A DNA stretch of 64,000 nt from an uncultured Bacteroidota bacterium (GTDB lineage Bacteria > Bacteroidota > Bacteroidia > Bacteroidales > UBA12077), in assembly GCA_913055635.1 (NCBI GenBank), contig CAJXLK010000007.1:1-64000 (forward strand), given 5' to 3'. Below are positions 1-64,000 of this stretch, piece by piece. The notes below the pieces were generated by a model that was not told where the DNA came from, did no database searches, and saw only the letters and a list, made by a program, of their open reading frames with translations. Position 1 is the stretch's first letter. The number at the start of each line of letters is the position of its first letter. The position numbers and the translations under genes are program-made.

Positions 1-128
1 TGGTAGGCATGATCATCTGTCATGATGAAGATGATGTTGGGCGGCTGCTGTTCCTTCTCCTGCTTCTTCTTGGGATTACAGCTGGAGAGCAGCATGCTGA
101 ATACAAAAATGTAAAGTAAGCGGTTCAT
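1..128 (-). CDS. Lipoprotein sulfatase, N-terminal fragment (runs off window)
   Basis: Only the first 42 codons are present. They encode a lipoprotein signal (MNRLLYIFVFSMLLSSC) with a lipobox ending in Cys, a Lys/Glu/Gln-rich linker, and then PNIIFIMTDDHAY. That last stretch is the first strand and metal-binding Asp-Asp of the alkaline phosphatase/sulfatase fold (family S1 type). The catalytic Cys/Ser-x-Pro-x-Arg signature lies outside the window, so activity cannot be confirmed. It is last in the minus-strand PUL, about 290 bp after the ROK kinase gene, and would remove sulfate esters from the imported or surface-bound glycan in the periplasm or at the cell surface. The sulfatase call is firm at family level; the substrate is unknown. 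Confidence 0.75.
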   Translation of the reverse strand, partial: MNRLLYIFVFSMLLSSCNPKKKQEKEQQPPNIIFIMTDDHAY

Positions 129-419
129 GATAAAAGGTTTTAATGAAAAGATGGACAACGGGCAGCCAGAATGATGACTCATTCAGCGACAAATGAAACC
201 ACCCGGCCTTTAACGGAGTATATTCCAGGTGAGCCGTAATATAATTAAAATATCATCATGTAAAATATATAAAGCTTTTATAGACATCTCTGCTGTGTTT
301 GGCAGAAATTAGAAGAAAAGCCCATGAGCAAATGATCATTAAAATTTCAAAAGGGAATAATTATTTTCACATGTTAAAGTCCCATTTGGCCAAAAAATGA
401 AATACAAAAATTTTCATCC

Positions 420-1376
420 TCATTTACGCTTCTTCCACATCAGGGCAGCAGCTCCTAAAATCGCTCCATATTTTTCATTCAATTCGGAAGGTAATATAGA
501 GGCTTTTCCCTGGAAAATGTTCAGTGCATGCTGGTGAAAATATTTCCGGGTGGGGTAAAGGATTAAGTTGCCGCTTCGGGCAAGGCCTCCGTAAAGGAAA
601 ACAGCTTCAGGGCTGGTATAGGCAATTGAATCGGCAAGCTTGATACCAAGGTATTTGCCTGTGATTTCAAAGGCCTCTTTGGCTATCCGATCACCTCTTT
701 GGGCGGCATTAAAGATGTGCTCGGAGGTCATCTTACTATAGGACAGATCCCGCAACTCGCTGGTATCGTTTTTAGAAGCCATCAGCTCAAAAACCGTCCG
801 CTTGATACCCTGGGCCGATGCATAGGTCTCCAGGCACCCCCGGCGCCCACACCCACAGGTCCTGCCAACATCCTGGTATACAAAAGTATGGCCAATCTCC
901 CCGGCAAAGCCATCGTGGCCATATACCAGATCACCATTAACTACAATACCGCTGCCCAGTCCTGTGCCAAGGGTGATTAATATAAAATCCTTCATCTGCC
1001 GGGCACCACCAAACATCATCTCTCCCATGGCCGCCGCATTAGCGTCGTTGGTGAGCACAACAGGTACCTGTAACTGCTTTTCAAACATCTCCGCCATGGG
1101 CACCACTCCTTCCCATACCAGGTTAGGAGCCTGCTCAATGGTTCCATGAAAATAATTGCCGTTGGGGGCGCCAATGCCTATACCCTTAAAATCATAACCC
1201 TGATAATTTTTCAATACCTCTTGTATTTTTATGCTAAAGGCATGAACGAATCCCTGAGGTTTGGGATAATCTTTGGTGGGAAACCGTGACTCCATAAGCA
1301 CTTCACCCGTATCGTCGACTGCTCCGAAATGGCTGTTGGTCCCTCCAATATCAATGCCGATTGCTATTTCTCCCAT
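420..1376 (-). CDS. ROK-family sugar kinase (glucokinase-like)
   Basis: A 318-residue ROK protein. The N-terminal phosphate-binding loop is IGIDIGGTNSHFG. The catalytic region contains LTNDANAAAMGE, with the Asp that acts as general base, and the zinc-binding HxCxCGxxGC-type signature appears as GRTCGCGRRGCLE. ROK kinases of this length phosphorylate glucose, N-acetylglucosamine, N-acetylmannosamine, fructose or related hexoses with ATP in the cytoplasm. The gene begins 14 bp after the MFS permease stop, so the two are probably co-transcribed: the permease brings in the monosaccharide released by the PUL hydrolases and the kinase traps it. Exact sugar specificity cannot be read from these motifs. 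Confidence 0.88.
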   Translation of the reverse strand: MGEIAIGIDIGGTNSHFGAVDDTGEVLMESRFPTKDYPKPQGFVHAFSIKIQEVLKNYQGYDFKGIGIGAPNGNYFHGTIEQAPNLVWEGVVPMAEMFEKQLQVPVVLTNDANAAAMGEMMFGGARQMKDFILITLGTGLGSGIVVNGDLVYGHDGFAGEIGHTFVYQDVGRTCGCGRRGCLETYASAQGIKRTVFELMASKNDTSELRDLSYSKMTSEHIFNAAQRGDRIAKEAFEITGKYLGIKLADSIAYTSPEAVFLYGGLARSGNLILYPTRKYFHQHALNIFQGKASILPSELNEKYGAILGAAALMWKKRK

Positions 1377-1390
1377 AAAATCACCTATTT

Positions 1391-2632
1391 TTATTTACCG
1401 GTTTGAACATTAAAAATCGATAGTGCGGTAATGTACAATATACAAATCACTGGGATGAAGAAACTAACCAAAACCGACCACTGGTCAGCTACAAGCCCCA
1501 TCAACGGGGGAATAAACGCTCCCCCCACAATAGCTGTTACCATCAGTCCCGACAACTCGTTTGACCGATCGGGCATGCTGTCGATGGTAATTGAAAATAT
1601 CAATGGGAAGATATTGGCAAAACCCAGGCCAATCAACATGGCGCTGATAAAGCCAATCTGGGAAGCGCCTGCACCCCAACTGCTGCTTCCAATGAAAAGG
1701 CCCATTATACCGACAATGGCTACTACCACGGATATGCGGAAAAATGTTTTGGGCTTGATCCAGTTTAAAATAACTCCCCCCAGGAACCTTCCGGCCAACA
1801 GGGCCAGGTCAAAAAACAGCACCCCTGCCAGGCCTTCTTCTTTGATGTTGATGCCAAATTGTTCTTTTAAATAAATTGGCAAATTACTCCTCATGGCTAT
1901 TTCCGAACCCACATATACAAAAATGCCCAAAACCATCAGCAGTACATAAGGGTTTTTCAGAAGTCTCATGCTGGAACGGAAAGAGGCTTTGTTCTGTTTC
2001 TCCTCTTCCTGATTCTTAACCTTCATAGGAGCCACCCAAATAAGGGTCAGCAGGATGATCACACTATAAATGGGGAACAGCAGCTTCCAGTCGGCATCAA
2101 ACCAACGCACAGCTACCAATGGTATCACAGACGCAGAAAGGGTGCCAATGGCCTTTACAAATTGCCCGATCGACAGGTTCCTGGAATACATTCCTGGTTT
2201 GGAAACATCCCTGACAATAGGGTTCCCGGCCACCTGCAAAGTGGTATTGGCAAGCCCCAACAGCAAGATGGAAATCAAAATCAGAAAAAAGAATTGATAC
2301 ACATCACCCTGGGCTATGGTATCGACATCAACCGGATACACTCCAAATGTGGGCAGCATCAAACCAATGAATGCCACCGACATGCCCACGACCAGGATAA
2401 ATTTTTTGCCTTTTCTGTCCTGCATCAAGCCGATAGGGATAGAGAGAAGTCCAAAGAGTATGTATCCCGAAAAGGGGATCAACTGGGAGAGAAAGTTGCT
2501 GATTTGCAGGTCTTCCTTCACTATACCTGCCAGGGGTCCGGCTACATCACCAAAACCCATGACCATAAACACCAGGAAGATGGGCAATACTTTGGGGTTA
2601 ATTCCTTTGGGAGTATCTTGCTTTTGTGACAT
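1391..2632 (-). CDS. MFS sugar permease, FucP-like (glucose/galactose/fucose:H+ symporter family)
   Basis: A 413-residue protein with about twelve hydrophobic segments in an MFS arrangement. It resembles the FucP/GluP branch: N-terminal FLVFMVMGFGDVAGPLAGIVKED, a loop with GLMQDRKGKK (the MFS A-like motif between helices 2 and 3), and a C-terminal half ending in ITALSIFNVQTGK. Members of this branch import monosaccharides across the inner membrane by proton symport. It sits between the GH2 enzyme and the ROK kinase, as expected for the inner-membrane step of a PUL. A long inverted repeat lies in the 204-bp gap upstream (2669-2757). The family call is firm; the sugar is not determined. Confidence 0.85.
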   Translation of the reverse strand: MSQKQDTPKGINPKVLPIFLVFMVMGFGDVAGPLAGIVKEDLQISNFLSQLIPFSGYILFGLLSIPIGLMQDRKGKKFILVVGMSVAFIGLMLPTFGVYPVDVDTIAQGDVYQFFFLILISILLLGLANTTLQVAGNPIVRDVSKPGMYSRNLSIGQFVKAIGTLSASVIPLVAVRWFDADWKLLFPIYSVIILLTLIWVAPMKVKNQEEEKQNKASFRSSMRLLKNPYVLLMVLGIFVYVGSEIAMRSNLPIYLKEQFGINIKEEGLAGVLFFDLALLAGRFLGGVILNWIKPKTFFRISVVVAIVGIMGLFIGSSSWGAGASQIGFISAMLIGLGFANIFPLIFSITIDSMPDRSNELSGLMVTAIVGGAFIPPLMGLVADQWSVLVSFFIPVICILYITALSIFNVQTGK

Positions 2633-2668
2633 AAAGCGTTTGTTTATTTTTTAGCCATTATTTTAAAA

Positions 2669-2757
2669 GGGTTGACTTACAGCACACTGACAAGAATCGT
2701 CTCACACTATTGACATGACGGACATCAAACACCTTCTACACTGCTGTAAATCAACCC
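2669..2757. repeat. 16-bp inverted repeat with a 57-nt loop between GH2 and permease genes
   Basis: The left arm 2669-2684 (GGGTTGACTTACAGCA) is the reverse complement of the right arm 2742-2757 except for one C/T position that would be a G-U wobble in RNA. T-runs follow on both outer sides (2759-2765 on plus; TTTT on minus beyond 2669). It lies in the 204-bp gap inside the PUL. It could be a processing or stability structure, a weak terminator that lets the GH2 gene and the permease/kinase genes be expressed at different levels, or a small structured RNA. No known riboswitch is recognisable. Confidence 0.5.
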
Positions 2758-2836
2758 ATTTTTTTGTGTCTATTATACATTCAAAATCAAGGGAAAACTG
2801 CATTCCACGAACTCTCTTTCCTCCGTGAACAGGGTC

Positions 2837-5800
2837 CTAATCTATTTCAATCTCCTGCCTGTTTCCTGAATATCCTTCCAACAGAAGCCTGGGTTCTTCC
2901 CCGTGTAGATCTTTCCTGTTAAAAGTGATGCGTACCTGTTTGTCCTTTTCAGGTAAAAGGGTGAAATAGTTGTCTTCATAAAAAGCAGGAAGGATATTCT
3001 CTCCCGACTGAGCTCCCACCACTTTTAAGCGGTTAAAGAAAGCTATCTGACCGGAGGGATTGTCCAGCTCCACGTTCAAGGTAACCTGCTCCCCTGCCTG
3101 ATCCATCTCTGCCTGACCATCAAGGGCCACTGAGGGCATATCTTCCAGAGCCTTGTAGTTTTGCCCTTTTCGTGATCTCCAGTAGAAATTTTCTGAAAGC
3201 ACTTCCCCCTGGCGGGTAAGTTTCATCTTCACAAAATGAACCTGGGAAAGATCGGGATGATCAGATTTCTTGATATAATGGCAGAACTGATTGCTATAAG
3301 ACGGCAGGTCGACCTCAGAAGAATTGTGTGAGACCATCTGGCCATCCATATTGTAGATCCAGGTTTCGGCCTTTAAATTGTCCAGGGCCTTTTGAGTTAT
3401 GTTGACTGCAAAGACCTTTTGGTTGCTGGCATCCCATTGGATGTGAACCGGCCGGCAACCGTCCTGAGAGCCAAAATAAGCTGCAGTTGGTTCATAGAAA
3501 TAATCATAGGTTTGCCAGACCAGGCTTGGCCATACCGACTGACTCATCCAGATGATCAGCCCCCCTGAGTTGCCTTCTCCTGTTTTGGTACCCCACGACT
3601 CAAAGAGGGCCCGGTAATTGTTATAATTGACCAACTGGGACTTCTTACAAAATTCTTCGGCACTGGTGGCCTTTCCGTAACGCTGGTTGACAGCCTTCCG
3701 GTATGTTTCGGGGTGACCGTTGCCTCCGCCGAAATCATGCATTCCCCACATGTCACTGATGGGCCATAGGTCTTCTTCAGGCATCATCTTGCGCATACTT
3801 TCTATGGGAGGAACAGTGGGCATGCCCAATTCAGATAAAAAGCCTTCTTTCTCCTTAAAATACCAGTTGGGACTTTCCTGCAATGCCCATGGACCACTCG
3901 AAGTATTGGCCGGATAAGCCCTGGAATTGTTCACGTAAAGTCGTGTACCGTCGTGCTTCTCAGCCATATCAGAGAGTACTGTATCCAAATAGGCCTGTGT
4001 CAGTGTCTCATTTCTTCCGCACCATACAGCCACACTTGGGTGACTCCTGAGTTGCTTAATCTTATCCCTGGCATTGCGGAAGAAAAGAGCAGTATCCTTA
4101 GGGTTGGGACCGTCGGCCTGGTTGGCCAGCCAAAAATCATCCCAAACCATGATGCCATAGCGGTCGCAATACTCATAAAATTCTTCATGACCGGTTTGAC
4201 CTACCCAGTTGCGAATCATATTGAAATTCATGGCCGCATGAAGCCGGATCTTGGTTTTATAATCCTGTTCACTGGCGGAAACATGGATGTCGTTTGACCC
4301 CCAGTTTCCTCCCCGAAACATCACCTCTTCGCCGTTGACCAGGATCTGCAGGTTGTTGCCACCGGGGGCCCTGTAAGACAACTCCCGGATACCAAAATGG
4401 GTTGACTTTTGATCGGAAACACCCTGGCTATCTGTAATATACTCAAGATCCAGCTTATAAAGATGTGGTGCACCATATCCGTTGGGCCACCACAATTGAG
4501 GGTTATTCATCTGCAACTTTTCATATTGGTCGGGTGTCAATTGCACGGTCTTTTTCTCGTTGCCCTCAAGCCCTATTTCTTTCTCCACCTGGATCTCTCC
4601 AATGGTTCCTTTAAGGGTACCCGATACCGGCCGGGATGAATGATTGATCAGTTCTGTCTCAATGGTCAAATTGGCCCTTGAGGTATCCGGCAGCGGAAGG
4701 TCCGTTTTAACCCACGGATCCTTAATGGTTACATCTGCCGAAGCACGCAGGAAAACATCATTCCATATGCCTATATTGCGGCCGGGAACGGTGGGAACCC
4801 AGTCCCATCCCACGGAAAAATGAAATGTGGGGTTGTCCATTCCCAGCTTACCACCATTGGGATCGACACTGCTTAAATCCTGTACGGTAACCCTTCCGGG
4901 ATTTTCAACAGGATAAACCTTCACAGCCAGGCTGTTGGTACCTTCCCGTTTCACCAGGCCGGTCACATCCAACCTGTGCCTCAAAAAACACCTTTCAATC
5001 TGCTTAACAAACTGACCGTTCAGGTACACATCGGCCAGGTAATTGATGCCGTTGAAGTTCAGCCATATTTTCTCCTCTTGTTTCATCGAGGCGGGAAGGG
5101 TAAATTCCTTGCGATACCAGAACTTACTCTGGGTGATGAGCTCGGAGATATGGAGCTGATTGTCGCCGTAGGTGATATCTGGCACAGCGCCATTGGCCGT
5201 ATAAGTAGCCAGCACCGTACCGGGTACTACTGCATTAAGCCATTTTTTAGGGGTATAAGCATCATTGGCAAGTTGCTTTCCCGTTGAATCAACAAAAGCG
5301 GAATTCTGCAGCTTCCATCCTCCATCCAACGGGTAATTGCCGCTGGAGGTTAAACCGGAATTTTCCTGCGGTTTCATCTGCACCCTTTTACCATGGCCGT
5401 ATACTTCAAACTCCCAAACCGACGAGCTCCAAATGGTATTTTTCTTTTCGATATACAAGCGTACAAAACGCGCATCTACCGGGTCGAGTTGAATCACATC
5501 CCTGCCCCCGTCGCCATTGAGGGTTGAATACACGTCCTTCCAGTTCTCAGGATGAGAGTCTTCTGTGGATACCTGGATACGGTAATGTGTGCCATGGGCT
5601 TCATCCCAGTGAATCACCACTTTGTCTATCTCCTGTACTTTCCCCAGATCCACATAGAGCCAGTCAGGATGGGTCCAGCTGTTTCTCTCCGACTCCCAAC
5701 GGGTCGCCTCCACATTGCCATCGGTAGCCAGGTGGGCTGTGTGCATATGGTCGACCGCACTGGAGTGCCAGGCTTTGCGGTTCAAAGCCAGATTCTGATA

Positions 5801-5866
5801 GGTTTGAGCCCCCACCATGCTGGTGATCAAAATGAAGGCTATGCTTAAAATGGTTAGTTTTCTCAT
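2837..5866 (-). CDS. GH2 glycoside hydrolase with N-terminal discoidin-like domain (exo-beta-glucosaminidase/beta-mannosidase type)
   Basis: About 1009 residues from the ATG at 5866, which directly precedes a signal peptide (MRKLTILSIAFILITSMVGAQ). An upstream in-frame start at 5944 would put 26 polar residues before the signal and is less likely. Order: signal peptide; F5/8 type C (discoidin) carbohydrate-binding domain (about 20-160, LALNRKAWHSSAVD...FEVYGHGK); GH2 sugar-binding, Ig-like and TIM-barrel domains; C-terminal beta domains. AVWCGRNE gives the acid/base at about Glu620, and FLSELGMP the probable nucleophile at about Glu679, the pattern of the exo-beta-D-glucosaminidase/beta-mannosidase branch. 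It would act in the periplasm on non-reducing ends of PUL oligosaccharides. Exact specificity is open. Confidence 0.85.
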   Translation of the reverse strand: MRKLTILSIAFILITSMVGAQTYQNLALNRKAWHSSAVDHMHTAHLATDGNVEATRWESERNSWTHPDWLYVDLGKVQEIDKVVIHWDEAHGTHYRIQVSTEDSHPENWKDVYSTLNGDGGRDVIQLDPVDARFVRLYIEKKNTIWSSSVWEFEVYGHGKRVQMKPQENSGLTSSGNYPLDGGWKLQNSAFVDSTGKQLANDAYTPKKWLNAVVPGTVLATYTANGAVPDITYGDNQLHISELITQSKFWYRKEFTLPASMKQEEKIWLNFNGINYLADVYLNGQFVKQIERCFLRHRLDVTGLVKREGTNSLAVKVYPVENPGRVTVQDLSSVDPNGGKLGMDNPTFHFSVGWDWVPTVPGRNIGIWNDVFLRASADVTIKDPWVKTDLPLPDTSRANLTIETELINHSSRPVSGTLKGTIGEIQVEKEIGLEGNEKKTVQLTPDQYEKLQMNNPQLWWPNGYGAPHLYKLDLEYITDSQGVSDQKSTHFGIRELSYRAPGGNNLQILVNGEEVMFRGGNWGSNDIHVSASEQDYKTKIRLHAAMNFNMIRNWVGQTGHEEFYEYCDRYGIMVWDDFWLANQADGPNPKDTALFFRNARDKIKQLRSHPSVAVWCGRNETLTQAYLDTVLSDMAEKHDGTRLYVNNSRAYPANTSSGPWALQESPNWYFKEKEGFLSELGMPTVPPIESMRKMMPEEDLWPISDMWGMHDFGGGNGHPETYRKAVNQRYGKATSAEEFCKKSQLVNYNNYRALFESWGTKTGEGNSGGLIIWMSQSVWPSLVWQTYDYFYEPTAAYFGSQDGCRPVHIQWDASNQKVFAVNITQKALDNLKAETWIYNMDGQMVSHNSSEVDLPSYSNQFCHYIKKSDHPDLSQVHFVKMKLTRQGEVLSENFYWRSRKGQNYKALEDMPSVALDGQAEMDQAGEQVTLNVELDNPSGQIAFFNRLKVVGAQSGENILPAFYEDNYFTLLPEKDKQVRITFNRKDLHGEEPRLLLEGYSGNRQEIEID

Positions 5867-5973
5867 AAATGACTTGTTAATGGTTTCTGTCTTCGTAATC
5901 ATTTCTCTAAAAATCATCGACCCACAACCCACCTTGAATCTCAAACAAATGCAGGCCGTGGTTAATTTTGCGG

Positions 5974-7548
5974 TTATCTCTGATAACTGATACTGGTATA
6001 TACGGTTAAGCTCTGTCCGGGAATATTAATCCTTTCGCCTTCATCCAGGTCGAGCGATAAATCGGTCTTCTCAGGCATAGCAAACCCCTGATCATCGCGA
6101 TTTCCCTTAAACCTACTCCCTGTTTGGGATTCAAAATAGTATTTTTTCAATCCCTCCAGCTCCAGGCCTTCCTCGAACCTGAGCACCACATTATCATACC
6201 CGGAATAATTGGAATTCACTATCGCCAGGGTATAAAGATCGTTGTATTTTCCGGCCACAGCACGAAGGCCCTTTTTATCAGGTAACTCCACATCATACAC
6301 TTCCATTCCATCCGGGAAATAGCGGCACAACAAAGACATGGTATAAAACCAGGGTCTTTTCTGCTCATCTATAGCTCCTCTGGGGGCATCAGCGAAAACC
6401 TCATCACCCAGGATATTCCAGAACCCCCAACGTTTAAGCTTCCTGGCTGCATAGGAGTCCCCCGCCTCATAATCGGGACTGTTGTACATGGCATCATCCA
6501 TATTCCAGACAATGGCACCGGCATAACCTTCCAGCATCGCCTGGATGATGGCATCGGCCATGTCCACCCCATAAAAAGAATCATACACCATCATATTGCT
6601 GTCGTCGCTGGCATAAGGGTCGGCGTCTTCGCGCTGCTCGTTTTTCTCCTTAAGATCGCCATCCGCCTCGTTGTATTTAAAGCCTATCTCACTCACTACA
6701 ATTTGTTTACCCGAGGGAACAGCTTCCTGATAGGCATCCAACAGATTTCTAAACTCACCGCTTCGTACAAATTCCTGGCCCGGATAGGTATGGATGTCAT
6801 ACAAACCCACCTGTTCGCCCAGGTCTTGTTGTGTGCGATCCATCCAGTTAAGATATCCGTTGTCCCAGACAGCTATATCCGGACCAGTCAGGACGATGTC
6901 GTCGGCCAGGTTCTTCTTGCTCAGGCTGTCGGAGAATTCCTGCATCAAATCGCGCCAAAGTCGATAGTTGCCGTCTGTGGTCGACCAGTTGCCATTGGGC
7001 TCATTAACCATGTTGTAATACTCAATACAGGTGAAGCCATGGTCATTGATTAACCAGTTAAGATACTCTGCGGCCCATCCAACCCACTCGTGTTTAATAT
7101 CGGTAATGGTGTTGTTCAAATATTTATGTCCCCATTCTCCAAACAAAACCGTGATATCATTTTTCTGGCAGTACTCCAGAATGGGCAACAGCCGTTCGGG
7201 CTTGTACTGTTCATCGTAATATCCCTCCCCTGCATAGTTCCATCCGGCATCTATCATAATCCTTACAAACCGTGGTTTGAGAAAGTCAATCCGCCGGGTG
7301 AGCTTATTCCAGTCTTCCTGTGAGAAAAATTTTTGTCCCGTCCACTCCGGCAAAAGATCGTATCCACCCCATTGTGCACCATGTCCTATGAGCGAGGAGA
7401 CCACCACCTGGTTATTTTGTATAACAATCTCGGAGGTGGAAGGGGTGGTATTGTCTTTGGCTTCCTGTTCACAGCTGCCAGCCAAAATGAACAGCAGGGC
7501 AACAGCAAACAACACGGATATCCTGGTAAAGGAAATTTTAGAAATCAT
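5974..7548 (-). CDS. Clan GH-A glycoside hydrolase lipoprotein (GH39/GH5-like), copy 1
   Basis: 524 residues from the ATG at 7548, chosen because it leaves 1 nt after the upstream stop and opens a normal lipoprotein signal (ISVLFAVALLFILAGSC). The (beta/alpha)8 catalytic domain shows the two clan GH-A glutamates: acid/base in YYNMVNEPNG (about Glu183) and nucleophile in IVVSEIGFKYN. The C-terminal 100 or so residues form a beta-rich domain as in GH39 or GH5 enzymes. It is a clear paralogue of the next gene. As a probable outer-membrane lipoprotein it may cut the polysaccharide at the surface before SusCD import. I cannot assign the exact CAZy family from sequence alone. Confidence 0.75.
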   Translation of the reverse strand: MISKISFTRISVLFAVALLFILAGSCEQEAKDNTTPSTSEIVIQNNQVVVSSLIGHGAQWGGYDLLPEWTGQKFFSQEDWNKLTRRIDFLKPRFVRIMIDAGWNYAGEGYYDEQYKPERLLPILEYCQKNDITVLFGEWGHKYLNNTITDIKHEWVGWAAEYLNWLINDHGFTCIEYYNMVNEPNGNWSTTDGNYRLWRDLMQEFSDSLSKKNLADDIVLTGPDIAVWDNGYLNWMDRTQQDLGEQVGLYDIHTYPGQEFVRSGEFRNLLDAYQEAVPSGKQIVVSEIGFKYNEADGDLKEKNEQREDADPYASDDSNMMVYDSFYGVDMADAIIQAMLEGYAGAIVWNMDDAMYNSPDYEAGDSYAARKLKRWGFWNILGDEVFADAPRGAIDEQKRPWFYTMSLLCRYFPDGMEVYDVELPDKKGLRAVAGKYNDLYTLAIVNSNYSGYDNVVLRFEEGLELEGLKKYYFESQTGSRFKGNRDDQGFAMPEKTDLSLDLDEGERINIPGQSLTVYTSISYQR

Positions 7549-7549
7549 A

Positions 7550-9067
7550 TTATTCCATGTTTGTATAAACAACAAGACTCTCCGGTTCAATCACTTCCTG
7601 CAAACCAGTGGTCACATTTACACCCTTTTTTGCAGGCTTTAAAAATCCATCTTCACCGATGTTCATTTGATCTTTTTGATAGACATATTTCCGGGCCTTC
7701 TTCAGGGGAAAATCCTTTGTCTGAAAGTGCACTTCATGCCGGGCCTCTTTATCAGCATTTACCACTGCCAGCATATAGTTGCCGTCGTTCTCAACGGCCA
7801 CACTCCTCAGGCGATCGGCTCCTTCTACATGGGTCTGATAAATGGTGCTGCCGGGCTGCATATTTCTTGAAAGCAAAGACCAGGCATAAAACCATGGGCG
7901 GATCTTTTCCTTTTCAGCTCCGAAAAATTCCTTTCCCAGGATGTTCCAGAATCCCCACACCTTGAGTTTGTATTTGCTCTCCTTGGAGTGCATGGCATCA
8001 TCCATCATCCAGGCAACACACCCTGAATAACCCTGGTTGGCTACCTGCATCAGGGCATCGGCCATATCCACACCATAAAAATGATCGTATACAAACATGT
8101 TGGCATCTTTCTGCGATGCATATTTCTTGTTTTTGGCCCGACGAAGGTTTTCTTTCCTTAGCAGCGAATCCTTATCGTGGATGTACTTAAAACCAATCTC
8201 CCCAAGTATGATGGGTTGATCCTGGGGCCGCTTGCGGGCATATGCCCCAATAATGTCGGAATATTTGCCGCTGTTCACGGTATATTTAGAAGGATACGTG
8301 TGGATGTCCCATAAATCAATCATCGAACCCAGGCGGGTTTTGCAGCTGTCCATCCACCATGTTTCTTTGGTGTCCCAGATGGCAATATCCGGTGCTGCAA
8401 TGCCTACCTCATCGGTCAGGTCATTTTTTTTCATTTGTTGGTGAAAATATTCCACCGCACGGGCCCACAGGCTGTAACTTCCATTGGTGCTCGACCATTT
8501 GCCGTTGGGCTCGTTGACCAGGTTGTAATCTTCAATACAGGTAAAACCTTTTTCATGAACCAGAAAATCGAGGTACCTGGCCGCCAGTTGAAGGTTCTGC
8601 TTAAAGATGGTGTCTGCTTCGGGATCAACCATATTTCCACCCCAGTCGCCAAACATGACCCTTACATCATTTTCGTTACAATACTGCAGAATTTTTGAAA
8701 GCCCCTCAAGATTACGGTTGGGCTTATAGGTACCATTGCCCCCGTAATGAGTGCCTGCGCTTATCATCACACGGATAAACCCGGGTTGCATCATATCTAC
8801 CCTTTGGTAGAGCTTATCCCAGTCTTCCTGGTTTAAAGGTTTGTTCCAGTGTCCGTAAGCTTCAGGATAGGGGTCCCATTGGGCTCCATTTCCAAAATAA
8901 TCTTCACTGACCACCGAGGTGCCATCCACCCGGACTTCCGGCTGATTCTGGCATGCAGAGATCAAAACCACTGCAATAAACAAAGCAGCCACCTTCAGGG
9001 CCGGCCATACAAAGGGGGGGACTTTTTTCTTGGGTGAAGTCCCGGGATAAATATCATTTAAATGCAT
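7550..9067 (-). CDS. Clan GH-A glycoside hydrolase lipoprotein (GH39/GH5-like), copy 2
   Basis: 505 residues. The N-terminus is unusual, with about 20 polar and basic residues (MHLNDIYPGTSPKKK) before the hydrophobic segment and lipobox Cys39 (VVLISAC). The catalytic glutamates sit in DYNLVNEPNG and IILGEIGFKYI. Long shared blocks with the next gene downstream (GHGAQW/GNGAQW, FYGVDMADA, KVWGFWNILG/KRWGFWNILG, RPWFY) show tandem duplication followed by strong divergence. Both copies keep the catalytic pair, so both are probably active, perhaps on different linkages or on the same backbone with different decoration. It is translationally close-coupled (1-nt gap) to copy 1 and preceded by a hairpin at 9097-9142. 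Confidence 0.75.
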   Translation of the reverse strand: MHLNDIYPGTSPKKKVPPFVWPALKVAALFIAVVLISACQNQPEVRVDGTSVVSEDYFGNGAQWDPYPEAYGHWNKPLNQEDWDKLYQRVDMMQPGFIRVMISAGTHYGGNGTYKPNRNLEGLSKILQYCNENDVRVMFGDWGGNMVDPEADTIFKQNLQLAARYLDFLVHEKGFTCIEDYNLVNEPNGKWSSTNGSYSLWARAVEYFHQQMKKNDLTDEVGIAAPDIAIWDTKETWWMDSCKTRLGSMIDLWDIHTYPSKYTVNSGKYSDIIGAYARKRPQDQPIILGEIGFKYIHDKDSLLRKENLRRAKNKKYASQKDANMFVYDHFYGVDMADALMQVANQGYSGCVAWMMDDAMHSKESKYKLKVWGFWNILGKEFFGAEKEKIRPWFYAWSLLSRNMQPGSTIYQTHVEGADRLRSVAVENDGNYMLAVVNADKEARHEVHFQTKDFPLKKARKYVYQKDQMNIGEDGFLKPAKKGVNVTTGLQEVIEPESLVVYTNME

Positions 9068-9096
9068 AATGCTATAACCTTTTAATGAAGTGAGGG

Positions 9097-9142
9097 AATA
9101 AACAGGCAGGCATTTGAAAACTCAAATGCAAGCCTGTTTATT
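9097..9142. promoter_or_regulatory. Strong intercistronic hairpin between SGBP and GH-A genes
   Basis: AATAAACAGGC at 9097-9107 pairs with GCCTGTTTATT at 9132-9142. After a 3-nt internal mismatch, CATTTGA (9111-9117) pairs with TCAAATG (9122-9128) around a 4-nt loop, giving an 18-bp interrupted stem. It is in the 91-bp gap between the SusE-position lipoprotein and the first hydrolase. In the direction of transcription only a weak U-tract follows (TTTATTCCC). It may work as a partial terminator or RNA-stability element, so that susC/susD/SGBP transcripts exceed hydrolase transcripts. Confidence 0.6.
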
Positions 9143-9158
9143 AGAATGAAAGGGAAGC

Positions 9159-10079
9159 TTACTGATCAAGCTTCAGGTCGTAATAGATATCTATTGCAGA
9201 TACCAGCTGGGTATAAGTCCCATAGTAATTGTCCCAGTCAATCTCGCCCAAATCCCTCATGGTGGGGTTCAGGTGAATCTGGACGGTACTCTCGCCGGTT
9301 TCTTTAATCACACTTGTGGTATAGGTTTTACCGGAGTTCATCTCGAGTTTCAGGATGGTCTCCCCGTTGCCGTTCTCGGTGATGTAATAGGTTCCTTCAC
9401 CGGGATGCAGCTGAGCCAGCATAGGAGCAAAGTCGGTATCATTCACCACGTAGGATGCAAACTCACCGTCATCCCCTGCTGTTCGTGAGTAGTTGCCATA
9501 AGGCATGCCATCTTTGACATCTTTCACCGGTTCAAAGGTGATGATGTCGTCCTTCCCAGCCTGAGCAGACGAGATTTTTGCATACAGGTTTTCATCGTAA
9601 CCGGAATTGCCCCAGCCATTATAATCATCATAGGAGAACCTGTAATTTTCTATGGCCCAGCTGCCAACTACAGGATTGATGAACTCAGTTGCCTGAATGG
9701 TCCACTCCCTGGTCTTCCCGGACTCCGACTCAACCACCAGGGTTGCCGTGTGTTCCGGATTATTCAGATTTAATGTGGAGTCGGAACCTATCTGGGCAGT
9801 GGCGCCCCATGACAGTCCCAGGTATTCAATGCCTACGGCCGACCAATCCCAGTTCTCTGCCATGGAAGGTGCCAGGGTCAATGTCACCAGTGAGGAATCC
9901 TGTGTATTGGTAACAGATGCTTTACCTATCTGTCCCTCAACAACCAATCCTTTAATGCTTCTTTGATGGTTCCAGGAATCTCCTTCCTGGTATACTTTTT
10001 CTAAGGGTTCTTCGGTGCAGGAGTAAAGCAATACTCCCATACCAAATATCAATATGGTCAATATGGAGTTTATCTTCAT
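9159..10079 (-). CDS. PUL surface glycan-binding lipoprotein (SusE position)
   Basis: 306 residues with a lipoprotein signal (MKINSILTILIFGMGVLLYSC). It has an Ig-like first domain (about 35-130, ending ESGKTREWTIQATEF), which resembles the DUF5018-type domains found in PUL lipoproteins, and a second beta-rich domain with many Trp, Tyr and Gly (about 135-300). No catalytic motif is visible. Its place directly after susD (14-bp gap) is the usual place of SusE-like surface glycan-binding proteins, which hold the polysaccharide at the outer membrane. The role is inferred mainly from position, lipidation and composition; sequence alone gives no ligand. Confidence 0.6.
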   Translation of the reverse strand: MKINSILTILIFGMGVLLYSCTEEPLEKVYQEGDSWNHQRSIKGLVVEGQIGKASVTNTQDSSLVTLTLAPSMAENWDWSAVGIEYLGLSWGATAQIGSDSTLNLNNPEHTATLVVESESGKTREWTIQATEFINPVVGSWAIENYRFSYDDYNGWGNSGYDENLYAKISSAQAGKDDIITFEPVKDVKDGMPYGNYSRTAGDDGEFASYVVNDTDFAPMLAQLHPGEGTYYITENGNGETILKLEMNSGKTYTTSVIKETGESTVQIHLNPTMRDLGEIDWDNYYGTYTQLVSAIDIYYDLKLDQ

Positions 10080-10093
10080 AGTTATGGCTTTAA

Positions 10094-11590
10094 TTATTGT
10101 TCAATTTGTGAATTCAGGTTTATCTCCCGCTGAGGCAAGGGGAAGTAGGTAGCTTCCATATCGCTCAGACCGGAGGCCTGAGAAACTTCCTGCTTCACAC
10201 GGTTGGTCCTTCTCAGGTCGTACAGACGATGGCCTTCAAAGGACAGCTCCCACGATCTCTCCTTGATGACAGAATCACGGAAGGCAGATTCAGACAAACC
10301 TGTCTCCAGTGAATCAATACCAGCACGGTTGCGAATCCGGTTGATCCACTTATAGCCTTCGCTGGTGGGGCCCTGCGCTTCGCTATAGATCAGCGCAACT
10401 TCTGAAAAGCGAATCAGGTAGGGTTTTGTGCTGGTCTTGTCACTTATAAACTCAGGATCCACATATTTGCGGGTAAAAGGATACTGAATGGTCCCATCTG
10501 AGACGGTTCCAAGGGAATTGCCTTCAGAGTCATATACCTCATCGACCATCAACACATTTTTGCGTTTGTCCCCCGGCTGAAAGGAGTTGATCAGCTTATC
10601 GGTGGGCTGATATTCGCTCCAACCATCATGGGTCTTAACCAGCGATCCGTCGGGATTCTCAAGATAAACCGTCGAACCATTGATATAAGAGATGAACATC
10701 TTGGAAAACTTCGAGTAATCTCCCTCATTGGGACCGGTACGATCCATAGAAAGGATAAAGATGTGTTCCGGACCATTGGGTTTCTCTACGTTATAAATAT
10801 TGAGCAGGTTGTTGTCAAAAAAATATTCCGATTGTTCATACAGCACCCTGGAAGCATGTTCGGATGCTTTCTGATACATCTGGCTCACCTGCCTGTTCAT
10901 CTCCGAGTAAAGCGGAACCCCATTCTCTTTCGATGAAGCGATGGTCAGGTATACTTTCGACAACAACGACTGTGCTGCCACCTGATCAGCCAGACCATAG
11001 ACCCTGTTTACCGTCAACATGGAATCAGCTTTTTGGAGATCTTCAATAATAAAATCATACATCTGATCCATGTTATCGGGCAGGTTGGCATCTGTCTCAG
11101 AGATCTTATCTACCAAGGATTTATGTATGGGAACCAAACCAAAATTTTTCACCAGGTTGAAATAATTCCAGGCCCGCAGAAAATAAGCCTGCCCAACAAT
11201 GTGGTTGGTAAAATTCTCTGAAAAGTTGGCTTCCGGGGTATTCTCGATTACGGCATTGGCGCGGTTGATGCCCATATAAGCATAGGTGAAATAGTCGGTC
11301 AGCTTTTCACTGCTTGCATCAAATTCCCAGGTATCGTATTTTAAATTCTTCGACCCGTCTTTGGTGGTATAAAGATCAGAAGCTACACAATTAAAAGTGA
11401 AGATCTGACGTGAATAACCAATAAAGGTCAATGCGTCGTATGCATAATACAGGGCTGCTTCAGCATCTTCCTTGGTCTGATAGAAATTATCCTCCGAGTA
11501 GAAACCGTAGGGTTCTTCATCCAGGCTGCAGCTTGTTATCATCAGACCAGAAAGAAACAGAAAAGTTATGCTTTTTAATATTTTTTTCAT
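10094..11590 (-). CDS. susD: SusD/RagB family glycan-binding lipoprotein
   Basis: 498 residues from the ATG at 11590; a TTG three codons upstream is also possible but less likely. Lipoprotein signal MKKILKSITFLFLSGLMITSC. Typical RagB/SusD features: an N-terminal YGFYSEDNFYQTKEDAEAALYYAYDAL block, TPR-like helices (AYFLRAWNYFNLVKNFG), and the C-terminal signature RFSEVALIYSEAQ...NRIRNRAG...RSWELSFEGHRLYDLRR. SusD forms a lid over the SusC channel at the cell surface and binds the oligosaccharide before import. It follows susC by 17 bp, as in nearly all such pairs. The symbol is a family name, not proof of starch specificity. Confidence 0.95.
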   Translation of the reverse strand: MKKILKSITFLFLSGLMITSCSLDEEPYGFYSEDNFYQTKEDAEAALYYAYDALTFIGYSRQIFTFNCVASDLYTTKDGSKNLKYDTWEFDASSEKLTDYFTYAYMGINRANAVIENTPEANFSENFTNHIVGQAYFLRAWNYFNLVKNFGLVPIHKSLVDKISETDANLPDNMDQMYDFIIEDLQKADSMLTVNRVYGLADQVAAQSLLSKVYLTIASSKENGVPLYSEMNRQVSQMYQKASEHASRVLYEQSEYFFDNNLLNIYNVEKPNGPEHIFILSMDRTGPNEGDYSKFSKMFISYINGSTVYLENPDGSLVKTHDGWSEYQPTDKLINSFQPGDKRKNVLMVDEVYDSEGNSLGTVSDGTIQYPFTRKYVDPEFISDKTSTKPYLIRFSEVALIYSEAQGPTSEGYKWINRIRNRAGIDSLETGLSESAFRDSVIKERSWELSFEGHRLYDLRRTNRVKQEVSQASGLSDMEATYFPLPQREINLNSQIEQ

Positions 11591-11607
11591 CTCTGTCAAG
11601 TTTTTGA

Positions 11608-14600
11608 TTAAAATTTAAGATCCAGACCTAAAGTAATCTTTCTCAAGTTGGGAATGCCACTGTAATATATTCCGTTCATGCCCACTTCCGGATCATACCC
11701 GTTGAAATTGGTAAGGGTGAACAGTTGAGTGGCATTGACATAAATTCTACCGTTTTGGAAATACTCCAGGTTGGGTATCTGAAAATTATATCCCAATGTT
11801 ACGTTCTGCAAGCGGACAAATGAGACATTTTGCAGGTAATAGTCTGAGAACCTTGTGCGTCTGCCTGTTCTCAGCTTGGGATATTCATTGGTGGGGTTAT
11901 CGACGGTCCACCTGAGGGGCCGGTCTGAAGGTCTCTGAAACTTATCGGTGTTGAACACATCAAAGCCAAAGACACCATTGAAAAACAGGCTCAGGTCAAA
12001 ATTCTTGTAGGAAGCATTGATGGACATGCTCGAGCGAAAATCAGGGTTGGGGTCGCCAATGATTTCGCGGTCAGCCGGTGTGATCTCACCGTCGTCATTC
12101 AGGTCTACGTACTTAAATTCTCCCGGTTCGGCTTCCACACCGGTTAAACCAGCCTCCAGACCTTCCTGTTTGGACTGGATGATACCATCAACGCGGTATC
12201 CGTAAAAGACATTGATGGGTTCACCAATGGCAAGAATATTGGCATAGGTTTGCCGGAACTCATCGCCAATATCTGCACCCCAGAATTCATACTGGGTCCC
12301 TGTGCGTTCATTCTCCTGCAGTCCCACTTCTACCGCATCACCCAGACTGACTACTTCACTCTCATTTTGTGAGTAGATCAAACTTGTGGAAAGGCTGTAA
12401 TCCTTTGCCTGCAATATGCGCAGGTCCAGTTTGGCCTCAAAGCCCTTGTTGATGATCTCTCCATCGTTGATCCACATCTTATCAAAACCGCCGGAAGGGG
12501 CGATGAACTTTTCGCGTAGCAGATCTTTGGTGTGTTTTTTATACATGTCCAGGGTAAGGGCCACCCGGTTGTCGAAAAGGGCCATATCCATTCCTATGTT
12601 TGACTGGGCAGTCGTTTCCCATTTCAAATCGGGATTGGCCATACCACCCCAATATTTTACACCATAATAATCATAGGCTACAGGAGTACCAGGTCCGATG
12701 GCAGTTTCCCATTGACCTGCAACAAAATACTGGTCGTTTCCATAGCGGCTCAGGCTTTGATAGGGACTGATGCCCTGATTACCCGACACACCATAACTGT
12801 ATCTAAGTTTTAACTGATCAAGCTCATCTACATTTGCCAGGAAATTTTCCTCATGCAGTTTCCAGCTCACAGCTCCCGATGGGAAAAAGGCCCATTTGTT
12901 GTCTGCACCAAATTTGGATGAGCCGTCCATCCTGCTGGTAAAAGTAAGCAGATACTTATCCATCAGGGTATAATTGATCCGGGTAAAGCCCGAGACAAGC
13001 CTGTGTTGATTCAGGTCATTGGATACCTGGTTCAGCTCGGAATCGCCGGCTGAGAGATTTTCATTCATCAGGGTTTCATTGACAAAATCAAAAGCCTGTA
13101 ATGTGGAAGTACGGTTTTTATGAAATTCAAAGGAGTGGCCCAGCATGACCTTGAGATCGTGAACACCAAATTCGTTGTTGTAGGTCAGATGGTTGTCGAC
13201 AACCAGGTCATGGGCATGCCAGTTACTAATGTTGGCAGCTCCGTTGTTCATATCTCCGATATAAGTATATTCAGAGGGCTGATATGAATCGGACACGTAA
13301 GCTCCATATTTATAGTTGGCTTGGGAGGTAAAAGTCAAAACATCCAACAAGTCCCAGTCCAGTTTTAATGAACTGATGAAGTCAACCGTCTTGGTTTGGT
13401 TTTTTGAATTCTCCCTTCTGGCCACCGGATGATAGTAATCCCGGTCGCTGTAGAGAAAATAATCACCATCTTCCTCGTAAACAGGGAATATGGGATTCCT
13501 GTTATAACTGGTCCCTCGGGTCCTGTATTGCAGGCCCCGGCTTAAAATGTTGGAAGTAGAGACCTGAATGTTCTCGGTCAAAGTTTTATCCACACTCAGG
13601 TTGACATTAAACTTCTTATAATCATCGCCTTTGTAAATACCCTGTTGATCGAGGTAATTCATGCTCAGATTGTACTTGGTATCTTCTGTACTGGCATTGA
13701 TCGATGCGGTTAGATCTTCTGTAATGGGGGCATCTCTGAACACCACATCAGGCCAGTCGGTATTATAAGGCCATTCACCGGTCCTGAGTTCCATGACCGA
13801 TGGATAGTATACCCCATTGACATCCTCTTGACCAATGTATCGGGGAGCATACCCTTCTCCGTTGGATCGGGCCTCATTGTTCAGCAAGGCCATTTGAACC
13901 GGATCCCTGGTCACATTTAATTTAGAAGTAAACTCGGATATGGTGGTTTGCTGGGTCAAAGAAACCTGAAATTCGCCCTTACCGGCATCTTTGGTGGTAA
14001 TCATGATCACACCGTTGGCACCCCTCGAACCGTATATGGCAGAAGCAGAGGCATCTTTGAGGATCTCGATGGATTGAATATTATCCGGGTTGATCTGTTT
14101 AAGATTACCGGCAGAGCCAAGGGGAAAACCATCAACAACCACCAGGGGTGCGTTGTTGCCCCGCAAAGAACTCTCACCACGTATCCTCACCACAGAGGAG
14201 GCACCCGGGCGTTCCGATGTATTGCGCACTTGAACACCAGCACTTCTACCCTGCAGCAATCCATCCACGGAGTGCGCAGGAATATCCTGCAAGTCATCGG
14301 TTTCGACGGATGCCACAGACCCCGTCAAATCTCTCTTTTTCTGAGTGCCATAACCAATCACCACCACCTCTTCCAACTCCTGAACGGAGGGGCGCAATCT
14401 CACATTTATCGTGTTCCTTCCATCCACCGGCACTTCCTTTTTATGATAACCCACAAAGGTAAATACCAGTGTGGCATCCTCCGGCAGGGTGATGCTGTAA
14501 TGACCACTCATATTCGTGGTGGTCCCATTGGTTTCGTTGCCTTTCTCTATGATGGATACACCAGGCAATGGTTTTTCGGTCTCCGCACTGATAACCGTGC

Positions 14601-15015
14601 CACTCACCTCTACAGACTCTTGCTCCTTATCCTGCCTCTGACTGGTCTTAGTCTTAGGCGACAAAACAATATGCCGGTCAATCACCAGATAAGACACATC
14701 GCTACCTTTAAACATTAGGTCCAGAACATCCCTGATTTGCTCTTGATCAACCGAAACATTCACCTTGCGCTGGACATCTATCAACTTATTGCTATATAAA
14801 AAAGAAAATTCACTGTTGTTCTCTATTTGTTTCAATACATCTTCGACGGCTGCATTTTGCATATTAAGCGACAATTGTGTGTTCTGCGAATAGCTCTCAC
14901 TACCCACTACACAATGGGCCGCAATGATAAATATCAACAATGTAAGCCTCATAGTTTTGAAGGGTTTTGAAACCCATATTTGATCTATGGATTCCGAAAA
15001 TTTAGTTTTTTTCAT
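11608..15015 (-). CDS. susC: SusC/RagA TonB-dependent outer-membrane receptor with STN signalling domain
   Basis: 1135 residues. Order: a long N-terminus with a signal peptide (about 20-45); an STN (secretin/TonB short) domain (about 50-115, LSLNMQNAAVEDVLKQIE); a carboxypeptidase-like regulatory domain (VSGTVISAETEKPLPGVS, about 135-210); a TonB-box/plug region (EVVVIGYGTQKKRDLTGSV, then VRIRGESSLRGNNAPLVVVDGFP); and a 22-strand-type barrel to the end. The STN domain marks it as a transducer that contacts FecR in the periplasm, consistent with the FecR and ECF sigma genes just upstream. It imports oligosaccharides using proton-motive force delivered by TonB-ExbB-ExbD; an ExbB/ExbD cluster lies at 52312-54714. 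Confidence 0.95.
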   Translation of the reverse strand: MKKTKFSESIDQIWVSKPFKTMRLTLLIFIIAAHCVVGSESYSQNTQLSLNMQNAAVEDVLKQIENNSEFSFLYSNKLIDVQRKVNVSVDQEQIRDVLDLMFKGSDVSYLVIDRHIVLSPKTKTSQRQDKEQESVEVSGTVISAETEKPLPGVSIIEKGNETNGTTTNMSGHYSITLPEDATLVFTFVGYHKKEVPVDGRNTINVRLRPSVQELEEVVVIGYGTQKKRDLTGSVASVETDDLQDIPAHSVDGLLQGRSAGVQVRNTSERPGASSVVRIRGESSLRGNNAPLVVVDGFPLGSAGNLKQINPDNIQSIEILKDASASAIYGSRGANGVIMITTKDAGKGEFQVSLTQQTTISEFTSKLNVTRDPVQMALLNNEARSNGEGYAPRYIGQEDVNGVYYPSVMELRTGEWPYNTDWPDVVFRDAPITEDLTASINASTEDTKYNLSMNYLDQQGIYKGDDYKKFNVNLSVDKTLTENIQVSTSNILSRGLQYRTRGTSYNRNPIFPVYEEDGDYFLYSDRDYYHPVARRENSKNQTKTVDFISSLKLDWDLLDVLTFTSQANYKYGAYVSDSYQPSEYTYIGDMNNGAANISNWHAHDLVVDNHLTYNNEFGVHDLKVMLGHSFEFHKNRTSTLQAFDFVNETLMNENLSAGDSELNQVSNDLNQHRLVSGFTRINYTLMDKYLLTFTSRMDGSSKFGADNKWAFFPSGAVSWKLHEENFLANVDELDQLKLRYSYGVSGNQGISPYQSLSRYGNDQYFVAGQWETAIGPGTPVAYDYYGVKYWGGMANPDLKWETTAQSNIGMDMALFDNRVALTLDMYKKHTKDLLREKFIAPSGGFDKMWINDGEIINKGFEAKLDLRILQAKDYSLSTSLIYSQNESEVVSLGDAVEVGLQENERTGTQYEFWGADIGDEFRQTYANILAIGEPINVFYGYRVDGIIQSKQEGLEAGLTGVEAEPGEFKYVDLNDDGEITPADREIIGDPNPDFRSSMSINASYKNFDLSLFFNGVFGFDVFNTDKFQRPSDRPLRWTVDNPTNEYPKLRTGRRTRFSDYYLQNVSFVRLQNVTLGYNFQIPNLEYFQNGRIYVNATQLFTLTNFNGYDPEVGMNGIYYSGIPNLRKITLGLDLKF

Positions 15016-15246
15016 AAATTTGTAAGGATTTAGGGTTTAACATCTCAACAGGTAATCAACCTTTAATGATTGTCTGAACTTTAAATCAGGGGAAAGTGCT
15101 GCCACACTTTCCCTTTTTTTAGGGTTTTGTTTCATAAGCAGGCTGGAGTTTTATCATAAACATTTTACCATTCATGTAGCTGTTTCTAAATTTATTGACT
15201 GCATGGAACCGAACCCGCTATTGCGGTGGACAGATTCCATATTAAC

Positions 15247-16350
15247 TTATTCCTTTTTGATGATTACTTTTCCTGTGGAAAAGCTATTGTCTTTCATCTT
15301 GGTCCTTTCCTTCATCTCATATTTCAATGGGGCGGCTTTGCAAAGCAAATTAAGGATCTGGGTAAGTGTTTCATCAGAAAAAGTTGCCGTAAAAGTATAA
15401 TCAGCCAACTGTTCATCTTTTAACTCAATTTGCATGTTATACCTCCTCTCCAGCTTTTTGACCATGTCCTTGAGGGCTTCATCCTGAAATATGATCTTCC
15501 CATGCCGCCAGGCAGTATATACTTCATTTCTTCCCCGGTATACATCAACCCTGGAGGTTTTCTTGTGAAAATTCAAATGCTCTCCCGGTTCCATTTTCCT
15601 GATTTGACTGGTACTCCCCCCCGGTTCCGCCCCGGATTTCAAAACTTCCAGAGAACCAGCATCCAAACTGACCCCCACTTTCTCCTCATCATCATAAGCC
15701 ATAACATTAAAGCTGGTGCCGGTAACGCGAACGGCAACCTTCGAGGTGTTCACTATGAAAGGCCTTTTATGATTCGCTTCAACCTCAAAATAAGCTTCCC
15801 CGGTTAAAGTTACTTCGCGGTGTTTCTTTTCAAAATTTTGGGGATATTTTAACCGGCTGCCATGATTCAGCCATACATTGGAGCCATCTGGCAACTCCAT
15901 ATTAACCCTGGATCCTTGAGGTGCGTATATTTCTGAATATTGTGTCTCCTGCCCTTTCTGGGATAAGTCGTTCTGTATAAAATACATCATTACCACTCCC
16001 AACAGGGGGATCAATAAAACAGCGGCAGCCCTGTAGTAAATATAAAGTGAACGGGATAGTATCCCTTTCAAGGTGCCTCTTTGCGTTTTGCCTGAAAAAT
16101 CCCCATGACCTTGCTGAATCCTGCTGTGAACTTTTTTTAGCAATTGCTCCCTGTCAAATCCAGTATGCTTCGGATTTTCTGATGACTCAGACATCACATC
16201 GTGATACCAAAAATGACGAATGGCCCGTTCTATATCTTTCTCATTATAGAAATCCTCCAATTCATGCCGGATCCATTCAAGATCCTGTGAAGTGTACTTG
16301 TTCTCTGCAAACCTTTTAAAAAGGTTGTACAAATCGTTTTCTTTGCTCAT
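15247..16350 (-). CDS. FecR-family anti-sigma factor
   Basis: 367 residues: a cytoplasmic N-terminal anti-sigma region (about 1-90), one transmembrane helix (RAAAVLLIPLLGVVMMYFI, about 100-120), a periplasmic FecR domain (YAPQGSRVNMELPDGSNVWL to SLDAGSLEVL) and a C-terminal DUF4974/STN-like domain (FQDEALKDMVKKLERRYNM to the end). It would hold the ECF sigma factor at the membrane until the STN domain of the loaded SusC contacts its periplasmic part. Its ATG overlaps the stop of a 34-codon ORF (ATGA), so translation is probably coupled to that ORF. It is about 230 bp upstream of susC, which leaves room for a sigma-dependent promoter. Confidence 0.92.
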   Translation of the reverse strand: MSKENDLYNLFKRFAENKYTSQDLEWIRHELEDFYNEKDIERAIRHFWYHDVMSESSENPKHTGFDREQLLKKVHSRIQQGHGDFSGKTQRGTLKGILSRSLYIYYRAAAVLLIPLLGVVMMYFIQNDLSQKGQETQYSEIYAPQGSRVNMELPDGSNVWLNHGSRLKYPQNFEKKHREVTLTGEAYFEVEANHKRPFIVNTSKVAVRVTGTSFNVMAYDDEEKVGVSLDAGSLEVLKSGAEPGGSTSQIRKMEPGEHLNFHKKTSRVDVYRGRNEVYTAWRHGKIIFQDEALKDMVKKLERRYNMQIELKDEQLADYTFTATFSDETLTQILNLLCKAAPLKYEMKERTKMKDNSFSTGKVIIKKE

Positions 16351-16451
16351 GGTCCTGCTATTATCTCATTGTCATTTATAATGGCCAGTACTTCGCTTAC
16401 TGCCTGCTGATATACGAAAAAATCCTCTGTATAGTCGGAAATCTTTTCCAT
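16347..16451 (-). CDS. Small ORF (34 aa) translationally coupled to fecR
   Basis: ATG at 16451 to TGA at 16347, encoding MEKISDYTEDFFVYQQAVSE (residues 1-20) and then a hydrophobic and acidic tail ending in IIAGP. The TGA overlaps the fecR ATG as ATGA, the usual form of stop-start coupling. It lies in the gap between the ECF sigma and FecR genes and keeps a sensible amino-acid make-up (acidic, aromatic, likely one helix). It may be a real small protein that modulates sigma/anti-sigma balance, or a leader ORF whose translation sets fecR translation. I recognise no family, and chance cannot be ruled out for 34 codons. Confidence 0.45.
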   Translation of the reverse strand: MEKISDYTEDFFVYQQAVSEVLAIINDNEIIAGP

Positions 16452-16546
16452 TCTTAAAAAGGAATTATACTAAATAACTACCCCTAATACGTGGTGCATT
16501 TACTAAACCACCATTCGAGCCGGGAAATTTTTTTGATTTTTTTTAG

Positions 16547-17119
16547 CTAAACAAGCAGGTAGCAGAAAAGAAGGGCAACAAAAGATTCCTGGCTTAGATT
16601 TTTTCGCAGGTACCTTATTGCAGCAGTCATCTGGTTTTCAACCGTGTTAACAGAAATTTTCAAATAATCGGCTATCTCCTTATAGGTATAGCCTTCAAAA
16701 CGAGCCAGTTTATAAATGACTTTCCTGCGGTCCGGAAGCTGTTCCAGTAACTGATTGTATCGACGGCGGGCGCTCTTAAAATCAATTTCCTTTTCGGTGG
16801 TGGTATCTTTCAAGGTTAGCTCAGATTTCAACACATCCAGGAATTCAAAGTCTTTCACCTTTTTTCTAAACTGGTCCATGACCAGATTATAACCTATGGT
16901 GAAAAGGAAAGACCGAAACGAATAATGCCGGTCGATCTTTTTCCGGTTTTTCCAGATGCGTAAAAAGGTCTCCTGAACCACTTCCTCTGAATCTTGTTGA
17001 TTTTTAAGGAAAGAAAAGGCAAAAGAGTATATACGCGGAGAGTATTTAAAAAAAAGCTGATCAAAAGCTTTTATGCTATCTTTTTTTAATAAATCAACAA
17101 GTTCTTTTTCTTTTTCCAT
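16547..17119 (-). CDS. ECF sigma-70 factor, PUL regulator
   Basis: 190 residues. Region 2 (KAFDQLFFKYSPRIYSFAFSFLKNQQDSEEVVQETFLRIWKNR, about 18-60) and region 4 (YNQLLEQLPDRRKVIYKLARFEGYTYKEIADYLKISVNTVENQM, about 125-170) are both complete, as in Bacteroidota ECF factors of the FecI-like group paired with FecR/STN-SusC. It directs RNA polymerase to the PUL promoter when released by FecR. It ends with a hydrophobic tail (FVALLFCYLLV), seen in many of these factors. It is the first gene of the minus-strand locus, and a GAGGAG stretch lies directly before the ATG, too close to act as a normal ribosome-binding site. Confidence 0.93.
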   Translation of the reverse strand: MEKEKELVDLLKKDSIKAFDQLFFKYSPRIYSFAFSFLKNQQDSEEVVQETFLRIWKNRKKIDRHYSFRSFLFTIGYNLVMDQFRKKVKDFEFLDVLKSELTLKDTTTEKEIDFKSARRRYNQLLEQLPDRRKVIYKLARFEGYTYKEIADYLKISVNTVENQMTAAIRYLRKNLSQESFVALLFCYLLV

Positions 17120-17785
17120 CTCCTCTTAGAAACTTACATTAACATGGAAAAATAAAAAAAATTAAAGAATTTAATAATAATGGGTCTAAATGAAATACCC
17201 AGGGCAAACCCTAAATAATTAATGATCAAGGTGTCTATCCTCTCATTGAAGAACCATCCAATTTGTTTGGAGTTTTAATGGCCTTTCGCTTCTTATCATC
17301 GGTAACATCCAGGTGTCCAATCATGTGTATGGTCGACGGACCCAAAGGCACTGCCGGAAGGCCTTACTTTATCATATCCTCCAGCAGGCGAAGCGAATCC
17401 ACTCCTTCCCGCAGCCGCGAACTGACGATGTTGCTCTTCACCGTAAGCACATATTCAAAAAACTGTTCATAATGATCACGAAACCCAGAGGCATCAGCTG
17501 TACATCCCGGTTATCATCTTTGGGATAGAAATAGATGACCAGGAGCGCATCTATAAGGTGGCTTTCAAAAGGCACCGCTTCCACCAGCCAAAACCCTGAA
17601 ATCAGCAATCTACCTGGAATGATTCATTCATTAATATGGCTGTTAAACCATCAACTTTGAACTAATGTGACCTGACCAGAGCCACCTGTTAAAAATCATG
17701 CTTTTTGGATAAACATTTCAAGCCGAAGCAGGTTAGAGACACGATAAGCAATTAACCCATTATTGAACCAGAAAAAAGCGAAAAG
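17120..17785. other. Intergenic region between the PUL regulator and ldh, with gene remnants
   Basis: A 666-bp gap between two divergent genes. Its AT-rich part next to the sigma gene (17120-17225) probably holds that gene's promoter; a near-match to the Bacteroidota -7 element (TAGGGTTTG, one base too long) is seen on the minus strand around 17207. The middle holds a frameshifted coding remnant (listed separately), and 17230-17360 on the minus strand is a further open stretch without a recognisable protein. 17632-17785 shows nothing I can name beyond the ldh leader. Confidence 0.5.
17364..17631 (-). pseudogene. Decayed coding remnant with two frameshifts
   Basis: On the minus strand an ATG at 17631 opens MNESFQVD. 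The reading frame then changes to give ISGFWLVEAVPFESHLIDAL and onward to VQLMPLGF, then changes again to RDHYEQFFEYVLTVKSNIVS and onward to LRLLEDMIK, with a stop at 17364. Joined, this is about 90 residues with good protein-like composition and codon use like the neighbours, which is unlikely in non-coding DNA. The C-terminal part is loosely like the end of Gfo/Idh/MocA oxidoreductases, but that is weak. It may be the 3' end of a lost gene at the PUL border, or one short gene with sequencing indels. Confidence 0.4.
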
Positions 17786-18727
17786 ATGAAATTAGGAATC
17801 ATAGGAAGCGGATTTGTCGGAGCCACGGCAGCATATGCCATCATGCTGAAAGGCGGAGCCAGTGAGATTATATTGGTTGACAAGAACAAGCAACGGGCTG
17901 AAGCAGAAGCGGCGGATATTCGCCACGCCAGTCCGTTTGTGCATCACGTCAAAGTATATGCCGGGGATTATGCCGATCTGAAAAACGCCACGATGGTGAT
18001 CATCACTGCCGGGGTGAGTCAAAAGCCGGGACAGACCAGGCTGGATTTGTTGAATCAGAATGCCTCCATTCTCAAAGACATCATGGACCATATTGTCTAT
18101 TACGCCCCTGATAGTCTGACCCTGGTAGCGACCAATCCGGTTGACATCATGACCCATATTGCCTCCAAATATGCTCAGGACAAGGGCCTTAATCCCAACA
18201 AAGTGATTGGAACGGGCACCACACTGGATACGGCAAGATTCAGAACGCTGCTGGGCGATCATCTGGCAGTGGATCCGGCCCATGTGCATGGGTATGTCAT
18301 TGGGGAACATGGAGATTCCGAAGTACTGACCTGGTCGATCATTGACATCGGCGGCCTGCCCCTTCAGGAGTTTGCCGATCTAAGGAAGGTTAAAATGGAT
18401 GACCAGGAGCGCAAACGCATAGACGATCAGGTGCGCCATGCCGCTTACCACATCATCCAGGGCAAGGGTTCCACTTACTATGGGGTGGGTGGTGCCATCT
18501 CCCGCATCGTAGACATCATTGAACATGACCACCGGGCCTTTATTACGGTATGTGCCCCGGTAGATGAGGTTGCAGGGGTCAAAGACGTCACCCTGTCATT
18601 GCCGCACCTGGTCAGCAGCAAGGGGGTTATTGCCCAGCTTCCCTTTAAGCTGAGCCCACAAGAGACAGAGGCCCTGAAAAACAGCGCCCAAATCCTCAAG
18701 GAACAAATTCAAAGCATCGGTTACTGA
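17786..18727 (+). CDS. ldh: L-lactate dehydrogenase
   Basis: 313 residues of the LDH/MDH family. NAD-binding GSGFVGA is at the N-terminus. The substrate loop reads GVSQKPGQTRLDLL: Gln rather than Arg before KPG marks lactate rather than malate specificity, and the Arg after Gly-Gln-Thr is the catalytic-loop Arg. The catalytic His is in GEHGDSE, and TNPVDIMT gives the conserved Asn. It reduces pyruvate to L-lactate with NADH in the cytoplasm (fermentative redox balance). It stands alone on the plus strand, convergent with the DUF4105 gene; a palindromic repeat cluster lies between the two 3' ends and may end both transcripts. Confidence 0.93.
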   Translation: MKLGIIGSGFVGATAAYAIMLKGGASEIILVDKNKQRAEAEAADIRHASPFVHHVKVYAGDYADLKNATMVIITAGVSQKPGQTRLDLLNQNASILKDIMDHIVYYAPDSLTLVATNPVDIMTHIASKYAQDKGLNPNKVIGTGTTLDTARFRTLLGDHLAVDPAHVHGYVIGEHGDSEVLTWSIIDIGGLPLQEFADLRKVKMDDQERKRIDDQVRHAAYHIIQGKGSTYYGVGGAISRIVDIIEHDHRAFITVCAPVDEVAGVKDVTLSLPHLVSSKGVIAQLPFKLSPQETEALKNSAQILKEQIQSIGY

Positions 18728-18741
18728 TCCGATGGAACAGG

Positions 18742-18801
18742 ACCCCGCTTAGCGGGGTCCGCTAAGCGGGGGTGGAATCATTTGACCCCGCTAAGCGGGG
18801 T
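18742..18801. repeat. Cluster of 17-bp palindromes (REP-like), first locus
   Basis: Three close copies of the palindrome ACCCCGCTAAGCGGGGT: 18742-18758 (with TTA at the centre), 18759-18773 (shortened by two bases at the left) and 18785-18801 (exact), plus a decayed fourth at about 18806-18820. Each can form an 8-bp GC-rich hairpin. The cluster sits between the converging ends of ldh and the DUF4105 gene and supplies the last codons and stop of the latter. The same palindrome occurs in a second cluster at 26401-26487. No RAYT transposase is in the window. Confidence 0.85.
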
Positions 18802-20031
18802 TATCCTGCGAAGCGGGCAGCACACCGCCAAAAAATGATCGGCCCCTCTTATGGCCAGGGCAAAGACCAAAGGCAACAATGCCAGGTTAAATTGTTGCGG
18901 AAGAAAAGTCCATCCGGCCAGATTGATCACCAGGAAAACCAACAACACCCCGGCCCACCAACCGGCCAGGCGAGGGCTCTTACGCAACAGGAAATAAATG
19001 AAGATCAGTCCCAACGGATTGGCCCACAGCAAATTCAAATTGCCATCCATCTGCTGGTGGTTGGTACCAAACCACATAAACAACAACACAACCCCCAGCA
19101 ATGCCGGCAGACCAGCCAGAAAAACATCCAGCCAGCGTTTGGTCCCCCTGCTGCCCCAAATGGTGATCCCGACTGAAACCACAAGCACCAGTCCAAACAC
19201 CAGCAAAGGTGTGAAAAAAGGCTTCTTTAAACCCGACCTGCGGGGGTCGCGCTCCAAAATAACCTGCTCCGGCCCCAGCAACTTTTCCTTCCCGCCAATC
19301 GCCTCCTCCCGTAAAGTATGGCTCATATTCCGAGACAAATAATCCGGCAGGTACATCTGCTGCTCAAAAGTGGCTATCTTGTCGGCCGGTATGCCCAGTA
19401 ACAGGTCAATACCAAGCTTTGACCAGGGCGCCTTCTCCAGGTAAGGCTCAAGCATCTCCCTGAACGACTGGCGGGTATAAACAGAAGTGTCAAACACCAG
19501 TTCCGCAGGGATTTGTTCATCGGCTACATCCCAGATTTTGGTCGAACAGTTGTTGTAGAAAAAATCATAAAGATAGTAACGGTTCTCAGGCCGGTAATTT
19601 TTGCGCAGAAAATAGATCACCCGCCTCTTCTCACTTTGGGTCAACTGCAATTTTTCTTCCTTCACCGATCGCCCCTCCATGGCATAGGCCCGGACAAAAT
19701 CGTCCGTACGCTGTATAGCCAGCTGATAACGCAACTTTCCCCGGATGAATTTCCAGTAAAAATGCGGGGTATTGAAATCGAACACCCCGTAATTGAAGAT
19801 CAAATCGGTGTTGCTCGTGGTATCATGAACCCGGATGGCGCTGTGCCCGAACACCGAATAAAGTTCACTTCCCGGCGAACAGGTGATCAGGCTGATTTGC
19901 GATTTGGAAGAAAAAAACGGAGCCTGCGCTTCTGCCTTAAAAGCAAACAGGGATAAGAGAACAAACAATATTTTAAACCGGCTCAAAGCAGTGGATTTTT
20001 GGTTTGCAGACCAAAGATAAAAGGATTTCAT
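18778..20031 (-). CDS. DUF4105 family membrane protein
   Basis: 417 residues: signal peptide (FKILFVLLSLFAFKAEAQ), a DUF4105 domain (about 45-250) with the family blocks SLITCSPGSELYSVFGHSAIRV and YYLYDFFYNNCSTKI, then four or five transmembrane helices in the C-terminal third (TPLLVFGLVLVVSVGITIW to LALLPLVFALAI). DUF4105 has the look of a papain/NlpC-like fold with conserved Cys and His, but its biochemical role is not established. The last residues (ITPLSGVK) are encoded by the palindromic repeat, so the native C-terminus was probably changed by insertion of the repeat. A 65-bp palindrome lies just upstream (20077-20166). Confidence 0.8.
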   Translation of the reverse strand: MKSFYLWSANQKSTALSRFKILFVLLSLFAFKAEAQAPFFSSKSQISLITCSPGSELYSVFGHSAIRVHDTTSNTDLIFNYGVFDFNTPHFYWKFIRGKLRYQLAIQRTDDFVRAYAMEGRSVKEEKLQLTQSEKRRVIYFLRKNYRPENRYYLYDFFYNNCSTKIWDVADEQIPAELVFDTSVYTRQSFREMLEPYLEKAPWSKLGIDLLLGIPADKIATFEQQMYLPDYLSRNMSHTLREEAIGGKEKLLGPEQVILERDPRRSGLKKPFFTPLLVFGLVLVVSVGITIWGSRGTKRWLDVFLAGLPALLGVVLLFMWFGTNHQQMDGNLNLLWANPLGLIFIYFLLRKSPRLAGWWAGVLLVFLVINLAGWTFLPQQFNLALLPLVFALAIRGADHFLAVCCPLRRITPLSGVK

Positions 20032-20076
20032 GGGTATAAAGACTTTTCAGAGGTTGTTCATCAGCATAAGATTGCA

Positions 20077-20166
20077 CCATCATCCATTCTTATCGACTCT
20101 CCCGCCATGGATTCCGCATGCTTTTTGCATGTCCTTGTTGCGTAACTCCTTGCATGCGGGATTCAT
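20077..20166. repeat. 65-bp imperfect palindrome, family copy 0
   Basis: Core 20104-20166. The left arm GGATTCCGCATGC and the right arm, read as its reverse complement GAATCCCGCATGC, pair with one or two mismatches around a loop containing TGCATGTCCTTGTTGCG. The same core with the same flank (CATCAT...TATCG.CTCT..CGCCATGG) appears at 33927-34013, and shorter versions at 34093 and 34230. This copy fills the gap between ribD and the DUF4105 gene and covers the ribD stop codon. Confidence 0.75.
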
Positions 20167-21230
20167 TTATTGTAAAACACATGAAGGCGGGTTTCATAGA
20201 GGTCTTTGGTTTCAGTAGCCGGAAAATGCGGCCATTCAGGGGCTTTCACTCCGGCAGTAAAGAAACGGTTCCCGGTAAAGACCCTGGCCTCATCCCACAG
20301 CTCTTCCTTCAAAAACTGACTGAGGGTAAAGCTTCCCCCTTCCACAAAAAGGGAAAGGATATTTTTCCGGTGAAGGTAGTCCAAAATTTGAGGAATCAAG
20401 GGCTGGTCGAAATCCATTTCCACCATTTCCACGCGATGATGGTTCAGCTGTTGCTCTTTCGCCTTATGGCGGTTTTTTCCGGTGAAGATCACCAGCGGCA
20501 AATCGTCGTGCACCATCTTGTAGCTGGCATCTATCTGGAGATCCCGGTCAATCAAAAGTCGCAGGGGATCCTTGCCATGCCATTCGCGCACATTCAGGCC
20601 GGGATCATCCTTCAGGGCGGTATGTGTTCCCACCAGGATGGCCTGCTCCTGTGAACGCCATTTATGGACCAGGTGGCGGCTCAGATCATTGGTGATCCAG
20701 TTGGGCTGAACGGGATCACCTCTTTGACGGATCTTATCGATAAATCCGTCGGCTGTCCGGGCCCACTTCAACACCACATAAGGCCGCTGTTGCTGATGAA
20801 AGGTAAAAAAACGCCGGTTCAGAAAGCGGCAGTCGGCTTCCAGTACACCCGTTTGAACCTGGCAGCCTCCGGCCTTCAAAATCGATATCCCCCGGCCCGA
20901 CACACGAGATGAGGGATCGACCGTGCCAATGACCACCCGTGGAACCTGATGCTGCACGATCAACTCCGAGCAGGGCGGGGTGTTGCCGTGGTGGGAACAC
21001 GGTTCCAAATTCACATAAAGGGTGGCATCCTTCAGCAGGCCACGGTCCTGAACCGAACGGATGGCATTGGCTTCTGCATGAGCCTGCCCGTATAGCTGGT
21101 GATAACCTTCCCCGATGATCCGGCCCCTATGAACCAACACCGAGCCAACCATCGGATTGGGAGCCGTATGTCCCGATGCCAACGCCGCCAGCTCCAAACA
21201 ACGCCGCATATATTTTTCATCTGAGCCCAT
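20163..21230 (-). CDS. ribD: Bifunctional riboflavin biosynthesis deaminase/reductase RibD
   Basis: 355 residues from the ATG at 21230 (MGSDEKYMRRCLELA); a TTG five codons earlier is less likely. The N-terminal deaminase domain shows zinc ligands in HAEANAI and PCSHHGNTPPC. The C-terminal reductase domain (from about 150, RPYVVLKWARTADGFI) binds NADPH. It converts 2,5-diamino-6-ribosylamino-4(3H)-pyrimidinone 5'-phosphate to 5-amino-6-ribitylamino-uracil phosphate in the cytoplasm. Length fits the family. It is divergent from prmC with only 48 bp between start codons. Its stop is inside a mobile-looking palindrome, so the final residues may have been altered. Confidence 0.93.
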   Translation of the reverse strand: MGSDEKYMRRCLELAALASGHTAPNPMVGSVLVHRGRIIGEGYHQLYGQAHAEANAIRSVQDRGLLKDATLYVNLEPCSHHGNTPPCSELIVQHQVPRVVIGTVDPSSRVSGRGISILKAGGCQVQTGVLEADCRFLNRRFFTFHQQQRPYVVLKWARTADGFIDKIRQRGDPVQPNWITNDLSRHLVHKWRSQEQAILVGTHTALKDDPGLNVREWHGKDPLRLLIDRDLQIDASYKMVHDDLPLVIFTGKNRHKAKEQQLNHHRVEMVEMDFDQPLIPQILDYLHRKNILSLFVEGGSFTLSQFLKEELWDEARVFTGNRFFTAGVKAPEWPHFPATETKDLYETRLHVFYNK

Positions 21231-21250
21231 GCCTGTTTTGAACAATTTCT

Positions 21251-21258
21251 TAAATTTG
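21251..21258 (+). promoter_or_regulatory. Putative -7 element for prmC
   Basis: TAAATTTG matches the Bacteroidota -7 consensus TAnnTTTG exactly and lies 20 bp before the prmC ATG. A TTTG at the expected -33 distance is not seen, so this is a moderate call. Confidence 0.35.
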
Positions 21259-21278
21259 AATGGTCATTTCCTGTGCTG

Positions 21279-22157
21279 ATGAACAAAGACAAAACAATCC
21301 GCGATCTGGTTCATGAAATCCGCAATGAACTTCGGGGCCTTTATCCCGATTATGAAATCGAGAGCCTCGTTCGCATCATGCTGAAAAAGGCAACCCCTTT
21401 GAAAAAAAACCACCACATTCACCTTTATCAGGACATGAAGGCCGAAGAGGAGCACATTCGTGTAATCAAAGATATAACAAAACAGTTAAAATCCGGTAAA
21501 CCCATTCAACAGATCCTGGGAGAGACCGAATTCTATGACCTGCCCATCAGGGTGTCACCGCAGGTGCTGATTCCGCGACAGGAAACCGAAGAGCTGGTGG
21601 AGTGGATCATCAGCGATACGGGCAATGCCCCGGTTAGTATTCTGGATATCGGTACCGGCAGCGGATGCATTGCCATTGCCCTGGCCAGAAACCTGCCACA
21701 GGCTTCGCTCGGGGGAAACGATTTATCCCCCCGGATCATTGAACAGGCCAGGGAAAATGCGCAGCTTAACCAGGTTGAGGTGGGCTTTTGGGTGCAGGAC
21801 CTTGAAAAGGACCCTACCCAAGAAATGTCTTCTCCAGAAGACAAACGCTGGGATGTTATTGTAAGCAATCCCCCCTATGTAAGGGAATCGGAAAAAAAAT
21901 GGATGCACCCCAATGTCCTGGAGCATGAACCCCCCAAAGCCCTTTATGTGAGCGATGACGATCCCCTGCTCTATTACCGCAGAATACTGCATTTTGCCCG
22001 CAACCACCTTAGCCGCCAGGGATGGATCTATTTCGAAATCAACGAATATATGGGCCCCCAGATGAAGCAACTGCTCAGAGACTTTCATTATCAGAACATC
22101 GTTTTAAAAAAGGACCTCAACCAAAAAGACCGGATGATCAAAGCTCAGAAATCATGA
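21279..22157 (+). CDS. prmC: Release factor glutamine methyltransferase PrmC
   Basis: 292 residues from the ATG at 21279 (a GTG two codons earlier is possible). N-terminal helical domain (about 1-90), then an SAM-binding Rossmann domain with PVSILDIGTGSGCIAIALA and the catalytic NPPY in VIVSNPPYV. It methylates the Gln of the GGQ loop in peptide release factors RF1 and RF2, using S-adenosylmethionine. prfB (RF2), its substrate, lies 2.8 kb downstream on the same strand. Its stop overlaps the recX start (ATGA), so the two are translationally coupled. Confidence 0.93.
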   Translation: MNKDKTIRDLVHEIRNELRGLYPDYEIESLVRIMLKKATPLKKNHHIHLYQDMKAEEEHIRVIKDITKQLKSGKPIQQILGETEFYDLPIRVSPQVLIPRQETEELVEWIISDTGNAPVSILDIGTGSGCIAIALARNLPQASLGGNDLSPRIIEQARENAQLNQVEVGFWVQDLEKDPTQEMSSPEDKRWDVIVSNPPYVRESEKKWMHPNVLEHEPPKALYVSDDDPLLYYRRILHFARNHLSRQGWIYFEINEYMGPQMKQLLRDFHYQNIVLKKDLNQKDRMIKAQKS

Positions 22158-22630
22158 ACCAGGAAGAATACAGCCACTATCTGGCAAAAGCCAGCCAGCT
22201 TTGCGCCCGGAAAGAAAAATGCGAACAGGACATCCGCCAAAAGTTCATTCAATGGGGAATTCATGATCAGGACCAGGACAGGCTCATCGAACAACTGAAG
22301 GATTCGGATTTCATCAACCACCAAAGATATGCCGTGGCCTTTGCCCGTGATAAAATGCGCTTTAACCATTGGGGCATCAATAAAATCACCTATGCCCTGC
22401 GAAACAAAAACATCGAAGACCTATACATTCAGCACTCCATTAATCAACTACCTAAACAACAGTATGATGCCATCCTGCTGGAAGAGCTCGAAAAGAAAAG
22501 ACCTCGCATAAAAGCCCAAAATGCAAGAGAAAAGAAAAACAAACTTTGCCAGTTCCTCATCCAAAAAGGATTTGAACATGGCAAGGTTTTTGAACTGGTA
22601 GAGAAAAAGTTAAAAGAATATGAGGATTGA
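22154..22630 (+). CDS. recX: RecX regulatory protein
   Basis: 158 residues from the ATG at 22154, which overlaps the prmC stop as ATGA; earlier in-frame starts would read through the prmC coding region and are rejected. It consists of three-helix repeats typical of RecX (LCARKEKCEQDIRQKFIQWG; FINHQRYAVAFARDKMRFNHWGINKI; FLIQKGFEHGKVFELV). RecX binds RecA filaments and limits their growth, or affects recombination regulation. No recA is nearby. The family fit is good although sequence conservation in RecX is low. Confidence 0.85.
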   Translation: MNQEEYSHYLAKASQLCARKEKCEQDIRQKFIQWGIHDQDQDRLIEQLKDSDFINHQRYAVAFARDKMRFNHWGINKITYALRNKNIEDLYIQHSINQLPKQQYDAILLEELEKKRPRIKAQNAREKKNKLCQFLIQKGFEHGKVFELVEKKLKEYED

Positions 22631-22769
22631 TACGACATTTCGTCAACCATCTATTGATCATCAGATTGATCATCAGAAGATAAACACAAACAGCCGCCAT
22701 TTTCTGCGAATATCGTTATAAGGGTTGGCCCGCATCGATAACAATAAAATTAAAACACAGACTCCCTGT

Positions 22770-24245
22770 ATGGTAAACTTTTTAGAATATAGCCCAAACA
22801 AAAGCCCAAACCTGGAAACATATCCCACGGCCCGACTTCACCGGAAAAAATTATCCGGCAAGCTTCTTTTAATGATGTTTTTGGCGGGGATGACCGTCCT
22901 GACATCCTGCTCTTCATCAAAAATAGGAGGTACCGGCGGAAAAAAGCCAGCCTGGGTGAAAGAACGCCCGGTAAATTCGGATTACTACATCGGCATCGGC
23001 ATGGCTCCGACCAACCAGGCTCAGTATATGAAAATCGCCAAAAAAAATGCCCTGACCGACCTGGTTTCGGAAATTTCGGTTGAAATATCGGGCAGTTCGG
23101 TTTTGCACCAGGTGGAAGATGAAGGTGGTTTTCGCCAGAAATATGAATCTTTTACCCGCACTTCCCTACAGGAGCAACTGGAAGGTTATGAGGTGGTGGA
23201 CAGTTACACCGGCAGAAAGCACCATTGGGTATATTACCGGCTTTCCAAAGCCAAATACCAGCGGATGAAAAGGGAAAAGCTGGAAAGGGCGCGGGCCACT
23301 GCCAGGGAATTTTACCAGAAAGCCCGGGATGCAAGGGCTAATCGCAACATACATGAAGCCCTCAACTATTATGGGAAGGCTTTTGCTGCCATCCGCACCT
23401 TCCTTGATCAGGATTTATCTGTGATGACCGACCAGGGGAAAGTCAATCTGGGGCTGGCTCTGTACCGGGAAATTCAGGAAACGCTCAATGCCATAGCCGT
23501 CGTTCCTGACCAGGAGCCTTTTCGGGTCAAACCCTTCTCAAAGGGCCAAAAGGCTGTTTCGGCCACCGTTTTCTACCGCGACGATCAGGGGAAGCATCGG
23601 GTAACCGACCTTCCCTTTAGATGTTACCTGGCGGAAGCGAATAGCAGCTCAAACCACCAGGTGCAAAGCAATCAGTCGGGCAAAATCACCTGCAGCCTCG
23701 CCGGGATGCCCTTCACCGGTGATCAAAACCGCATAAAAGTTGAACTTAACACCGGGGTATATTTTGATTCAAAAGACAGCCAAAACAACTTACTGGGAAG
23801 GCTTTTCAAGACTCAGGGATCGGTTCCCACGGGATACATAAATATTAAGATTGACGCGCTTCAGGCGTATTTCACCTCGAGTGAAGAAAAATTCGGCAAA
23901 CCTGCCCAAGCCCATCCGGTGGCCAACCTGTTCAAAGAGGTCCTTACCCGAAATGCCTTTGCCCTGGTGAGCAATCCTTCACAGGCCGATGTGATCATCA
24001 AGATCGAAGCCAATACCACCAAAGGCAAACTCATAGACAGGTATGACCTTTACACGGCTTACCTGAACTGCAACGTTTCGTTGATCAGGGCTGGCGATCA
24101 AACGGAAATATACAGCACGGGGCTTCAGAATATCAAAGGCATGAAGGCCGGGGGTTACAATATGGCGGCCCGCGATGCCCGTAAAAAAGCCAAAGACCAA
24201 ATCCGTCAAAAAATCTTACCTGAACTGCAAGCGTTGAAGTTTTAA
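22770..24245 (+). CDS. LPP20-like outer-membrane lipoprotein
   Basis: 491 residues from the ATG at 22770; a TTG at 22725 and a shorter ATG start near 22872 are alternatives. An unusually long 35-residue basic n-region is followed by a hydrophobic segment and lipobox (MTVLTSC). After it comes an LPP20-type domain (KPAWVKERPVNSDYYIGIGM to HHWVYYRLSKAKYQRMKREK, about 60-180), a helical stretch, and a beta-rich C-terminal half. LPP20 domains occur in flagellar or cell-envelope lipoproteins, and their role here is unknown. It pairs with the next gene (7-bp gap), also an LPP20-like lipoprotein, suggesting a joint envelope function. Confidence 0.65.
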   Translation: MVNFLEYSPNKSPNLETYPTARLHRKKLSGKLLLMMFLAGMTVLTSCSSSKIGGTGGKKPAWVKERPVNSDYYIGIGMAPTNQAQYMKIAKKNALTDLVSEISVEISGSSVLHQVEDEGGFRQKYESFTRTSLQEQLEGYEVVDSYTGRKHHWVYYRLSKAKYQRMKREKLERARATAREFYQKARDARANRNIHEALNYYGKAFAAIRTFLDQDLSVMTDQGKVNLGLALYREIQETLNAIAVVPDQEPFRVKPFSKGQKAVSATVFYRDDQGKHRVTDLPFRCYLAEANSSSNHQVQSNQSGKITCSLAGMPFTGDQNRIKVELNTGVYFDSKDSQNNLLGRLFKTQGSVPTGYINIKIDALQAYFTSSEEKFGKPAQAHPVANLFKEVLTRNAFALVSNPSQADVIIKIEANTTKGKLIDRYDLYTAYLNCNVSLIRAGDQTEIYSTGLQNIKGMKAGGYNMAARDARKKAKDQIRQKILPELQALKF

Positions 24246-24252
24246 TCCATTA

Positions 24253-24867
24253 ATGCCTACCATCATGAAAGCACATGTTTATAAACCGGCTACGCTGATG
24301 ATTTTTGCTGCCCTGCTTTTAAGCATCGGCCTTTCAGGTTGCGGCTCAAAGAAAAAGGCCTCCACCGGGACTGGTGAAGAGGAACAACTGGTGACCATCT
24401 ACTGCAATGAACCGAAATACAGAAGCGACCGGAAACATTTCCGCGCCAATGCCATCGGCGAAAGTGAGGATCCCGAGATAGCCCGGAAAAAAGCCATGAA
24501 CAACGCCAAAGTTGCCCTGGCCGGCAAAATCGAATCGATCATCAAAAGCACCACTGATAACTATATCATTTCGCGCGAATTCAACAATGCCGAAGAAGTG
24601 GAAGAACGGTTTGAAAGCCTCAACCGCGAAGTCATTCATCAGCAGTTGAATGATGTGCGTACCATCTGCGAAAAGCATACCCGCGCCAATTCCGGAAAGT
24701 TCAAAACCTACCTGGCCATCGAAATGAAAGCCGATGCCCTCGAAGAAGCCTTCAGGCGAAAACTATCCAGGGACAAACAACTCAAGATCGATTATGACTA
24801 CGAAAAATACAAGGAAACCTTTGAAAAAGAGATGAAAAAGCTGGAGGAACAGGGCGGTGGATCATAA
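24253..24867 (+). CDS. Small LPP20-like lipoprotein
   Basis: 204 residues (or 200 from the second ATG at 24265). Lipobox LSGC ends the signal. A Lys/Thr/Gly linker leads to a domain with GESEDPEIARKKAMNNAKVALAGKIESII, which matches the helix that follows the LPP20 strand, and a charged helical tail (DKQLKIDYDYEKYKETFEKE) likely to form a coiled coil. It follows the larger LPP20-like gene by 7 bp and precedes prfB. Function is unknown; outer-membrane lipid anchoring is inferred from the lipobox. Confidence 0.65.
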   Translation: MPTIMKAHVYKPATLMIFAALLLSIGLSGCGSKKKASTGTGEEEQLVTIYCNEPKYRSDRKHFRANAIGESEDPEIARKKAMNNAKVALAGKIESIIKSTTDNYIISREFNNAEEVEERFESLNREVIHQQLNDVRTICEKHTRANSGKFKTYLAIEMKADALEEAFRRKLSRDKQLKIDYDYEKYKETFEKEMKKLEEQGGGS

Positions 24868-24893
24868 ATATGGCCATATTGGTGGAGATTTAT

Positions 24894-24901
24894 TAGTTTT
24901 G
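24894..24901 (+). promoter_or_regulatory. Putative -7 element for prfB
   Basis: TAGTTTTG is an exact match to TAnnTTTG and lies 17 bp before the prfB ATG at 24919. No clear -33 element is seen, so support rests on the -7 motif and its position. Confidence 0.4.
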
Positions 24902-24918
24902 TGTAAAAATCAATAACC

Positions 24919-26008
24919 ATGATAGCAACCGATCAAATTGAGGAAATCGAAAAGCGCACTCAAGCGCTGAGGGGGTATCTTTGACATCGATAACCTGAAG
25001 ATTCGCATAGAAGAGGAAGAAGAAAAGACCCAGGCCCCGGATTTCTGGGATGACCCGCAAGCCGCGCAGAAAAAGCTCAAATACATCTCTGACCTGAAAG
25101 AGTGGACCAAGCGTTTCGATGAGATCCACACCAACATTGAAGAGCTGAAGGTTTACCAGGATCTTTATAATGAAGGGGCTGCCGGCGAGGAGGAGGTCAA
25201 TGCCCAGTACCGCAAGACCCTCAGGTTGATAGAAGATTTGGAAACCATGAACATGCTCCGCAAGGAGGAGGATGTCAATGGGGCGTATTTGCAGATCAAC
25301 CCGGGTGCGGGGGGCACCGAAAGCCATGACTGGGCGGAGATGCTCATGCGCATGTACATGCGCTGGGGCGAGATCAACAATTATCAGGTCAAGGAACTTT
25401 ACTACCAGCCTGGCGATGAAGCGGGCATCAAAAGCGTTACCCTGGAATTTGAGGGCAAATATGCCTATGGTTATCTCAAGGGTGAAAACGGGGTCCATCG
25501 GCTGGTGCGCATCTCCCCTTTCGATTCCAACAAACGCCGCCACACTTCCTTTGCTTCTGTTTTCGTTTCACCGGTCGTAGAAGACAACATAGAAATCCAC
25601 GTCAATCCTTCCGACATTGAGTGGGAGACCTTCCGCGCAAGCGGTGCCGGCGGTCAGCATGTCAACAAAGTAGAAACGGCCGTAAGGCTTAAACACCTGC
25701 CCACGGGCATCATCATTGAAAATCAGGAAACCCGCTCCCAGAACAAAAACCGGGAAAAAGCCATGCGCATGCTGCGCTCGCAGCTCTATGAGATGGAGAT
25801 GCGCAAAAAACAGGAAGAAAAGGATAAAGTGGAAGGCCAGAAAAAGAAGATTGAATGGGGATCACAGATACGGAGTTATGTACTGCATCCCTACAAGATG
25901 GTCAAAGACCTGCGCACCAATTACGAAACGGCCAATGTGGTTGATGTTTTGGACGGGCACATCAACGAGCTGATCAAAAGCTACCTGATGGAATTCGGGG
26001 GCAACTGA
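24919..26008 (+). CDS. prfB: Peptide chain release factor 2 with programmed +1 frameshift
   Basis: Two reading frames make one protein of 362 residues. The ATG at 24919 opens 21 codons ([21 protein letters not shown]). The in-frame UGA at 24982 follows CUU, and a +1 slip at CUU UGA C continues as [12 protein letters not shown] to the stop at 26008. The product has the SPF anticodon-like tripeptide ([14 protein letters not shown]), which marks UGA/UAA specificity, and the GGQ loop ([18 protein letters not shown]) that hydrolyses peptidyl-tRNA and is methylated by PrmC (21279). RF2 levels control the slip: low RF2 means more frameshifting. A call that starts only at an internal ATG in the second frame would miss the N-terminal domain. 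Confidence 0.96.
24970..24985 (+). promoter_or_regulatory. prfB autoregulatory frameshift site
   Basis: AGGGGGTATCTTTGAC: a Shine-Dalgarno-like AGGGGG, a 3-nt spacer, the slippery CUU, the in-frame UGA at 24982 and the favourable C after it. The string equals the well-known site in enterobacterial prfB, although Bacteroidota seldom use Shine-Dalgarno sequences for initiation. Confidence 0.95.
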
Positions 26009-26030
26009 ATCAACCTCTAATACGGATCAT

Positions 26031-26372
26031 ATGAAAATTTACCACTTTCCCAGATGCAGCAAAAGCCGCGCCGGCCTCAAATATCTTCAGGACAAAGGCC
26101 ATGAACCTGAGATCATCCAATATCTGAAAGACCACCCTTTCACTGAAGAATCCCTGCGCAATGTGTTGATGAAGCTCAACGAGGAGCCCCAGAACATCAT
26201 CCGAACCCAGGAAAAAGTCTATAAAGACCACTTCAAGGGCAAACAGTTCACCCGGGATGAGTGGATCAAGATACTGGTAGAAAACCCCCGGCTCATCCAA
26301 CGCCCGATTGTAGAGACCCGCCAAAAGGCTGTCATCGGGAATCCGCCCGAAAATATTGACGCCTTACTATAA
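26031..26372 (+). CDS. ArsC/Spx-family thioredoxin-fold reductase
   Basis: 113 residues, the usual length. The N-terminal FPRCSKSRAGLKYL holds the single active Cys (CxxS) of the ArsC family, and the C-terminal VENPRLIQRPIVE holds the conserved Arg-Pro-Ile-Val that binds the oxyanion. Family members are glutaredoxin-dependent arsenate reductases, or relatives (YffB, Spx) without arsenate activity. No arsR, arsB or other arsenic gene is nearby, so a general redox role is as likely as arsenate reduction. It follows prfB by 22 bp and may be read from the same transcript; a palindrome cluster follows it. Confidence 0.8.
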   Translation: MKIYHFPRCSKSRAGLKYLQDKGHEPEIIQYLKDHPFTEESLRNVLMKLNEEPQNIIRTQEKVYKDHFKGKQFTRDEWIKILVENPRLIQRPIVETRQKAVIGNPPENIDALL

Positions 26373-26400
26373 TTTTTGTATCTTATTGCTGGAATTCGTA

Positions 26401-26487
26401 CCCCCGCTTAGCGGGGTCAGATTAGTCCCGGACAAGTTCACCCCGCTAAGCGGGGTGAAAAAATTATCCGACCCCGCTAAGCGGGGT
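26401..26487. repeat. Cluster of 17-bp palindromes (REP-like), second locus
   Basis: Three copies of the same palindrome as at 18742: 26402-26417 (CCCCGCTTAGCGGGGT), 26440-26456 and 26471-26487 (both exact ACCCCGCTAAGCGGGGT), spaced 31-39 bp apart. They fill most of the 159-bp gap between the ArsC-like gene and class I fumarase, both on the plus strand. The copies could fold singly or pair with each other. A terminator, transcript-end protector or protein-binding site are all possible roles. Confidence 0.85.
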
Positions 26488-26531
26488 TCGGGGTTAAAAA
26501 CCGCCGTAACTCAAACCAAAATAAACGCCCT

Positions 26532-28151
26532 ATGCCAACGCCCGAATTTAAGTACCAGAACCCCTTCCCATTGGGAAAAGATGAGACAGAATACTATCTG
26601 CTCACCAAAGACCATGTATCCGTGGCTCAGTTTGAGGGCCAGGAAGTGTTGAAAGTCGAGCCCGAGGGGCTCACCGAGCTTGCCAAAGCCGCCTTCCACG
26701 ACAACAATTTCCTCTTGCGCAGCGAACATCTACAGCAGGTGGCCAACATCCTCCACGACGAGGAGGCCAGTGAAAACGACAAATACGTGGCCCTGACCAT
26801 GTTGCGCAATGCAGAAGTCTCTTCCAAAGGCAAGCTACCCTTCTGCCAGGATACGGGAACGGCCACCATTTTTGCCGAAAAGGGTCAGCAGGTTTGGACC
26901 GGTGGCGGCGATGAAATCTCCCTGTCCAAAGGCGTTTATGAAACCTATACCAGCGAAAACCTGCGCTATTCCCAAACCATCCCACTGGACATGTATAAGG
27001 AACAAAACTCCGGCACCAATCTGCCCGCGCAGATCGACATCCATGCCACCGACGGGCCGGAATACCATTTCCTCTTTGTAGCCAAGGGCGGGGGATCAGC
27101 CAACAAGACGGCCCTTTTTCAGCAAACCAAAGCCCTGCTCAACCCCGAAAAGCTGGAAAATTTCCTGGTGGAAAAACTCAAGTCGCTCGGCACTGCCGCC
27201 TGTCCGCCCTATCATGTGGCTTTTGTTATTGGGGGAACCTCGGCCGAGGCCAACCTGAAGACCGTCAAACTGGCTTCCACCAAATACCTGGATCAACTCC
27301 CCACCCATGGCAATGAAGGAGGGCAAGCTTTTCGCGACACCCAGCTGGAAGACAAAATACTTAAAGCTGCCTACAACCTGGGTATTGGCGCCCAGTTTGG
27401 CGGCAAATACTTTGCCCTGGATGTGCGCATCATTCGCCTGCCGCGTCATGGCGCTTCCTGCCCGGTGGGTATGGGCGTCTCCTGCTCGGCCGATCGCAAC
27501 ATCAAGGCCAAGATCAACAAAGACGGTATCTGGCTTGAAAAGCTGGAGCAGCATCCGGGCCGTTTCATTCCAAAGGAATATCGAAAGAAAGAAGAAGACG
27601 GAGCAGTCACCATCGACCTGGATCAGCCCATGAAAGATGTACTGGCCGAACTGACCAGGCATCCGGTGGGTACCCGCTTGTCGCTCAGCGGAACCATCAT
27701 CGTGGGCCGCGATATTGCCCATGCCAAACTCAAAGAACGCCTGGATAAAGGTGAAGGGCTGCCGCAATACATCAAGGAACACCCCATTTATTACGCCGGT
27801 CCGGCCAAAAAACCCGAAGACATGCCCTCCGGGTCGTTCGGACCAACCACCGCCGGCAGAATGGATCCCTATGTTGAACCCTTCCAGCGCAATGGCGGCA
27901 GCATGGTGATGATCGCCAAAGGCAACCGCAGCCAGCAAGTGACCGACGCCTGCAAAAAATACGGTGGCTTCTACCTGGGCAGCATCGGTGGCCCGGCAGC
28001 CATCCTGGCCCAGGAAAACATCACCAATGTCGAACTGCTGGAATACCCAGAGCTGGGAATGGAAGCCATCTACAAAATCGAAGTAAAGGATTTTCCGGCT
28101 TTCATTTTGGTCGATGACAAAGGCAATGACTTTTACAAGATGGGTCAATAA
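26532..28151 (+). CDS. Class I fumarate hydratase (iron-sulfur)
   Basis: 539 residues, the one-chain class I form with alpha- and beta-type domains fused. Cysteines that fit [4Fe-4S] binding occur in [20 protein letters not shown] and [13 protein letters not shown]. The C-terminal beta-type domain includes [20 protein letters not shown] and ASFGPTTA-like [16 protein letters not shown]. It interconverts fumarate and L-malate in the cytoplasm; class I enzymes are oxygen-sensitive and work best under low oxygen. It is followed after 506 bp by a class II fumarase that shares no ancestry with it. The symbol is left empty because fumA and fumB cannot be told apart here. Confidence 0.93.
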
Positions 28152-28289
28152 GCGGTCTCCTGCTATCCACTCCTATAGATCCGGCAGGGACAAACGGGTG
28201 CCCAAAAAAACATCACCCCAAACGGGTGGCAGGGCACCATTGACCGATAATTGTTGCCACAAGAGGAATAACCTTCTGCTGAGGCTGCC

Positions 28290-28432
28290 GGCAAACCCCT
28301 GTCAAAAACATCGGTGCCAGAAGACTGTTGGTTGGCAGATCCCTATCAAAAATCCTAGTACCAGGGAATTGTTGGCCGGCAAACCCCTGTAAAAATCTCG
28401 TTACCAGTTAATTATTGACCGGCAAACCCCTG
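28290..28432. repeat. Diverged 44-bp tandem repeat array between the two fumarase genes
   Basis: Units begin with GGCAAACCCCTGT or a close variant at 28290, 28334, 28378 and 28421, that is 44, 44 and 43 bp apart. Each continues with CAAAAA..., a TCGGTGCCAG-like block and a (A/G)GAATTGTTGG-like end. The copies differ at about a quarter of positions, so the array is old. The fourth unit runs into the perfect inverted repeat at 28433-28492. 28152-28289 has shorter GGTGCCC/GGGCACC-type inverted repeats but no gene. Confidence 0.75.
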
Positions 28433-28492
28433 TCAACATAACCGGTGCCAGAGAATCTGAATGAATCACTTCTCTGGCACCGGTTATGTTGA
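28433..28492. repeat. Perfect 23-bp inverted repeat (14-nt loop)
   Basis: Arm 28433-28455 starts TCAACATAACCGGTGCC, and the other arm 28470-28492 ends GGCACCGGTTATGTTGA; all 23 positions pair. The 14-nt loop is 28456-28469. The left arm is the second half of the fourth 44-bp unit, so the right arm looks like an inverted copy of a repeat unit. There is no T-run after it, so it is not a standard intrinsic terminator. A second, smaller hairpin (CTGCCCCCTG 28535-28544 with CAGGGGGCAG 28556-28565) follows. Confidence 0.8.
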
Positions 28493-28534
28493 TGCCTGCC
28501 TAAACCCCACCTGTTGAAACACTTACGGTCCAGC

Positions 28535-28565
28535 CTGCCCCCTGTCACATCAGGCCAGGGGGCAG
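28535..28565. repeat. 10-bp GC-rich hairpin upstream of fumC
   Basis: CTGCCCCCTG (28535-28544) pairs perfectly with CAGGGGGCAG (28556-28565) around an 11-nt loop. It is about 90 bp before the class II fumarase start and could be in its leader. No U-run follows. Confidence 0.55.
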
Positions 28566-28657
28566 AGCAGGTATACAAACCGGCAGCACCGAAACATGGC
28601 CGGCACACCGCCAGCCATTCAAACCATTTTAAGCGGCATTTGTTGGACATATAAAAA

Positions 28658-30049
28658 ATGATGCATTACAGAACTGAACACGATACAATGGGAGCGGTAA
28701 AAGTACCGGCCGATAAGTATTGGGGGGCTCAAACCCAGCGTTCTCTGGAAAATTTTCAGATTGGCCGCCAGGCTTCGATGCCGGCTGAAATCATCCATGC
28801 CTTTGGTTATCTGAAAAAGGCAGCTGCCATCACCAATCATCACCTGGGTGTTTTACCGGGGGAAAAGAAAGATCTGATTGCAGCGGTATGCGACGAGATC
28901 ACCGCTGGCAAACTTGATGAACATTTTCCGCTGGTCATCTGGCAAACCGGATCAGGCACACATACCAACATGAACGTCAACGAAGTCATTGCCAACCGGG
29001 GGCACGTGATCAGGGGTGGCAGACTGGGGGAAGGCACCCGGGTGCTTCACCCCAATGACGATGTCAACAAATCGCAGTCTTCCAACGACACTTTTCCCAC
29101 TGCCATGCACATTGCGGCCTACCGGATGCTGCAAGACAATACCCTTCCCTCCCTGAAAAGTCTTGGCGCCGGGTTACACGATAAAAGCCTGGCATTCAAA
29201 GATATTACCAAAACCGGGCGCACCCACCTGATGGATGCGACGCCCCTAACCCTCGGCCAGGAATTTTCCGGCTACGCCTCCCAGATTGATCATGGCATAA
29301 AGGCTTTACGAGCAACCCTTGATCACCTCAGCGAATTGGCCCTGGGAGGAACGGCGGTAGGAACCGGGCTCAACGCTCCACCCCGTTATACTGCTATAGT
29401 GGCCGAAGAAATTGCCAGACTAACCGGAATGCCTTTTCAAACCGCCGAAAATAAATTCGAATCACTCGCGGCACACGATGCCATCGTGGAGGCCCACGGC
29501 GCCCTTAAAACCATTGCCGTAAGCCTGATGAAAATCGGCAATGACATCCGCATGCTGGGTTCCGGCCCCCGCTGTGGCATAGGGGAAATCAACCTCCCGG
29601 TAAACGAACCGGGCTCTTCCATCATGCCGGGAAAAGTCAATCCCACCCAAGCAGAAGCCCTTACAATGGTCAGTGCCCAGGTGATGGGCAACGACGTAGC
29701 CATTCATACAGGTGGCTCCAATGGCCAATATGAACTCAATGCTTTTAAACCCATGATGATTGCCAATTTTCTGGAATCAGCCCGCCTCATAGGCGATGCC
29801 ACCCTCTCATTCACCGAAAAATGCGTGCGGGGCATCCAACCCAACCCGAAAAACATCAACAGACACCTGCAAAACTCACTGATGCTGGTCACTGCACTAA
29901 ACAATCATATCGGCTATGAAAAAGCTGCTGAAATCGCACAAAAAGCCCACCGCGAAGACAAAACCCTGCGACAGGCTGCCACTGAAACGGGATACCTGAC
30001 TCAAAGACAATTCGACAATTGGGTCAATCCCCGCAATATGACCCAATGA
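28658..30049 (+). CDS. fumC: Class II fumarate hydratase
   Basis: 463 residues of the aspartase/fumarase superfamily. Conserved blocks: [56 protein letters not shown], and the signature [13 protein letters not shown] with the flexible catalytic loop Ser. It is a homotetramer that hydrates fumarate to L-malate in the TCA cycle without an iron-sulfur cluster, so it stays active under oxidative or iron-poor conditions, unlike the class I enzyme just upstream. Start at the first of two adjacent ATG codons (28658 or 28661). A repeat-rich 506-bp region separates the two fumarase genes. Confidence 0.95.
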
Positions 30050-30640
30050 TTAACCTAACTATAATGACAAAAAGAGAAGGACTAAATTTCAATCAATGAT
30101 TAGAACAATTCCCATTGAATCACGTGGGTCACCTGCCTTATTGACTTGCCTGAGACACCCTTTCCTAAGCTATATTGATAAGCAATGTTTCAATCAGTAA
30201 TTGGAACAATTAAACCCCTAATATTAACGTTGACAAGCTGCAAAGATAAAACACTGATTTATAAATGGATGGGGTTTATACATGAGGCCAAACCCTTACC
30301 TGCTCAACAGCATATAAAAATCAATCATTTTTTATTGCAAACGATTGCATTTTTATGGAACTTTAACATAGGTTGTATCGTACAAGATATCAAAGGATAA
30401 CAACCAAAAAATCCAAAAAAAAGGGAGCAGCATGAAAGGAGGTCATTTTCCAAAACACAAAACAATAACCCGGGCCGGGTCGACGCTCCCATACCAGACC
30501 ATACGCCCGATCAAGATACATCCCGGAGGTTCAGAAGCAGGGGGCTGCAGCTGAATTTTCCTGATGTGGCCGTTAAATGATGCGTGGCCTGCATGTTTAT
30601 TAACCAAATCAATTGTTGATCCATCAAAACCTGGGGAGCC
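30050..30640. other. 591-bp intergenic region with a 24-bp direct repeat
   Basis: AT-rich in its first part. A 24-bp direct repeat occurs at 30087-30110 and 30188-30211 (TTTCAATCA.T.ATT.GAACAATT, about 20 of 24 identical), 101 bp apart. A possible 40-codon ORF runs from 30432 to 30554 on the plus strand, with a GGGAGC stretch before it, but nothing supports it as a gene. No RNA gene or clear promoter is visible. Confidence 0.5.
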
Positions 30641-30967
30641 ATGAAAACCACAAGCACCAGAAAAGAAGCCATCAGGCTTACCGTCAAGTCCACTCGCCGC
30701 ATTTATGAGGCTGTTAGAGAAGGACGTATCTCTTACTACTATGGTAAGAAGCTGGTATCCCATTACTGGGAAAAACTGAATCTGACCGAAGAAGAAGTTG
30801 CCCGCTACTTTGACAATCCCGACAAGGAGAAGGCCGCTCACCACGGGCTGCTATCCTCCGGTGATTGCCTGACCAGGGCCCAGAAACATGAATGCCAGTA
30901 TGCGCTCAAGTATTTTGGTTTAACCGGGAAAAGTAAAATTCATCAAGCCACACAAAAAGCACAATAG
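30641..30967 (+). CDS. Hypothetical small basic protein
   Basis: 108 residues, rich in Lys, Arg and Glu, starting MKTTSTRKEAIRLTVKSTRR. Predicted mainly helical, with no signal peptide, membrane segment or motif that I recognise. Codon use is like the neighbours and the charge pattern is protein-like, which supports it over the overlapping minus-strand ORF. It is flanked by an intergenic region before it and a strong terminator-like hairpin after it (31150-31195), consistent with a single-gene transcript. Function unknown; nucleic-acid binding is possible from the charge but not shown. Confidence 0.5.
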   Translation: MKTTSTRKEAIRLTVKSTRRIYEAVREGRISYYYGKKLVSHYWEKLNLTEEEVARYFDNPDKEKAAHHGLLSSGDCLTRAQKHECQYALKYFGLTGKSKIHQATQKAQ

Positions 30968-31149
30968 CACAAACACTCGGGTTGCCCGGTGAAGCGTGTT
31001 TAGCGCTCACGCGGGGTAAAGCATCAAAGGGATAAGAATTGATCAACAAGCACCCATTTGCGGTCAAAATCATGACAAAACAAAGCCCTCTTAAGGGGTT
31101 TACCCAATAAGCGGTACACCTTTTGATCAGTTTAAACCTATCGCTCCTA

Positions 31150-31195
31150 CAGATCCACGCCGAAATGATTGACACCGGCGTGGATCTGCTTTTTT
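31150..31195 (+). terminator. Intrinsic terminator after the 108-aa gene
   Basis: A perfect 13-bp stem, CAGATCCACGCCG (31150-31162) with CGGCGTGGATCTG (31176-31188), and a 13-nt loop, followed by C and six Ts on the plus strand. The part around it (30968-31350, 383 bp) holds no gene; the 3' part is a tandem repeat array. Confidence 0.75.
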
Positions 31196-31233
31196 GGGTC
31201 TTACCTCCATCTTGCCCCGGCAAGCTTCCACGA

Positions 31234-31400
31234 AAAATGCTACTGCGATTGACCTCGAGATGGATCTGAAGGCTTCAGTATTCTGCGGAGAATTCTTCAG
31301 CAAATCAACGTTGAAATAAATTTCCCGGCTGCGGTATTCGTCTAAAAATGCTACAACGGGTCAACGTCGAAGTGAATCTGGAGGCTGCGGAAAGAGGCGT
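31234..31400. repeat. Diverged 56-bp tandem repeats that include the 3' end of priA
   Basis: Anchor hexamers ATTGAC (31248), ATCAAC (31304) and GTCAAC (31360) are exactly 56 bp apart and sit in longer similar blocks (for example CTCGAGATGGATCTGAAGGC and GTCGAAGTGAATCTGGAGGC). The flank AAAAATGCTAC recurs at 31234 and 31344. The last unit is the coding end of priA (SLQIHFDVDPL and stop); the middle and first units still translate on the minus strand to a similar peptide (SREIYFNVDLL; SLQIHLEVN) but with stops. This looks like repeated local duplication of the gene's end, followed by decay. Confidence 0.65.
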
Positions 31401-33828
31401 TTTTTTTAAGCTGATCGGCTTTCCCCAATATAACGGTTTTGGATTGGGAGAGGGATTTTTCCTTTTCAATTTTAACGATCAGGTGTTTCAGGTAATAATT
31501 CTGTATGCGCCCAACGATGGGATCCTGGGGGCCCAATACGCGGTAGCCGAATGGCTTTTTCAGTTCATCGACCAGTTTTCGGGCTGCATCATTCAGTACA
31601 TCCGGTTTTTTATGCTTCATCAAAATGCGGATCAGTTTATAGAAAGGGGGATACATAAATTCCTTTCGTTCCTGGAGCTGACTTTGATACATCCGGTAAT
31701 AATCGGTATGGAGCACATTATGAATGATGGGATGGGAGGTCTGGCTGGTCTGTATGATCACCTCTCCCCGCTTCTTTTTCCGGCCGGCCCGTCCGCTGAC
31801 CTGGGCCATCAGTTGGTAGCTCCTTTCAAAAGCCCTAAAATCAGGAAAATTCAAAAGATTATCGGCATTAAGCACCCCGACAACACTGACGTTGTCAAAA
31901 TCCAGGCCTTTGGTCACCATCTGGGTGCCCACCAGGACATCAATCTGCTGGTCTTCAAAGGCCTGGATGATTTTCTCATAGGCATGGCGCGATCGGGTTG
32001 AATCCAGGTCCATTCGTTTTATCCGGGCCTCGGGGAAATAGATCTGGATTTCATCCTCCACTTTCTCGGTACCAAATCCGCGGGTAATGATGTTGTGGCT
32101 ACCACACACCGGGCAGGTATCGGGAATAGGTTGGGTAAATCCGCAATAGTGGCACACCAGTTTTTTGGACTGGCGGTGATAGGTCAGGCTCACGTCGCAG
32201 TGCTTACACTGGGGGATCCAGTTGCAGTCGGCGCATTCCAGGTAAGGAGCGAAGCCCCGCCGGTTCTGGAAAAGGATCACCTGTTCCCGGTTATCCAGGG
32301 CTTTTTGCATGTGGTCGATCAACAGCGGGGTAAAATGGCTGTTCATCTTTTTCTTGCGCCGGGCTTCCAATACATCCCCGACAAGGATTTGGGGCAACTG
32401 AATATCCAGGTAACGGGTGAACAATTCCACCAGGCCGTACTTGCCTTTGCGGGCATTGTAATAGCTCTCGATGGAAGGGGTGGCTGTTCCCAGCAGCGCT
32501 TTGGCCCCGTGCATGGTAGCCAGCATAATGGCCACGTCCCGGGCATGATACCGCGGCGCCGGATCAAACTGCTTGTAGGTGTTCTCATGCTCCTCATCCA
32601 CAATGACCAGGCCCAGCCTGGAAAAAGGAAGAAAAACGGAAGAGCGCACCCCCAGAATCACCTGGTAATCACTACCCCCGGAATCATTCAGCAACTGGTT
32701 ATATATCTCAACCCGCTCATTATCCGGGAATTTCGAATGATACACCCCTACCTGATTGCCAAAAACCGCCTTCAGCCGCTGAATAATCTGGGATGTCAGG
32801 GCGATTTCAGGCAGCAGGTATAAAACCTGATTGCCCCGCTCCAGCTGCTCGCGGATCAGATGAATATACAATTCTGTTTTCCCGCTGGAAGTAACCCCGT
32901 GCAGCAACACCACATCCTTCTGCTCAAACTCCTGCTTTATTTGCCCACAGGCTTCCTGCTGAGCCGAGGTTAATGGCTTGATCTGATCTTCGCCCGCATC
33001 GCCATTCTTCAGCCGGCTAACCTCCTGTTGTTCTTCGCGAAGGATATCTTTGTCGACCAAACCCTTTATCACGGAAGAACTCACCGAAGCTTCCTTCAAC
33101 AAGTCCTGCTTTTTGATATTCTTCAGGGGGTGTGGCCCGTTGCTGCGCATCATGCGAATCACCCGCATCACAACTTCTACCTGCCGCGGGGCATTGCTAA
33201 GCCGGTCAAAAACCTCGTTCAGCTTTTGCTGATCATCAATGGGAAAATTAAGGGACAAATAGCTCTCTTTCCTGGGTTTATAGGATTCCCGCAGCTTTTC
33301 CTCCACCGATAGGGCTCCCTTGTTCATCAGCTCATTGACGATGGGCAAAACATCCTTCCGGCCGGTTTTCTCGGTCAGGTCTTTCAGGCCGGTGACCTGT
33401 TGGTCGCGCACCAATTCCAGAACAAGAGCCTCCTTATCAGTGAGTTCACCAGGCCGGTCAAAAGAAGATTTGGACACCACCCGGGTTTCACTCTCAAGCT
33501 TAAGACCTGAAGGCAGGGCAGCTTTATAGACATCGCCCAGGGTGCACATGTAGTATTTGGAGAGCCATTCCCAGAGTCTGAGCTGAATGGGGTTGATCAC
33601 TGGTTGATCATCGAGCACAGTCTCTACGGGCTTGGTGCGGTACTGAGAAGGCTTTTGACGGTGCAGGCGGTAGATAATGGCTGAATAATACTTGCGCCGG
33701 CCGAACTGAACAATCACCCGTTGGCCGGTGGCTATACGATCCTGATGAGCAGGGTCTACGTGGTAGGTAAAAGCCCCGGGCAAAGCCAGGGGCAGGATCA
33801 CATCCACATATAAACCGTTGTCCTTCAT
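31351..33828 (-). CDS. priA: Primosomal protein N' (replication restart helicase PriA)
   Basis: 825 residues. An N-terminal DNA-binding part (about 1-110), a winged-helix-like insert, then the helicase core: Walker A GVTSSGKTELY, DEEH box VIVDEEHENTY, motif III LGTATPS, and eight zinc-binding Cys in CADCNWIPQCKHCDVSLTY and CHYCGFTQPIPDTCPVCG. The C-terminal helicase lobe carries ATQ-like GTQMVTKGLDF and QVSGRAGR. It reloads the replisome at stalled forks. Transcribed alone on the minus strand. Its last 17 codons are one unit of a 56-bp tandem repeat that continues past the stop. Confidence 0.95.
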   Translation of the reverse strand: MKDNGLYVDVILPLALPGAFTYHVDPAHQDRIATGQRVIVQFGRRKYYSAIIYRLHRQKPSQYRTKPVETVLDDQPVINPIQLRLWEWLSKYYMCTLGDVYKAALPSGLKLESETRVVSKSSFDRPGELTDKEALVLELVRDQQVTGLKDLTEKTGRKDVLPIVNELMNKGALSVEEKLRESYKPRKESYLSLNFPIDDQQKLNEVFDRLSNAPRQVEVVMRVIRMMRSNGPHPLKNIKKQDLLKEASVSSSVIKGLVDKDILREEQQEVSRLKNGDAGEDQIKPLTSAQQEACGQIKQEFEQKDVVLLHGVTSSGKTELYIHLIREQLERGNQVLYLLPEIALTSQIIQRLKAVFGNQVGVYHSKFPDNERVEIYNQLLNDSGGSDYQVILGVRSSVFLPFSRLGLVIVDEEHENTYKQFDPAPRYHARDVAIMLATMHGAKALLGTATPSIESYYNARKGKYGLVELFTRYLDIQLPQILVGDVLEARRKKKMNSHFTPLLIDHMQKALDNREQVILFQNRRGFAPYLECADCNWIPQCKHCDVSLTYHRQSKKLVCHYCGFTQPIPDTCPVCGSHNIITRGFGTEKVEDEIQIYFPEARIKRMDLDSTRSRHAYEKIIQAFEDQQIDVLVGTQMVTKGLDFDNVSVVGVLNADNLLNFPDFRAFERSYQLMAQVSGRAGRKKKRGEVIIQTSQTSHPIIHNVLHTDYYRMYQSQLQERKEFMYPPFYKLIRILMKHKKPDVLNDAARKLVDELKKPFGYRVLGPQDPIVGRIQNYYLKHLIVKIEKEKSLSQSKTVILGKADQLKKNASFRSLQIHFDVDPL

Positions 33829-33926
33829 AATGCAAGAAAGCCTGCTCCAACAGCAGTAAGGCGATTTAAGTATTGATCAATATAAAAGACGTATTAAAGG
33901 TGATTCATCCACCTGATATTAAGCCA

Positions 33927-34295
33927 TCATCTGTTTTTATCGGCTCTGTCGCCATGGAACCCGCATGCTTCATACATCGTCTTGCTGTGTAAGTCCGTGC
34001 ATGTGGATTGCATACGGATAAAATTTAAATAACAGTCCGTATTTCAGTATAATATAATAATAGCAAACAATTCGTTGGTCTCAGTAGCCTCTGCCATGGA
34101 ACCCGCATGTTTTATTCATTGCCTTGTTGTGTAGGTCCTTGCATGAGGGTTTCATTCTTATAAAGCTTACTTAACAGTTTGTATTTCAGTATAATAATAG
34201 AATGTAATTCGTTGGTCTCGGTAACCTCTGCCATGGAACCCGCATGTTTTATTCATTACCTTGTTGTGTAAGTGCTTAAATGCAGGTTTCAATTG
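33927..34295. repeat. Tandem array of about 140-bp units, each with a 65-bp imperfect palindrome
   Basis: Three copies of the palindrome core GCCATGGAACCCGCATG start at 33951, 34093 and 34230 (142 and 137 bp apart). Copies 2 and 3 share a flank with TATTTCAGTATAATA and TTCGTTGGTCTC; copy 1 shares the CATCATC...TATCGGCTCT flank with the copy at 20077. In each copy the arms still pair (for example GGAACCCGCATG with the reverse complement of CATGAGGGTTTC). The array fills the 474-bp gap between pfkA and priA, both on the minus strand, and has no ORF of note. Confidence 0.8.
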
Positions 34296-34302
34296 AAAAA
34301 AA

Positions 34303-35283
34303 TCAAATCGATAGGATATCCTGAATATCCACCAGGCGCCGGTTGACATCCTTATGGTGCTTAATGGTCCGGTTAAAGGGAATATGAACAACTTCCCGGT
34401 TCATCAGACCTACCATAACGCTTTTCTGGTCATCCAAAAGGGCATCAACAGCAGCTACCCCCAACTGACTGGCAATAACCCGATCGAAGGCCGAGGGAGA
34501 ACCACCCCGCTGAATATGTCCTAAAACGGTTACCCTGATGTCATACCCCTCGAACTGATCCTTCACCTGTTCGGCAATATTAAAAGCCCCGCCTGTTTCA
34601 TCCCCCTCAGCCACCAAAATGATATTGCTCAGCTTGCTGCGTTTATAACCAGCTTCCAGATGCTCTCTCAGCGACGTGGTATCAAAATTCAACTCGGGAA
34701 TCAATATGGCCTCAGCCCCACAGGCAATTCCACCACGCAGGGCCAAAAAACCAGCATCCTTGCCCATCACCTCTACAAAAAACAACCGGTTATGAGAACT
34801 TGCCGTATCCCGAATCTTATCGACTGCCTCCACAATGGTATTCAAGGCGGTATCATAACCAATGGTGTAATCGGTGCCATAAAGGTCATTGTCGATGGTC
34901 CCGGGAATGCCCACCACCGGGATGTTGTGTTCAAGTGAAAACATCCGGGCCCCTTTAAAGGTACCGTCTCCTCCGATAACCACCAACCCGTCAATACCCT
35001 CTTCACTGACCTGATTATAGGCCTTACGGCGTCCCTCCTCTGTCATAAACTCCTCACTGCGGGCTGATTTTAACATGGTACCCCCGCGCTGAATGATATC
35101 GCTTACCATGTGCGACTCCAGGCGCCTGAAATTTTTGTCGATCATTCCCTGGTAACCATTCTTGATGCCGACCACCTCAATGCCATGATAAAGAGCTGTT
35201 CGTGCGACGGCCCGGATGGCCGCATTCATCCCCGGGGCATCCCCACCACTGGTCAAAACTCCTATTTTCCTCATATTTACCAT
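34303..35283 (-). CDS. pfkA: ATP-dependent 6-phosphofructokinase
   Basis: 326 residues (323 if the ATG at 35274 is used). ATP-binding loop LTSGGDAPGMNAAIRA, GGDGTFKGA, and the catalytic PGTIDNDLYGTDYTIGYDTALNT with the general-base Asp; effector and substrate region FVEVMGKDAGFLAL. Gly at the position after the GGDG block fits ATP rather than pyrophosphate use. It commits fructose 6-phosphate to glycolysis and, in typical bacterial PfkA, is allosterically controlled. It stands alone on the minus strand between cmk and priA, with a repeat array at its 3' side. Confidence 0.95.
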   Translation of the reverse strand: MVNMRKIGVLTSGGDAPGMNAAIRAVARTALYHGIEVVGIKNGYQGMIDKNFRRLESHMVSDIIQRGGTMLKSARSEEFMTEEGRRKAYNQVSEEGIDGLVVIGGDGTFKGARMFSLEHNIPVVGIPGTIDNDLYGTDYTIGYDTALNTIVEAVDKIRDTASSHNRLFFVEVMGKDAGFLALRGGIACGAEAILIPELNFDTTSLREHLEAGYKRSKLSNIILVAEGDETGGAFNIAEQVKDQFEGYDIRVTVLGHIQRGGSPSAFDRVIASQLGVAAVDALLDDQKSVMVGLMNREVVHIPFNRTIKHHKDVNRRLVDIQDILSI

Positions 35284-35545
35284 AAAAGGTCCATTAAAAA
35301 AAATTAAACACTAGTATTTGGGCTGATCTTCCCTGACCTGATTACCCAGACCACCTGATTCTACTAAAATGGCCCCTCATCAGATAAACAACCAAAGACC
35401 AACCCCTGTTTCATGAAGTTCGAAAGAACTACAAAGATAAAATCAAAATGGGATAAAACATATGTTTGGCTGCCAAAATAGATAAAGCTTGAACACAAAA
35501 GGAACACCCTTCGTTTTAAGCAAGGGTATTTGGATGAGGCTCGTT

Positions 35546-36268
35546 TCAGGGCGCCAGGAGCGGGTGGTCACCCATTTTTTTAACAATCATATCAATGGCC
35601 TGTTGAAGTTGTTCCTGGCGGGAAAGGTGGCTGTTGTCAATGACCTCGGCATCGGGGGCTTTCCGGAGCGGACTTTCGCTACGGTTCTGATCAATGCGGT
35701 CGCGTTCAGCCACATTGTGTCGAACCTCCTCAAGGCTGACGTGTTGGCCCTTTTCCTGAAGTTCCTTAAATCGCCTTTGCGTTCGAACCTCCAGCGAGGC
35801 GGTCATAAAAATTTTTACATCGGCCTGGGGAAAAACCACTGTACCGATATCCCGTCCGTCCATCACCAGGCTGTCGGTGCGGGCAAAAGCTCGTTGCTTT
35901 TCCACCAGCTTTTCCCGAATGAACCGGTATTGGCTGACCGAACTAACCCATTGGCTGACCTCCATCTGACGAATTTCCCGTTCTACATCTTCGCCATTTA
36001 GCAAAATGGCCTGCTGGCCGGAATCAGTATCTAGCTCAAAATCAAGGGTCAAATGTTCAAGGGCCTTGCGAAGCGCCTTTTCATTAATCGTTGCATTTGC
36101 CCGGTCGTACAGCCCCTCACGCAGGGCATATAGGGTGATCGCCCGATACATGGCCCCGCTGTCTATATACTTAATCCTGAAGTAACGGGCAATATCCCGG
36201 GCCAGGGTGCTTTTTCCAGTGGAAGAATATCCATCTACCGCCACAATCATACGCTTATTCTGGTTCAT
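35546..36268 (-). CDS. cmk: Cytidylate kinase
   Basis: 240 residues from the ATG at 36268 (a TTG five codons earlier is less likely). P-loop AVDGYSSTGKSTLARD, followed by YIDSGAMYRAITLYAL, and the nucleoside-binding MDGRDIGTVVFPQADVKIFMTAS, with the Arg-rich lid (RRFKELQ). It phosphorylates CMP and dCMP with ATP. It lies 157 bp downstream of porQ on the same strand; I recall the cmk-porQ pairing as common in Bacteroidota, which supports both calls. The last residues are unusual only in being polar (KKMGDHPLLAP). Confidence 0.93.
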   Translation of the reverse strand: MNQNKRMIVAVDGYSSTGKSTLARDIARYFRIKYIDSGAMYRAITLYALREGLYDRANATINEKALRKALEHLTLDFELDTDSGQQAILLNGEDVEREIRQMEVSQWVSSVSQYRFIREKLVEKQRAFARTDSLVMDGRDIGTVVFPQADVKIFMTASLEVRTQRRFKELQEKGQHVSLEEVRHNVAERDRIDQNRSESPLRKAPDAEVIDNSHLSRQEQLQQAIDMIVKKMGDHPLLAP

Positions 36269-36425
36269 AACCTGACTTTTCAAATATGGTTCGCCTTGTT
36301 ATATCAATTACTTAAAGACATCCTCAAAAATAGAAGTTAAATTGCTGATTAGCAAAAACATAAAGACAATTCCGAATGGCTGTCATACCACCCCATAAAT
36401 CGCACAGCCCCCTGCTTATCAACCG

Positions 36426-37496
36426 CTAAAAAGCGTTAAGATTGGCCCGGACCGAAAAATGATTGGTGCCCCCGGCCAGATGATAAGTGCTGCGGCCGTA
36501 ATTCAGATAAAGCTTATATATTTTAAGGCCAAATCCCCATGAAAAACCGACCGTAGACAGTTTAGATTCCACTTTAAGCTCTTGCCGACGGCGATAGCTA
36601 TAACCGGCCCGTAAATAAAAATGGTCCAATGGCATGAATTCAACCCCCATAATCATATGGCGCATGAGTTGATCAAAAAAGCCCGATTTCCCCTCATTGC
36701 CCTGGTAATATCCATATTGGAGCTCGCGGTCGTCCGGTCGCTGATAGGATAAATCGGGGGTTTCCAGGTGTTCAGCAATCAGCAGCAGCCGAAACGGGGC
36801 GTGTCGAAGTTTCAGGGAAGCGCCCAGTTGGATTTCAAAAGGCAGGGGTTCATAATGGCCGCTGCGATAAGGTTTGATCTGGGTACCCAGGTTCTTAACC
36901 ACCAGGGCAGCGGTAAACAAACCACTGGTATCGGTATAGGTTACCCCCCAGTCGGTAGCAATACCAAAGGAATGGTATTCATAGAGGTCGGAATACACAG
37001 GTTTGAAATTAACCCCTATACGCCAACAGGAATCAATCGCCATGGATGCACTCAGATTCAGGGCATATTCGGCAGCGTCAAAACGTCCGTTTTTAACGCC
37101 CTTTTCATCGGCCCGCTGAAAAGTGCCATAGTTCAAATAATGCAGGCCACCGGCTACTTGATACTTGCTGTCTGTTGCCGGGGCATACCCTGCATAGCCA
37201 TATTGAATGCCGGCAAAATAATTCACATAATTCAGGGCCAGATGCTGCTCCATGTGATCATTCAAAAGGGCCGGGTTGTAATAGGTCAGGTTCAGATCAC
37301 CATCGTCTATGGCAATGGTTTTCGAGCCCAGGGACATGGCCCGCGCCGAGGTGGTCAGGTTCAAAAAACCATAGGTGCTCTCACCGCCCACCTGGGCCGA
37401 AACCCCCAGGCTGGAGAGCAAAACAGACAAAAACAACGCAAGGCCCGCTAAACGGGATAAGCGATCACCAAAACTCATATTTTCCAGGTGGGCCAT
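36426..37496 (-). CDS. porQ: Type IX secretion system protein PorQ
   Basis: 356 residues (350 if the ATG at 37478 is used, which starts a more compact signal peptide ending GVSAQ). The mature part is an outer-membrane beta barrel of the PorV/PorQ type: GFLNLTTSARAMSLGSKTIAIDDGDLNLTYYNPALL is the family start, and FYLRAGYSYRRRQELK and WGFGLKIYKLYLNYGRSTYH are typical later strands. PorQ is part of the T9SS attachment complex that places cargo proteins on the cell surface with PorU, PorV and PorZ. It implies that the organism has the T9SS, though no other por/gld gene is in the window. Confidence 0.88.
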   Translation of the reverse strand: MAHLENMSFGDRLSRLAGLALFLSVLLSSLGVSAQVGGESTYGFLNLTTSARAMSLGSKTIAIDDGDLNLTYYNPALLNDHMEQHLALNYVNYFAGIQYGYAGYAPATDSKYQVAGGLHYLNYGTFQRADEKGVKNGRFDAAEYALNLSASMAIDSCWRIGVNFKPVYSDLYEYHSFGIATDWGVTYTDTSGLFTAALVVKNLGTQIKPYRSGHYEPLPFEIQLGASLKLRHAPFRLLLIAEHLETPDLSYQRPDDRELQYGYYQGNEGKSGFFDQLMRHMIMGVEFMPLDHFYLRAGYSYRRRQELKVESKLSTVGFSWGFGLKIYKLYLNYGRSTYHLAGGTNHFSVRANLNAF

Positions 37497-37701
37497 AAAT
37501 CATTCATTTCAACAGTAACGGTGTTGCCCCGGGGGAAACCTTCATGGAATAATACCCACCGGCTTTATGTTTTTCTTTATTGGGCAAGCCAATGCATACG
37601 GGTTCCCTCCAGAAACAATGAACTGACCGTGGCACTATATATTTTCAGGGGCCAATTATCCGTGGCCATACTCCATCAAAGCTACAAAAAATAAACGCCA
37701 T

Positions 37702-37989
37702 TCAGAACTTCCCCCCAAAAGATCCCGGTCTAAAAAAGTTCTTCCAGAAGAAGGAAGATCCTTCTTCCTGGGATAAAATCTTTCCCGAAAAAAAGGGAAG
37801 CTGTTCCCCTATTAACAGGTTACGTTCCCGAGAAAGGAGGGAGTGTTCCGGGGAGAGGGGCTGTTCCCGAGAAGAAGGGTTCTGTTCAGGGCTGGAATGT
37901 CCTTCACCGGATAAGGAGGATTCTTCCCCGAGAACAAAGGTTCTTTCCCCGAGAAGAAAGGTTCTGCTTACGGTATAATTCCAAATCAC
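37702..37989 (-). repeat. 21-bp tandem repeat array (possibly coding, 95 aa, on minus strand)
   Basis: About eleven to twelve diverged 21-bp units. The best-kept unit on the plus strand is near TTCCCCGAGAAGAAAGGTTCT. The period is kept even where sequence is not, and one minus-strand frame stays open through the array (ATG at 37989) as heptads such as SRTFLLG, ERTFVLG, EESSLSG, SLLSRER. Open heptads over 95 codons could mean a real repetitive protein, or only that 21 is a multiple of three with no stop in the unit. No signal peptide or family is seen. It lies directly downstream of the radical SAM gene; 37497-37701 has no gene. Confidence 0.55.
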
Positions 37990-38008
37990 GCCAGGCTCAT
38001 CCTAAGGG

Positions 38009-40213
38009 TCAGGAAATTTCCTCCTCCGACAACTTGAAATTAGAGAGCTCATCGGTCACAGAAAAGTTATATGCGGGGTATTCATAGAGGGGCATCCGCT
38101 CCTCGGTCTCACCCATTGAATAACCCCAGAGGTTTCGGTAATCATCGGGATCTTCTCCCATACTTACGAGTTGATCCAGATAATCGGAGATGGATTTGGA
38201 TTCGACGATGGTCACTTTACCCATTTTATGGATCATGGGGCTGTGGCGGCGGGTGGCATCGTGGTCAAACTCAAGGATTCTCCGGCCGTCGCGGGTTATT
38301 CCGATGGTACGGAAGGTACAGCTTTTACCGACTCCCGGCAGGTTCAAAACATTGCGGTCGGTACCCAGGAAGGGCACCCCGGCACGCTGCTGCAGTTCGT
38401 GCAGTTGCTCGGCCATCCTTTCGGGTTGTTCATTCAACCGGGCGATATCGTGGTAATAGTGGTGGGAAATGGCACCAAAATGTTTTTCTTCGATTTGTTC
38501 CTGAACGGAACGGGCATTGGTGGCAAAATTGTGGTAATTTTCCCGGAATCCTTTCACCGAGAAGGTATAGTAAGGGAGCACCCCGATTTGATTAAGCACC
38601 TGCCTCAACCTCGCGGCATGGCCCCGGCGGGAAGCGGCAGCCGTAAAGACCTGCTGATTGGTAACCACCCAACCGGCAGCGATGAGTTGTCTAACAGCGT
38701 GGCGGGCTTCGGGGGTAACTTCCATGGCCGATTCAAAATGGGTTTGGATGACAAACTGGCGTATGCCCACTTCACGGGCCTTCTTTTTAAATCCGGCCAG
38801 CACCTGGGTCAGTTTTTCATGGATGCGTTGGGGCAAATAAGCCGGCAAACGGGTACCCAGGCGCACGCGCAGCATCTCGGCGTGCTTTTCCCCGTCGGGC
38901 CGGGAGCGGTTATCCTGCTTTTTTTGGCGGGCCATCTCATAGACTGCATCCAGTATTCGCTCGAGCGATTTATCCGAACTCATCAGGGCATCCCCGCCGG
39001 TTATGAGGATGTCGCGCAACTGGGTGTCGCCGCGGAAATAGGCCATCAACCGCTGAAGCTTTTGAGGCCAGGACTCACCGGGCCGGAGCCGGTCCAGGTC
39101 AAAATTGAGGTGACCCCGCTGAAAATCATACATACGCTGACAGGAAGCACATAAGCCCCCGCAAGCCCGACCCATTGAATCGGGAATCAGGATGGCCACA
39201 TCCGGGTATCGGCGGTGTACATTATTGCCATCAGGCAGCAACCATCCCGCCGCATTGGGCTTGCCCGGCTCAACCTCATCCTCCTTCTCCCAGGCCGCAA
39301 TATGGCCAAACTCATCCACCAACTCCCTACTATAAATCACATAATCCCGAATCGCCTGATCAGCACCGATATAAGACCCATGCTTTCGGGTATCCAATAA
39401 AGACAGGTAATAGGGATTGATAAAAAATGGAATGCCCACCTCCTTTGCTTCATAAAGCAAGGCCATCGTCTCGGGGTCCAGCGAGTGGTCCAACATCTCA
39501 TCAAGCAATTCAGGCGAACGGATGGCAAAATGGAGATGAAACAATCGGTTATCCCACCACTCTAAAATCTTTTGGTATTTTTCCTTGCGGCTCCAGGTAG
39601 GATCCAGTACAAAAGTGGAACTAGTCAGGGTACCCGCCTCGATCTTCTTAATAAAAAGGTTGATGATGCGGGTTTTATTCTTTCGACGGATGTTGATCAC
39701 CTCTTCGTCCAGCCCCGAAGGATGGCGATCCATCCATTCCATCACTTTCTCCTGATCGGGCAGGTGACGAATGGCACGCCCGTTAAACTGTCTGAAAAGA
39801 TGCAACATATCCCTGAAAAAAGCGGGGCCGGCACCTCCCCTTCCATAGCGAACGGCCAGCCATAACAACCGGAAAGGTTGATTGATGAATCGCTCCCCGC
39901 GTAAATTGGGATCTATATAATCCCGCCCTTCATGATCAATATAATCCAAAATCCGTATGGCCGCCATATCACTCCAACTAAGTTTGAGATAGGCATCACG
40001 GCCATGGGCATGGCCCGAATAATACTGAAGCGCCATCGAATCCCGTTCCAGACAATCCAATACCCATTTGCGCAAACTGGCATACAGCTGACTTTCAATG
40101 GTGCTATCAATTAAAATGTTCTCCAGCCCGGGATTTTCTTCCATCAACCGGTGAACCAACCGCTCCGATTCAGGAGTGATTCTGACCTGTTCAAATTTAC
40201 TTTTCTTTCTCAT
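38009..40213 (-). CDS. Long KamA-family radical SAM protein (lysine 2,3-aminomutase-like)
   Basis: 734 residues from the ATG at 40213 (MRKKSKFEQVR). The centre holds the radical SAM cluster motif CGGLCASC (Cys-x3-Cys-x2-Cys) and ITGGDALMSSDKSLERIL, which matches the GGD block of lysine 2,3-aminomutase. The C-terminal part has VLPYYTFSVKGFRENYHNF and VLNLPGVGKSCTFRTIG. The roughly 320-residue N-terminal domain is much longer than in KamA, which is about 420 in all. A clear PLP-lysine motif is not visible, so mutase activity on lysine is unproven. Long KamA-like proteins seem to be recurrent in Bacteroidota. Not in an obvious operon. Confidence 0.75.
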   Translation of the reverse strand: MRKKSKFEQVRITPESERLVHRLMEENPGLENILIDSTIESQLYASLRKWVLDCLERDSMALQYYSGHAHGRDAYLKLSWSDMAAIRILDYIDHEGRDYIDPNLRGERFINQPFRLLWLAVRYGRGGAGPAFFRDMLHLFRQFNGRAIRHLPDQEKVMEWMDRHPSGLDEEVINIRRKNKTRIINLFIKKIEAGTLTSSTFVLDPTWSRKEKYQKILEWWDNRLFHLHFAIRSPELLDEMLDHSLDPETMALLYEAKEVGIPFFINPYYLSLLDTRKHGSYIGADQAIRDYVIYSRELVDEFGHIAAWEKEDEVEPGKPNAAGWLLPDGNNVHRRYPDVAILIPDSMGRACGGLCASCQRMYDFQRGHLNFDLDRLRPGESWPQKLQRLMAYFRGDTQLRDILITGGDALMSSDKSLERILDAVYEMARQKKQDNRSRPDGEKHAEMLRVRLGTRLPAYLPQRIHEKLTQVLAGFKKKAREVGIRQFVIQTHFESAMEVTPEARHAVRQLIAAGWVVTNQQVFTAAASRRGHAARLRQVLNQIGVLPYYTFSVKGFRENYHNFATNARSVQEQIEEKHFGAISHHYYHDIARLNEQPERMAEQLHELQQRAGVPFLGTDRNVLNLPGVGKSCTFRTIGITRDGRRILEFDHDATRRHSPMIHKMGKVTIVESKSISDYLDQLVSMGEDPDDYRNLWGYSMGETEERMPLYEYPAYNFSVTDELSNFKLSEEEIS

Positions 40214-40291
40214 ATTCAATTTTTTATTAACACACCCCTTCTTTTCAGCCAGCACGCAAAGTTAAGAAAAAAATCCTAAAATTCCTGGCAT

Positions 40292-40903
40292 TCAATGGTT
40301 CCAGGACCTACAATACTCAATATCAACCCGATATCCATCAACCACATGATTGATGATTTGCGGAAAAAAAGCCTGGAAATTCCGGTTGATCAAATCATAG
40401 TGGTCGTTCAAAACCTGCATGGCATATGGCGTTTTTTCGGGAAGGGAAGTATGACGGGCCATAACCTGAAGGGCTTCTTCAATGCCCGACATCCAGCGGT
40501 AAGACAAAATCCGGTTTTTACGGATCATCACCGGAACAAAACGCTGTACCGAAGCGGGCAACCGGTCAAAGTTGTCCTCCAGAATCCGGTAAAAATGGCC
40601 AATGTAATCGGCCAGGTTGCTCTGGCTATAATAACTCCAGTTATTGGCCAGAAAATGATCATAAAAAACATCTACCACAATACCGGCATGCTTATGGTAA
40701 TAAGGTCGCAGCAGCTTTTTTACCTTAAGCGGTACTACATGATGATCGGTAAAGGTATCAATGCTCCGGTGCAAAAGGATCCCTTTTTTGATGGCGGGTG
40801 AATAACGGCGGTATTTCCGGCCTTTCACATAATCGCCGATGAAATTTCCAATCCTCACTTGATCGTCCTGCCCGGAAAGATAAATATGGGCCAGCAAGTT
40901 CAT
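40292..40903 (-). CDS. Acyl carrier protein phosphodiesterase-like (AcpH family)
   Basis: 203 residues, the usual length. Starts MNLLAHIYLSGQDDQVRIGNFIGDYVKG and continues with LLHRSIDTFTDHH and VVDVFYDHFLANNW, the conserved His/Asp-rich blocks of the AcpH family (HD-like helical fold, metal-dependent). AcpH removes the 4'-phosphopantetheine arm from acyl carrier protein in E. coli; many homologues remain unproven. It lies 78 bp upstream of the radical SAM gene on the same strand but a shared role is not evident. The 3' end is normal. Confidence 0.8.
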   Translation of the reverse strand: MNLLAHIYLSGQDDQVRIGNFIGDYVKGRKYRRYSPAIKKGILLHRSIDTFTDHHVVPLKVKKLLRPYYHKHAGIVVDVFYDHFLANNWSYYSQSNLADYIGHFYRILEDNFDRLPASVQRFVPVMIRKNRILSYRWMSGIEEALQVMARHTSLPEKTPYAMQVLNDHYDLINRNFQAFFPQIINHVVDGYRVDIEYCRSWNH

Positions 40904-41317
40904 GTATAGACAAACTTATTTAGAATTCTTTCATAACGCGCTATGGAACGCCACTGTGGCCTTTTTAGTGAAGCCCCCATAACCCCCACAGGTTATTGAC
41001 ATGCATACACGAATGTCTTCGCGATATCAGTGGTACAACTTTAAGATACGAAAAATGTTCATCATTTTCCATTCGAATAGGGACCCCATTCATATGCAAC
41101 GCAATGGAAAAGGACTGGATTATAACCAAATATGTTTCTAAACATTTAACCGGCAGGCCTTCCGCCAAACTTTTTAACTGTTGACATACAGAGTTATAAA
41201 AAAGGCCCGGATCCTTTGAAAGAATGTGGGTGAATCATCCTATTTTTCACCTGAATGATATAAATTTGTGCGACAGCATTCCATAATTAATCATTAATCA
41301 CTCAAAACAATAATGTT
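40904..41317. other. 414-bp intergenic region with one putative promoter element
   Basis: Divergent gap between the AcpH-like gene and the cyclic-DPG-synthetase-like gene. TAAATTTG at 41261-41268 matches the -7 consensus TAnnTTTG and would give a leader of about 45 nt for the plus-strand gene; no -33 TTTG is seen at the right distance. The short ORFs here on either strand have no support. No repeat or RNA gene is seen. Confidence 0.45.
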
Positions 41318-42661
41318 ATGGCAAAAAGAAATGTAATCATTCTTGGAGCAGCCGGAAGGGACTTCCACAACTTTAACACATACTTCCGTGGCAACAGCGA
41401 ATTTAATGTTGTAGCCTTCACCGCGGCTCAGATACCCGACATTGAAGGAAGGAAATATCCCGCCAGTCTTGCCGGGGAAGGTCTTTATCCTGAAGGAATT
41501 CCCATTTATGCGGAGGAAGATTTGCCAAGGCTGATCAAAGACTTCAACGTAGATGACTGTGTCTTTTCATACAGCGATGTACCCTACCAGCATGTAATGC
41601 ATGTCAGTTCGATTGTTCATAATGCAGGGGCCAATTTCATGCTGCTGGGACCCAAAGATACGATGATCAAGAGCAACAAGCCTGTTATTTCAGTAGGTGC
41701 GGTTCGCACGGGTTGCGGCAAGAGCCAGACTTCAAGAAAGGTCATTGAGACCCTGATGGAAAAAGGCCTTCGGGTTGTAGCCATCCGTCACCCCATGCCG
41801 TATGGTGATTTGGAAAAACAGAAGGTACAGCGTTTCGCCACCCTGGAAGACCTCAAAAAACATGACTGCACCATCGAAGAGATGGAAGAGTATGAGCCCC
41901 ATATTGTCCGGGGCAATGTCATATACGCCGGGGTGGATTATGAAGCCATTCTGCGTGAGGCCGAGAATGATCCGGACGGCTGCGATGTGATCCTGTGGGA
42001 TGGCGGAAACAATGACTTCCCCTTTTATCAATCGGATCTTTCCATTACCGTGACCGATCCGCACCGGGCCGGCCATGAGCTGAATTATTTCCCCGGTGAA
42101 GTCAACTTAAGGCAAGCCGACGTAGTGGTGATCAACAAAATTGACAGCTCCCATCCCGAAGACATTCAGACCGTCAGGGAAAATATTGCCAAGGTGAATC
42201 CCGATGCTACTGTAGTAGATGGGGCCTCGCCCATTAATGTCGACGACATTTCGGTAATCAAAAACAAGCGGGTTCTGGTAGTAGAAGACGGCCCGACCCT
42301 GACTCATGGCGAGATGAAGATCGGTGCCGGCACGGTAGCTGCCCAGAAATTCGGCGCTTCCCAGATCATTGATCCCCGCCCCTACACCGTAGGACGCCTG
42401 CAGGAGACTTTCAAGACCTATCCCAACATCGGCGCCCTGCTGCCAGCAATGGGCTATGGAGAGGAACAAATCAAAGACCTCGAAAAAACCATCAACAAAA
42501 CCGATTGCGACAGCGTTATCATCGGCACCCCCATCGATCTGAACCGGGTGGTCAACATCAAAAAACCCAACACCCGCGTTTACTATGACCTCGATGAAAT
42601 AGGCAAACCCGATATGGACGGGCTGTTGGACGAATTTCTCCAAAAACACCAGCTTAAATAG
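41318..42661 (+). CDS. Cyclic 2,3-diphosphoglycerate synthetase-family GTPase/ligase
   Basis: 447 residues. N-terminal Rossmann-like part (IILGAAGRDFHNFN), then a P-loop domain: VGAVRTGCGKSQTSRKVIETL (Walker A variant), VILWDGGNNDFPFY and VVVINKID (an NKxD-type base-specificity motif). This layout is that of proteins annotated as cyclic 2,3-diphosphoglycerate synthetase. In hyperthermophilic methanogens the enzyme makes the solute cDPG from 2,3-DPG with ATP. In mesophilic Bacteroidota the substrate is not established, and other roles (a metallochaperone-like GTPase) are possible. Well isolated: own promoter side, and a strong terminator follows. Confidence 0.8.
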   Translation: MAKRNVIILGAAGRDFHNFNTYFRGNSEFNVVAFTAAQIPDIEGRKYPASLAGEGLYPEGIPIYAEEDLPRLIKDFNVDDCVFSYSDVPYQHVMHVSSIVHNAGANFMLLGPKDTMIKSNKPVISVGAVRTGCGKSQTSRKVIETLMEKGLRVVAIRHPMPYGDLEKQKVQRFATLEDLKKHDCTIEEMEEYEPHIVRGNVIYAGVDYEAILREAENDPDGCDVILWDGGNNDFPFYQSDLSITVTDPHRAGHELNYFPGEVNLRQADVVVINKIDSSHPEDIQTVRENIAKVNPDATVVDGASPINVDDISVIKNKRVLVVEDGPTLTHGEMKIGAGTVAAQKFGASQIIDPRPYTVGRLQETFKTYPNIGALLPAMGYGEEQIKDLEKTINKTDCDSVIIGTPIDLNRVVNIKKPNTRVYYDLDEIGKPDMDGLLDEFLQKHQLK

Positions 42662-42679
42662 TGAATCACCATACCTTTT

Positions 42680-42714
42680 CAAAAAGCGGTTTCCTCCGGG
42701 GAACCGCTTTTTTT
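42680..42714 (+). terminator. Intrinsic terminator after the cDPG-synthetase-like gene
   Basis: AAAAAGCGGTT (42681-42691) pairs with AACCGCTTTTT (42702-42712), extended by TCC/GGG around a 4-nt loop, and a T-run continues to 42714. It lies 20 bp after the stop codon. Confidence 0.85.
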
Positions 42715-42744
42715 ATCTGCAATTTTTGGGTCCTGAAAAATTGT

Positions 42745-42775
42745 TTTGTTAATAAAATGGGATGATGTATTTTTG
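42745..42775 (+). promoter_or_regulatory. Bacteroidota-type promoter for the 206-aa secreted protein
   Basis: TTTG at 42745-42748, a 19-bp spacer, and TATTTTTG at 42768-42775: both elements and the spacing fit the TTTG-N19-TAnnTTTG consensus of the primary sigma factor. The start codon is 20 bp downstream. Confidence 0.7.
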
Positions 42776-42795
42776 TCGTGTGATTCCTTATTTTT

Positions 42796-43416
42796 ATGAA
42801 TGTTTCAGTTAAGATGTTACCGGTTTTGGCTGGGCTGCTGTTCATTCCGGCAGTGGTCTTTCCCCAGTATGATGGACAGCCTTCAAGGGATACGGCTGCA
42901 CCTTTCACAGACAGCTTGCAAGCCCCTCCTGATGCGGAGCAAAAGGCCCCCAGCGATACCATCTACCTGTTTAACCAGGAAAGAAAAGCGGTCAATGTCA
43001 TGAAGATCACCTACGACAGTGTGATCTACCGGCGTTCAAACATGCCCAGACTCTACAGTCTCGCCAAGGAACGGGTTAAAAAAATCCGTTACAGCTGGGG
43101 CCGCCTGGACATCATCAATGATTATCCCCCGGAAGAGAAATCACCGGTTGAATGGCGGGATGTAGAATTTCTCAAAGACAAAGACCAGGCCCAAGGAATG
43201 AACCGGGTAAAGCAAATTCATGCCAAAGCCCAGGGTTCGGGCAGGGGTTATGAAACCCCCAGGTCACTGGAAATAAAAGCCAAAACCATCCTCAGAAAAA
43301 AAGCGGCCAATGACGGTGCCCGCTATATATTGATCACCAACAAAACCATCACCACGGCTTTCGGTGAGATACCCAGTGCCACGATGACGGGTATCGCCTA
43401 TAAAAAGGGGGAATAA
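42796..43416 (+). CDS. Hypothetical secreted protein
   Basis: 206 residues with a signal peptide (MNVSVKMLPVLAGLLFIPAVVFPQ), a low-complexity Asp/Pro/Ala linker (about 30-55) and a folded domain in which a strand-like DTIYLFNQERKAVNVMKITYDSVIY and a later helix with LEIKAKTILRKKAANDGARYILITNKTITTAF are plain. The last part resembles the small beta-alpha domains in DUF-type periplasmic proteins, but I recognise no family. It has a good promoter of its own and is convergent with aroB. Likely periplasmic or outer membrane-associated; function unknown. Confidence 0.6.
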   Translation: MNVSVKMLPVLAGLLFIPAVVFPQYDGQPSRDTAAPFTDSLQAPPDAEQKAPSDTIYLFNQERKAVNVMKITYDSVIYRRSNMPRLYSLAKERVKKIRYSWGRLDIINDYPPEEKSPVEWRDVEFLKDKDQAQGMNRVKQIHAKAQGSGRGYETPRSLEIKAKTILRKKAANDGARYILITNKTITTAFGEIPSATMTGIAYKKGE

Positions 43417-43509
43417 GCGCCCCAAAACCTTATTGCCAAAGCGCGCGGATAGCAAATCATTCCTTCCATGAGCAAAGCGCCACCCAGATGAATGGGGGCT
43501 TTATCGTTT

Positions 43510-44580
43510 TTAATCGTTGGTTGGCATAAGGGTTTTCAAAACCTGCTCAATTTCATCCCGCCCGGCATATTGATCCACCACTGGTCGTCCAATCTCTTCC
43601 AATAAGGTAAAATTGATCTTCTCCCCCTTATTTTTCTTATCCTGATCCAGGTATTTAAAAACCCGATCCAGGTCACCTGTCATAAAGGGGAAGCCTGGAT
43701 AATGGAGGTCCACAAATTCCCGCAGTTGATGGTAAGGGCCTGGCTCGATGCCAAAGTGGTTCATGGAGAGTTGATATTCGCACAGCAGACCAAAAGCGAT
43801 GGCTTCGCCGTGAAGCAGGGGGGTATTTTTCTCGACCGAAAGGCTTTCCAGGGCATGGCCGATGGTATGGCCAAAATTCAGGGCTTTTCGCACACCCGAT
43901 TCATAGGGATCGGTGGTGACATAGTAATTTTTGATGTCCACCGAGTCCCTGATCAGCCGGGCCATTTCTCTTAAAGGGCGTTGTCCGGGTGGCCCAAGGG
44001 TCAGTTGCTCAAAATGGGTGCGGGATTGAATCAACCCGTGCTTGATCATCTCAGCCCAGCCGGCATGAAGCTGGCGGGGATCCAATGAACTCAAAAAACG
44101 GGGATAGATCAATACATAGTCGGGGATATGAAAGGCCCCTATGTGGTTTTTATATCGGTTGAAATTGAAGCCGGTTTTCCCCCCCACCGAAGCATCCACC
44201 ATCGCAAGCAGGGTGGTGGGCATATGGATCAGGCGTAGGCCCCGCTTGAAAGTGGCGGCAGCAAAGCCGGCTACATCCAGCAACATACCGCCCCCAACTG
44301 AAAGAACCAAACTGCCGGTATCAGCCCCCTTGTCCTGAAGGTGCTGCCACAAGGTAACCACCGTATCCAGCCCCTTTGCCGATTCACCCTGGCCGATGAG
44401 GAATTCCTGAACCGGAATGTGCCCGGGCAAATCCTCTAAATGCGGCACACAATATTTATGGGTGTTTTCGTCGCTGATGATAAAAATCTGACTGGGTGCC
44501 AACGCCTCCACCGATTCAGCCAACTCAGGGCCAATCGTTGTCTCGACAAAAATTTTGCTATTAAATGAATTTATTTGCAT
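43510..44580 (-). CDS. aroB: 3-dehydroquinate synthase
   Basis: 356 residues from the ATG at 44580 (MQINSFNSKIFVETTIG). The longer ORF to 44616 would overlap the start of the divergent proline dehydrogenase gene and is rejected. NAD-binding SVGGGMLLDVAGFAAATFKRGL, then MPTTLLAMVDASVGGKTGFN and KNHIGAFHIP; metal ligands in LNFGHTIGHALE and LLHGEAIAFG. It closes the ring of DAHP in the shikimate pathway. The usual GGGVVGDLAGF block reads GGGMLLDVAGF here, an allowed variation. Only 22 bp separate it from the divergent gene, so its promoter must overlap coding sequence. Confidence 0.93.
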   Translation of the reverse strand: MQINSFNSKIFVETTIGPELAESVEALAPSQIFIISDENTHKYCVPHLEDLPGHIPVQEFLIGQGESAKGLDTVVTLWQHLQDKGADTGSLVLSVGGGMLLDVAGFAAATFKRGLRLIHMPTTLLAMVDASVGGKTGFNFNRYKNHIGAFHIPDYVLIYPRFLSSLDPRQLHAGWAEMIKHGLIQSRTHFEQLTLGPPGQRPLREMARLIRDSVDIKNYYVTTDPYESGVRKALNFGHTIGHALESLSVEKNTPLLHGEAIAFGLLCEYQLSMNHFGIEPGPYHQLREFVDLHYPGFPFMTGDLDRVFKYLDQDKKNKGEKINFTLLEEIGRPVVDQYAGRDEIEQVLKTLMPTND

Positions 44581-44602
44581 ATTTAGATAAAATTTTTTAA
44601 CC

Positions 44603-45769
44603 ATGCTCGATTTCAACGATACAAAGATAGCATTTCAAAGCAAAAGTAACAGAGACCTGCGACAGGCACATTTTTTGTTTAACACCCTGGCCCGGCCCAT
44701 CGTGGTTAAGACGGGCAAATTATTTTTAAATGTGGCCCTGGCCATCCATTTTCCGATCAAATGGGTGGTCAAACCCACCGTTTACAAGCACTTTTGCGGG
44801 GGGGAGATCATCAGCGAATGCGACCCGGTGGTCCATAAGATGGCCCGCTATGGGGTAGAATCGATATTGGATTACTCGGTGGAAGGCAAGGAGAATGAGG
44901 CCGACATCCAGGCTGCCCTGGAAGAGACCCTGCGCACCATTGACAATGCCGGCGGCAATGAACATATTCCCTTTGCCGTATTTAAACCCACGGCTTTTGG
45001 CCGAAGCCAGGTCCTGGAAAAAGCCAGCAACGGAGAAAACCTGACCCAGCAGGATAAGCAGGATCTGGAGCGTTTCCGCGAGCGAATCCATCGCCTTTGC
45101 CAGCGGGCGTATCAAAAAGATGTCCCCATTTTGATCGATGCCGAAGAGGTGGCCTACCAAAACATCATTGACCAGGTGGTGCGCGAAAACATGCGCCTGT
45201 TTAACCTCAAAAAAGCCATCGTTTTCAACACCCTGCAAATGTACCGGTGGGATCGCCTGGAATTCCTGCGCCAAGAGGTTGAAGTGGCCGAAAAAGAAGA
45301 CTATGTCTTTGGAGCCAAATTCGTTCGCGGGGCATATATGGAAAAAGAACGTGAATGGGCCCGGCTTTACGGTTATACTTCCCCCATCCAGCCCGACAAA
45401 GAAAGTACCGACCGCGATTATGACGCAGCCCTGAAATACTCTGTTGAGCACATCTCCCACGTAGCCATCTTCAACGGCACCCATAATGAGAACAGTTCCC
45501 GTTACCTGGCCGAGCTCATGGAGCAACACAACCTGGCCAAAGATGACCCGCGCATCTATTTTAGCCAACTCTACGGGATGAGCGACCACATCAGCTTTAA
45601 CCTGGCCCATGAAGGCTACCGCGTGGCCAAATACCTGCCCTACGGTCCCGTCAAAAATGTCATGCCCTACCTGATCAGAAGAGCAGAAGAAAATACTGCT
45701 GTAGCCGGCCAGACCAACAGGGAACTTGAACTGATCAAAAAAGAATTGAAAAGACGCAAGACCTCATAA
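44603..45769 (+). CDS. Proline dehydrogenase
   Basis: 388 residues, the length of stand-alone PRODH. FAD-barrel features: FAVFKPTAFGRSQVLEKAS, VPILIDAEEVAYQNII, VFNTLQMYRWDRLEFL, and the signature GAKFVRGAYMEKEREW with conserved Arg and Tyr. Late blocks FNGTHNENSSRYLAELM and SQLYGMSDHISFNLAHEGYRVAKYLPYGPVKNVMPYLIRRAEEN fit the family. It oxidises L-proline to 1-pyrroline-5-carboxylate and passes electrons to quinone at the inner membrane. The P5C dehydrogenase partner is not in the window. The next gene (12-bp gap) is a small membrane protein likely on the same transcript. Confidence 0.9.
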   Translation: MLDFNDTKIAFQSKSNRDLRQAHFLFNTLARPIVVKTGKLFLNVALAIHFPIKWVVKPTVYKHFCGGEIISECDPVVHKMARYGVESILDYSVEGKENEADIQAALEETLRTIDNAGGNEHIPFAVFKPTAFGRSQVLEKASNGENLTQQDKQDLERFRERIHRLCQRAYQKDVPILIDAEEVAYQNIIDQVVRENMRLFNLKKAIVFNTLQMYRWDRLEFLRQEVEVAEKEDYVFGAKFVRGAYMEKEREWARLYGYTSPIQPDKESTDRDYDAALKYSVEHISHVAIFNGTHNENSSRYLAELMEQHNLAKDDPRIYFSQLYGMSDHISFNLAHEGYRVAKYLPYGPVKNVMPYLIRRAEENTAVAGQTNRELELIKKELKRRKTS

Positions 45770-45781
45770 ATCCTTTCGGCT

Positions 45782-46267
45782 ATGCAGCTTGAAAACTCCA
45801 AAAAATCGGTCAAAATAAACAAGATCAGGTACATCGCCATCATCAGCTTCATTGTCATCGTCATTGTGCTGGTCACCACCGACCTGATCCGCGAAGCATT
45901 CCTCGGGCTGAACAAATACCACTGGGCTGTAATCGTTACCCTGCTCTACATCCTCGAAAACATCTATGAGTACCTCAAAGACTTCAACTACATTTATTAC
46001 AGCGATGAAGGCGAAAAAATCATCTTCCGCTATGTCTCCTTAAGACCCTTCCAGAACAAGCGCTATTCCATCGAGATGAACAAGGCCAATTTCATTGGCT
46101 ACAAGGTGGTAAGAAGCCCGCTGAATTTTAAACAGCAAATCATCTTTTATGTCAAGACCCCTAACGGGTCAGCTAAATACCCACCGGTCAGCATTACAGG
46201 TCTCAGCACGGATCAGTTCAACAGCCTCAAACATGCGCTGAATCAGTTCCAAACCCAACAAGTCTGA
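45782..46267 (+). CDS. Small membrane protein with two transmembrane helices
   Basis: 161 residues: two hydrophobic helices (YIAIISFIVIVIVLVTTDLI, about 17-36; WAVIVTLLYILENIYEYL, about 47-64) joined by a short loop, then a soluble beta-rich C-terminal part (about 70-160). The C-terminal side has many Tyr, Lys and Ile and ends in Gln/Thr. The topology resembles a PH-like domain protein of the bacterial envelope, but no motif proves it. It follows proline dehydrogenase by 12 bp. Function unknown. Confidence 0.6.
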   Translation: MQLENSKKSVKINKIRYIAIISFIVIVIVLVTTDLIREAFLGLNKYHWAVIVTLLYILENIYEYLKDFNYIYYSDEGEKIIFRYVSLRPFQNKRYSIEMNKANFIGYKVVRSPLNFKQQIIFYVKTPNGSAKYPPVSITGLSTDQFNSLKHALNQFQTQQV

Positions 46268-46291
46268 AAACACCCCTGCTCCACCTGGTCA

Positions 46292-46500
46292 GCGATGATA
46301 CGCACGGCGTTGGGGGACGGAATCCCCCGAGCCGGGTTTATGACATAGCAATGCTTCACACGGGACTGCCGCAAACAACCCCCCAAAAAAAACCGGGTGC
46401 TCAATGACCAGCCATTGCTGCAAACGGGACTGCTGCAAACAACTCCACAAGCCGACCCGACAGGTTCAATGGCACGGCACATTGCTTCAAACCGGCGATT
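46292..46500. repeat. Diverged tandem repeat of about 59-67 bp
   Basis: Blocks starting with A(A/T)TGCT(T/G)CA.AC.GG begin at 46351, 46414 and 46481 (63 and 67 bp apart). Each of the first two continues with GACTGC(C/T)GCAAACAAC and a C/A-rich end. A more decayed unit may start at 46292. The array fills the 256-bp gap between the membrane-protein gene (plus) and the ornithine-racemase-like gene (minus), two convergent 3' ends. Confidence 0.55.
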
Positions 46501-46523
46501 AACGATGAAAAGCTTTACAGGGC

Positions 46524-47594
46524 TCACACCACCTTTTTGGCGATATACTGTGAACTGAGGATGGTAAGGGCACCCATATAGTTGATCTTAAAGGGCAGCA
46601 AATCGCCGACCCGGTATTGAGGTTTATGCGGGCCTAAATCCACCACAATCATATCCGAGCTGGCGCCGGTAATTTCGATTTGATCGTCGAGGGGCTCAAT
46701 ATTTTGAGGATCAATATCCAGCAAACCGATATCCAGAATGGCCCGATAGGAGGTTTTGCCGTAGTTGCCTTCGTCAAACTCCTTGACCTCCCCGGCCACA
46801 TTTTCTCCGATCTCACCGATCGGAACCACCGGTTTTTCTGTAAGTTCAATGATCTCGGCGTTCAACCTGAAAATATCCTGTTCCATCTCCTCAATGTCCT
46901 CTCCGGTAAACAGGTTGTTGCCAAAAAACAGGGTTTCCCCGATGCGAAAATGGCTAATGCCTTCGGGCAGCACATTCTTATAGAGCAACTCCAGGGTGAC
47001 CGATGATCCGCCTGAAACATAAGGAATGTTGCGTTTAAACCGGGCCTCGATCAATTGCTCATAAAGGCTCAGCTGAATCAGTTTATCATGGCTGGGCATC
47101 ACCCCGTTCAAGCAGTTCAGATTGGCCCCGATGCCCACCACCTCAATATTGGGAAGCTTGAAAATTTTCCCGTAAAAATCGATAAATTCATCGCCAAGGA
47201 CCCCTTCCCGCAGGTCGCCCATTTCAATCATGATGATGACCTTGTGGGTTTTGTTCTGGCGCTGGGCTTCCTCAGAAAGCAACTTGATGGTATAATACTC
47301 GGTATTGAAGCTGATGTCGGCATAGCGCACTACGCTTTTGATGCTCCGCTTGGAAGGAGGCCTGATGTAGGCCGTTTCAATGCCTTCATCGATGCTTTTA
47401 ACCGCTTTCAAATTATACATGCGGGAGTCCAGGATCTGGTCCACTCCCATATCGATCACTTCCTTAAGGAACTCTTTGTTACCGGAAAGCACCTTGGAGA
47501 CAATTCCAAGTTTGATGTTGTTTTTTCCCAGTAAATCTTTAAGGTATTGATAATTATGGTGAAGTTTTGCGCGATTTAATTCTACGAATGCCAT
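46524..47594 (-). CDS. Alanine/ornithine racemase-family PLP protein
   Basis: 356 residues of the fold-type III (TIM barrel) PLP family. The PLP-binding Lys is in KLGIVSKVLSGN (about Lys34), and later blocks VIIMIEMGDLREGV and VSGGSSVTLELL bind PLP phosphate. It lacks the usual alanine racemase block (KANAYGHG) that its neighbour has, and its sequence is closer to the ornithine-racemase-like group. It is 8 bp from alanine racemase and so co-transcribed. Likely substrate: ornithine or another amino acid used for D-residues in cell-wall or metabolite synthesis, but this is not proven. Confidence 0.7.
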   Translation of the reverse strand: MAFVELNRAKLHHNYQYLKDLLGKNNIKLGIVSKVLSGNKEFLKEVIDMGVDQILDSRMYNLKAVKSIDEGIETAYIRPPSKRSIKSVVRYADISFNTEYYTIKLLSEEAQRQNKTHKVIIMIEMGDLREGVLGDEFIDFYGKIFKLPNIEVVGIGANLNCLNGVMPSHDKLIQLSLYEQLIEARFKRNIPYVSGGSSVTLELLYKNVLPEGISHFRIGETLFFGNNLFTGEDIEEMEQDIFRLNAEIIELTEKPVVPIGEIGENVAGEVKEFDEGNYGKTSYRAILDIGLLDIDPQNIEPLDDQIEITGASSDMIVVDLGPHKPQYRVGDLLPFKINYMGALTILSSQYIAKKVV

Positions 47595-47602
47595 AGTACA
47601 AG

Positions 47603-48757
47603 TTATTGATTCATAATCGCCCTTGGAATATCCAGGGGCAAACGAGCCAGAAGCTCATAGTTCAATTGATTGTTAAAATCGGCGAATGAAGCCAGTGTGA
47701 TGGACACCCCGTCCTGGTCACCGATAAGCACCACTTCATCGCCCTTTTTCACGTCGGGGACCTGGGTAACGTCGGCCACCAGCATATTCATATTGACAAT
47801 CCCGATAACCGGCACACGGTGGCCGTCGATCAAAACCCGCCCCTGGTTGCTCAGCGACCTGCTGTAGCCATGGGAATATCCCACCGGGACGATGGCGATG
47901 GTTTTCTCCTCCTGGGCCATATAGTAGGTGCCATAACTGACAAATTCACCGGGTTTGACTTTCTTGATGCTCATCACCTGACTTTTCCAGCTCAAGACCC
48001 TTTTCAGGACATCCGACTTTTCCATGCGTTTGTGGACAAAGTGGATAAACGTCTCGGGGCTGGGCCAGAAGCCATACTGAAGGATGCCAATGCGCACCAT
48101 ATCCATCCGGGTCCGGGGATAAGCAATGGCGGCAGCAGAGCAGGCAGTATGGCGCAGTTCCGGGTGTATGCCGCGGTTGGTGATCCATTTATAGATGCGG
48201 TTGTACTTTTTGATCTGCTTTTGCACGCGCACATGGTTGGCGATGCTTTCAGCCCCGGCATAATGGGTACACAATCCACGCACACGGAAATATTGCTCGT
48301 TGGAAGTGATCAGCTTGACTACCTTGTGAAGGGCCTGCTGACTGAACCCGGTCCGGTTCATACCGGTCTCAACCTCCAGATGAATAATGGCCCGGGTGTT
48401 GTATTGACGGGCATAATCAAGGGCCGTTTCCAGTTTTTCCTGTTCAAAGACGAAAAACTCCACACCGCTGCGCACGGCCCATTCCAAATCATCATCGCTC
48501 ATCCAGCCCATCACCATGATATCGGAGGTAGGCTGTTTGATTTGATACACCCGATGGGCTTCATCACCACTGAAAACGGAAAAATGCTGCACACCGGCCT
48601 CCTCAGCAATCGGGATAAATTGCTCAATGCCATGGCCGTAAGCATTGGCCTTAACGACAGATGAAATTTTCACCTGCTCGCCGAGATAACTCTGTAAAAA
48701 CGTAAGGTTATGGATCAATGCAGCTTTATTGATCTCAATACGAGAAGTTGCGGCCAT
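47603..48757 (-). CDS. alr: Alanine racemase
   Basis: 384 residues. PLP Lys in SSVVKANAYGHGIEQF, the second catalytic Tyr side near EFVSYGTYYMAQEEKT, then IAIVPVGYSHGYSRSLSNQG. The C-terminal beta domain is complete. It makes D-alanine for peptidoglycan. It is the middle gene of a tight three-gene operon: the M20 amidohydrolase starts it (12-bp gap) and the ornithine-racemase-like protein follows. Bacteroidota often carry an alr fused to murF, so a free-standing alr in an operon with a second racemase suggests a special role beyond the basic need for D-alanine. Confidence 0.88.
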   Translation of the reverse strand: MAATSRIEINKAALIHNLTFLQSYLGEQVKISSVVKANAYGHGIEQFIPIAEEAGVQHFSVFSGDEAHRVYQIKQPTSDIMVMGWMSDDDLEWAVRSGVEFFVFEQEKLETALDYARQYNTRAIIHLEVETGMNRTGFSQQALHKVVKLITSNEQYFRVRGLCTHYAGAESIANHVRVQKQIKKYNRIYKWITNRGIHPELRHTACSAAAIAYPRTRMDMVRIGILQYGFWPSPETFIHFVHKRMEKSDVLKRVLSWKSQVMSIKKVKPGEFVSYGTYYMAQEEKTIAIVPVGYSHGYSRSLSNQGRVLIDGHRVPVIGIVNMNMLVADVTQVPDVKKGDEVVLIGDQDGVSITLASFADFNNQLNYELLARLPLDIPRAIMNQ

Positions 48758-48769
48758 AATATACGGTGC

Positions 48770-49912
48770 TTATTTTAAATAATGCCGGTAAATGCCATAA
48801 AATATCCTTATTCCGGGTTCGATGATCTCCTCGGGAAAGTCGTAATCGGGATTGTGCAATTGCGGGGTATGTTCACCAGAACCCAACCCAAAAAGCACCC
48901 CGGGGTATTTGAGGGTAAAATTGGAAAAATCCTCCGACCATCGCAGGGGTGCATCGAGTTCAACCATTGGGGCCCGTTCTTTCCTTGCCACCTCCCGAAG
49001 CATCTCCAGTTCGGCGTTGTCATTGACCGTAGCCGGGAAAGCCTCCCGCCAGGAGATTTCATTTTCCAGGGAATGGGAACGGGCATGTTGCTGGACAATA
49101 TCCACGGCCCGGGAGGTGAGTTGATCCATGTCAGGATTGGAGTAAGTTCGGAGGGTGGCCATTACCTCGGCGTAACCGGGGGTTGTACCGAAGGCTATTT
49201 CGCCAAGGCGGGCATGGATCACCGTAATCAGGGCAAAATCCTCAAAAGACCAATTTTGAGGCAGCCAGGTGAGGTCGCGGACAATATCGGCCATGGCAAT
49301 ACCCGGTGAGCGGCCGTTTTCAGGTTCACCCGCATGGGCGGTCTTCCCATAAAGCTGAGAGACCATTCCCTTAGAGGCCGCTGCAAAAGTGCCGGATTTC
49401 AAAACCACTGAGCCTGCTGCATATCCGGGCAAATTATGCAGGGCAAAAACCTTATCGGGGGCAATCTGGGGGAACCTTTCATCCTCAAGGACCCGCCGGG
49501 CTCCCTGCCCATTCTCCTCCGAGGGCTGATACAGCAAAATGGCCCTGCCCCGCCTGGGGCGGTTGGCGGAAATGGCCATCGATAACCCGTTCATGATCGC
49601 CATATGACCATCGTGCCCGCACTTATGCGCCCGGCCCTGATGCTGCGAACGATAGGCCAGGTCATTGACCTCCTCTATTGGCAGGGCATCCAGATCACAT
49701 CTGAACAAAAGAGCCGGCCCCGGCTCTTGGCCTTCATATACCGCAGCCAATCCAGCCCCGCCGAGCTGCTCAATCAACTGATCGGGTTGATCATCCATCA
49801 ACAAACGCTTGACCCGCCCGGCGGTTTGGTGCTCCTGGCCAGACAACTCAGGATGCCGGTGAAGAAGCCTCCTGAGTTCTACCAATCTGGCTTTGTCGTA
49901 AAAAATTTCCAT
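48770..49912 (-). CDS. M20D-family amidohydrolase/peptidase
   Basis: 380 residues. Metal-binding blocks FRCDLDALPIEEV, HKCGHDGHMAIM and YQPSEENGQGARRVLE are those of the M20D subfamily (hippurate hydrolase, IAA-amino-acid hydrolase, N-acetyl-diaminopimelate deacetylase). The central dimerisation insert (SQLYGKTAHAGEPENGRSP) is present. It removes N-acyl groups from amino acids in the cytoplasm. Being first in the operon with two racemases, it may free an amino acid which the racemases then invert. Specificity cannot be given. No signal peptide. Confidence 0.8.
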   Translation of the reverse strand: MEIFYDKARLVELRRLLHRHPELSGQEHQTAGRVKRLLMDDQPDQLIEQLGGAGLAAVYEGQEPGPALLFRCDLDALPIEEVNDLAYRSQHQGRAHKCGHDGHMAIMNGLSMAISANRPRRGRAILLYQPSEENGQGARRVLEDERFPQIAPDKVFALHNLPGYAAGSVVLKSGTFAAASKGMVSQLYGKTAHAGEPENGRSPGIAMADIVRDLTWLPQNWSFEDFALITVIHARLGEIAFGTTPGYAEVMATLRTYSNPDMDQLTSRAVDIVQQHARSHSLENEISWREAFPATVNDNAELEMLREVARKERAPMVELDAPLRWSEDFSNFTLKYPGVLFGLGSGEHTPQLHNPDYDFPEEIIEPGIRIFYGIYRHYLK

Positions 49913-50108
49913 TCAGATCGTTTTCATCTGGTGGCTTTGAACCCCAGGCCTTTGGCAAACCTGTTCACCAGAAAAAAATTCGCGTTTCCAACATAAAGGT
50001 CAATTATTCAGAACTTTGGCCAAAGGGTTCAAAAAGTTTCTGCACGACAAAATTAACGAAAAAATTTTTCCCATCCAACCAGGCATCTGCAATCTGCCTT
50101 ATAATAAG

Positions 50109-50585
50109 CTATAACCGGTCTTCAACGGTGATCACCGGTGAAGCATCCACATCATCAATGCCCAGATAATCAATGATCAAATCCAGGGCGTCGCTGATGT
50201 CACTGGTATGATTGTCGGGGATGTTCTCCAGCTTCTTGGACAATTTTTCGTGCAGAAGATGAGGGGTGTTCCTAAGTAGTTCTGAACCTTTTGAAGTCAT
50301 TACAATGTGGGTGGTTCGCTTATCAGCCCGCTTGGGAAGCCGCGCAATGTACCCCTTGCGCTCCAAACGATTGATGATGCCCGAGACAGTACTCGAATTC
50401 AGGTTTAAATAATCCCGCAATTCCTTCTGAGTCGCCTGGTAATTCTCAGAACGGTTCAGATACTCCAGACACAATATCTGGGGAATGCTTACGCCATACT
50501 CCTTCTGTATTTTCTTCGATTCCAAATTAATTGAACGAACAATCTTTCTGATTTTGATCAGTATTTCATTCGAATCGGCCGCCAT
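50109..50585 (-). CDS. MarR-family transcriptional regulator
   Basis: 158 residues with a winged helix-turn-helix at about 30-110: LNRSENYQATQKELRDYLNL, SSTVSGIINRLERKGYIARLPKRADKRTTHIVMTSKGSELL, which matches MarR helix 3, helix 4 and the wing (DKR in the wing is typical). It is divergent from the EamA transporter (152 bp apart), so it probably represses the transporter, itself or both, released by a small ligand. A TTTAAT...ATTAAA inverted repeat in between (50632-50656) is a candidate operator. Confidence 0.88.
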   Translation of the reverse strand: MAADSNEILIKIRKIVRSINLESKKIQKEYGVSIPQILCLEYLNRSENYQATQKELRDYLNLNSSTVSGIINRLERKGYIARLPKRADKRTTHIVMTSKGSELLRNTPHLLHEKLSKKLENIPDNHTSDISDALDLIIDYLGIDDVDASPVITVEDRL

Positions 50586-50631
50586 ATCCTGTATAAATTA
50601 AACATTTTCACTTTTTTTTAGGTTGTGTAAA

Positions 50632-50656
50632 TTTAATCATATTTTCTTTTATTAAA
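50632..50656. promoter_or_regulatory. Candidate MarR operator in the divergent spacer
   Basis: TTTAAT (50632-50637) and ATTAAA (50651-50656) are inverted around a 13-bp spacer. A near-consensus -7 element, TATACTTG at 50682-50689, lies further toward the EamA gene. The AT-rich setting makes chance repeats common, so this is weak. Confidence 0.3.
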
Positions 50657-50737
50657 AATGTTCTGTGAAACTTATTTAGTATATACTTGGTCTAAAAAAT
50701 CTTTTTTGGGATATTTGCCGGCTAAAATCCGAGCAAA

Positions 50738-51658
50738 ATGAAAAAGGGGTTGTTTGCGGCCTACCTGAGCGTGATTCTGGCCATGACTTTTTGGAGTCTT
50801 ACCTATGTGTGGTATAAGATGGTGTTTGAATTTTACAATCCCATCACCACCGTATTCCTGCGCCTGGTTATCTCGTCGCTCATCCTGGTTATTCTGATGC
50901 TGCCGATGCGGCAACTCCAGAGAATGAAGATGAGCGACTTCAAATATTTTCTGCTGGTCACCCTTTTTCAGCCCTTCCTGTATTTCTTATGTGAGAGCTT
51001 TGGGGTCAAAGAAGTTTCCTCGACCATTTCAGCGGTAATCATCTCGACCATTCCCCTTTTCAGCCCCTTTGTAACGGCCTACTTCTTCCGGGAGAAAATC
51101 ATGCGCTTCAACATCATCGGCATTGTCATTTCCATCGTGGGGGTGGGGTTGGTTATTTTTGAGCGGGGCCATGATGTGGAGGCATCGGCGGTAGGCATTC
51201 TCCTTTTATTCCTGGCTGTAGGTGCCGGTATAGGCTACAGCATTGTAGTCAAAAAACTTTCAGGCCGGTACAACGCGGTGAGCATTGTCACCTACCACAA
51301 CATCATTGGCATCTTCTTCTTCCTGCCGCTGTTGTTACTATTTGAATGGGATCATTTTATTTCAACCGGATTCCAGCAGCAAGCCGTTGTGCCCATGATT
51401 GAGCTGGCTGTATTTGGATCCTCCCTTGCTTTCATCTTTTTTACCATAGCCATAAACAAAATCGGGGTGACCCGTTCCAATGCCTTTACCAATGCCATCC
51501 CTGTTTTGACGGCCGTTTTTGCCTTCTTCATGCTGGGGGAAACCCTTACGGTATTGAAGATGTTCGGTATTGCATTGGTGATCAGCGGCCTTTTCATGTC
51601 GCAAATCAAAAGACTGCCCCGCATCAGAAAAAGATCTTTTATCAGGCCCAGTGAGTGA
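50738..51658 (+). CDS. EamA/DMT-superfamily transporter
   Basis: 306 residues with ten hydrophobic helices in two EamA repeats (LFAAYLSVILAMTFWSLTYVWYKMVF begins the first; ILLLFLAVGAGIGYSIVVKKL begins the second). EamA proteins export amino acids or other small metabolites, or take up nucleotide sugars; the substrate is unknown here. Divergent from MarR, and it may be under its control. Its last codons overlap the start of the YkgJ-like gene by 8 bp, so the two are co-expressed. The start at 50738 gives a full first helix. Confidence 0.85.
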   Translation: MKKGLFAAYLSVILAMTFWSLTYVWYKMVFEFYNPITTVFLRLVISSLILVILMLPMRQLQRMKMSDFKYFLLVTLFQPFLYFLCESFGVKEVSSTISAVIISTIPLFSPFVTAYFFREKIMRFNIIGIVISIVGVGLVIFERGHDVEASAVGILLLFLAVGAGIGYSIVVKKLSGRYNAVSIVTYHNIIGIFFFLPLLLLFEWDHFISTGFQQQAVVPMIELAVFGSSLAFIFFTIAINKIGVTRSNAFTNAIPVLTAVFAFFMLGETLTVLKMFGIALVISGLFMSQIKRLPRIRKRSFIRPSE

Positions 51659-52157
51659 ATTATCTTTACATAACCTCAGACAGCGTGCAGCGGATGCTGA
51701 AAAGGAGAACCGGGCTTTTTTAAAAAAGCTCAAACCACAAGCAAAAAAGCTTCATCTTGATGAGTTGGTTCATGAGCTGCATCAGGAGGCCTTTTCTAAA
51801 ATGGACTGCCTTGAATGCGCCAACTGTTGCAGCAGCATCAGCCCCATTCTCCACGACAAGGACATCAACCGGATATCCAGGGTACTGGGCATCAAACCGG
51901 CCCAATTTACCGATCGGTACCTGAAAACAGACGAGGAGGGGGATTATGTCTTCCATCAAGCCCCCTGCCCTTTTCTGATGCCCGATCATTATTGCAGCAT
52001 ATACCCCCAAAGGCCCCGATCATGCAGGGAATATCCCTACACCGACCGGCGCGACTTCCACAAAACCCTCTCCTTCCTGATCAGGGACACCTATATCTGC
52101 CCGGCCGTTTTTTACATAGTTGAACAGCTAAAAATACGCCTGAAAAATAACCTTTAA
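51651..52157 (+). CDS. YkgJ-type cysteine-cluster protein
   Basis: 168 residues from a GTG at 51651 that overlaps the end of the EamA gene. The Cys motif is DCLECANCCSSISPIL, followed by CPFLMPDHYCSIYPQRPRSCREYPY, a zinc- or iron-sulfur-binding pattern (YkgJ/Fli-like family, UPF0153). The family function is unknown. The N-terminal 45 residues are basic and helical. It is linked to the EamA gene by coding overlap and to no other. Confidence 0.78.
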   Translation: MSELSLHNLRQRAADAEKENRAFLKKLKPQAKKLHLDELVHELHQEAFSKMDCLECANCCSSISPILHDKDINRISRVLGIKPAQFTDRYLKTDEEGDYVFHQAPCPFLMPDHYCSIYPQRPRSCREYPYTDRRDFHKTLSFLIRDTYICPAVFYIVEQLKIRLKNNL

Positions 52158-52238
52158 TTTCCCCGCTTTACCCTTCATTCCAGTTTGTCATCGCCGCAGG
52201 CAAAAAGACAAACAAAAGCCCCATGCAAACACTTCACC

Positions 52239-52274
52239 AAAAAAAATTGCCCCGGATGATCGGATCCAGGGCAA
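52239..52274 (-). terminator. Intrinsic terminator of the exbB-exbD operon
   Basis: On the minus strand, TTGCCCTGGAT (52264-52274) pairs with ATCCGGGGCAA (52247-52257) with one mismatch and a 6-nt loop, and then eight Ts (52239-52246). It is 38 bp after the last exbD stop, a good rho-independent form. Confidence 0.85.
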
Positions 52275-52311
52275 CCTTAATGGGTATGGGTTATGTAAAG
52301 TCGAAGGCCGG

Positions 52312-52785
52312 CTAATAGACCTGTTTGACTTCACGCGCCGAATAATTGATCTTCAGGGCACTTGCTTTGCGCAGTGCCAGTTTGACATCGGTGACAACCC
52401 CCATTTTGGTGTCCTCATCCACTTTTAGGGAGGTTGTCATCTTGGGTCTTTCGCTTTCGTCCAGCTGCTTGCGTTCGGTGGCAATGTAATCCCGGATATC
52501 ATCTACCTTGGCAAACGAATCGTTGAGCTGGATACGGGGCTCCGTACCATAGAGATCCTGGAATTGGCGCTTGGGCTTGCCAATATAAATATAGCTTACC
52601 AGGTCTTTGCGCTCAAGTTTTTTCACCTCGGTAGCGCCCGGCACTTTATTTTCCACCATCAGTTGTGTCTCCCGGATGGTTGTACTCACCATGAAGAAAA
52701 AGATGAGCATGAAAATAATGTCCGGCAAAGAAGCTGTGGATATCTGAGGGATCTCTTTTTTTCCCTCTTTTCTGAATTTAGCCAT
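52312..52785 (-). CDS. exbD: ExbD/TolR-family proton-channel protein (second copy)
   Basis: 157 residues. One transmembrane helix near the N-terminus, STASLPDIIFMLIFFFMVSTT, carries the proton-path Asp. The periplasmic domain (about 45-157) is the ExbD beta-alpha fold. It follows the first ExbD by 1 nt. With ExbB it turns the proton gradient into a pull on TonB, and thus drives SusC and other TonB-dependent receptors. Two ExbD copies per operon are usual in Bacteroidota. The final gene of the operon, with a strong terminator after it. Confidence 0.9.
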   Translation of the reverse strand: MAKFRKEGKKEIPQISTASLPDIIFMLIFFFMVSTTIRETQLMVENKVPGATEVKKLERKDLVSYIYIGKPKRQFQDLYGTEPRIQLNDSFAKVDDIRDYIATERKQLDESERPKMTTSLKVDEDTKMGVVTDVKLALRKASALKINYSAREVKQVY

Positions 52786-52786
52786 A

Positions 52787-53368
52787 TTAATTACCTCCGA
52801 CGTTTTTAGGTTCAGCCTCTGAGATGATCATGGGATAAATCTCATCGATTGCATCCTTTCGCTCCTCATTCAACTTCTTATAGTGCTTGCCGAACTTCTG
52901 CATGGCCAAATCGTCGTGGAGTTCATTGTAGGCAGCAGTAAGCTCGTTTTGCACTTTAATATACATTTCGTAAGAAGTACCGCGGTCGTTCTGCAGAGAA
53001 ATAATCCCCTTGGTGGTTTCGGTCTGGCCGAAGAAAGGCACCTCCTTGACCTTCATCTCAGGCAGATCTTCTTTATTCCGGGGGTTGGCAATGAATTCCT
53101 TTGCGTTTTCACGCAAATTACTAATATCCATTGGCTCACCTTCCACCAGAAGCTGGTCATTGGAATTAATCAGCACCTCAAAGACATTCCGTTCCTTAAT
53201 CTGCTTATCCTGCTGTTGGCGTTGCTGCTGCTCATCGGGAATGGGCGGCAGCTTTCTCATAATCCCGGTATCCACATCAAAGGTAGTGGCCACCAGGAAA
53301 AAGATCAGCAGCAAGAAAGCAATGTCTGCCATTGGGGCTGCATTAAATTCACCGCTAGGTCTTGCCAT
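52787..53368 (-). CDS. exbD: ExbD/TolR-family proton-channel protein (first copy)
   Basis: 193 residues, longer than the second ExbD copy. N-terminal FNAAPMADIAFLLLIFFLVATTF has the transmembrane Asp, and then a Gln-rich stretch (QQQRQQQDKQIKERN) begins the periplasmic part, which carries a long C-terminal helix (ELTAAYNELHDDLAMQKFGK). It is 72 bp from the small membrane gene upstream. The two ExbD copies are clearly not equal, and may form a mixed dimer inside the ExbB pentamer. Confidence 0.9.
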   Translation of the reverse strand: MARPSGEFNAAPMADIAFLLLIFFLVATTFDVDTGIMRKLPPIPDEQQQRQQQDKQIKERNVFEVLINSNDQLLVEGEPMDISNLRENAKEFIANPRNKEDLPEMKVKEVPFFGQTETTKGIISLQNDRGTSYEMYIKVQNELTAAYNELHDDLAMQKFGKHYKKLNEERKDAIDEIYPMIISEAEPKNVGGN

Positions 53369-53439
53369 AATTTTATTATTTTAGGATTTCCCTGATGAGG
53401 CATCTGTTGGTAAAACGGATACCTCACCCGATATATTTT

Positions 53440-53859
53440 CTACTTGAATGATTTAGAAATCTCCGTGAACAGAATGGAAACCAGCCCGATGCCTACCAAC
53501 AGGTACATGGTAATCAAACCGGTGCCCACTCTTTTCAGCACTGGTGGCACATTGTCAGGATTGGGGGTTGGGAAACTCAACGGTTCGGACGAGGCCAATC
53601 CATAGGCAATCAGTACCACAATCACCAGGGAGAGGATGCCAATGAGGGTCCCCTTGCCCCGTTTGGGTTGGGCAATAATCTGGGCCAACGGGAAAAGCAA
53701 TGCCATGGCAGCGGCAATCACGGCCAGAATAGCGCCCCAGATCAGAATGTGATCGGTATAGATGGGTTCGCCACCAGCCATTTCACCGCCGGCATAATAC
53801 ATAATCCCGAGGATAACCGATACTGCCCCCAGTATAATGATGATAATTCTTTTCAGCAT
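53440..53859 (-). CDS. Small membrane protein of the exb operon
   Basis: 139 residues with four hydrophobic helices (IIIIILGAVSVILGIMYYAGG; ILIWGAILAVIAAAMALLFPLA; LIGILSLVIVVLIAYGLAS; LITMYLLVGIGLVSILFTEIS). No named family. It sits between exbB and the two exbD genes in the same order and with short spacing (28 and 72 bp), an arrangement I recall as usual in Bacteroidota, so it is likely a partner of the channel. Function is not established. Confidence 0.7.
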   Translation of the reverse strand: MLKRIIIIILGAVSVILGIMYYAGGEMAGGEPIYTDHILIWGAILAVIAAAMALLFPLAQIIAQPKRGKGTLIGILSLVIVVLIAYGLASSEPLSFPTPNPDNVPPVLKRVGTGLITMYLLVGIGLVSILFTEISKSFK

Positions 53860-53886
53860 AACTTGATCGATTTAAAGTTTCTTGTA

Positions 53887-54714
53887 CTATTTATTCTTTC
53901 TTCCGTACTTGTAGATCAGGTCAACCAGGGAGATGGAGGCATCTTCCATGTCGTTGACGATGCTGTCGATCTTGGAGACAATATAGTTATAGAACAGCTG
54001 AAGGATTACAGCTACGATCAAACCGGAAGCAGTAGTAATCAGAGCCACACTAATACCACCGGCCACAACCGAGGGCGAAATGGTTCCGGCTGCCTCAATG
54101 TTTTCAAAGGCCTGAATCATACCGATAACAGTACCAAGGAAACCGAGCATTGGGGCAATGGCAATGAAAAGAGAAATCCAGGTCAATCCCTGTTCAAGCA
54201 ATCCGGCCTGAACACTGCCATAGGAAACGACCGATTTTTCAGCGACATCCACGCCTTCATCGGCCCGGTCCAAACCCTGATAGAAGATCGAAGCCACCGG
54301 CCCGCGGGTGTTGCGGCAAACTTCCTTGGCCGATTCAATACCGCCTTCTTCCAGGGCATCTTCAACCTTCTTGAGGAGCTTATTGGTATTGGTGGTTGAA
54401 AGATTCAAATAAATGATCCTTTCAATGGAAACAGCTAAACCAAAGATCAATGACAGGAGTACCACGCCCATAAAAGCAGGACCACCATCAATAAACTTCT
54501 GCTTTACCTGTTTGTGCAGGGAACTGGTTTGTGCTGCTTCCTCTTCTTCTGCTGCAGCAGCGGTCGTATCAGCAGCAGCTGTATCCGCTGCAGCCATCGC
54601 TGTGTCTTGCTGTACAGTGGTGTCGGCTTGTCCTTCCTCTTGAGCCACAGTAAATGCAGTGGTGCCCAAGATTACTAATCCGATTACTGCGATAGTTGTG
54701 AATAATCTTTTCAT
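53887..54714 (-). CDS. exbB: ExbB/MotA/TolQ-family proton channel
   Basis: 275 residues. A signal-like N-terminus (MKRLFTTIAVIGLVILGTTAFTVAQ) is followed by an acidic, Ala/Thr/Asp-rich stretch (about 26-65) and then three transmembrane helices. The large cytoplasmic loop (about 100-165) and SLFIAIAPMLGFLGTVIGMIQAF are the family signature (MotA_ExbB domain). It drives TonB with ExbD. The acidic extension before the first helix is absent from E. coli ExbB and is likely periplasmic. First gene of the operon, with tRNA-Ser upstream. Confidence 0.92.
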   Translation of the reverse strand: MKRLFTTIAVIGLVILGTTAFTVAQEEGQADTTVQQDTAMAAADTAAADTTAAAAEEEEAAQTSSLHKQVKQKFIDGGPAFMGVVLLSLIFGLAVSIERIIYLNLSTTNTNKLLKKVEDALEEGGIESAKEVCRNTRGPVASIFYQGLDRADEGVDVAEKSVVSYGSVQAGLLEQGLTWISLFIAIAPMLGFLGTVIGMIQAFENIEAAGTISPSVVAGGISVALITTASGLIVAVILQLFYNYIVSKIDSIVNDMEDASISLVDLIYKYGRKNK

Positions 54715-54792
54715 GGTTTGTCTTCTGTTTTGATTAATGAATTGTTGGTTAAAAGTACTAAAAAATTTCGATTTCCAATTTTTAATCTCCGG

Positions 54793-54880
54793 CGGAGAAG
54801 GAGGGATTCGAACCCTCGTGGCGCTTGTGGCGCCAACACGCTTTCCAGGCGTGCGCCTTCGGCCGCTCGGCCACTTCTCC
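54793..54880 (-). tRNA. tRNA-Ser (anticodon GGA)
   Basis: An 88-nt class II tRNA. Acceptor GGAGAAG (54880 down) pairs with CTTCTCC; the anticodon arm reads CACGC CTGGAAA GCGTG with anticodon GGA (reads UCC and UCU); a long variable arm (TTGGCGCCACAAGCGCCAC) is typical of tRNA-Ser; the T arm holds GGTTCGAATCC. The discriminator base is G, as expected for Ser. CCA is not encoded. The gene stands alone between ansA and exbB. Confidence 0.96.
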
Positions 54881-54940
54881 GTAAATTCTTGCCGTTAATT
54901 TTGCGGCACAAATTACAAAAAATTATAATTCATAAAATAT

Positions 54941-55978
54941 TTAGCTGCTAATTTCTCCCCGCAGGGAAAACTCCATGTTTTTGTGAATCCGTTGGCTATC
55001 AAGGCCCAACCCTAAAAGGAACATCAATTTGGTTAAACCCGCCTCGGTGGTCAGGTCATATCCGCCCATGACACCAGCATCCAATAACCTGCGGCCGTTT
55101 TCATAGGCAGTCATATCTACCTTACCGGCAAGACATTGGGTGATGTTCACCACCACTTTCCCATGTTTTACAGCATCCTGAATCTCCCGGATAAACCAGT
55201 CTTCGGTGGTGGCATTGCCCGAACCATAGGTTTCTAAAATGATGCCTCGTGCCTTATCATCCCGGGTGACCGCTTTCACCATATTTTCGCTGATGCCCGG
55301 GAACAGTTTCAAGACCGCAATATCGGTCTCCAGTCTCTGATGGATGTGCAAAGAACGGAGGGTAGTGGGATAACGGATGGCCTGATGATTGTATTTGATG
55401 TTGATCCCGATGTCAGCCAGGGCAGGATAATTGGGCGAAGAAAAAGCATTGAAATGCTCGGAGCTGGTCTTGGTGGTTCGGTTTCCCCGGTAAAGCCGAT
55501 TTTCAAAGTAGAGGGCCACTTCCGGTACAAGGGGTTGACCATCCCTATGGGCCGCGGCAATTTCAATGGCGGTAATCAGATTCTCCTTGCCATCGGTCCG
55601 CAAAGTTCCAATGGGCAGCTGACTGCCCGTCAAAATAACCGGCTTTTGCAGGTTCTCCAGCATAAAACTAAGGGCCGAAGCCGTATAGGCCATTGTATCA
55701 GTGCCATGCAAGACAATGAAACCATCATAATCCAGATAATGCTTCTCAATGAGGGTGGCCAGCTTCACCCAAAATTCAGGAGTCACATCCGATGAGTCAA
55801 TCAAAGGAGAAAAAGCAATGGCATCAATGGTGGAACCAAAACTTTTAATTTCGGGAACCTGATCCTGAATGTGGGAAAAATCAAAAGGATGCAGGGCATT
55901 CGTTCCCGGATCACGCACCATACCAATGGTGCCACCTGTATAAATGATCAGTATAGCCATTTCCCCTTGTGAATCCAT
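54941..55978 (-). CDS. ansA: Type I L-asparaginase
   Basis: 345 residues from the ATG at 55978, which overlaps the tatD stop by 1 nt (TGATG). LIIYTGGTIGMVRDP holds the nucleophile Thr, and FIVLHGTDTMAYTASALSFML the second Thr with Asp. No signal peptide, so cytoplasmic type I. It turns L-asparagine to L-aspartate and ammonia. It forms a two-gene operon with tatD. Confidence 0.92.
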   Translation of the reverse strand: MDSQGEMAILIIYTGGTIGMVRDPGTNALHPFDFSHIQDQVPEIKSFGSTIDAIAFSPLIDSSDVTPEFWVKLATLIEKHYLDYDGFIVLHGTDTMAYTASALSFMLENLQKPVILTGSQLPIGTLRTDGKENLITAIEIAAAHRDGQPLVPEVALYFENRLYRGNRTTKTSSEHFNAFSSPNYPALADIGINIKYNHQAIRYPTTLRSLHIHQRLETDIAVLKLFPGISENMVKAVTRDDKARGIILETYGSGNATTEDWFIREIQDAVKHGKVVVNITQCLAGKVDMTAYENGRRLLDAGVMGGYDLTTEAGLTKLMFLLGLGLDSQRIHKNMEFSLRGEISS

Positions 55979-56745
55979 CAATCTAAAAAAATATCCATTG
56001 CATTTTGTGTGGTGATCGCTGCCACCTGCTCGGGATCCATATTTTTTAGATGGGCAATTTTTTCACACACATACCGGACATAGGCACTTTCATTGCGTCG
56101 CCCGCGCCTGGGTTCAGGGGCCAGAAAGGGGGCATCGGTCTCGACCACCAGGTGGCCGACGTCAATCTCGCGAACCACTTCATCCAGGCTCGAGTTCTTA
56201 AAGGTCACAATCCCGTTGATCCCGATCTTAAAACCCCTATCTATAATATAGCGGGCCTGATCCAAATGGCCGGCAAAACTATGGAAGATGCCATAGAGGC
56301 TCCCATCGTTGACCTGTTCAATGACCTGAAAAATCTCATCAAAGGAATCCCGTGAATGAATAACAATGGGCATCTGCTTCTGCATGGCCCAGTGAAGCTG
56401 CCGCTTAAAAGCCTCTTGCTGATGCCCGGCATAGGTCTTATCCCAGTACAGATCAATCCCGATCTCGCCAATGGCAGCAAAGGAACGCTTATCAAGCCAT
56501 TGTTTAACCGTGGCCAGTTCCTGCTCATAATCCTCGTTCACCGATGTGGGGTGCAATCCCATCATCGGTTTGCAATAATCGGGATAAGCCCCGGCCAGAT
56601 TCAACAAATCATCGATGCTGCCCGAATCGATGTTGGGCAGGTAAATCCGGCTAACCCCATTTTTCCTGGCATTTTCAATCACCTGGGTGCGGTCGGATAA
56701 AAAATCGTCCAGGTATATATGAGCATGAGAGTCAATTAATTCCAT
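55978..56745 (-). CDS. tatD: TatD-family metal-dependent deoxyribonuclease
   Basis: 255 residues from the ATG at 56745 (MELIDSHAHIYLDDF), the start that gives the usual family length; a longer ORF to 56814 carries 23 residues that do not fit. Metal-binding His in DSHAHI, Glu in GEIGIDLYWD, His in VIHSRD and HSFAG, and Asp in VVETDAPFL. TatD proteins are 3'-5' exonucleases or DNA-repair enzymes. Coupled to ansA by stop-start overlap. Confidence 0.9.
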   Translation of the reverse strand: MELIDSHAHIYLDDFLSDRTQVIENARKNGVSRIYLPNIDSGSIDDLLNLAGAYPDYCKPMMGLHPTSVNEDYEQELATVKQWLDKRSFAAIGEIGIDLYWDKTYAGHQQEAFKRQLHWAMQKQMPIVIHSRDSFDEIFQVIEQVNDGSLYGIFHSFAGHLDQARYIIDRGFKIGINGIVTFKNSSLDEVVREIDVGHLVVETDAPFLAPEPRRGRRNESAYVRYVCEKIAHLKNMDPEQVAAITTQNAMDIFLD

Positions 56746-56797
56746 ACAATCGCCTTGCTTCATTCCCAGGTGCAAACTTGCTAAAAAATCAACAAAT

Positions 56798-56823
56798 AAA
56801 AAAGAGGGGTTCAAAAACCCCTC
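56798..56823 (-). terminator. Intrinsic terminator of gdhA
   Basis: On the minus strand GAGGGGTT (56816-56823) pairs with AACCCCTC (56804-56811) around a 4-nt loop and is followed by six Ts (56798-56803). It is 28 bp after the gdhA stop. Confidence 0.85.
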
Positions 56824-56850
56824 CTTTTAAGCCCATAAAACTAAAATCGT

Positions 56851-58270
<1,420 letters not shown>

Positions 58271-58396
58271 CAATTTTCCCGGCTGGATAAAAAACACAAA
58301 ATCAGCCATCCCCACTCCATTGCGATTAGCTTCTGTTTATAAAGGAAATGGCCAAGACAAAACTTATTTATGTTGTGCAACATTTTATGAAAATTG

Positions 58397-59521
58397 TCAT
58401 TGCTGGTAGAACAACAATTTGTATAGATTCCCTGGCAGGCACCGTACAAGTCCCTTCAACTCCAGATCAAGCAAAAGGGGAGAAACCTGGCTCACCGGCC
58501 GATGACAAAGCTGACCGATTTGATCAATGGAAAGTTCCCCGTGATTTTTCAACAGGTCAATGATCTGGCGGTTTTCCTCGTTGAGGTGATCAAAAAGCTG
58601 GCGTTGGATGAGCCTGTGCTTCTGCCGGGTGACTTCCCAACCCATAATATATTGGAGATCGCCGGCACCTTCAATCAATAAAGCCTTATTGGTCTTGATC
58701 AGCTGATTGCATCCTTTCGAGTGCAAATCATCCACCCTTCCGGGAAAAGCAAACACATCGCGGTTATAGGAATTGGCAATATCGGCGGTGATCAAAGCCC
58801 CGCCTTTTTCACCCGACTCGACCACCACCGTGGCATCACATAACCCGGCGATGATCCGGTTGCGGCTGATGAAATTGCCCCGAATGAACGGGGTTTGGGT
58901 CGAAAATTCACTGATCAGCGCCCCGTTTTGCACAATTTCCGCAGCAGTCTTACGGTGAACCGAGGGATAAATTGTATCCATCCCGTGCCCCAAAACCGCT
59001 ACAGTCGGAATATGGCGGGTCAAAGCCACCCTGTGGGCACAGATGTCAATGCCGTAAGCCAGACCGCTGACAATAACCAGGTCTGAATGAGTCCCGCCCA
59101 AATCTTCTACCAGTCGCCGACAATTTTCGAGGCCCTGGGCTGTGGCTTTTCGGGTCCCTACAATACTTAGCATCTTACCTCGCTCGATATCCACATTCCC
59201 CTTCATATACAACAATACCGGGGCATCCTCGCAATTTCTCAACCGCCCCGGATAATCATTGTCCTGGTAAAAAACCGGCCTTATTCCGTAACGCGCCATA
59301 AAATCCATCTCCTGATCCACCCGCTTAAAAAGCGCTTTATCTCTTATGGCATCAACAATGTGGCTTCCCAAACCCGGTATCTTTAACAACGGCCCCCTGC
59401 CCTGCCTGAATACCGCTTCCGCACTGCCCGCATAATCCACCAATCGGCGCGCCAATACCGGCCCGATATGAGAAATCATGCTCAGGGCAATTTTATAATA
59501 CATCTTATCGTTATGCTTCAT
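58397..59521 (-). CDS. dprA: DNA processing protein DprA
   Basis: 374 residues: SAM-like N-terminal helices (LSMISHIGPVLARRLVDYAG, about 10-60), the DprA/Smf Rossmann domain with SIVGTRKATAQG, VIVSGLAYGIDICAHRVAL and VAVLGHGMDTIYPSVHRK, and a C-terminal winged helix (IIDLLKNHGELSIDQIGQL to VRCLPGNLYKL). It loads RecA on incoming single-stranded DNA in transformation. It is present in many bacteria that are not known to be competent. Transcribed alone. Confidence 0.93.
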   Translation of the reverse strand: MKHNDKMYYKIALSMISHIGPVLARRLVDYAGSAEAVFRQGRGPLLKIPGLGSHIVDAIRDKALFKRVDQEMDFMARYGIRPVFYQDNDYPGRLRNCEDAPVLLYMKGNVDIERGKMLSIVGTRKATAQGLENCRRLVEDLGGTHSDLVIVSGLAYGIDICAHRVALTRHIPTVAVLGHGMDTIYPSVHRKTAAEIVQNGALISEFSTQTPFIRGNFISRNRIIAGLCDATVVVESGEKGGALITADIANSYNRDVFAFPGRVDDLHSKGCNQLIKTNKALLIEGAGDLQYIMGWEVTRQKHRLIQRQLFDHLNEENRQIIDLLKNHGELSIDQIGQLCHRPVSQVSPLLLDLELKGLVRCLPGNLYKLLFYQQ

Positions 59522-59800
59522 CGGAAAGCCAGGGTGGTTTGCCCTAAAGTTTTAGGCTGAAAATTTTATGTTCAACAATATACAACTTTATGCGTTACTT
59601 TTCGTAGCGTTGAACCACCCTTCTGAAGATAACATTTTTCCAGAAAAAATTCAAAAAATTAAAAAGGTAGGCCTCAAAAGTGTTAAAAACAAGAGTGGCA
59701 TAATAATAAAAAATTTCATTACTTTGTAAAATTTGCATTAATTTTTCGCGTTATCATAAAGAGTTAATTATTTGGAACTTAGAAAAAACCAGATGCCGAG

Positions 59801-60661
59801 ATGAGACAATTAAAGATCACTAAATCAATTACCAACAGAGATAGTTCATCCCTGGAGAAGTATTTGCAGGAAGTTGGCAAAGAGGAGCTGCTGACCCCGG
59901 ACGAAGAAGTAGAGCTGGCCCAGCGGATCAAAAAGGGAGACAAAGCGGCGTTAGAAAAGTTAACCAGGGCTAACCTTCGGTTTGTAATTTCGGTAGCCAA
60001 ACAATATCAATTTCAGGGCCTCAGCCTGCCTGACCTGATCAATGAAGGCAATCTCGGACTGATCAAAGCAGCAGAGCGTTTTGATGAAACCAAAGGATTT
60101 AAATTCATCTCCTATGCCGTTTGGTGGATTCGCCAGTCCATTCTCCAAGCCATTGCTGAACAATCAAGGGTAGTAAGGCTGCCGCTGAACAAAGTCGGCT
60201 CGATCAATAAACTGCATAAGGCCTATTCCAAACTGGAGCAGGAAAACGATCGCACCCCTACTTCCGAGGAACTGGCTGAAATGGTTGACCTGCCCAAGGA
60301 AAAAGTGGAAAAGACCCTTCAGCTCTCGGGCAAACCCCTTTCAATGGATGCCCCTTTTGATGATGACGAAGACGGCAGCCTGCTGGATGTGATGGAAAAC
60401 CAGGATGCACCAGATGCCGACGGAACCCTGATGAACGAATCGCTGAGCCGCGAGATTGAAAGGACCCTGAGCGTACTCCCGGAAAAAGAGAAAGCCGTGA
60501 TTAAGTATTTCTTTGGCCTGGGCGTGGGTGAAATGTCGCTGGAAGAAATCGGCCAGAAGTTAAACCTGACCCGTGAAAGGGTTCGCCAAATCAAAGAAAA
60601 AGGCATCAGAAGGCTGCGGCATTCCTCCAAAAACAAATTGCTGAAAAAGTACCTGGGCTAA
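59801..60661 (+). CDS. rpoD: Primary RNA polymerase sigma factor (RpoD/SigA, short Bacteroidota type)
   Basis: 286 residues. Region 1.2 [27 protein letters not shown], region 2 ([40 protein letters not shown]), region 3 and region 4 with helix-turn-helix ([26 protein letters not shown]) are all complete. Region 1.1 and the non-conserved insert are missing, as in the phylum's housekeeping sigma factor, which reads the TTTG/TAnnTTTG promoters seen here. The leader (59522-59800) holds AGGGTGGTT and AACCACCCT as an inverted pair 70 bp apart. A strong terminator follows. Confidence 0.95.
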
Positions 60662-60710
60662 ACCAATCCAGTTTTTACGTTTTGCCATCCGAGTTAAGAA
60701 TATCGCTCTA

Positions 60711-60737
60711 ACCGCCTTTTCAAAGGCGGTTTTTTTT
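60711..60737 (+). terminator. Intrinsic terminator of rpoD
   Basis: ACCGCCTTT (60711-60719) pairs with AAAGGCGGT (60722-60730) around a 2-nt loop and is followed by seven Ts, 50 bp after the rpoD stop. Confidence 0.9.
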
Positions 60738-60913
60738 GGTTTTCCGCTTATTGTCTTTTCTGGCCCCGAGAAGAGCGGAAAAAGTGAAGGCTGGGGTTCG
60801 GGCCACCCTTTTGGTTTTCTGCCAATGGCCACGGGGTTGTCTGGTGAAACAGCCTGCATCAACCATCATTTGACGAATAACCCATCATTTTTATTAATTT
60901 TTGGTCAAAAAAC

Positions 60914-62236
60914 ATGGAACCCGGAAAAGTCGCGATCATGCACCACCACCTCCACCCAGGAGGCGTAACCCGGATCATCGACTCACAGGTCAAAAGCCTC
61001 TCGCAGGATCACCCCAACATTCGCCTGCGGGTGGTATGTGGCCAAACCGATGATCCGTACCGCTACAAAGAACAGGGTGTAGAGGTGATCGTTCATGAAG
61101 AGCTGAATTACCTGTTTGACGAGCATCCTTCACCAGCAAAAATAAATACGGCTATTGCCCGCCTGAACGATTTTTTGAAGGAATTGCTGGATGAGGATGA
61201 AATCATCCATTTTCACAACCTGAACCTCGGGAAAAATCCATTGGTCACCTACAGCCTTTACCGGCTGGCCGAAGAAGGCAGGCTGGTGCTTAACCACGCC
61301 CATGATTTTGCCGAAGACCGCCCGGCAAATATGGCCTTCCTCGAATATATCCTGCGCGATGGCCTGCATATGGAACCCTCCATGGTAATGTATCCGCGTA
61401 ACCTGGAAAACTACCATTTTGCCGTCATCAACAGTGGCGACCAACAACGGCTGTTAAACCAGGGCATCGATGAGGGCCACATTGCTCTGCTGCCCAACCC
61501 GGTGTCGGTTCCCAATACCCAATCCCTGCCCGATAAAACCTCCTGCAAGAAAAAAATCACCGCCACCTTTTCCCTCGACCCCCAAACCAAAATCGTCACT
61601 TACCCGGTCCGCGTGATCCGAAGAAAAAACATCGGCGAGTTGATCCTCCTCTCTGAACTCTTTCGCTCATCAGCGGTATTTTTGGTAACCCTGGCCCCCA
61701 AAAATCCCCTTGAACTGGAACATTACAACCAGTGGAAAACATTTTGCCAGGAAAACCACCTGAACAACGTCCTGTTTGAAGCCGGTGAAAAAATAGATTT
61801 TCCCCGGCTGGTTAAAGGCTCGGATCTTTGCATCACCACCAGCATCCGCGAAGGATTTGGAATGACCTATATGGAACCCTGGCTGTACCATACCCCGGTT
61901 GTGGGACGAAAAATCGATTACATCACCCGCGATTTCCTGCAAACAGGAATGGTATTTCCCGGATTGTATAACCAAATCATCATTCCCGGAAGAGACAGCG
62001 ATTTCAAAGATCTTCCCGTTCAGGACCAGATGTACGAGATCCTTAAAATCTCACATGATACAAAACGACAGGAAGAGCTTTTCAGGATCAACCCGGCCCT
62101 GCATCAATTACTGGAGACAGTTGACCCCCAGACCATCGAAGACAACATCCATCGAATCGTTCAATATTATTCGCTTGAGACTTATGGAAAAAAGCTCGTG
62201 GAAACCTATCGAAGACTATCTCAATCAGTTGGATGA
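60914..62236 (+). CDS. GT4-type glycosyltransferase
   Basis: 440 residues with two Rossmann-like halves (GT-B fold). N-terminal VAIMHHHLHPGGVTRIIDSQVKSL fits the acceptor-side Gly-rich loop; ALLPNPVSVPNTQ and the donor-side ITTSIREGFGMTYMEPWLYHTPVVGRKIDY carry the E-x7-E-like motif of GT4 (EGFGMTYMEPW). No membrane helix. It leads the cassette with the HAD hydrolase and the GpgS-like protein. A likely role is the second sugar transfer in a glycerate-based solute (for example mannosylglucosylglycerate), but donor and acceptor are not determined. Confidence 0.8.
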   Translation: MEPGKVAIMHHHLHPGGVTRIIDSQVKSLSQDHPNIRLRVVCGQTDDPYRYKEQGVEVIVHEELNYLFDEHPSPAKINTAIARLNDFLKELLDEDEIIHFHNLNLGKNPLVTYSLYRLAEEGRLVLNHAHDFAEDRPANMAFLEYILRDGLHMEPSMVMYPRNLENYHFAVINSGDQQRLLNQGIDEGHIALLPNPVSVPNTQSLPDKTSCKKKITATFSLDPQTKIVTYPVRVIRRKNIGELILLSELFRSSAVFLVTLAPKNPLELEHYNQWKTFCQENHLNNVLFEAGEKIDFPRLVKGSDLCITTSIREGFGMTYMEPWLYHTPVVGRKIDYITRDFLQTGMVFPGLYNQIIIPGRDSDFKDLPVQDQMYEILKISHDTKRQEELFRINPALHQLLETVDPQTIEDNIHRIVQYYSLETYGKKLVETYRRLSQSVG

Positions 62237-63107
62237 GCTCCAGCCCCTCCCCACGCAAGTCAGGGAAAGCTGGAAGCCCGAGGCAAACCTCCGGGCCTGC
62301 ATCTTCGACATTTATGGAACGCTGCTGATCTCCGCTTCAGGGGATATTGACCAGGCGGAATTCAGCACGGGGTTCCTCGAAAAAGCCTTAAAAAAGGGAC
62401 ATATTGACATCAATGCCAAAAGCATCCACACCCGGGATGAAATCCTCCAACACCTGCTGAAAGATTTTCGCCGTTTCATTGAGCAGGAACATGCCCGGCT
62501 TACGGGAAACGGTTATCCCCATCCCGAAGTGGTCATCACCCGAATTTGGCAAAAGACTCTGAAACGCCATCATCAGGCCGGAAACATTGCCATCACCAAG
62601 CACAGCAACATCAAAGTGCTCGCCTTATTTTTTGAACTGATGGCCAACAAAATATACCCCATGCCCGGCATGCAAACTACCCTGGAACATCTTCGGGAAA
62701 AAGGCGTGCACCTGGGGATTGTCTCCAATGCCCAGTTTTATACCCCGATGATCATGAACTTCTTCCTTGGAAAACCATTAACCGAAACAGACCAAATCCG
62801 GCATTTCGAACCTGCCCTCTCCATCTTCAGCTATCAAACAGGCAGGGCCAAACCCGATACTGCCCTGTTTGAGCTCCTTAAAGAGCGACTTCATACGAAT
62901 CATGGCATTTCTCCGGCCGAAACCCTTTACGTGGGAAATGATATGTATAAGGACATCTGGCCTGCCAGCCAGGTAGGTTTCAAAACAGCCCTTTTTGCAG
63001 GTGACCGCCGTTCCCTCCGGCTGCGCGAGACCTACAAAGAGCTGCGCAACCTGCGCCCCGGTTTTATCATTAAAGATTTAACAAGCCTTGCGAAAATGAT
63101 TGAATAG
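62184..63107 (+). CDS. HAD-superfamily hydrolase (phosphatase)
   Basis: 307 residues from the ATG at 62184, which overlaps the GT4 gene by 53 bp; a TTG at 62229 would cut the overlap to 8 bp. HAD motif I CIFDIYGTLL (nucleophile Asp; second Asp replaced by Tyr as in many haloacid-dehalogenase-like members), motif II GIVSNAQFY, motif III Lys in GRAKPDTALF, motif IV YVGNDMYKDIWPA. It likely removes a phosphate from the sugar-3-phosphoglycerate made by the partner glycosyltransferase. The overlapping start implies coupled translation. Confidence 0.78.
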   Translation: MEKSSWKPIEDYLNQLDELQPLPTQVRESWKPEANLRACIFDIYGTLLISASGDIDQAEFSTGFLEKALKKGHIDINAKSIHTRDEILQHLLKDFRRFIEQEHARLTGNGYPHPEVVITRIWQKTLKRHHQAGNIAITKHSNIKVLALFFELMANKIYPMPGMQTTLEHLREKGVHLGIVSNAQFYTPMIMNFFLGKPLTETDQIRHFEPALSIFSYQTGRAKPDTALFELLKERLHTNHGISPAETLYVGNDMYKDIWPASQVGFKTALFAGDRRSLRLRETYKELRNLRPGFIIKDLTSLAKMIE

Positions 63108-63384
63108 GCCTTCTTTGCCCTTCTTTAATGCCTAAAGGAACCCAGGATCGGGCCGCTCCTTTATGCCACCAACGAAGCTTAAAAAATATTGACCCTTTGC
63201 AAAAAAATGGTTGGCCGGTAAATCTGTATAACAATTGTCAATGAACAATTAAAATAATGATCCATCCCCCTTTATCATCGAATCAACCAACATTTAGAGT
63301 TTAACCAAAATATAAAGCAGAGCTTCATCCTAAAGCGATGAAGATTTTATAATTTTAAGGGTTTAACTATAAAAGGGAGGTATC

Positions 63385-64000
63385 ATGGGTGATTTTTATC
63401 AAAATGGATGGGTTACTACCTTGCACAATTTAAGGAACCGCACCACTGAAGATCTGGAAGAAAAGCTGGAAAAGTTTGCCGAGAACCGACCCATGGCGCT
63501 GGTCATACCCTGTTTGTATTCGGAACTGGAAGGCGATGCCCTTCCGCGCATCCTGGATGAACTGCAGAAAGTTAACTATATCAATGAAATCATCATTGGG
63601 CTCGACCGGGCCAATAAGGAGCAGTTTGAACACGCCAGGGAATATTTTTCCCGTCTTCCTCAGCATCATCGGATTTTATGGAACGACGGTCCGCGCATGA
63701 AGGCCCTTGACGATCTGCTGATCAAAAAACAAATCGCTCCCAGCCAAATGGGCAAAGGCCGGAATGCCTGGTTTTGTTACGGATACTTCATAGCTTCCGG
63801 CCGTTCTGAGGCCATTGCCCTGCATGATGCCGATATCATCACTTACTCCCGCTCCATGCTGGCCCGGCTGTTTTATCCGGTGGCCGACCCCCGGTTCAAC
63901 TATAAATTCTGCAAAGGCTTCTATTACCGTGAAGCCGAAGGCCAGCTCAAAGGCCGTGTAACCCGGCTGCTGGTGTATCCCCTGGTGCGTTCCCTGGAAG
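63385..64000 (+). CDS. GpgS-like glycosyltransferase (glucosyl-3-phosphoglycerate synthase type), 3' end outside window
   Basis: 205 codons are present, open to the edge. Family features of GT-A enzymes: MALVIPCLYSELEGDALPRI (nucleotide-sugar loop), GKGRNAWFCYGYFIASG, and AIALHDADIITYSRSMLARL with the metal-binding DxD (Asp-Ala-Asp). The block HDADI followed by LARLFYPV is that of glucosyl-3-phosphoglycerate synthases and their relatives. The start has an unusually good Shine-Dalgarno (GGGAGG, 6 nt before ATG) for this phylum. It would make glucosyl-3-phosphoglycerate from NDP-glucose and 3-phosphoglycerate; the upstream HAD enzyme may then dephosphorylate it. Confidence 0.7.
   Translation, partial: MGDFYQNGWVTTLHNLRNRTTEDLEEKLEKFAENRPMALVIPCLYSELEGDALPRILDELQKVNYINEIIIGLDRANKEQFEHAREYFSRLPQHHRILWNDGPRMKALDDLLIKKQIAPSQMGKGRNAWFCYGYFIASGRSEAIALHDADIITYSRSMLARLFYPVADPRFNYKFCKGFYYREAEGQLKGRVTRLLVYPLVRSLE

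Follow-up and report, generated by a model that had tools for sequence, protein, structure and literature searches.

The window, i.e. the whole stretch of 64,000 nucleotides analysed here, carries on its minus strand (38009-40213) an open frame of 734 aa counted from an ATG. A GTG 42 bases upstream offers an alternative start and would give 748 aa, and the alignment places the same start methionine in the closest relative, L021. An earlier note, made by inspection of the letters, had described the product as a protein resembling lysine aminomutase with the radical SAM core motifs CGGLCASC and ITGGDALMSSD, both of which were found in the translation. The gene and its features are as follows:

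38009..40213, minus strand: long aminomutase-like radical SAM gene, 734 aa (frame, relatives and the start common with L021)
39686..40213, minus strand: N-terminal extension, residues 1-176, mostly helical (predicted structure; no KamA match before residue 177)
38225..39685, minus strand: KamA-like catalytic part, residues 177-663 (structural match to 2a5h)
39179..39313, minus strand: residues 301-345, including the acidic loop AWEKEDEVEPGKPNAAGW; highest conservation among the binned stretches (mean 0.85)
39206..39211, minus strand: R335-Y336, columns of KamA R112-Y113 (alignments)
39140..39163, minus strand: CX3CX2C cluster cysteines C351, C355 and C358 (motif and alignments)
39134..39136, minus strand: R360, column of KamA R134 (alignments)
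38990..38998, minus strand: GGD motif, residues 406-408 (motif and alignment)
38552..38554, minus strand: K554, column of KamA D293 (alignments)
38372..38473, minus strand: variable insert, spanning about residues 581-614, that separates K554 from the PLP lysine and is lacking in KamA and in FAM2, the second long family (lysine-to-lysine spacing)
38324..38344, minus strand: N624-L-P-G-V-G-K630, with N624 in the KamA D330 column and K630 as the PLP lysine (alignments)

An acyl carrier protein phosphodiesterase gene precedes it on this strand at a distance of 78 bases, and the other neighbours in the window encode a CobW-like protein, 3-dehydroquinate synthase, proline dehydrogenase and ornithine/alanine-racemase-like proteins. 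As a guide to the substrate these neighbours were rejected, given that they recur only beside L021, within its 9.9 kb. The plus-strand gene at 41318-42661 encodes a 447-aa protein that matches CobW weakly and for which NCBIfam gave nothing up to E 0.01. At 46524-49912 on the minus strand, genes for an ornithine-racemase-like protein (332 of 480 bits), an alanine racemase and an M20 peptidase form a run, which lies 0.8 kb beyond the proline dehydrogenase gene (44603-45769). Just 3' of the stop codon, at window positions 37817-37973, there are four degenerate direct repeats of 36 bases (64-100% to the reference copy). No Rfam family reached its gathering score between 36000 and 46500, which leaves the idea of a regulatory RNA unsupported.

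One scan of a genome collection returned relatives at 25 loci, 48-71% identical over the best segment. Of these, 24 carry titles of Bacteroidota or of unassigned bacteria, and the remaining one lies on an Aminicenantes MAG contig (L009). Two long families are distinguished here: FAM1, the family of the window gene with frames of about 700-780 aa, and FAM2 with frames of 601-692 aa. When 198 genomes of the order were sampled, 43 had a FAM1 copy or large fragment of at least 500 bits; some of the places counted are fragments (G347, G473, G481). FAM2 members occurred in eight of these genomes, both families in two (G333, G444) and either family in 49. The phylum-wide draw yielded FAM1 in 6/296 and FAM2 in 2/296 genomes, with the window's own genome included in both the order and the phylum set. 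Relatives occur in gut Bacteroides as well as in sediment bacteria, and two FAM1 genes can share a genome, in tandem (L003) or apart on contigs C14 and C3 (G465). Two NCBI entries named 'KamA family protein' fall among the FAM1 rows, one from Parabacteroides distasonis (WP_009275016.1, 53.6% identical) and one from Bacteroides finegoldii (WP_237922996.1, 54.1% identical and also part of our 47-row tree); both records give the family name as sole function and are listed as plasmids. A search of openly licensed papers, judged by title and the start of the abstract, for KamA or radical SAM aminomutases in Bacteroid* showed none on FAM1 among the papers listed, which is weak evidence.

The AlphaFold model, built on an alignment of 23 rows, reached a mean pLDDT of 83.4 and a pTM of 0.89. 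Compared with known structures by VIA-align, it matched the lysine 2,3-aminomutase of C. subterminale best (2a5h; Z 22.7, next entry 9.8), with 334 residues aligned at an rmsd of 2.8 (model 177-663 versus chain 3-392). A Foldseek search with the full model led to the KamA fold at E about 1e-12, and on the basis of the 2a5h match this fold is assigned to the predicted model. The four best NCBIfam models of the KamA group match from residue 215-220 onward and the structural match begins at residue 177, so that the foreign N-terminal part amounts to about 176 residues instead of the roughly 320 residues of unknown function estimated at first. This extension can be aligned with FAM2 from residue 16 (hhalign). 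When it was predicted alone, Foldseek returned no match with E <= 0.001 and VIA-align none at Z >= 5 among 570 chains; such null searches do not amount to a new fold.

Two stretches of the model with low confidence, 307-332 with the acidic loop (pLDDT below 50) and 346-373 with the cluster loop, fall in the best conserved of the binned stretches (means 0.85 and 0.84), and the acidic loop aligns poorly to KamA. The distance from K554 to K630 is 76 residues in the window protein and in 17/19 FAM1 rows (84 and 86 in the other two) versus 44 in 2a5h and in the nine FAM2 rows listed, from which FAM2_L109 was left out with a PLP motif reading NVPRLGK. FAM1 therefore has an insert of about 32 residues.

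No aminomutase family model that matches the protein does so above its curated cut-off. The KamA family model TIGR00238 gave 146.6 bits against a cut-off of 199.2, which the two FAM2 proteins scanned do pass (346.5 and 329.1 bits); the other marks of this family, the CX3CX2C motif, a PLP lysine equivalent to K337 and, in the predicted model, the KamA fold, are present. All equivalog models stayed under their cut-offs, namely glutamate 2,3-aminomutase Eam (TIGR04368) with 110.6 of 650 bits, lysine 2,3-aminomutase (TIGR03820) with 97.9 of 525.4, arginine 2,3-aminomutase BlsG (TIGR04468) with 82.1 of 600, and EpmB (TIGR03821) with 61.8 of 369.3. The large distance to the Eam cut-off speaks against the reading as a glutamate-type aminomutase. 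The glutamate model had the top equivalog score in all seven long proteins scanned, with a narrow lead over the lysine model in FAM1 (110.6 versus 97.9 bits for the window protein, 107.1 versus 102.2 for L021) and a clearer one in FAM2 (237 versus 182 and 230 versus 177 bits). Pfam had no match to the window protein up to E 0.1, and no Eam protein over the TIGR04368 cut-off was found in the 148 genomes of the phylum draw that were scanned.

In the 47-row tree, FAM1 (support 100/100), FAM2 (100/99) and the union of both (100/99) each form a group, and the KamA/AblA, BlsG, AblA-like and EpmB rows lie on a different side of the tree (97/84). A phylogeny against KamA and EpmB had been suggested in the earlier note, and it puts FAM1 outside both, with the BlsG rows likewise apart; the tree contains no Eam sequence, so nearness of the long families to Eam is not readable from it. 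The KamA/AblA rows do not form one clade, and long branches lead to the C58 protein of the window's own genome, L045, EpmB and L087b. The long branch of L045, a KamA-like protein of 512 aa (G196) whose substrate columns read H/N, groups with the long families (97/73). Profile comparison by hhalign aligned FAM1 with FAM2 over residues 16-698, including most of the N-terminal part, with a probability of 100 and an E-value of 2.5e-56.

That FAM1 proteins might act like EpmB on a protein residue or an aminoacyl carrier, using the N-terminal part as a partner-binding domain, would suit the extra domain and the lack of a conserved operon. The score for the EpmB model and a position in the tree far from EpmB and its own long branch make this very improbable, the more so as no partner gene recurs at most loci.

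Regarding the active site, the earlier note had seen no plain PLP-lysine motif. It is present as K630 in NLPGVGK, invariant in 23/23 and 70/70 rows: the sequence R-N-V-L-N-L-P-G-V-G-K630-S is the counterpart of V-V-D-A-P-G-G-G-G-K337 in KamA and one residue shorter, which brings K630 one residue closer to N624 than in KamA and explains the gap at the PLP lysine in the alignment. The cysteines C125, C129 and C132 of 2a5h align with C351, C355 and C358. R360 occupies the column of R134, which we take to bind the alpha-carboxylate of the substrate, and R335-Y336 those of R112/Y113, presumably residues on the PLP side. K554, N624 and K630 are invariant in 23/23 rows of alignment A1, in 30/30 rows when two FAM2 rows are added, and in 70/70 rows of a larger set (60 FAM1 and 10 FAM2). 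Only frames above 450 aa with C..[LI]C..CQR entered the 70-row set, and rows with identical last 450 residues were merged; the counts for the cysteines and R360 in it are therefore selected for, whereas A1 and the 30-row set are unfiltered. The partial L009 and L025 were left out of both A1 and the 70-row set, and L018 was left out of A1.

In the SFLD paper (PMC3965090), two aspartates of lysine 2,3-aminomutases are described as binding lysine, and Lys plus Asn, found throughout the glutamate 2,3-aminomutases, are associated with the binding of glutamate. By this definition, K554 and N624 are the Eam pair. Their register is consistent in the profile alignments: the one made with six KamA/BlsG-type proteins keeps this register up to its end at residue 553, directly in front of K554, and in the FAM2 profile the family's own lysine (in MKG) aligns with the KamA aspartate. 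The D293/D330 columns read D/D in seven KamA/AblA rows, two AblA-like rows and L092, D/T in two BlsG rows and D/E in E. coli EpmB; elsewhere they read Q/D (L068), H/N (L045), R/S (L087b and L090) and R/Q (the C58 protein). Since basic or odd residues thus stand at these columns in other KamA-like rows, the K/N pair does not predict the substrate uniquely. Where KamA has R116, the 70 rows have V (58), I (10), A (1) or T (1), which is a point against the glutamate-type reading.

These residues bear on two further explanations. A divergent lysine 2,3-aminomutase would fit the fold and the closest solved structure, yet the replacement of the Asp pair by K and N in 70/70 rows, together with a score far under the TIGR03820 cut-off and a place apart from the KamA/AblA rows, makes it scarcely credible, and the earlier opinion that the protein is probably no lysine 2,3-aminomutase stands. 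A different radical reaction in the KamA scaffold, such as an elimination, an epimerization or another isomerization, is improbable as well: the long divergent branch, the loss of R116, the conserved acidic loop that is hard to align and the N-terminal part without a significant Foldseek match point in this direction, but the cluster cysteines, the PLP lysine, the Arg/Tyr on the PLP side and the alpha-carboxylate Arg are all kept. With the PLP lysine in place, the enzyme most likely carries out the PLP-assisted 1,2-amino shift of its relatives, but on another substrate, an acidic one. The likeness to lysine aminomutase noted at first sight has held, and the reaction of another kind proposed with it is less likely than a change of substrate. 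Two findings had been named that would tell against that proposal, a conserved PLP lysine and clustering inside KamA; the former was found and the latter was not.

The neighbours had been said to give no clue to the substrate, which is true within the window but too strict for the relatives, among which one partial clue emerged. P5C (glutamate semialdehyde) dehydrogenase makes glutamate. No general neighbour was found at 67 loci of unequal length, and the gene that recurs most often outside Tannerella, at 6/67 loci, was that for P5C dehydrogenase. It stands head-to-head with FAM1 in 6/46 FAM1 genomes (G341, G396, G397, G404, G411, G465), where the HMM matches are 329-645 bases apart. In one of ten FAM2 genomes (G384) it is the second frame downstream of FAM2. 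G397 has two P5C dehydrogenases and G465 two FAM1 genes, with one adjacent pair in each. In a quick FAM1 tree (SH-aLRT only, several open forks), the six head-to-head genomes are spread over three places; as the genomes are not independent, binomial chances were not taken as proof of a link. In 40/46 FAM1 genomes P5C dehydrogenase is not beside FAM1, including the window's own genome with its P5C dehydrogenase on another contig (C15). At E 1e-100 the enzyme is present in 42/54 genomes with FAM1 or FAM2 and absent in 11/46 FAM1 genomes. Genes read by eye as thymidylate synthase and DHFR are likewise repeated next to one FAM1 locus and two FAM2 loci, and this lessens the weight of any single neighbour.

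The main rival to glutamate as the substrate is 2-aminoadipate. The chemistry would be the same with another acidic substrate, 2-aminoadipate being converted to 3-aminoadipate or a larger acidic amino acid being used, and the extra loops would shape a longer pocket. The K/N pair requires no more than an acidic side chain, and the insert and conserved loops are unlike KamA. In L140 and L143, two FAM2 genomes that belong to a single family, a saccharopine-dehydrogenase-type gene (by eye) lies a few frames off, and a relative of it is present at one FAM1 locus (L133). We regard this alternative as unlikely, though worth keeping in view, given that such neighbours are few and named by eye only and that the P5C dehydrogenase neighbour points to glutamate.

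The K/N signature and the link to P5C dehydrogenase make glutamate the first candidate. Radical SAM/PLP aminomutase chemistry is well supported, with the predicted radical SAM barrel, the cluster motif, the PLP lysine, the putative alpha-carboxylate Arg and the K/N pair read from sequence and model. On balance, we slightly favour a stand-alone radical 2,3-aminomutase that depends on SAM and PLP and acts on glutamate or a closely similar acidic compound, a suggestion on the substrate that depends mainly on the two residues K554 and N624. The substrate, product, direction, use of the product and catalytic steps are what we infer from these features. A [4Fe-4S] cluster on C351, C355 and C358 would cleave SAM, and PLP would be held by K630 until displaced by the substrate to form an external aldimine with the acidic amino acid. 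R360 would grip the alpha-carboxylate, while K554 and N624, in place of the lysine-binding aspartates, may receive the carboxylate of the side chain. The 5'-deoxyadenosyl radical would then take a hydrogen from C3 and the amino group would migrate from C2 to C3 through the PLP adduct, followed by release of the beta-amino acid. If glutamate is the substrate, the product would be beta-glutamate, which might serve as an osmolyte or as a catabolic intermediate; the osmolyte role is no more than plausible.

Further KamA-like proteins were observed outside the long families. Contig C58 of the window's own genome (L155 9405..3594, minus strand) and L175 (8226..13722) share a run of five genes for a KamA-like radical SAM protein of 536 aa, CoA-transferase A and B, a GSA-type aminotransferase and 3-oxoadipyl-CoA thiolase; the CoA-transferases and the thiolase exceed their cut-offs and the aminotransferase is below. 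The KamA-like protein, on its long branch with R/Q at the substrate columns, has kept the PLP lysine. The run is collinear at 65-74% identity in G070 from another class, and beside nine weaker homologues only thiolase (37%) and aminotransferase (26%) matches were seen. A possible route would lead from 2-aminoadipate via 3-aminoadipate and 3-oxoadipate to succinyl-CoA and acetyl-CoA, or be a beta-lysine analogue of this; a literature search on the 2-aminoadipate route found nothing. A separate group of KamA-like proteins of about 450 aa (L157-L165), related to the C58 protein, occurs in 9/119 genomes of the class besides the own one. KamA-like matches with 23-27% identity were also seen in phages LR756500, LR756501, LR756503 and MT366761, i.e. 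very large phage genomes and a Vibrio phage, and 15 phage records have such a match in all.

To our knowledge, few PLP-dependent radical SAM aminomutase activities have been characterized. A family present in gut Bacteroides and Parabacteroides, and in 43/198 genomes of the order, thereby gains a testable substrate class. The SFLD paper describes clusters of the subgroup in which no member is annotated (PMC3965090). Beta-glutamate is known as an osmolyte, and early NMR work is said to have ruled out a glutamate aminomutase as its origin in methanogens (PMC1224877). Both eam and beta-glutamate have been placed under Na+ riboswitches (PMC9337991). Raised beta-glutamate is reported in Parkinson's and prodromal stool in another study, which also states that KEGG has one reaction for it (PMC12502400). 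Stool levels correlated there with Methanobrevibacter smithii and Clostridium, and negatively with Prevotella copri (PMC12502400), so that no link to Bacteroidales is claimed. We tentatively suggest, as a reading that may well not hold, that FAM1 and FAM2 are related families of long radical SAM/PLP aminomutases that have gone unstudied, stand apart from the classical enzymes and carry an N-terminal domain without recognized fold, and that through them gut and sediment Bacteroidota make beta-glutamate, or a homologue of it, from a source so far overlooked.

Compared with KamA/AblA (2a5h, TIGR03820), the window protein shares the fold over residues 177-663, the CX3CX2C motif, the PLP lysine and the R112/Y113 and R134 columns. 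It differs by Lys/Asn for the lysine-binding Asp pair, the replaced R116, the N-terminal part of 176 residues, the insert of about 32 residues and the absence of Cys 268, 375 and 377, which we take to be zinc ligands. With BlsG (TIGR04468) it has the KamA-type core and the PLP lysine in common, whereas both BlsG rows read D/T at columns 293/330; with EpmB (TIGR03821) it shares the KamA-type core, whereas the E. coli protein has D/E where the window protein has K/N. It resembles Eam (TIGR04368) in the Lys/Asn pair, as described in PMC3965090, and in its highest-scoring equivalog model, a likeness drawn from the description and the model, but its 734 aa contrast with a model of 404 positions. 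The window protein is probably not a KamA and is not fileable as an Eam, but with its glutamate-type pocket it most likely works like Eam.
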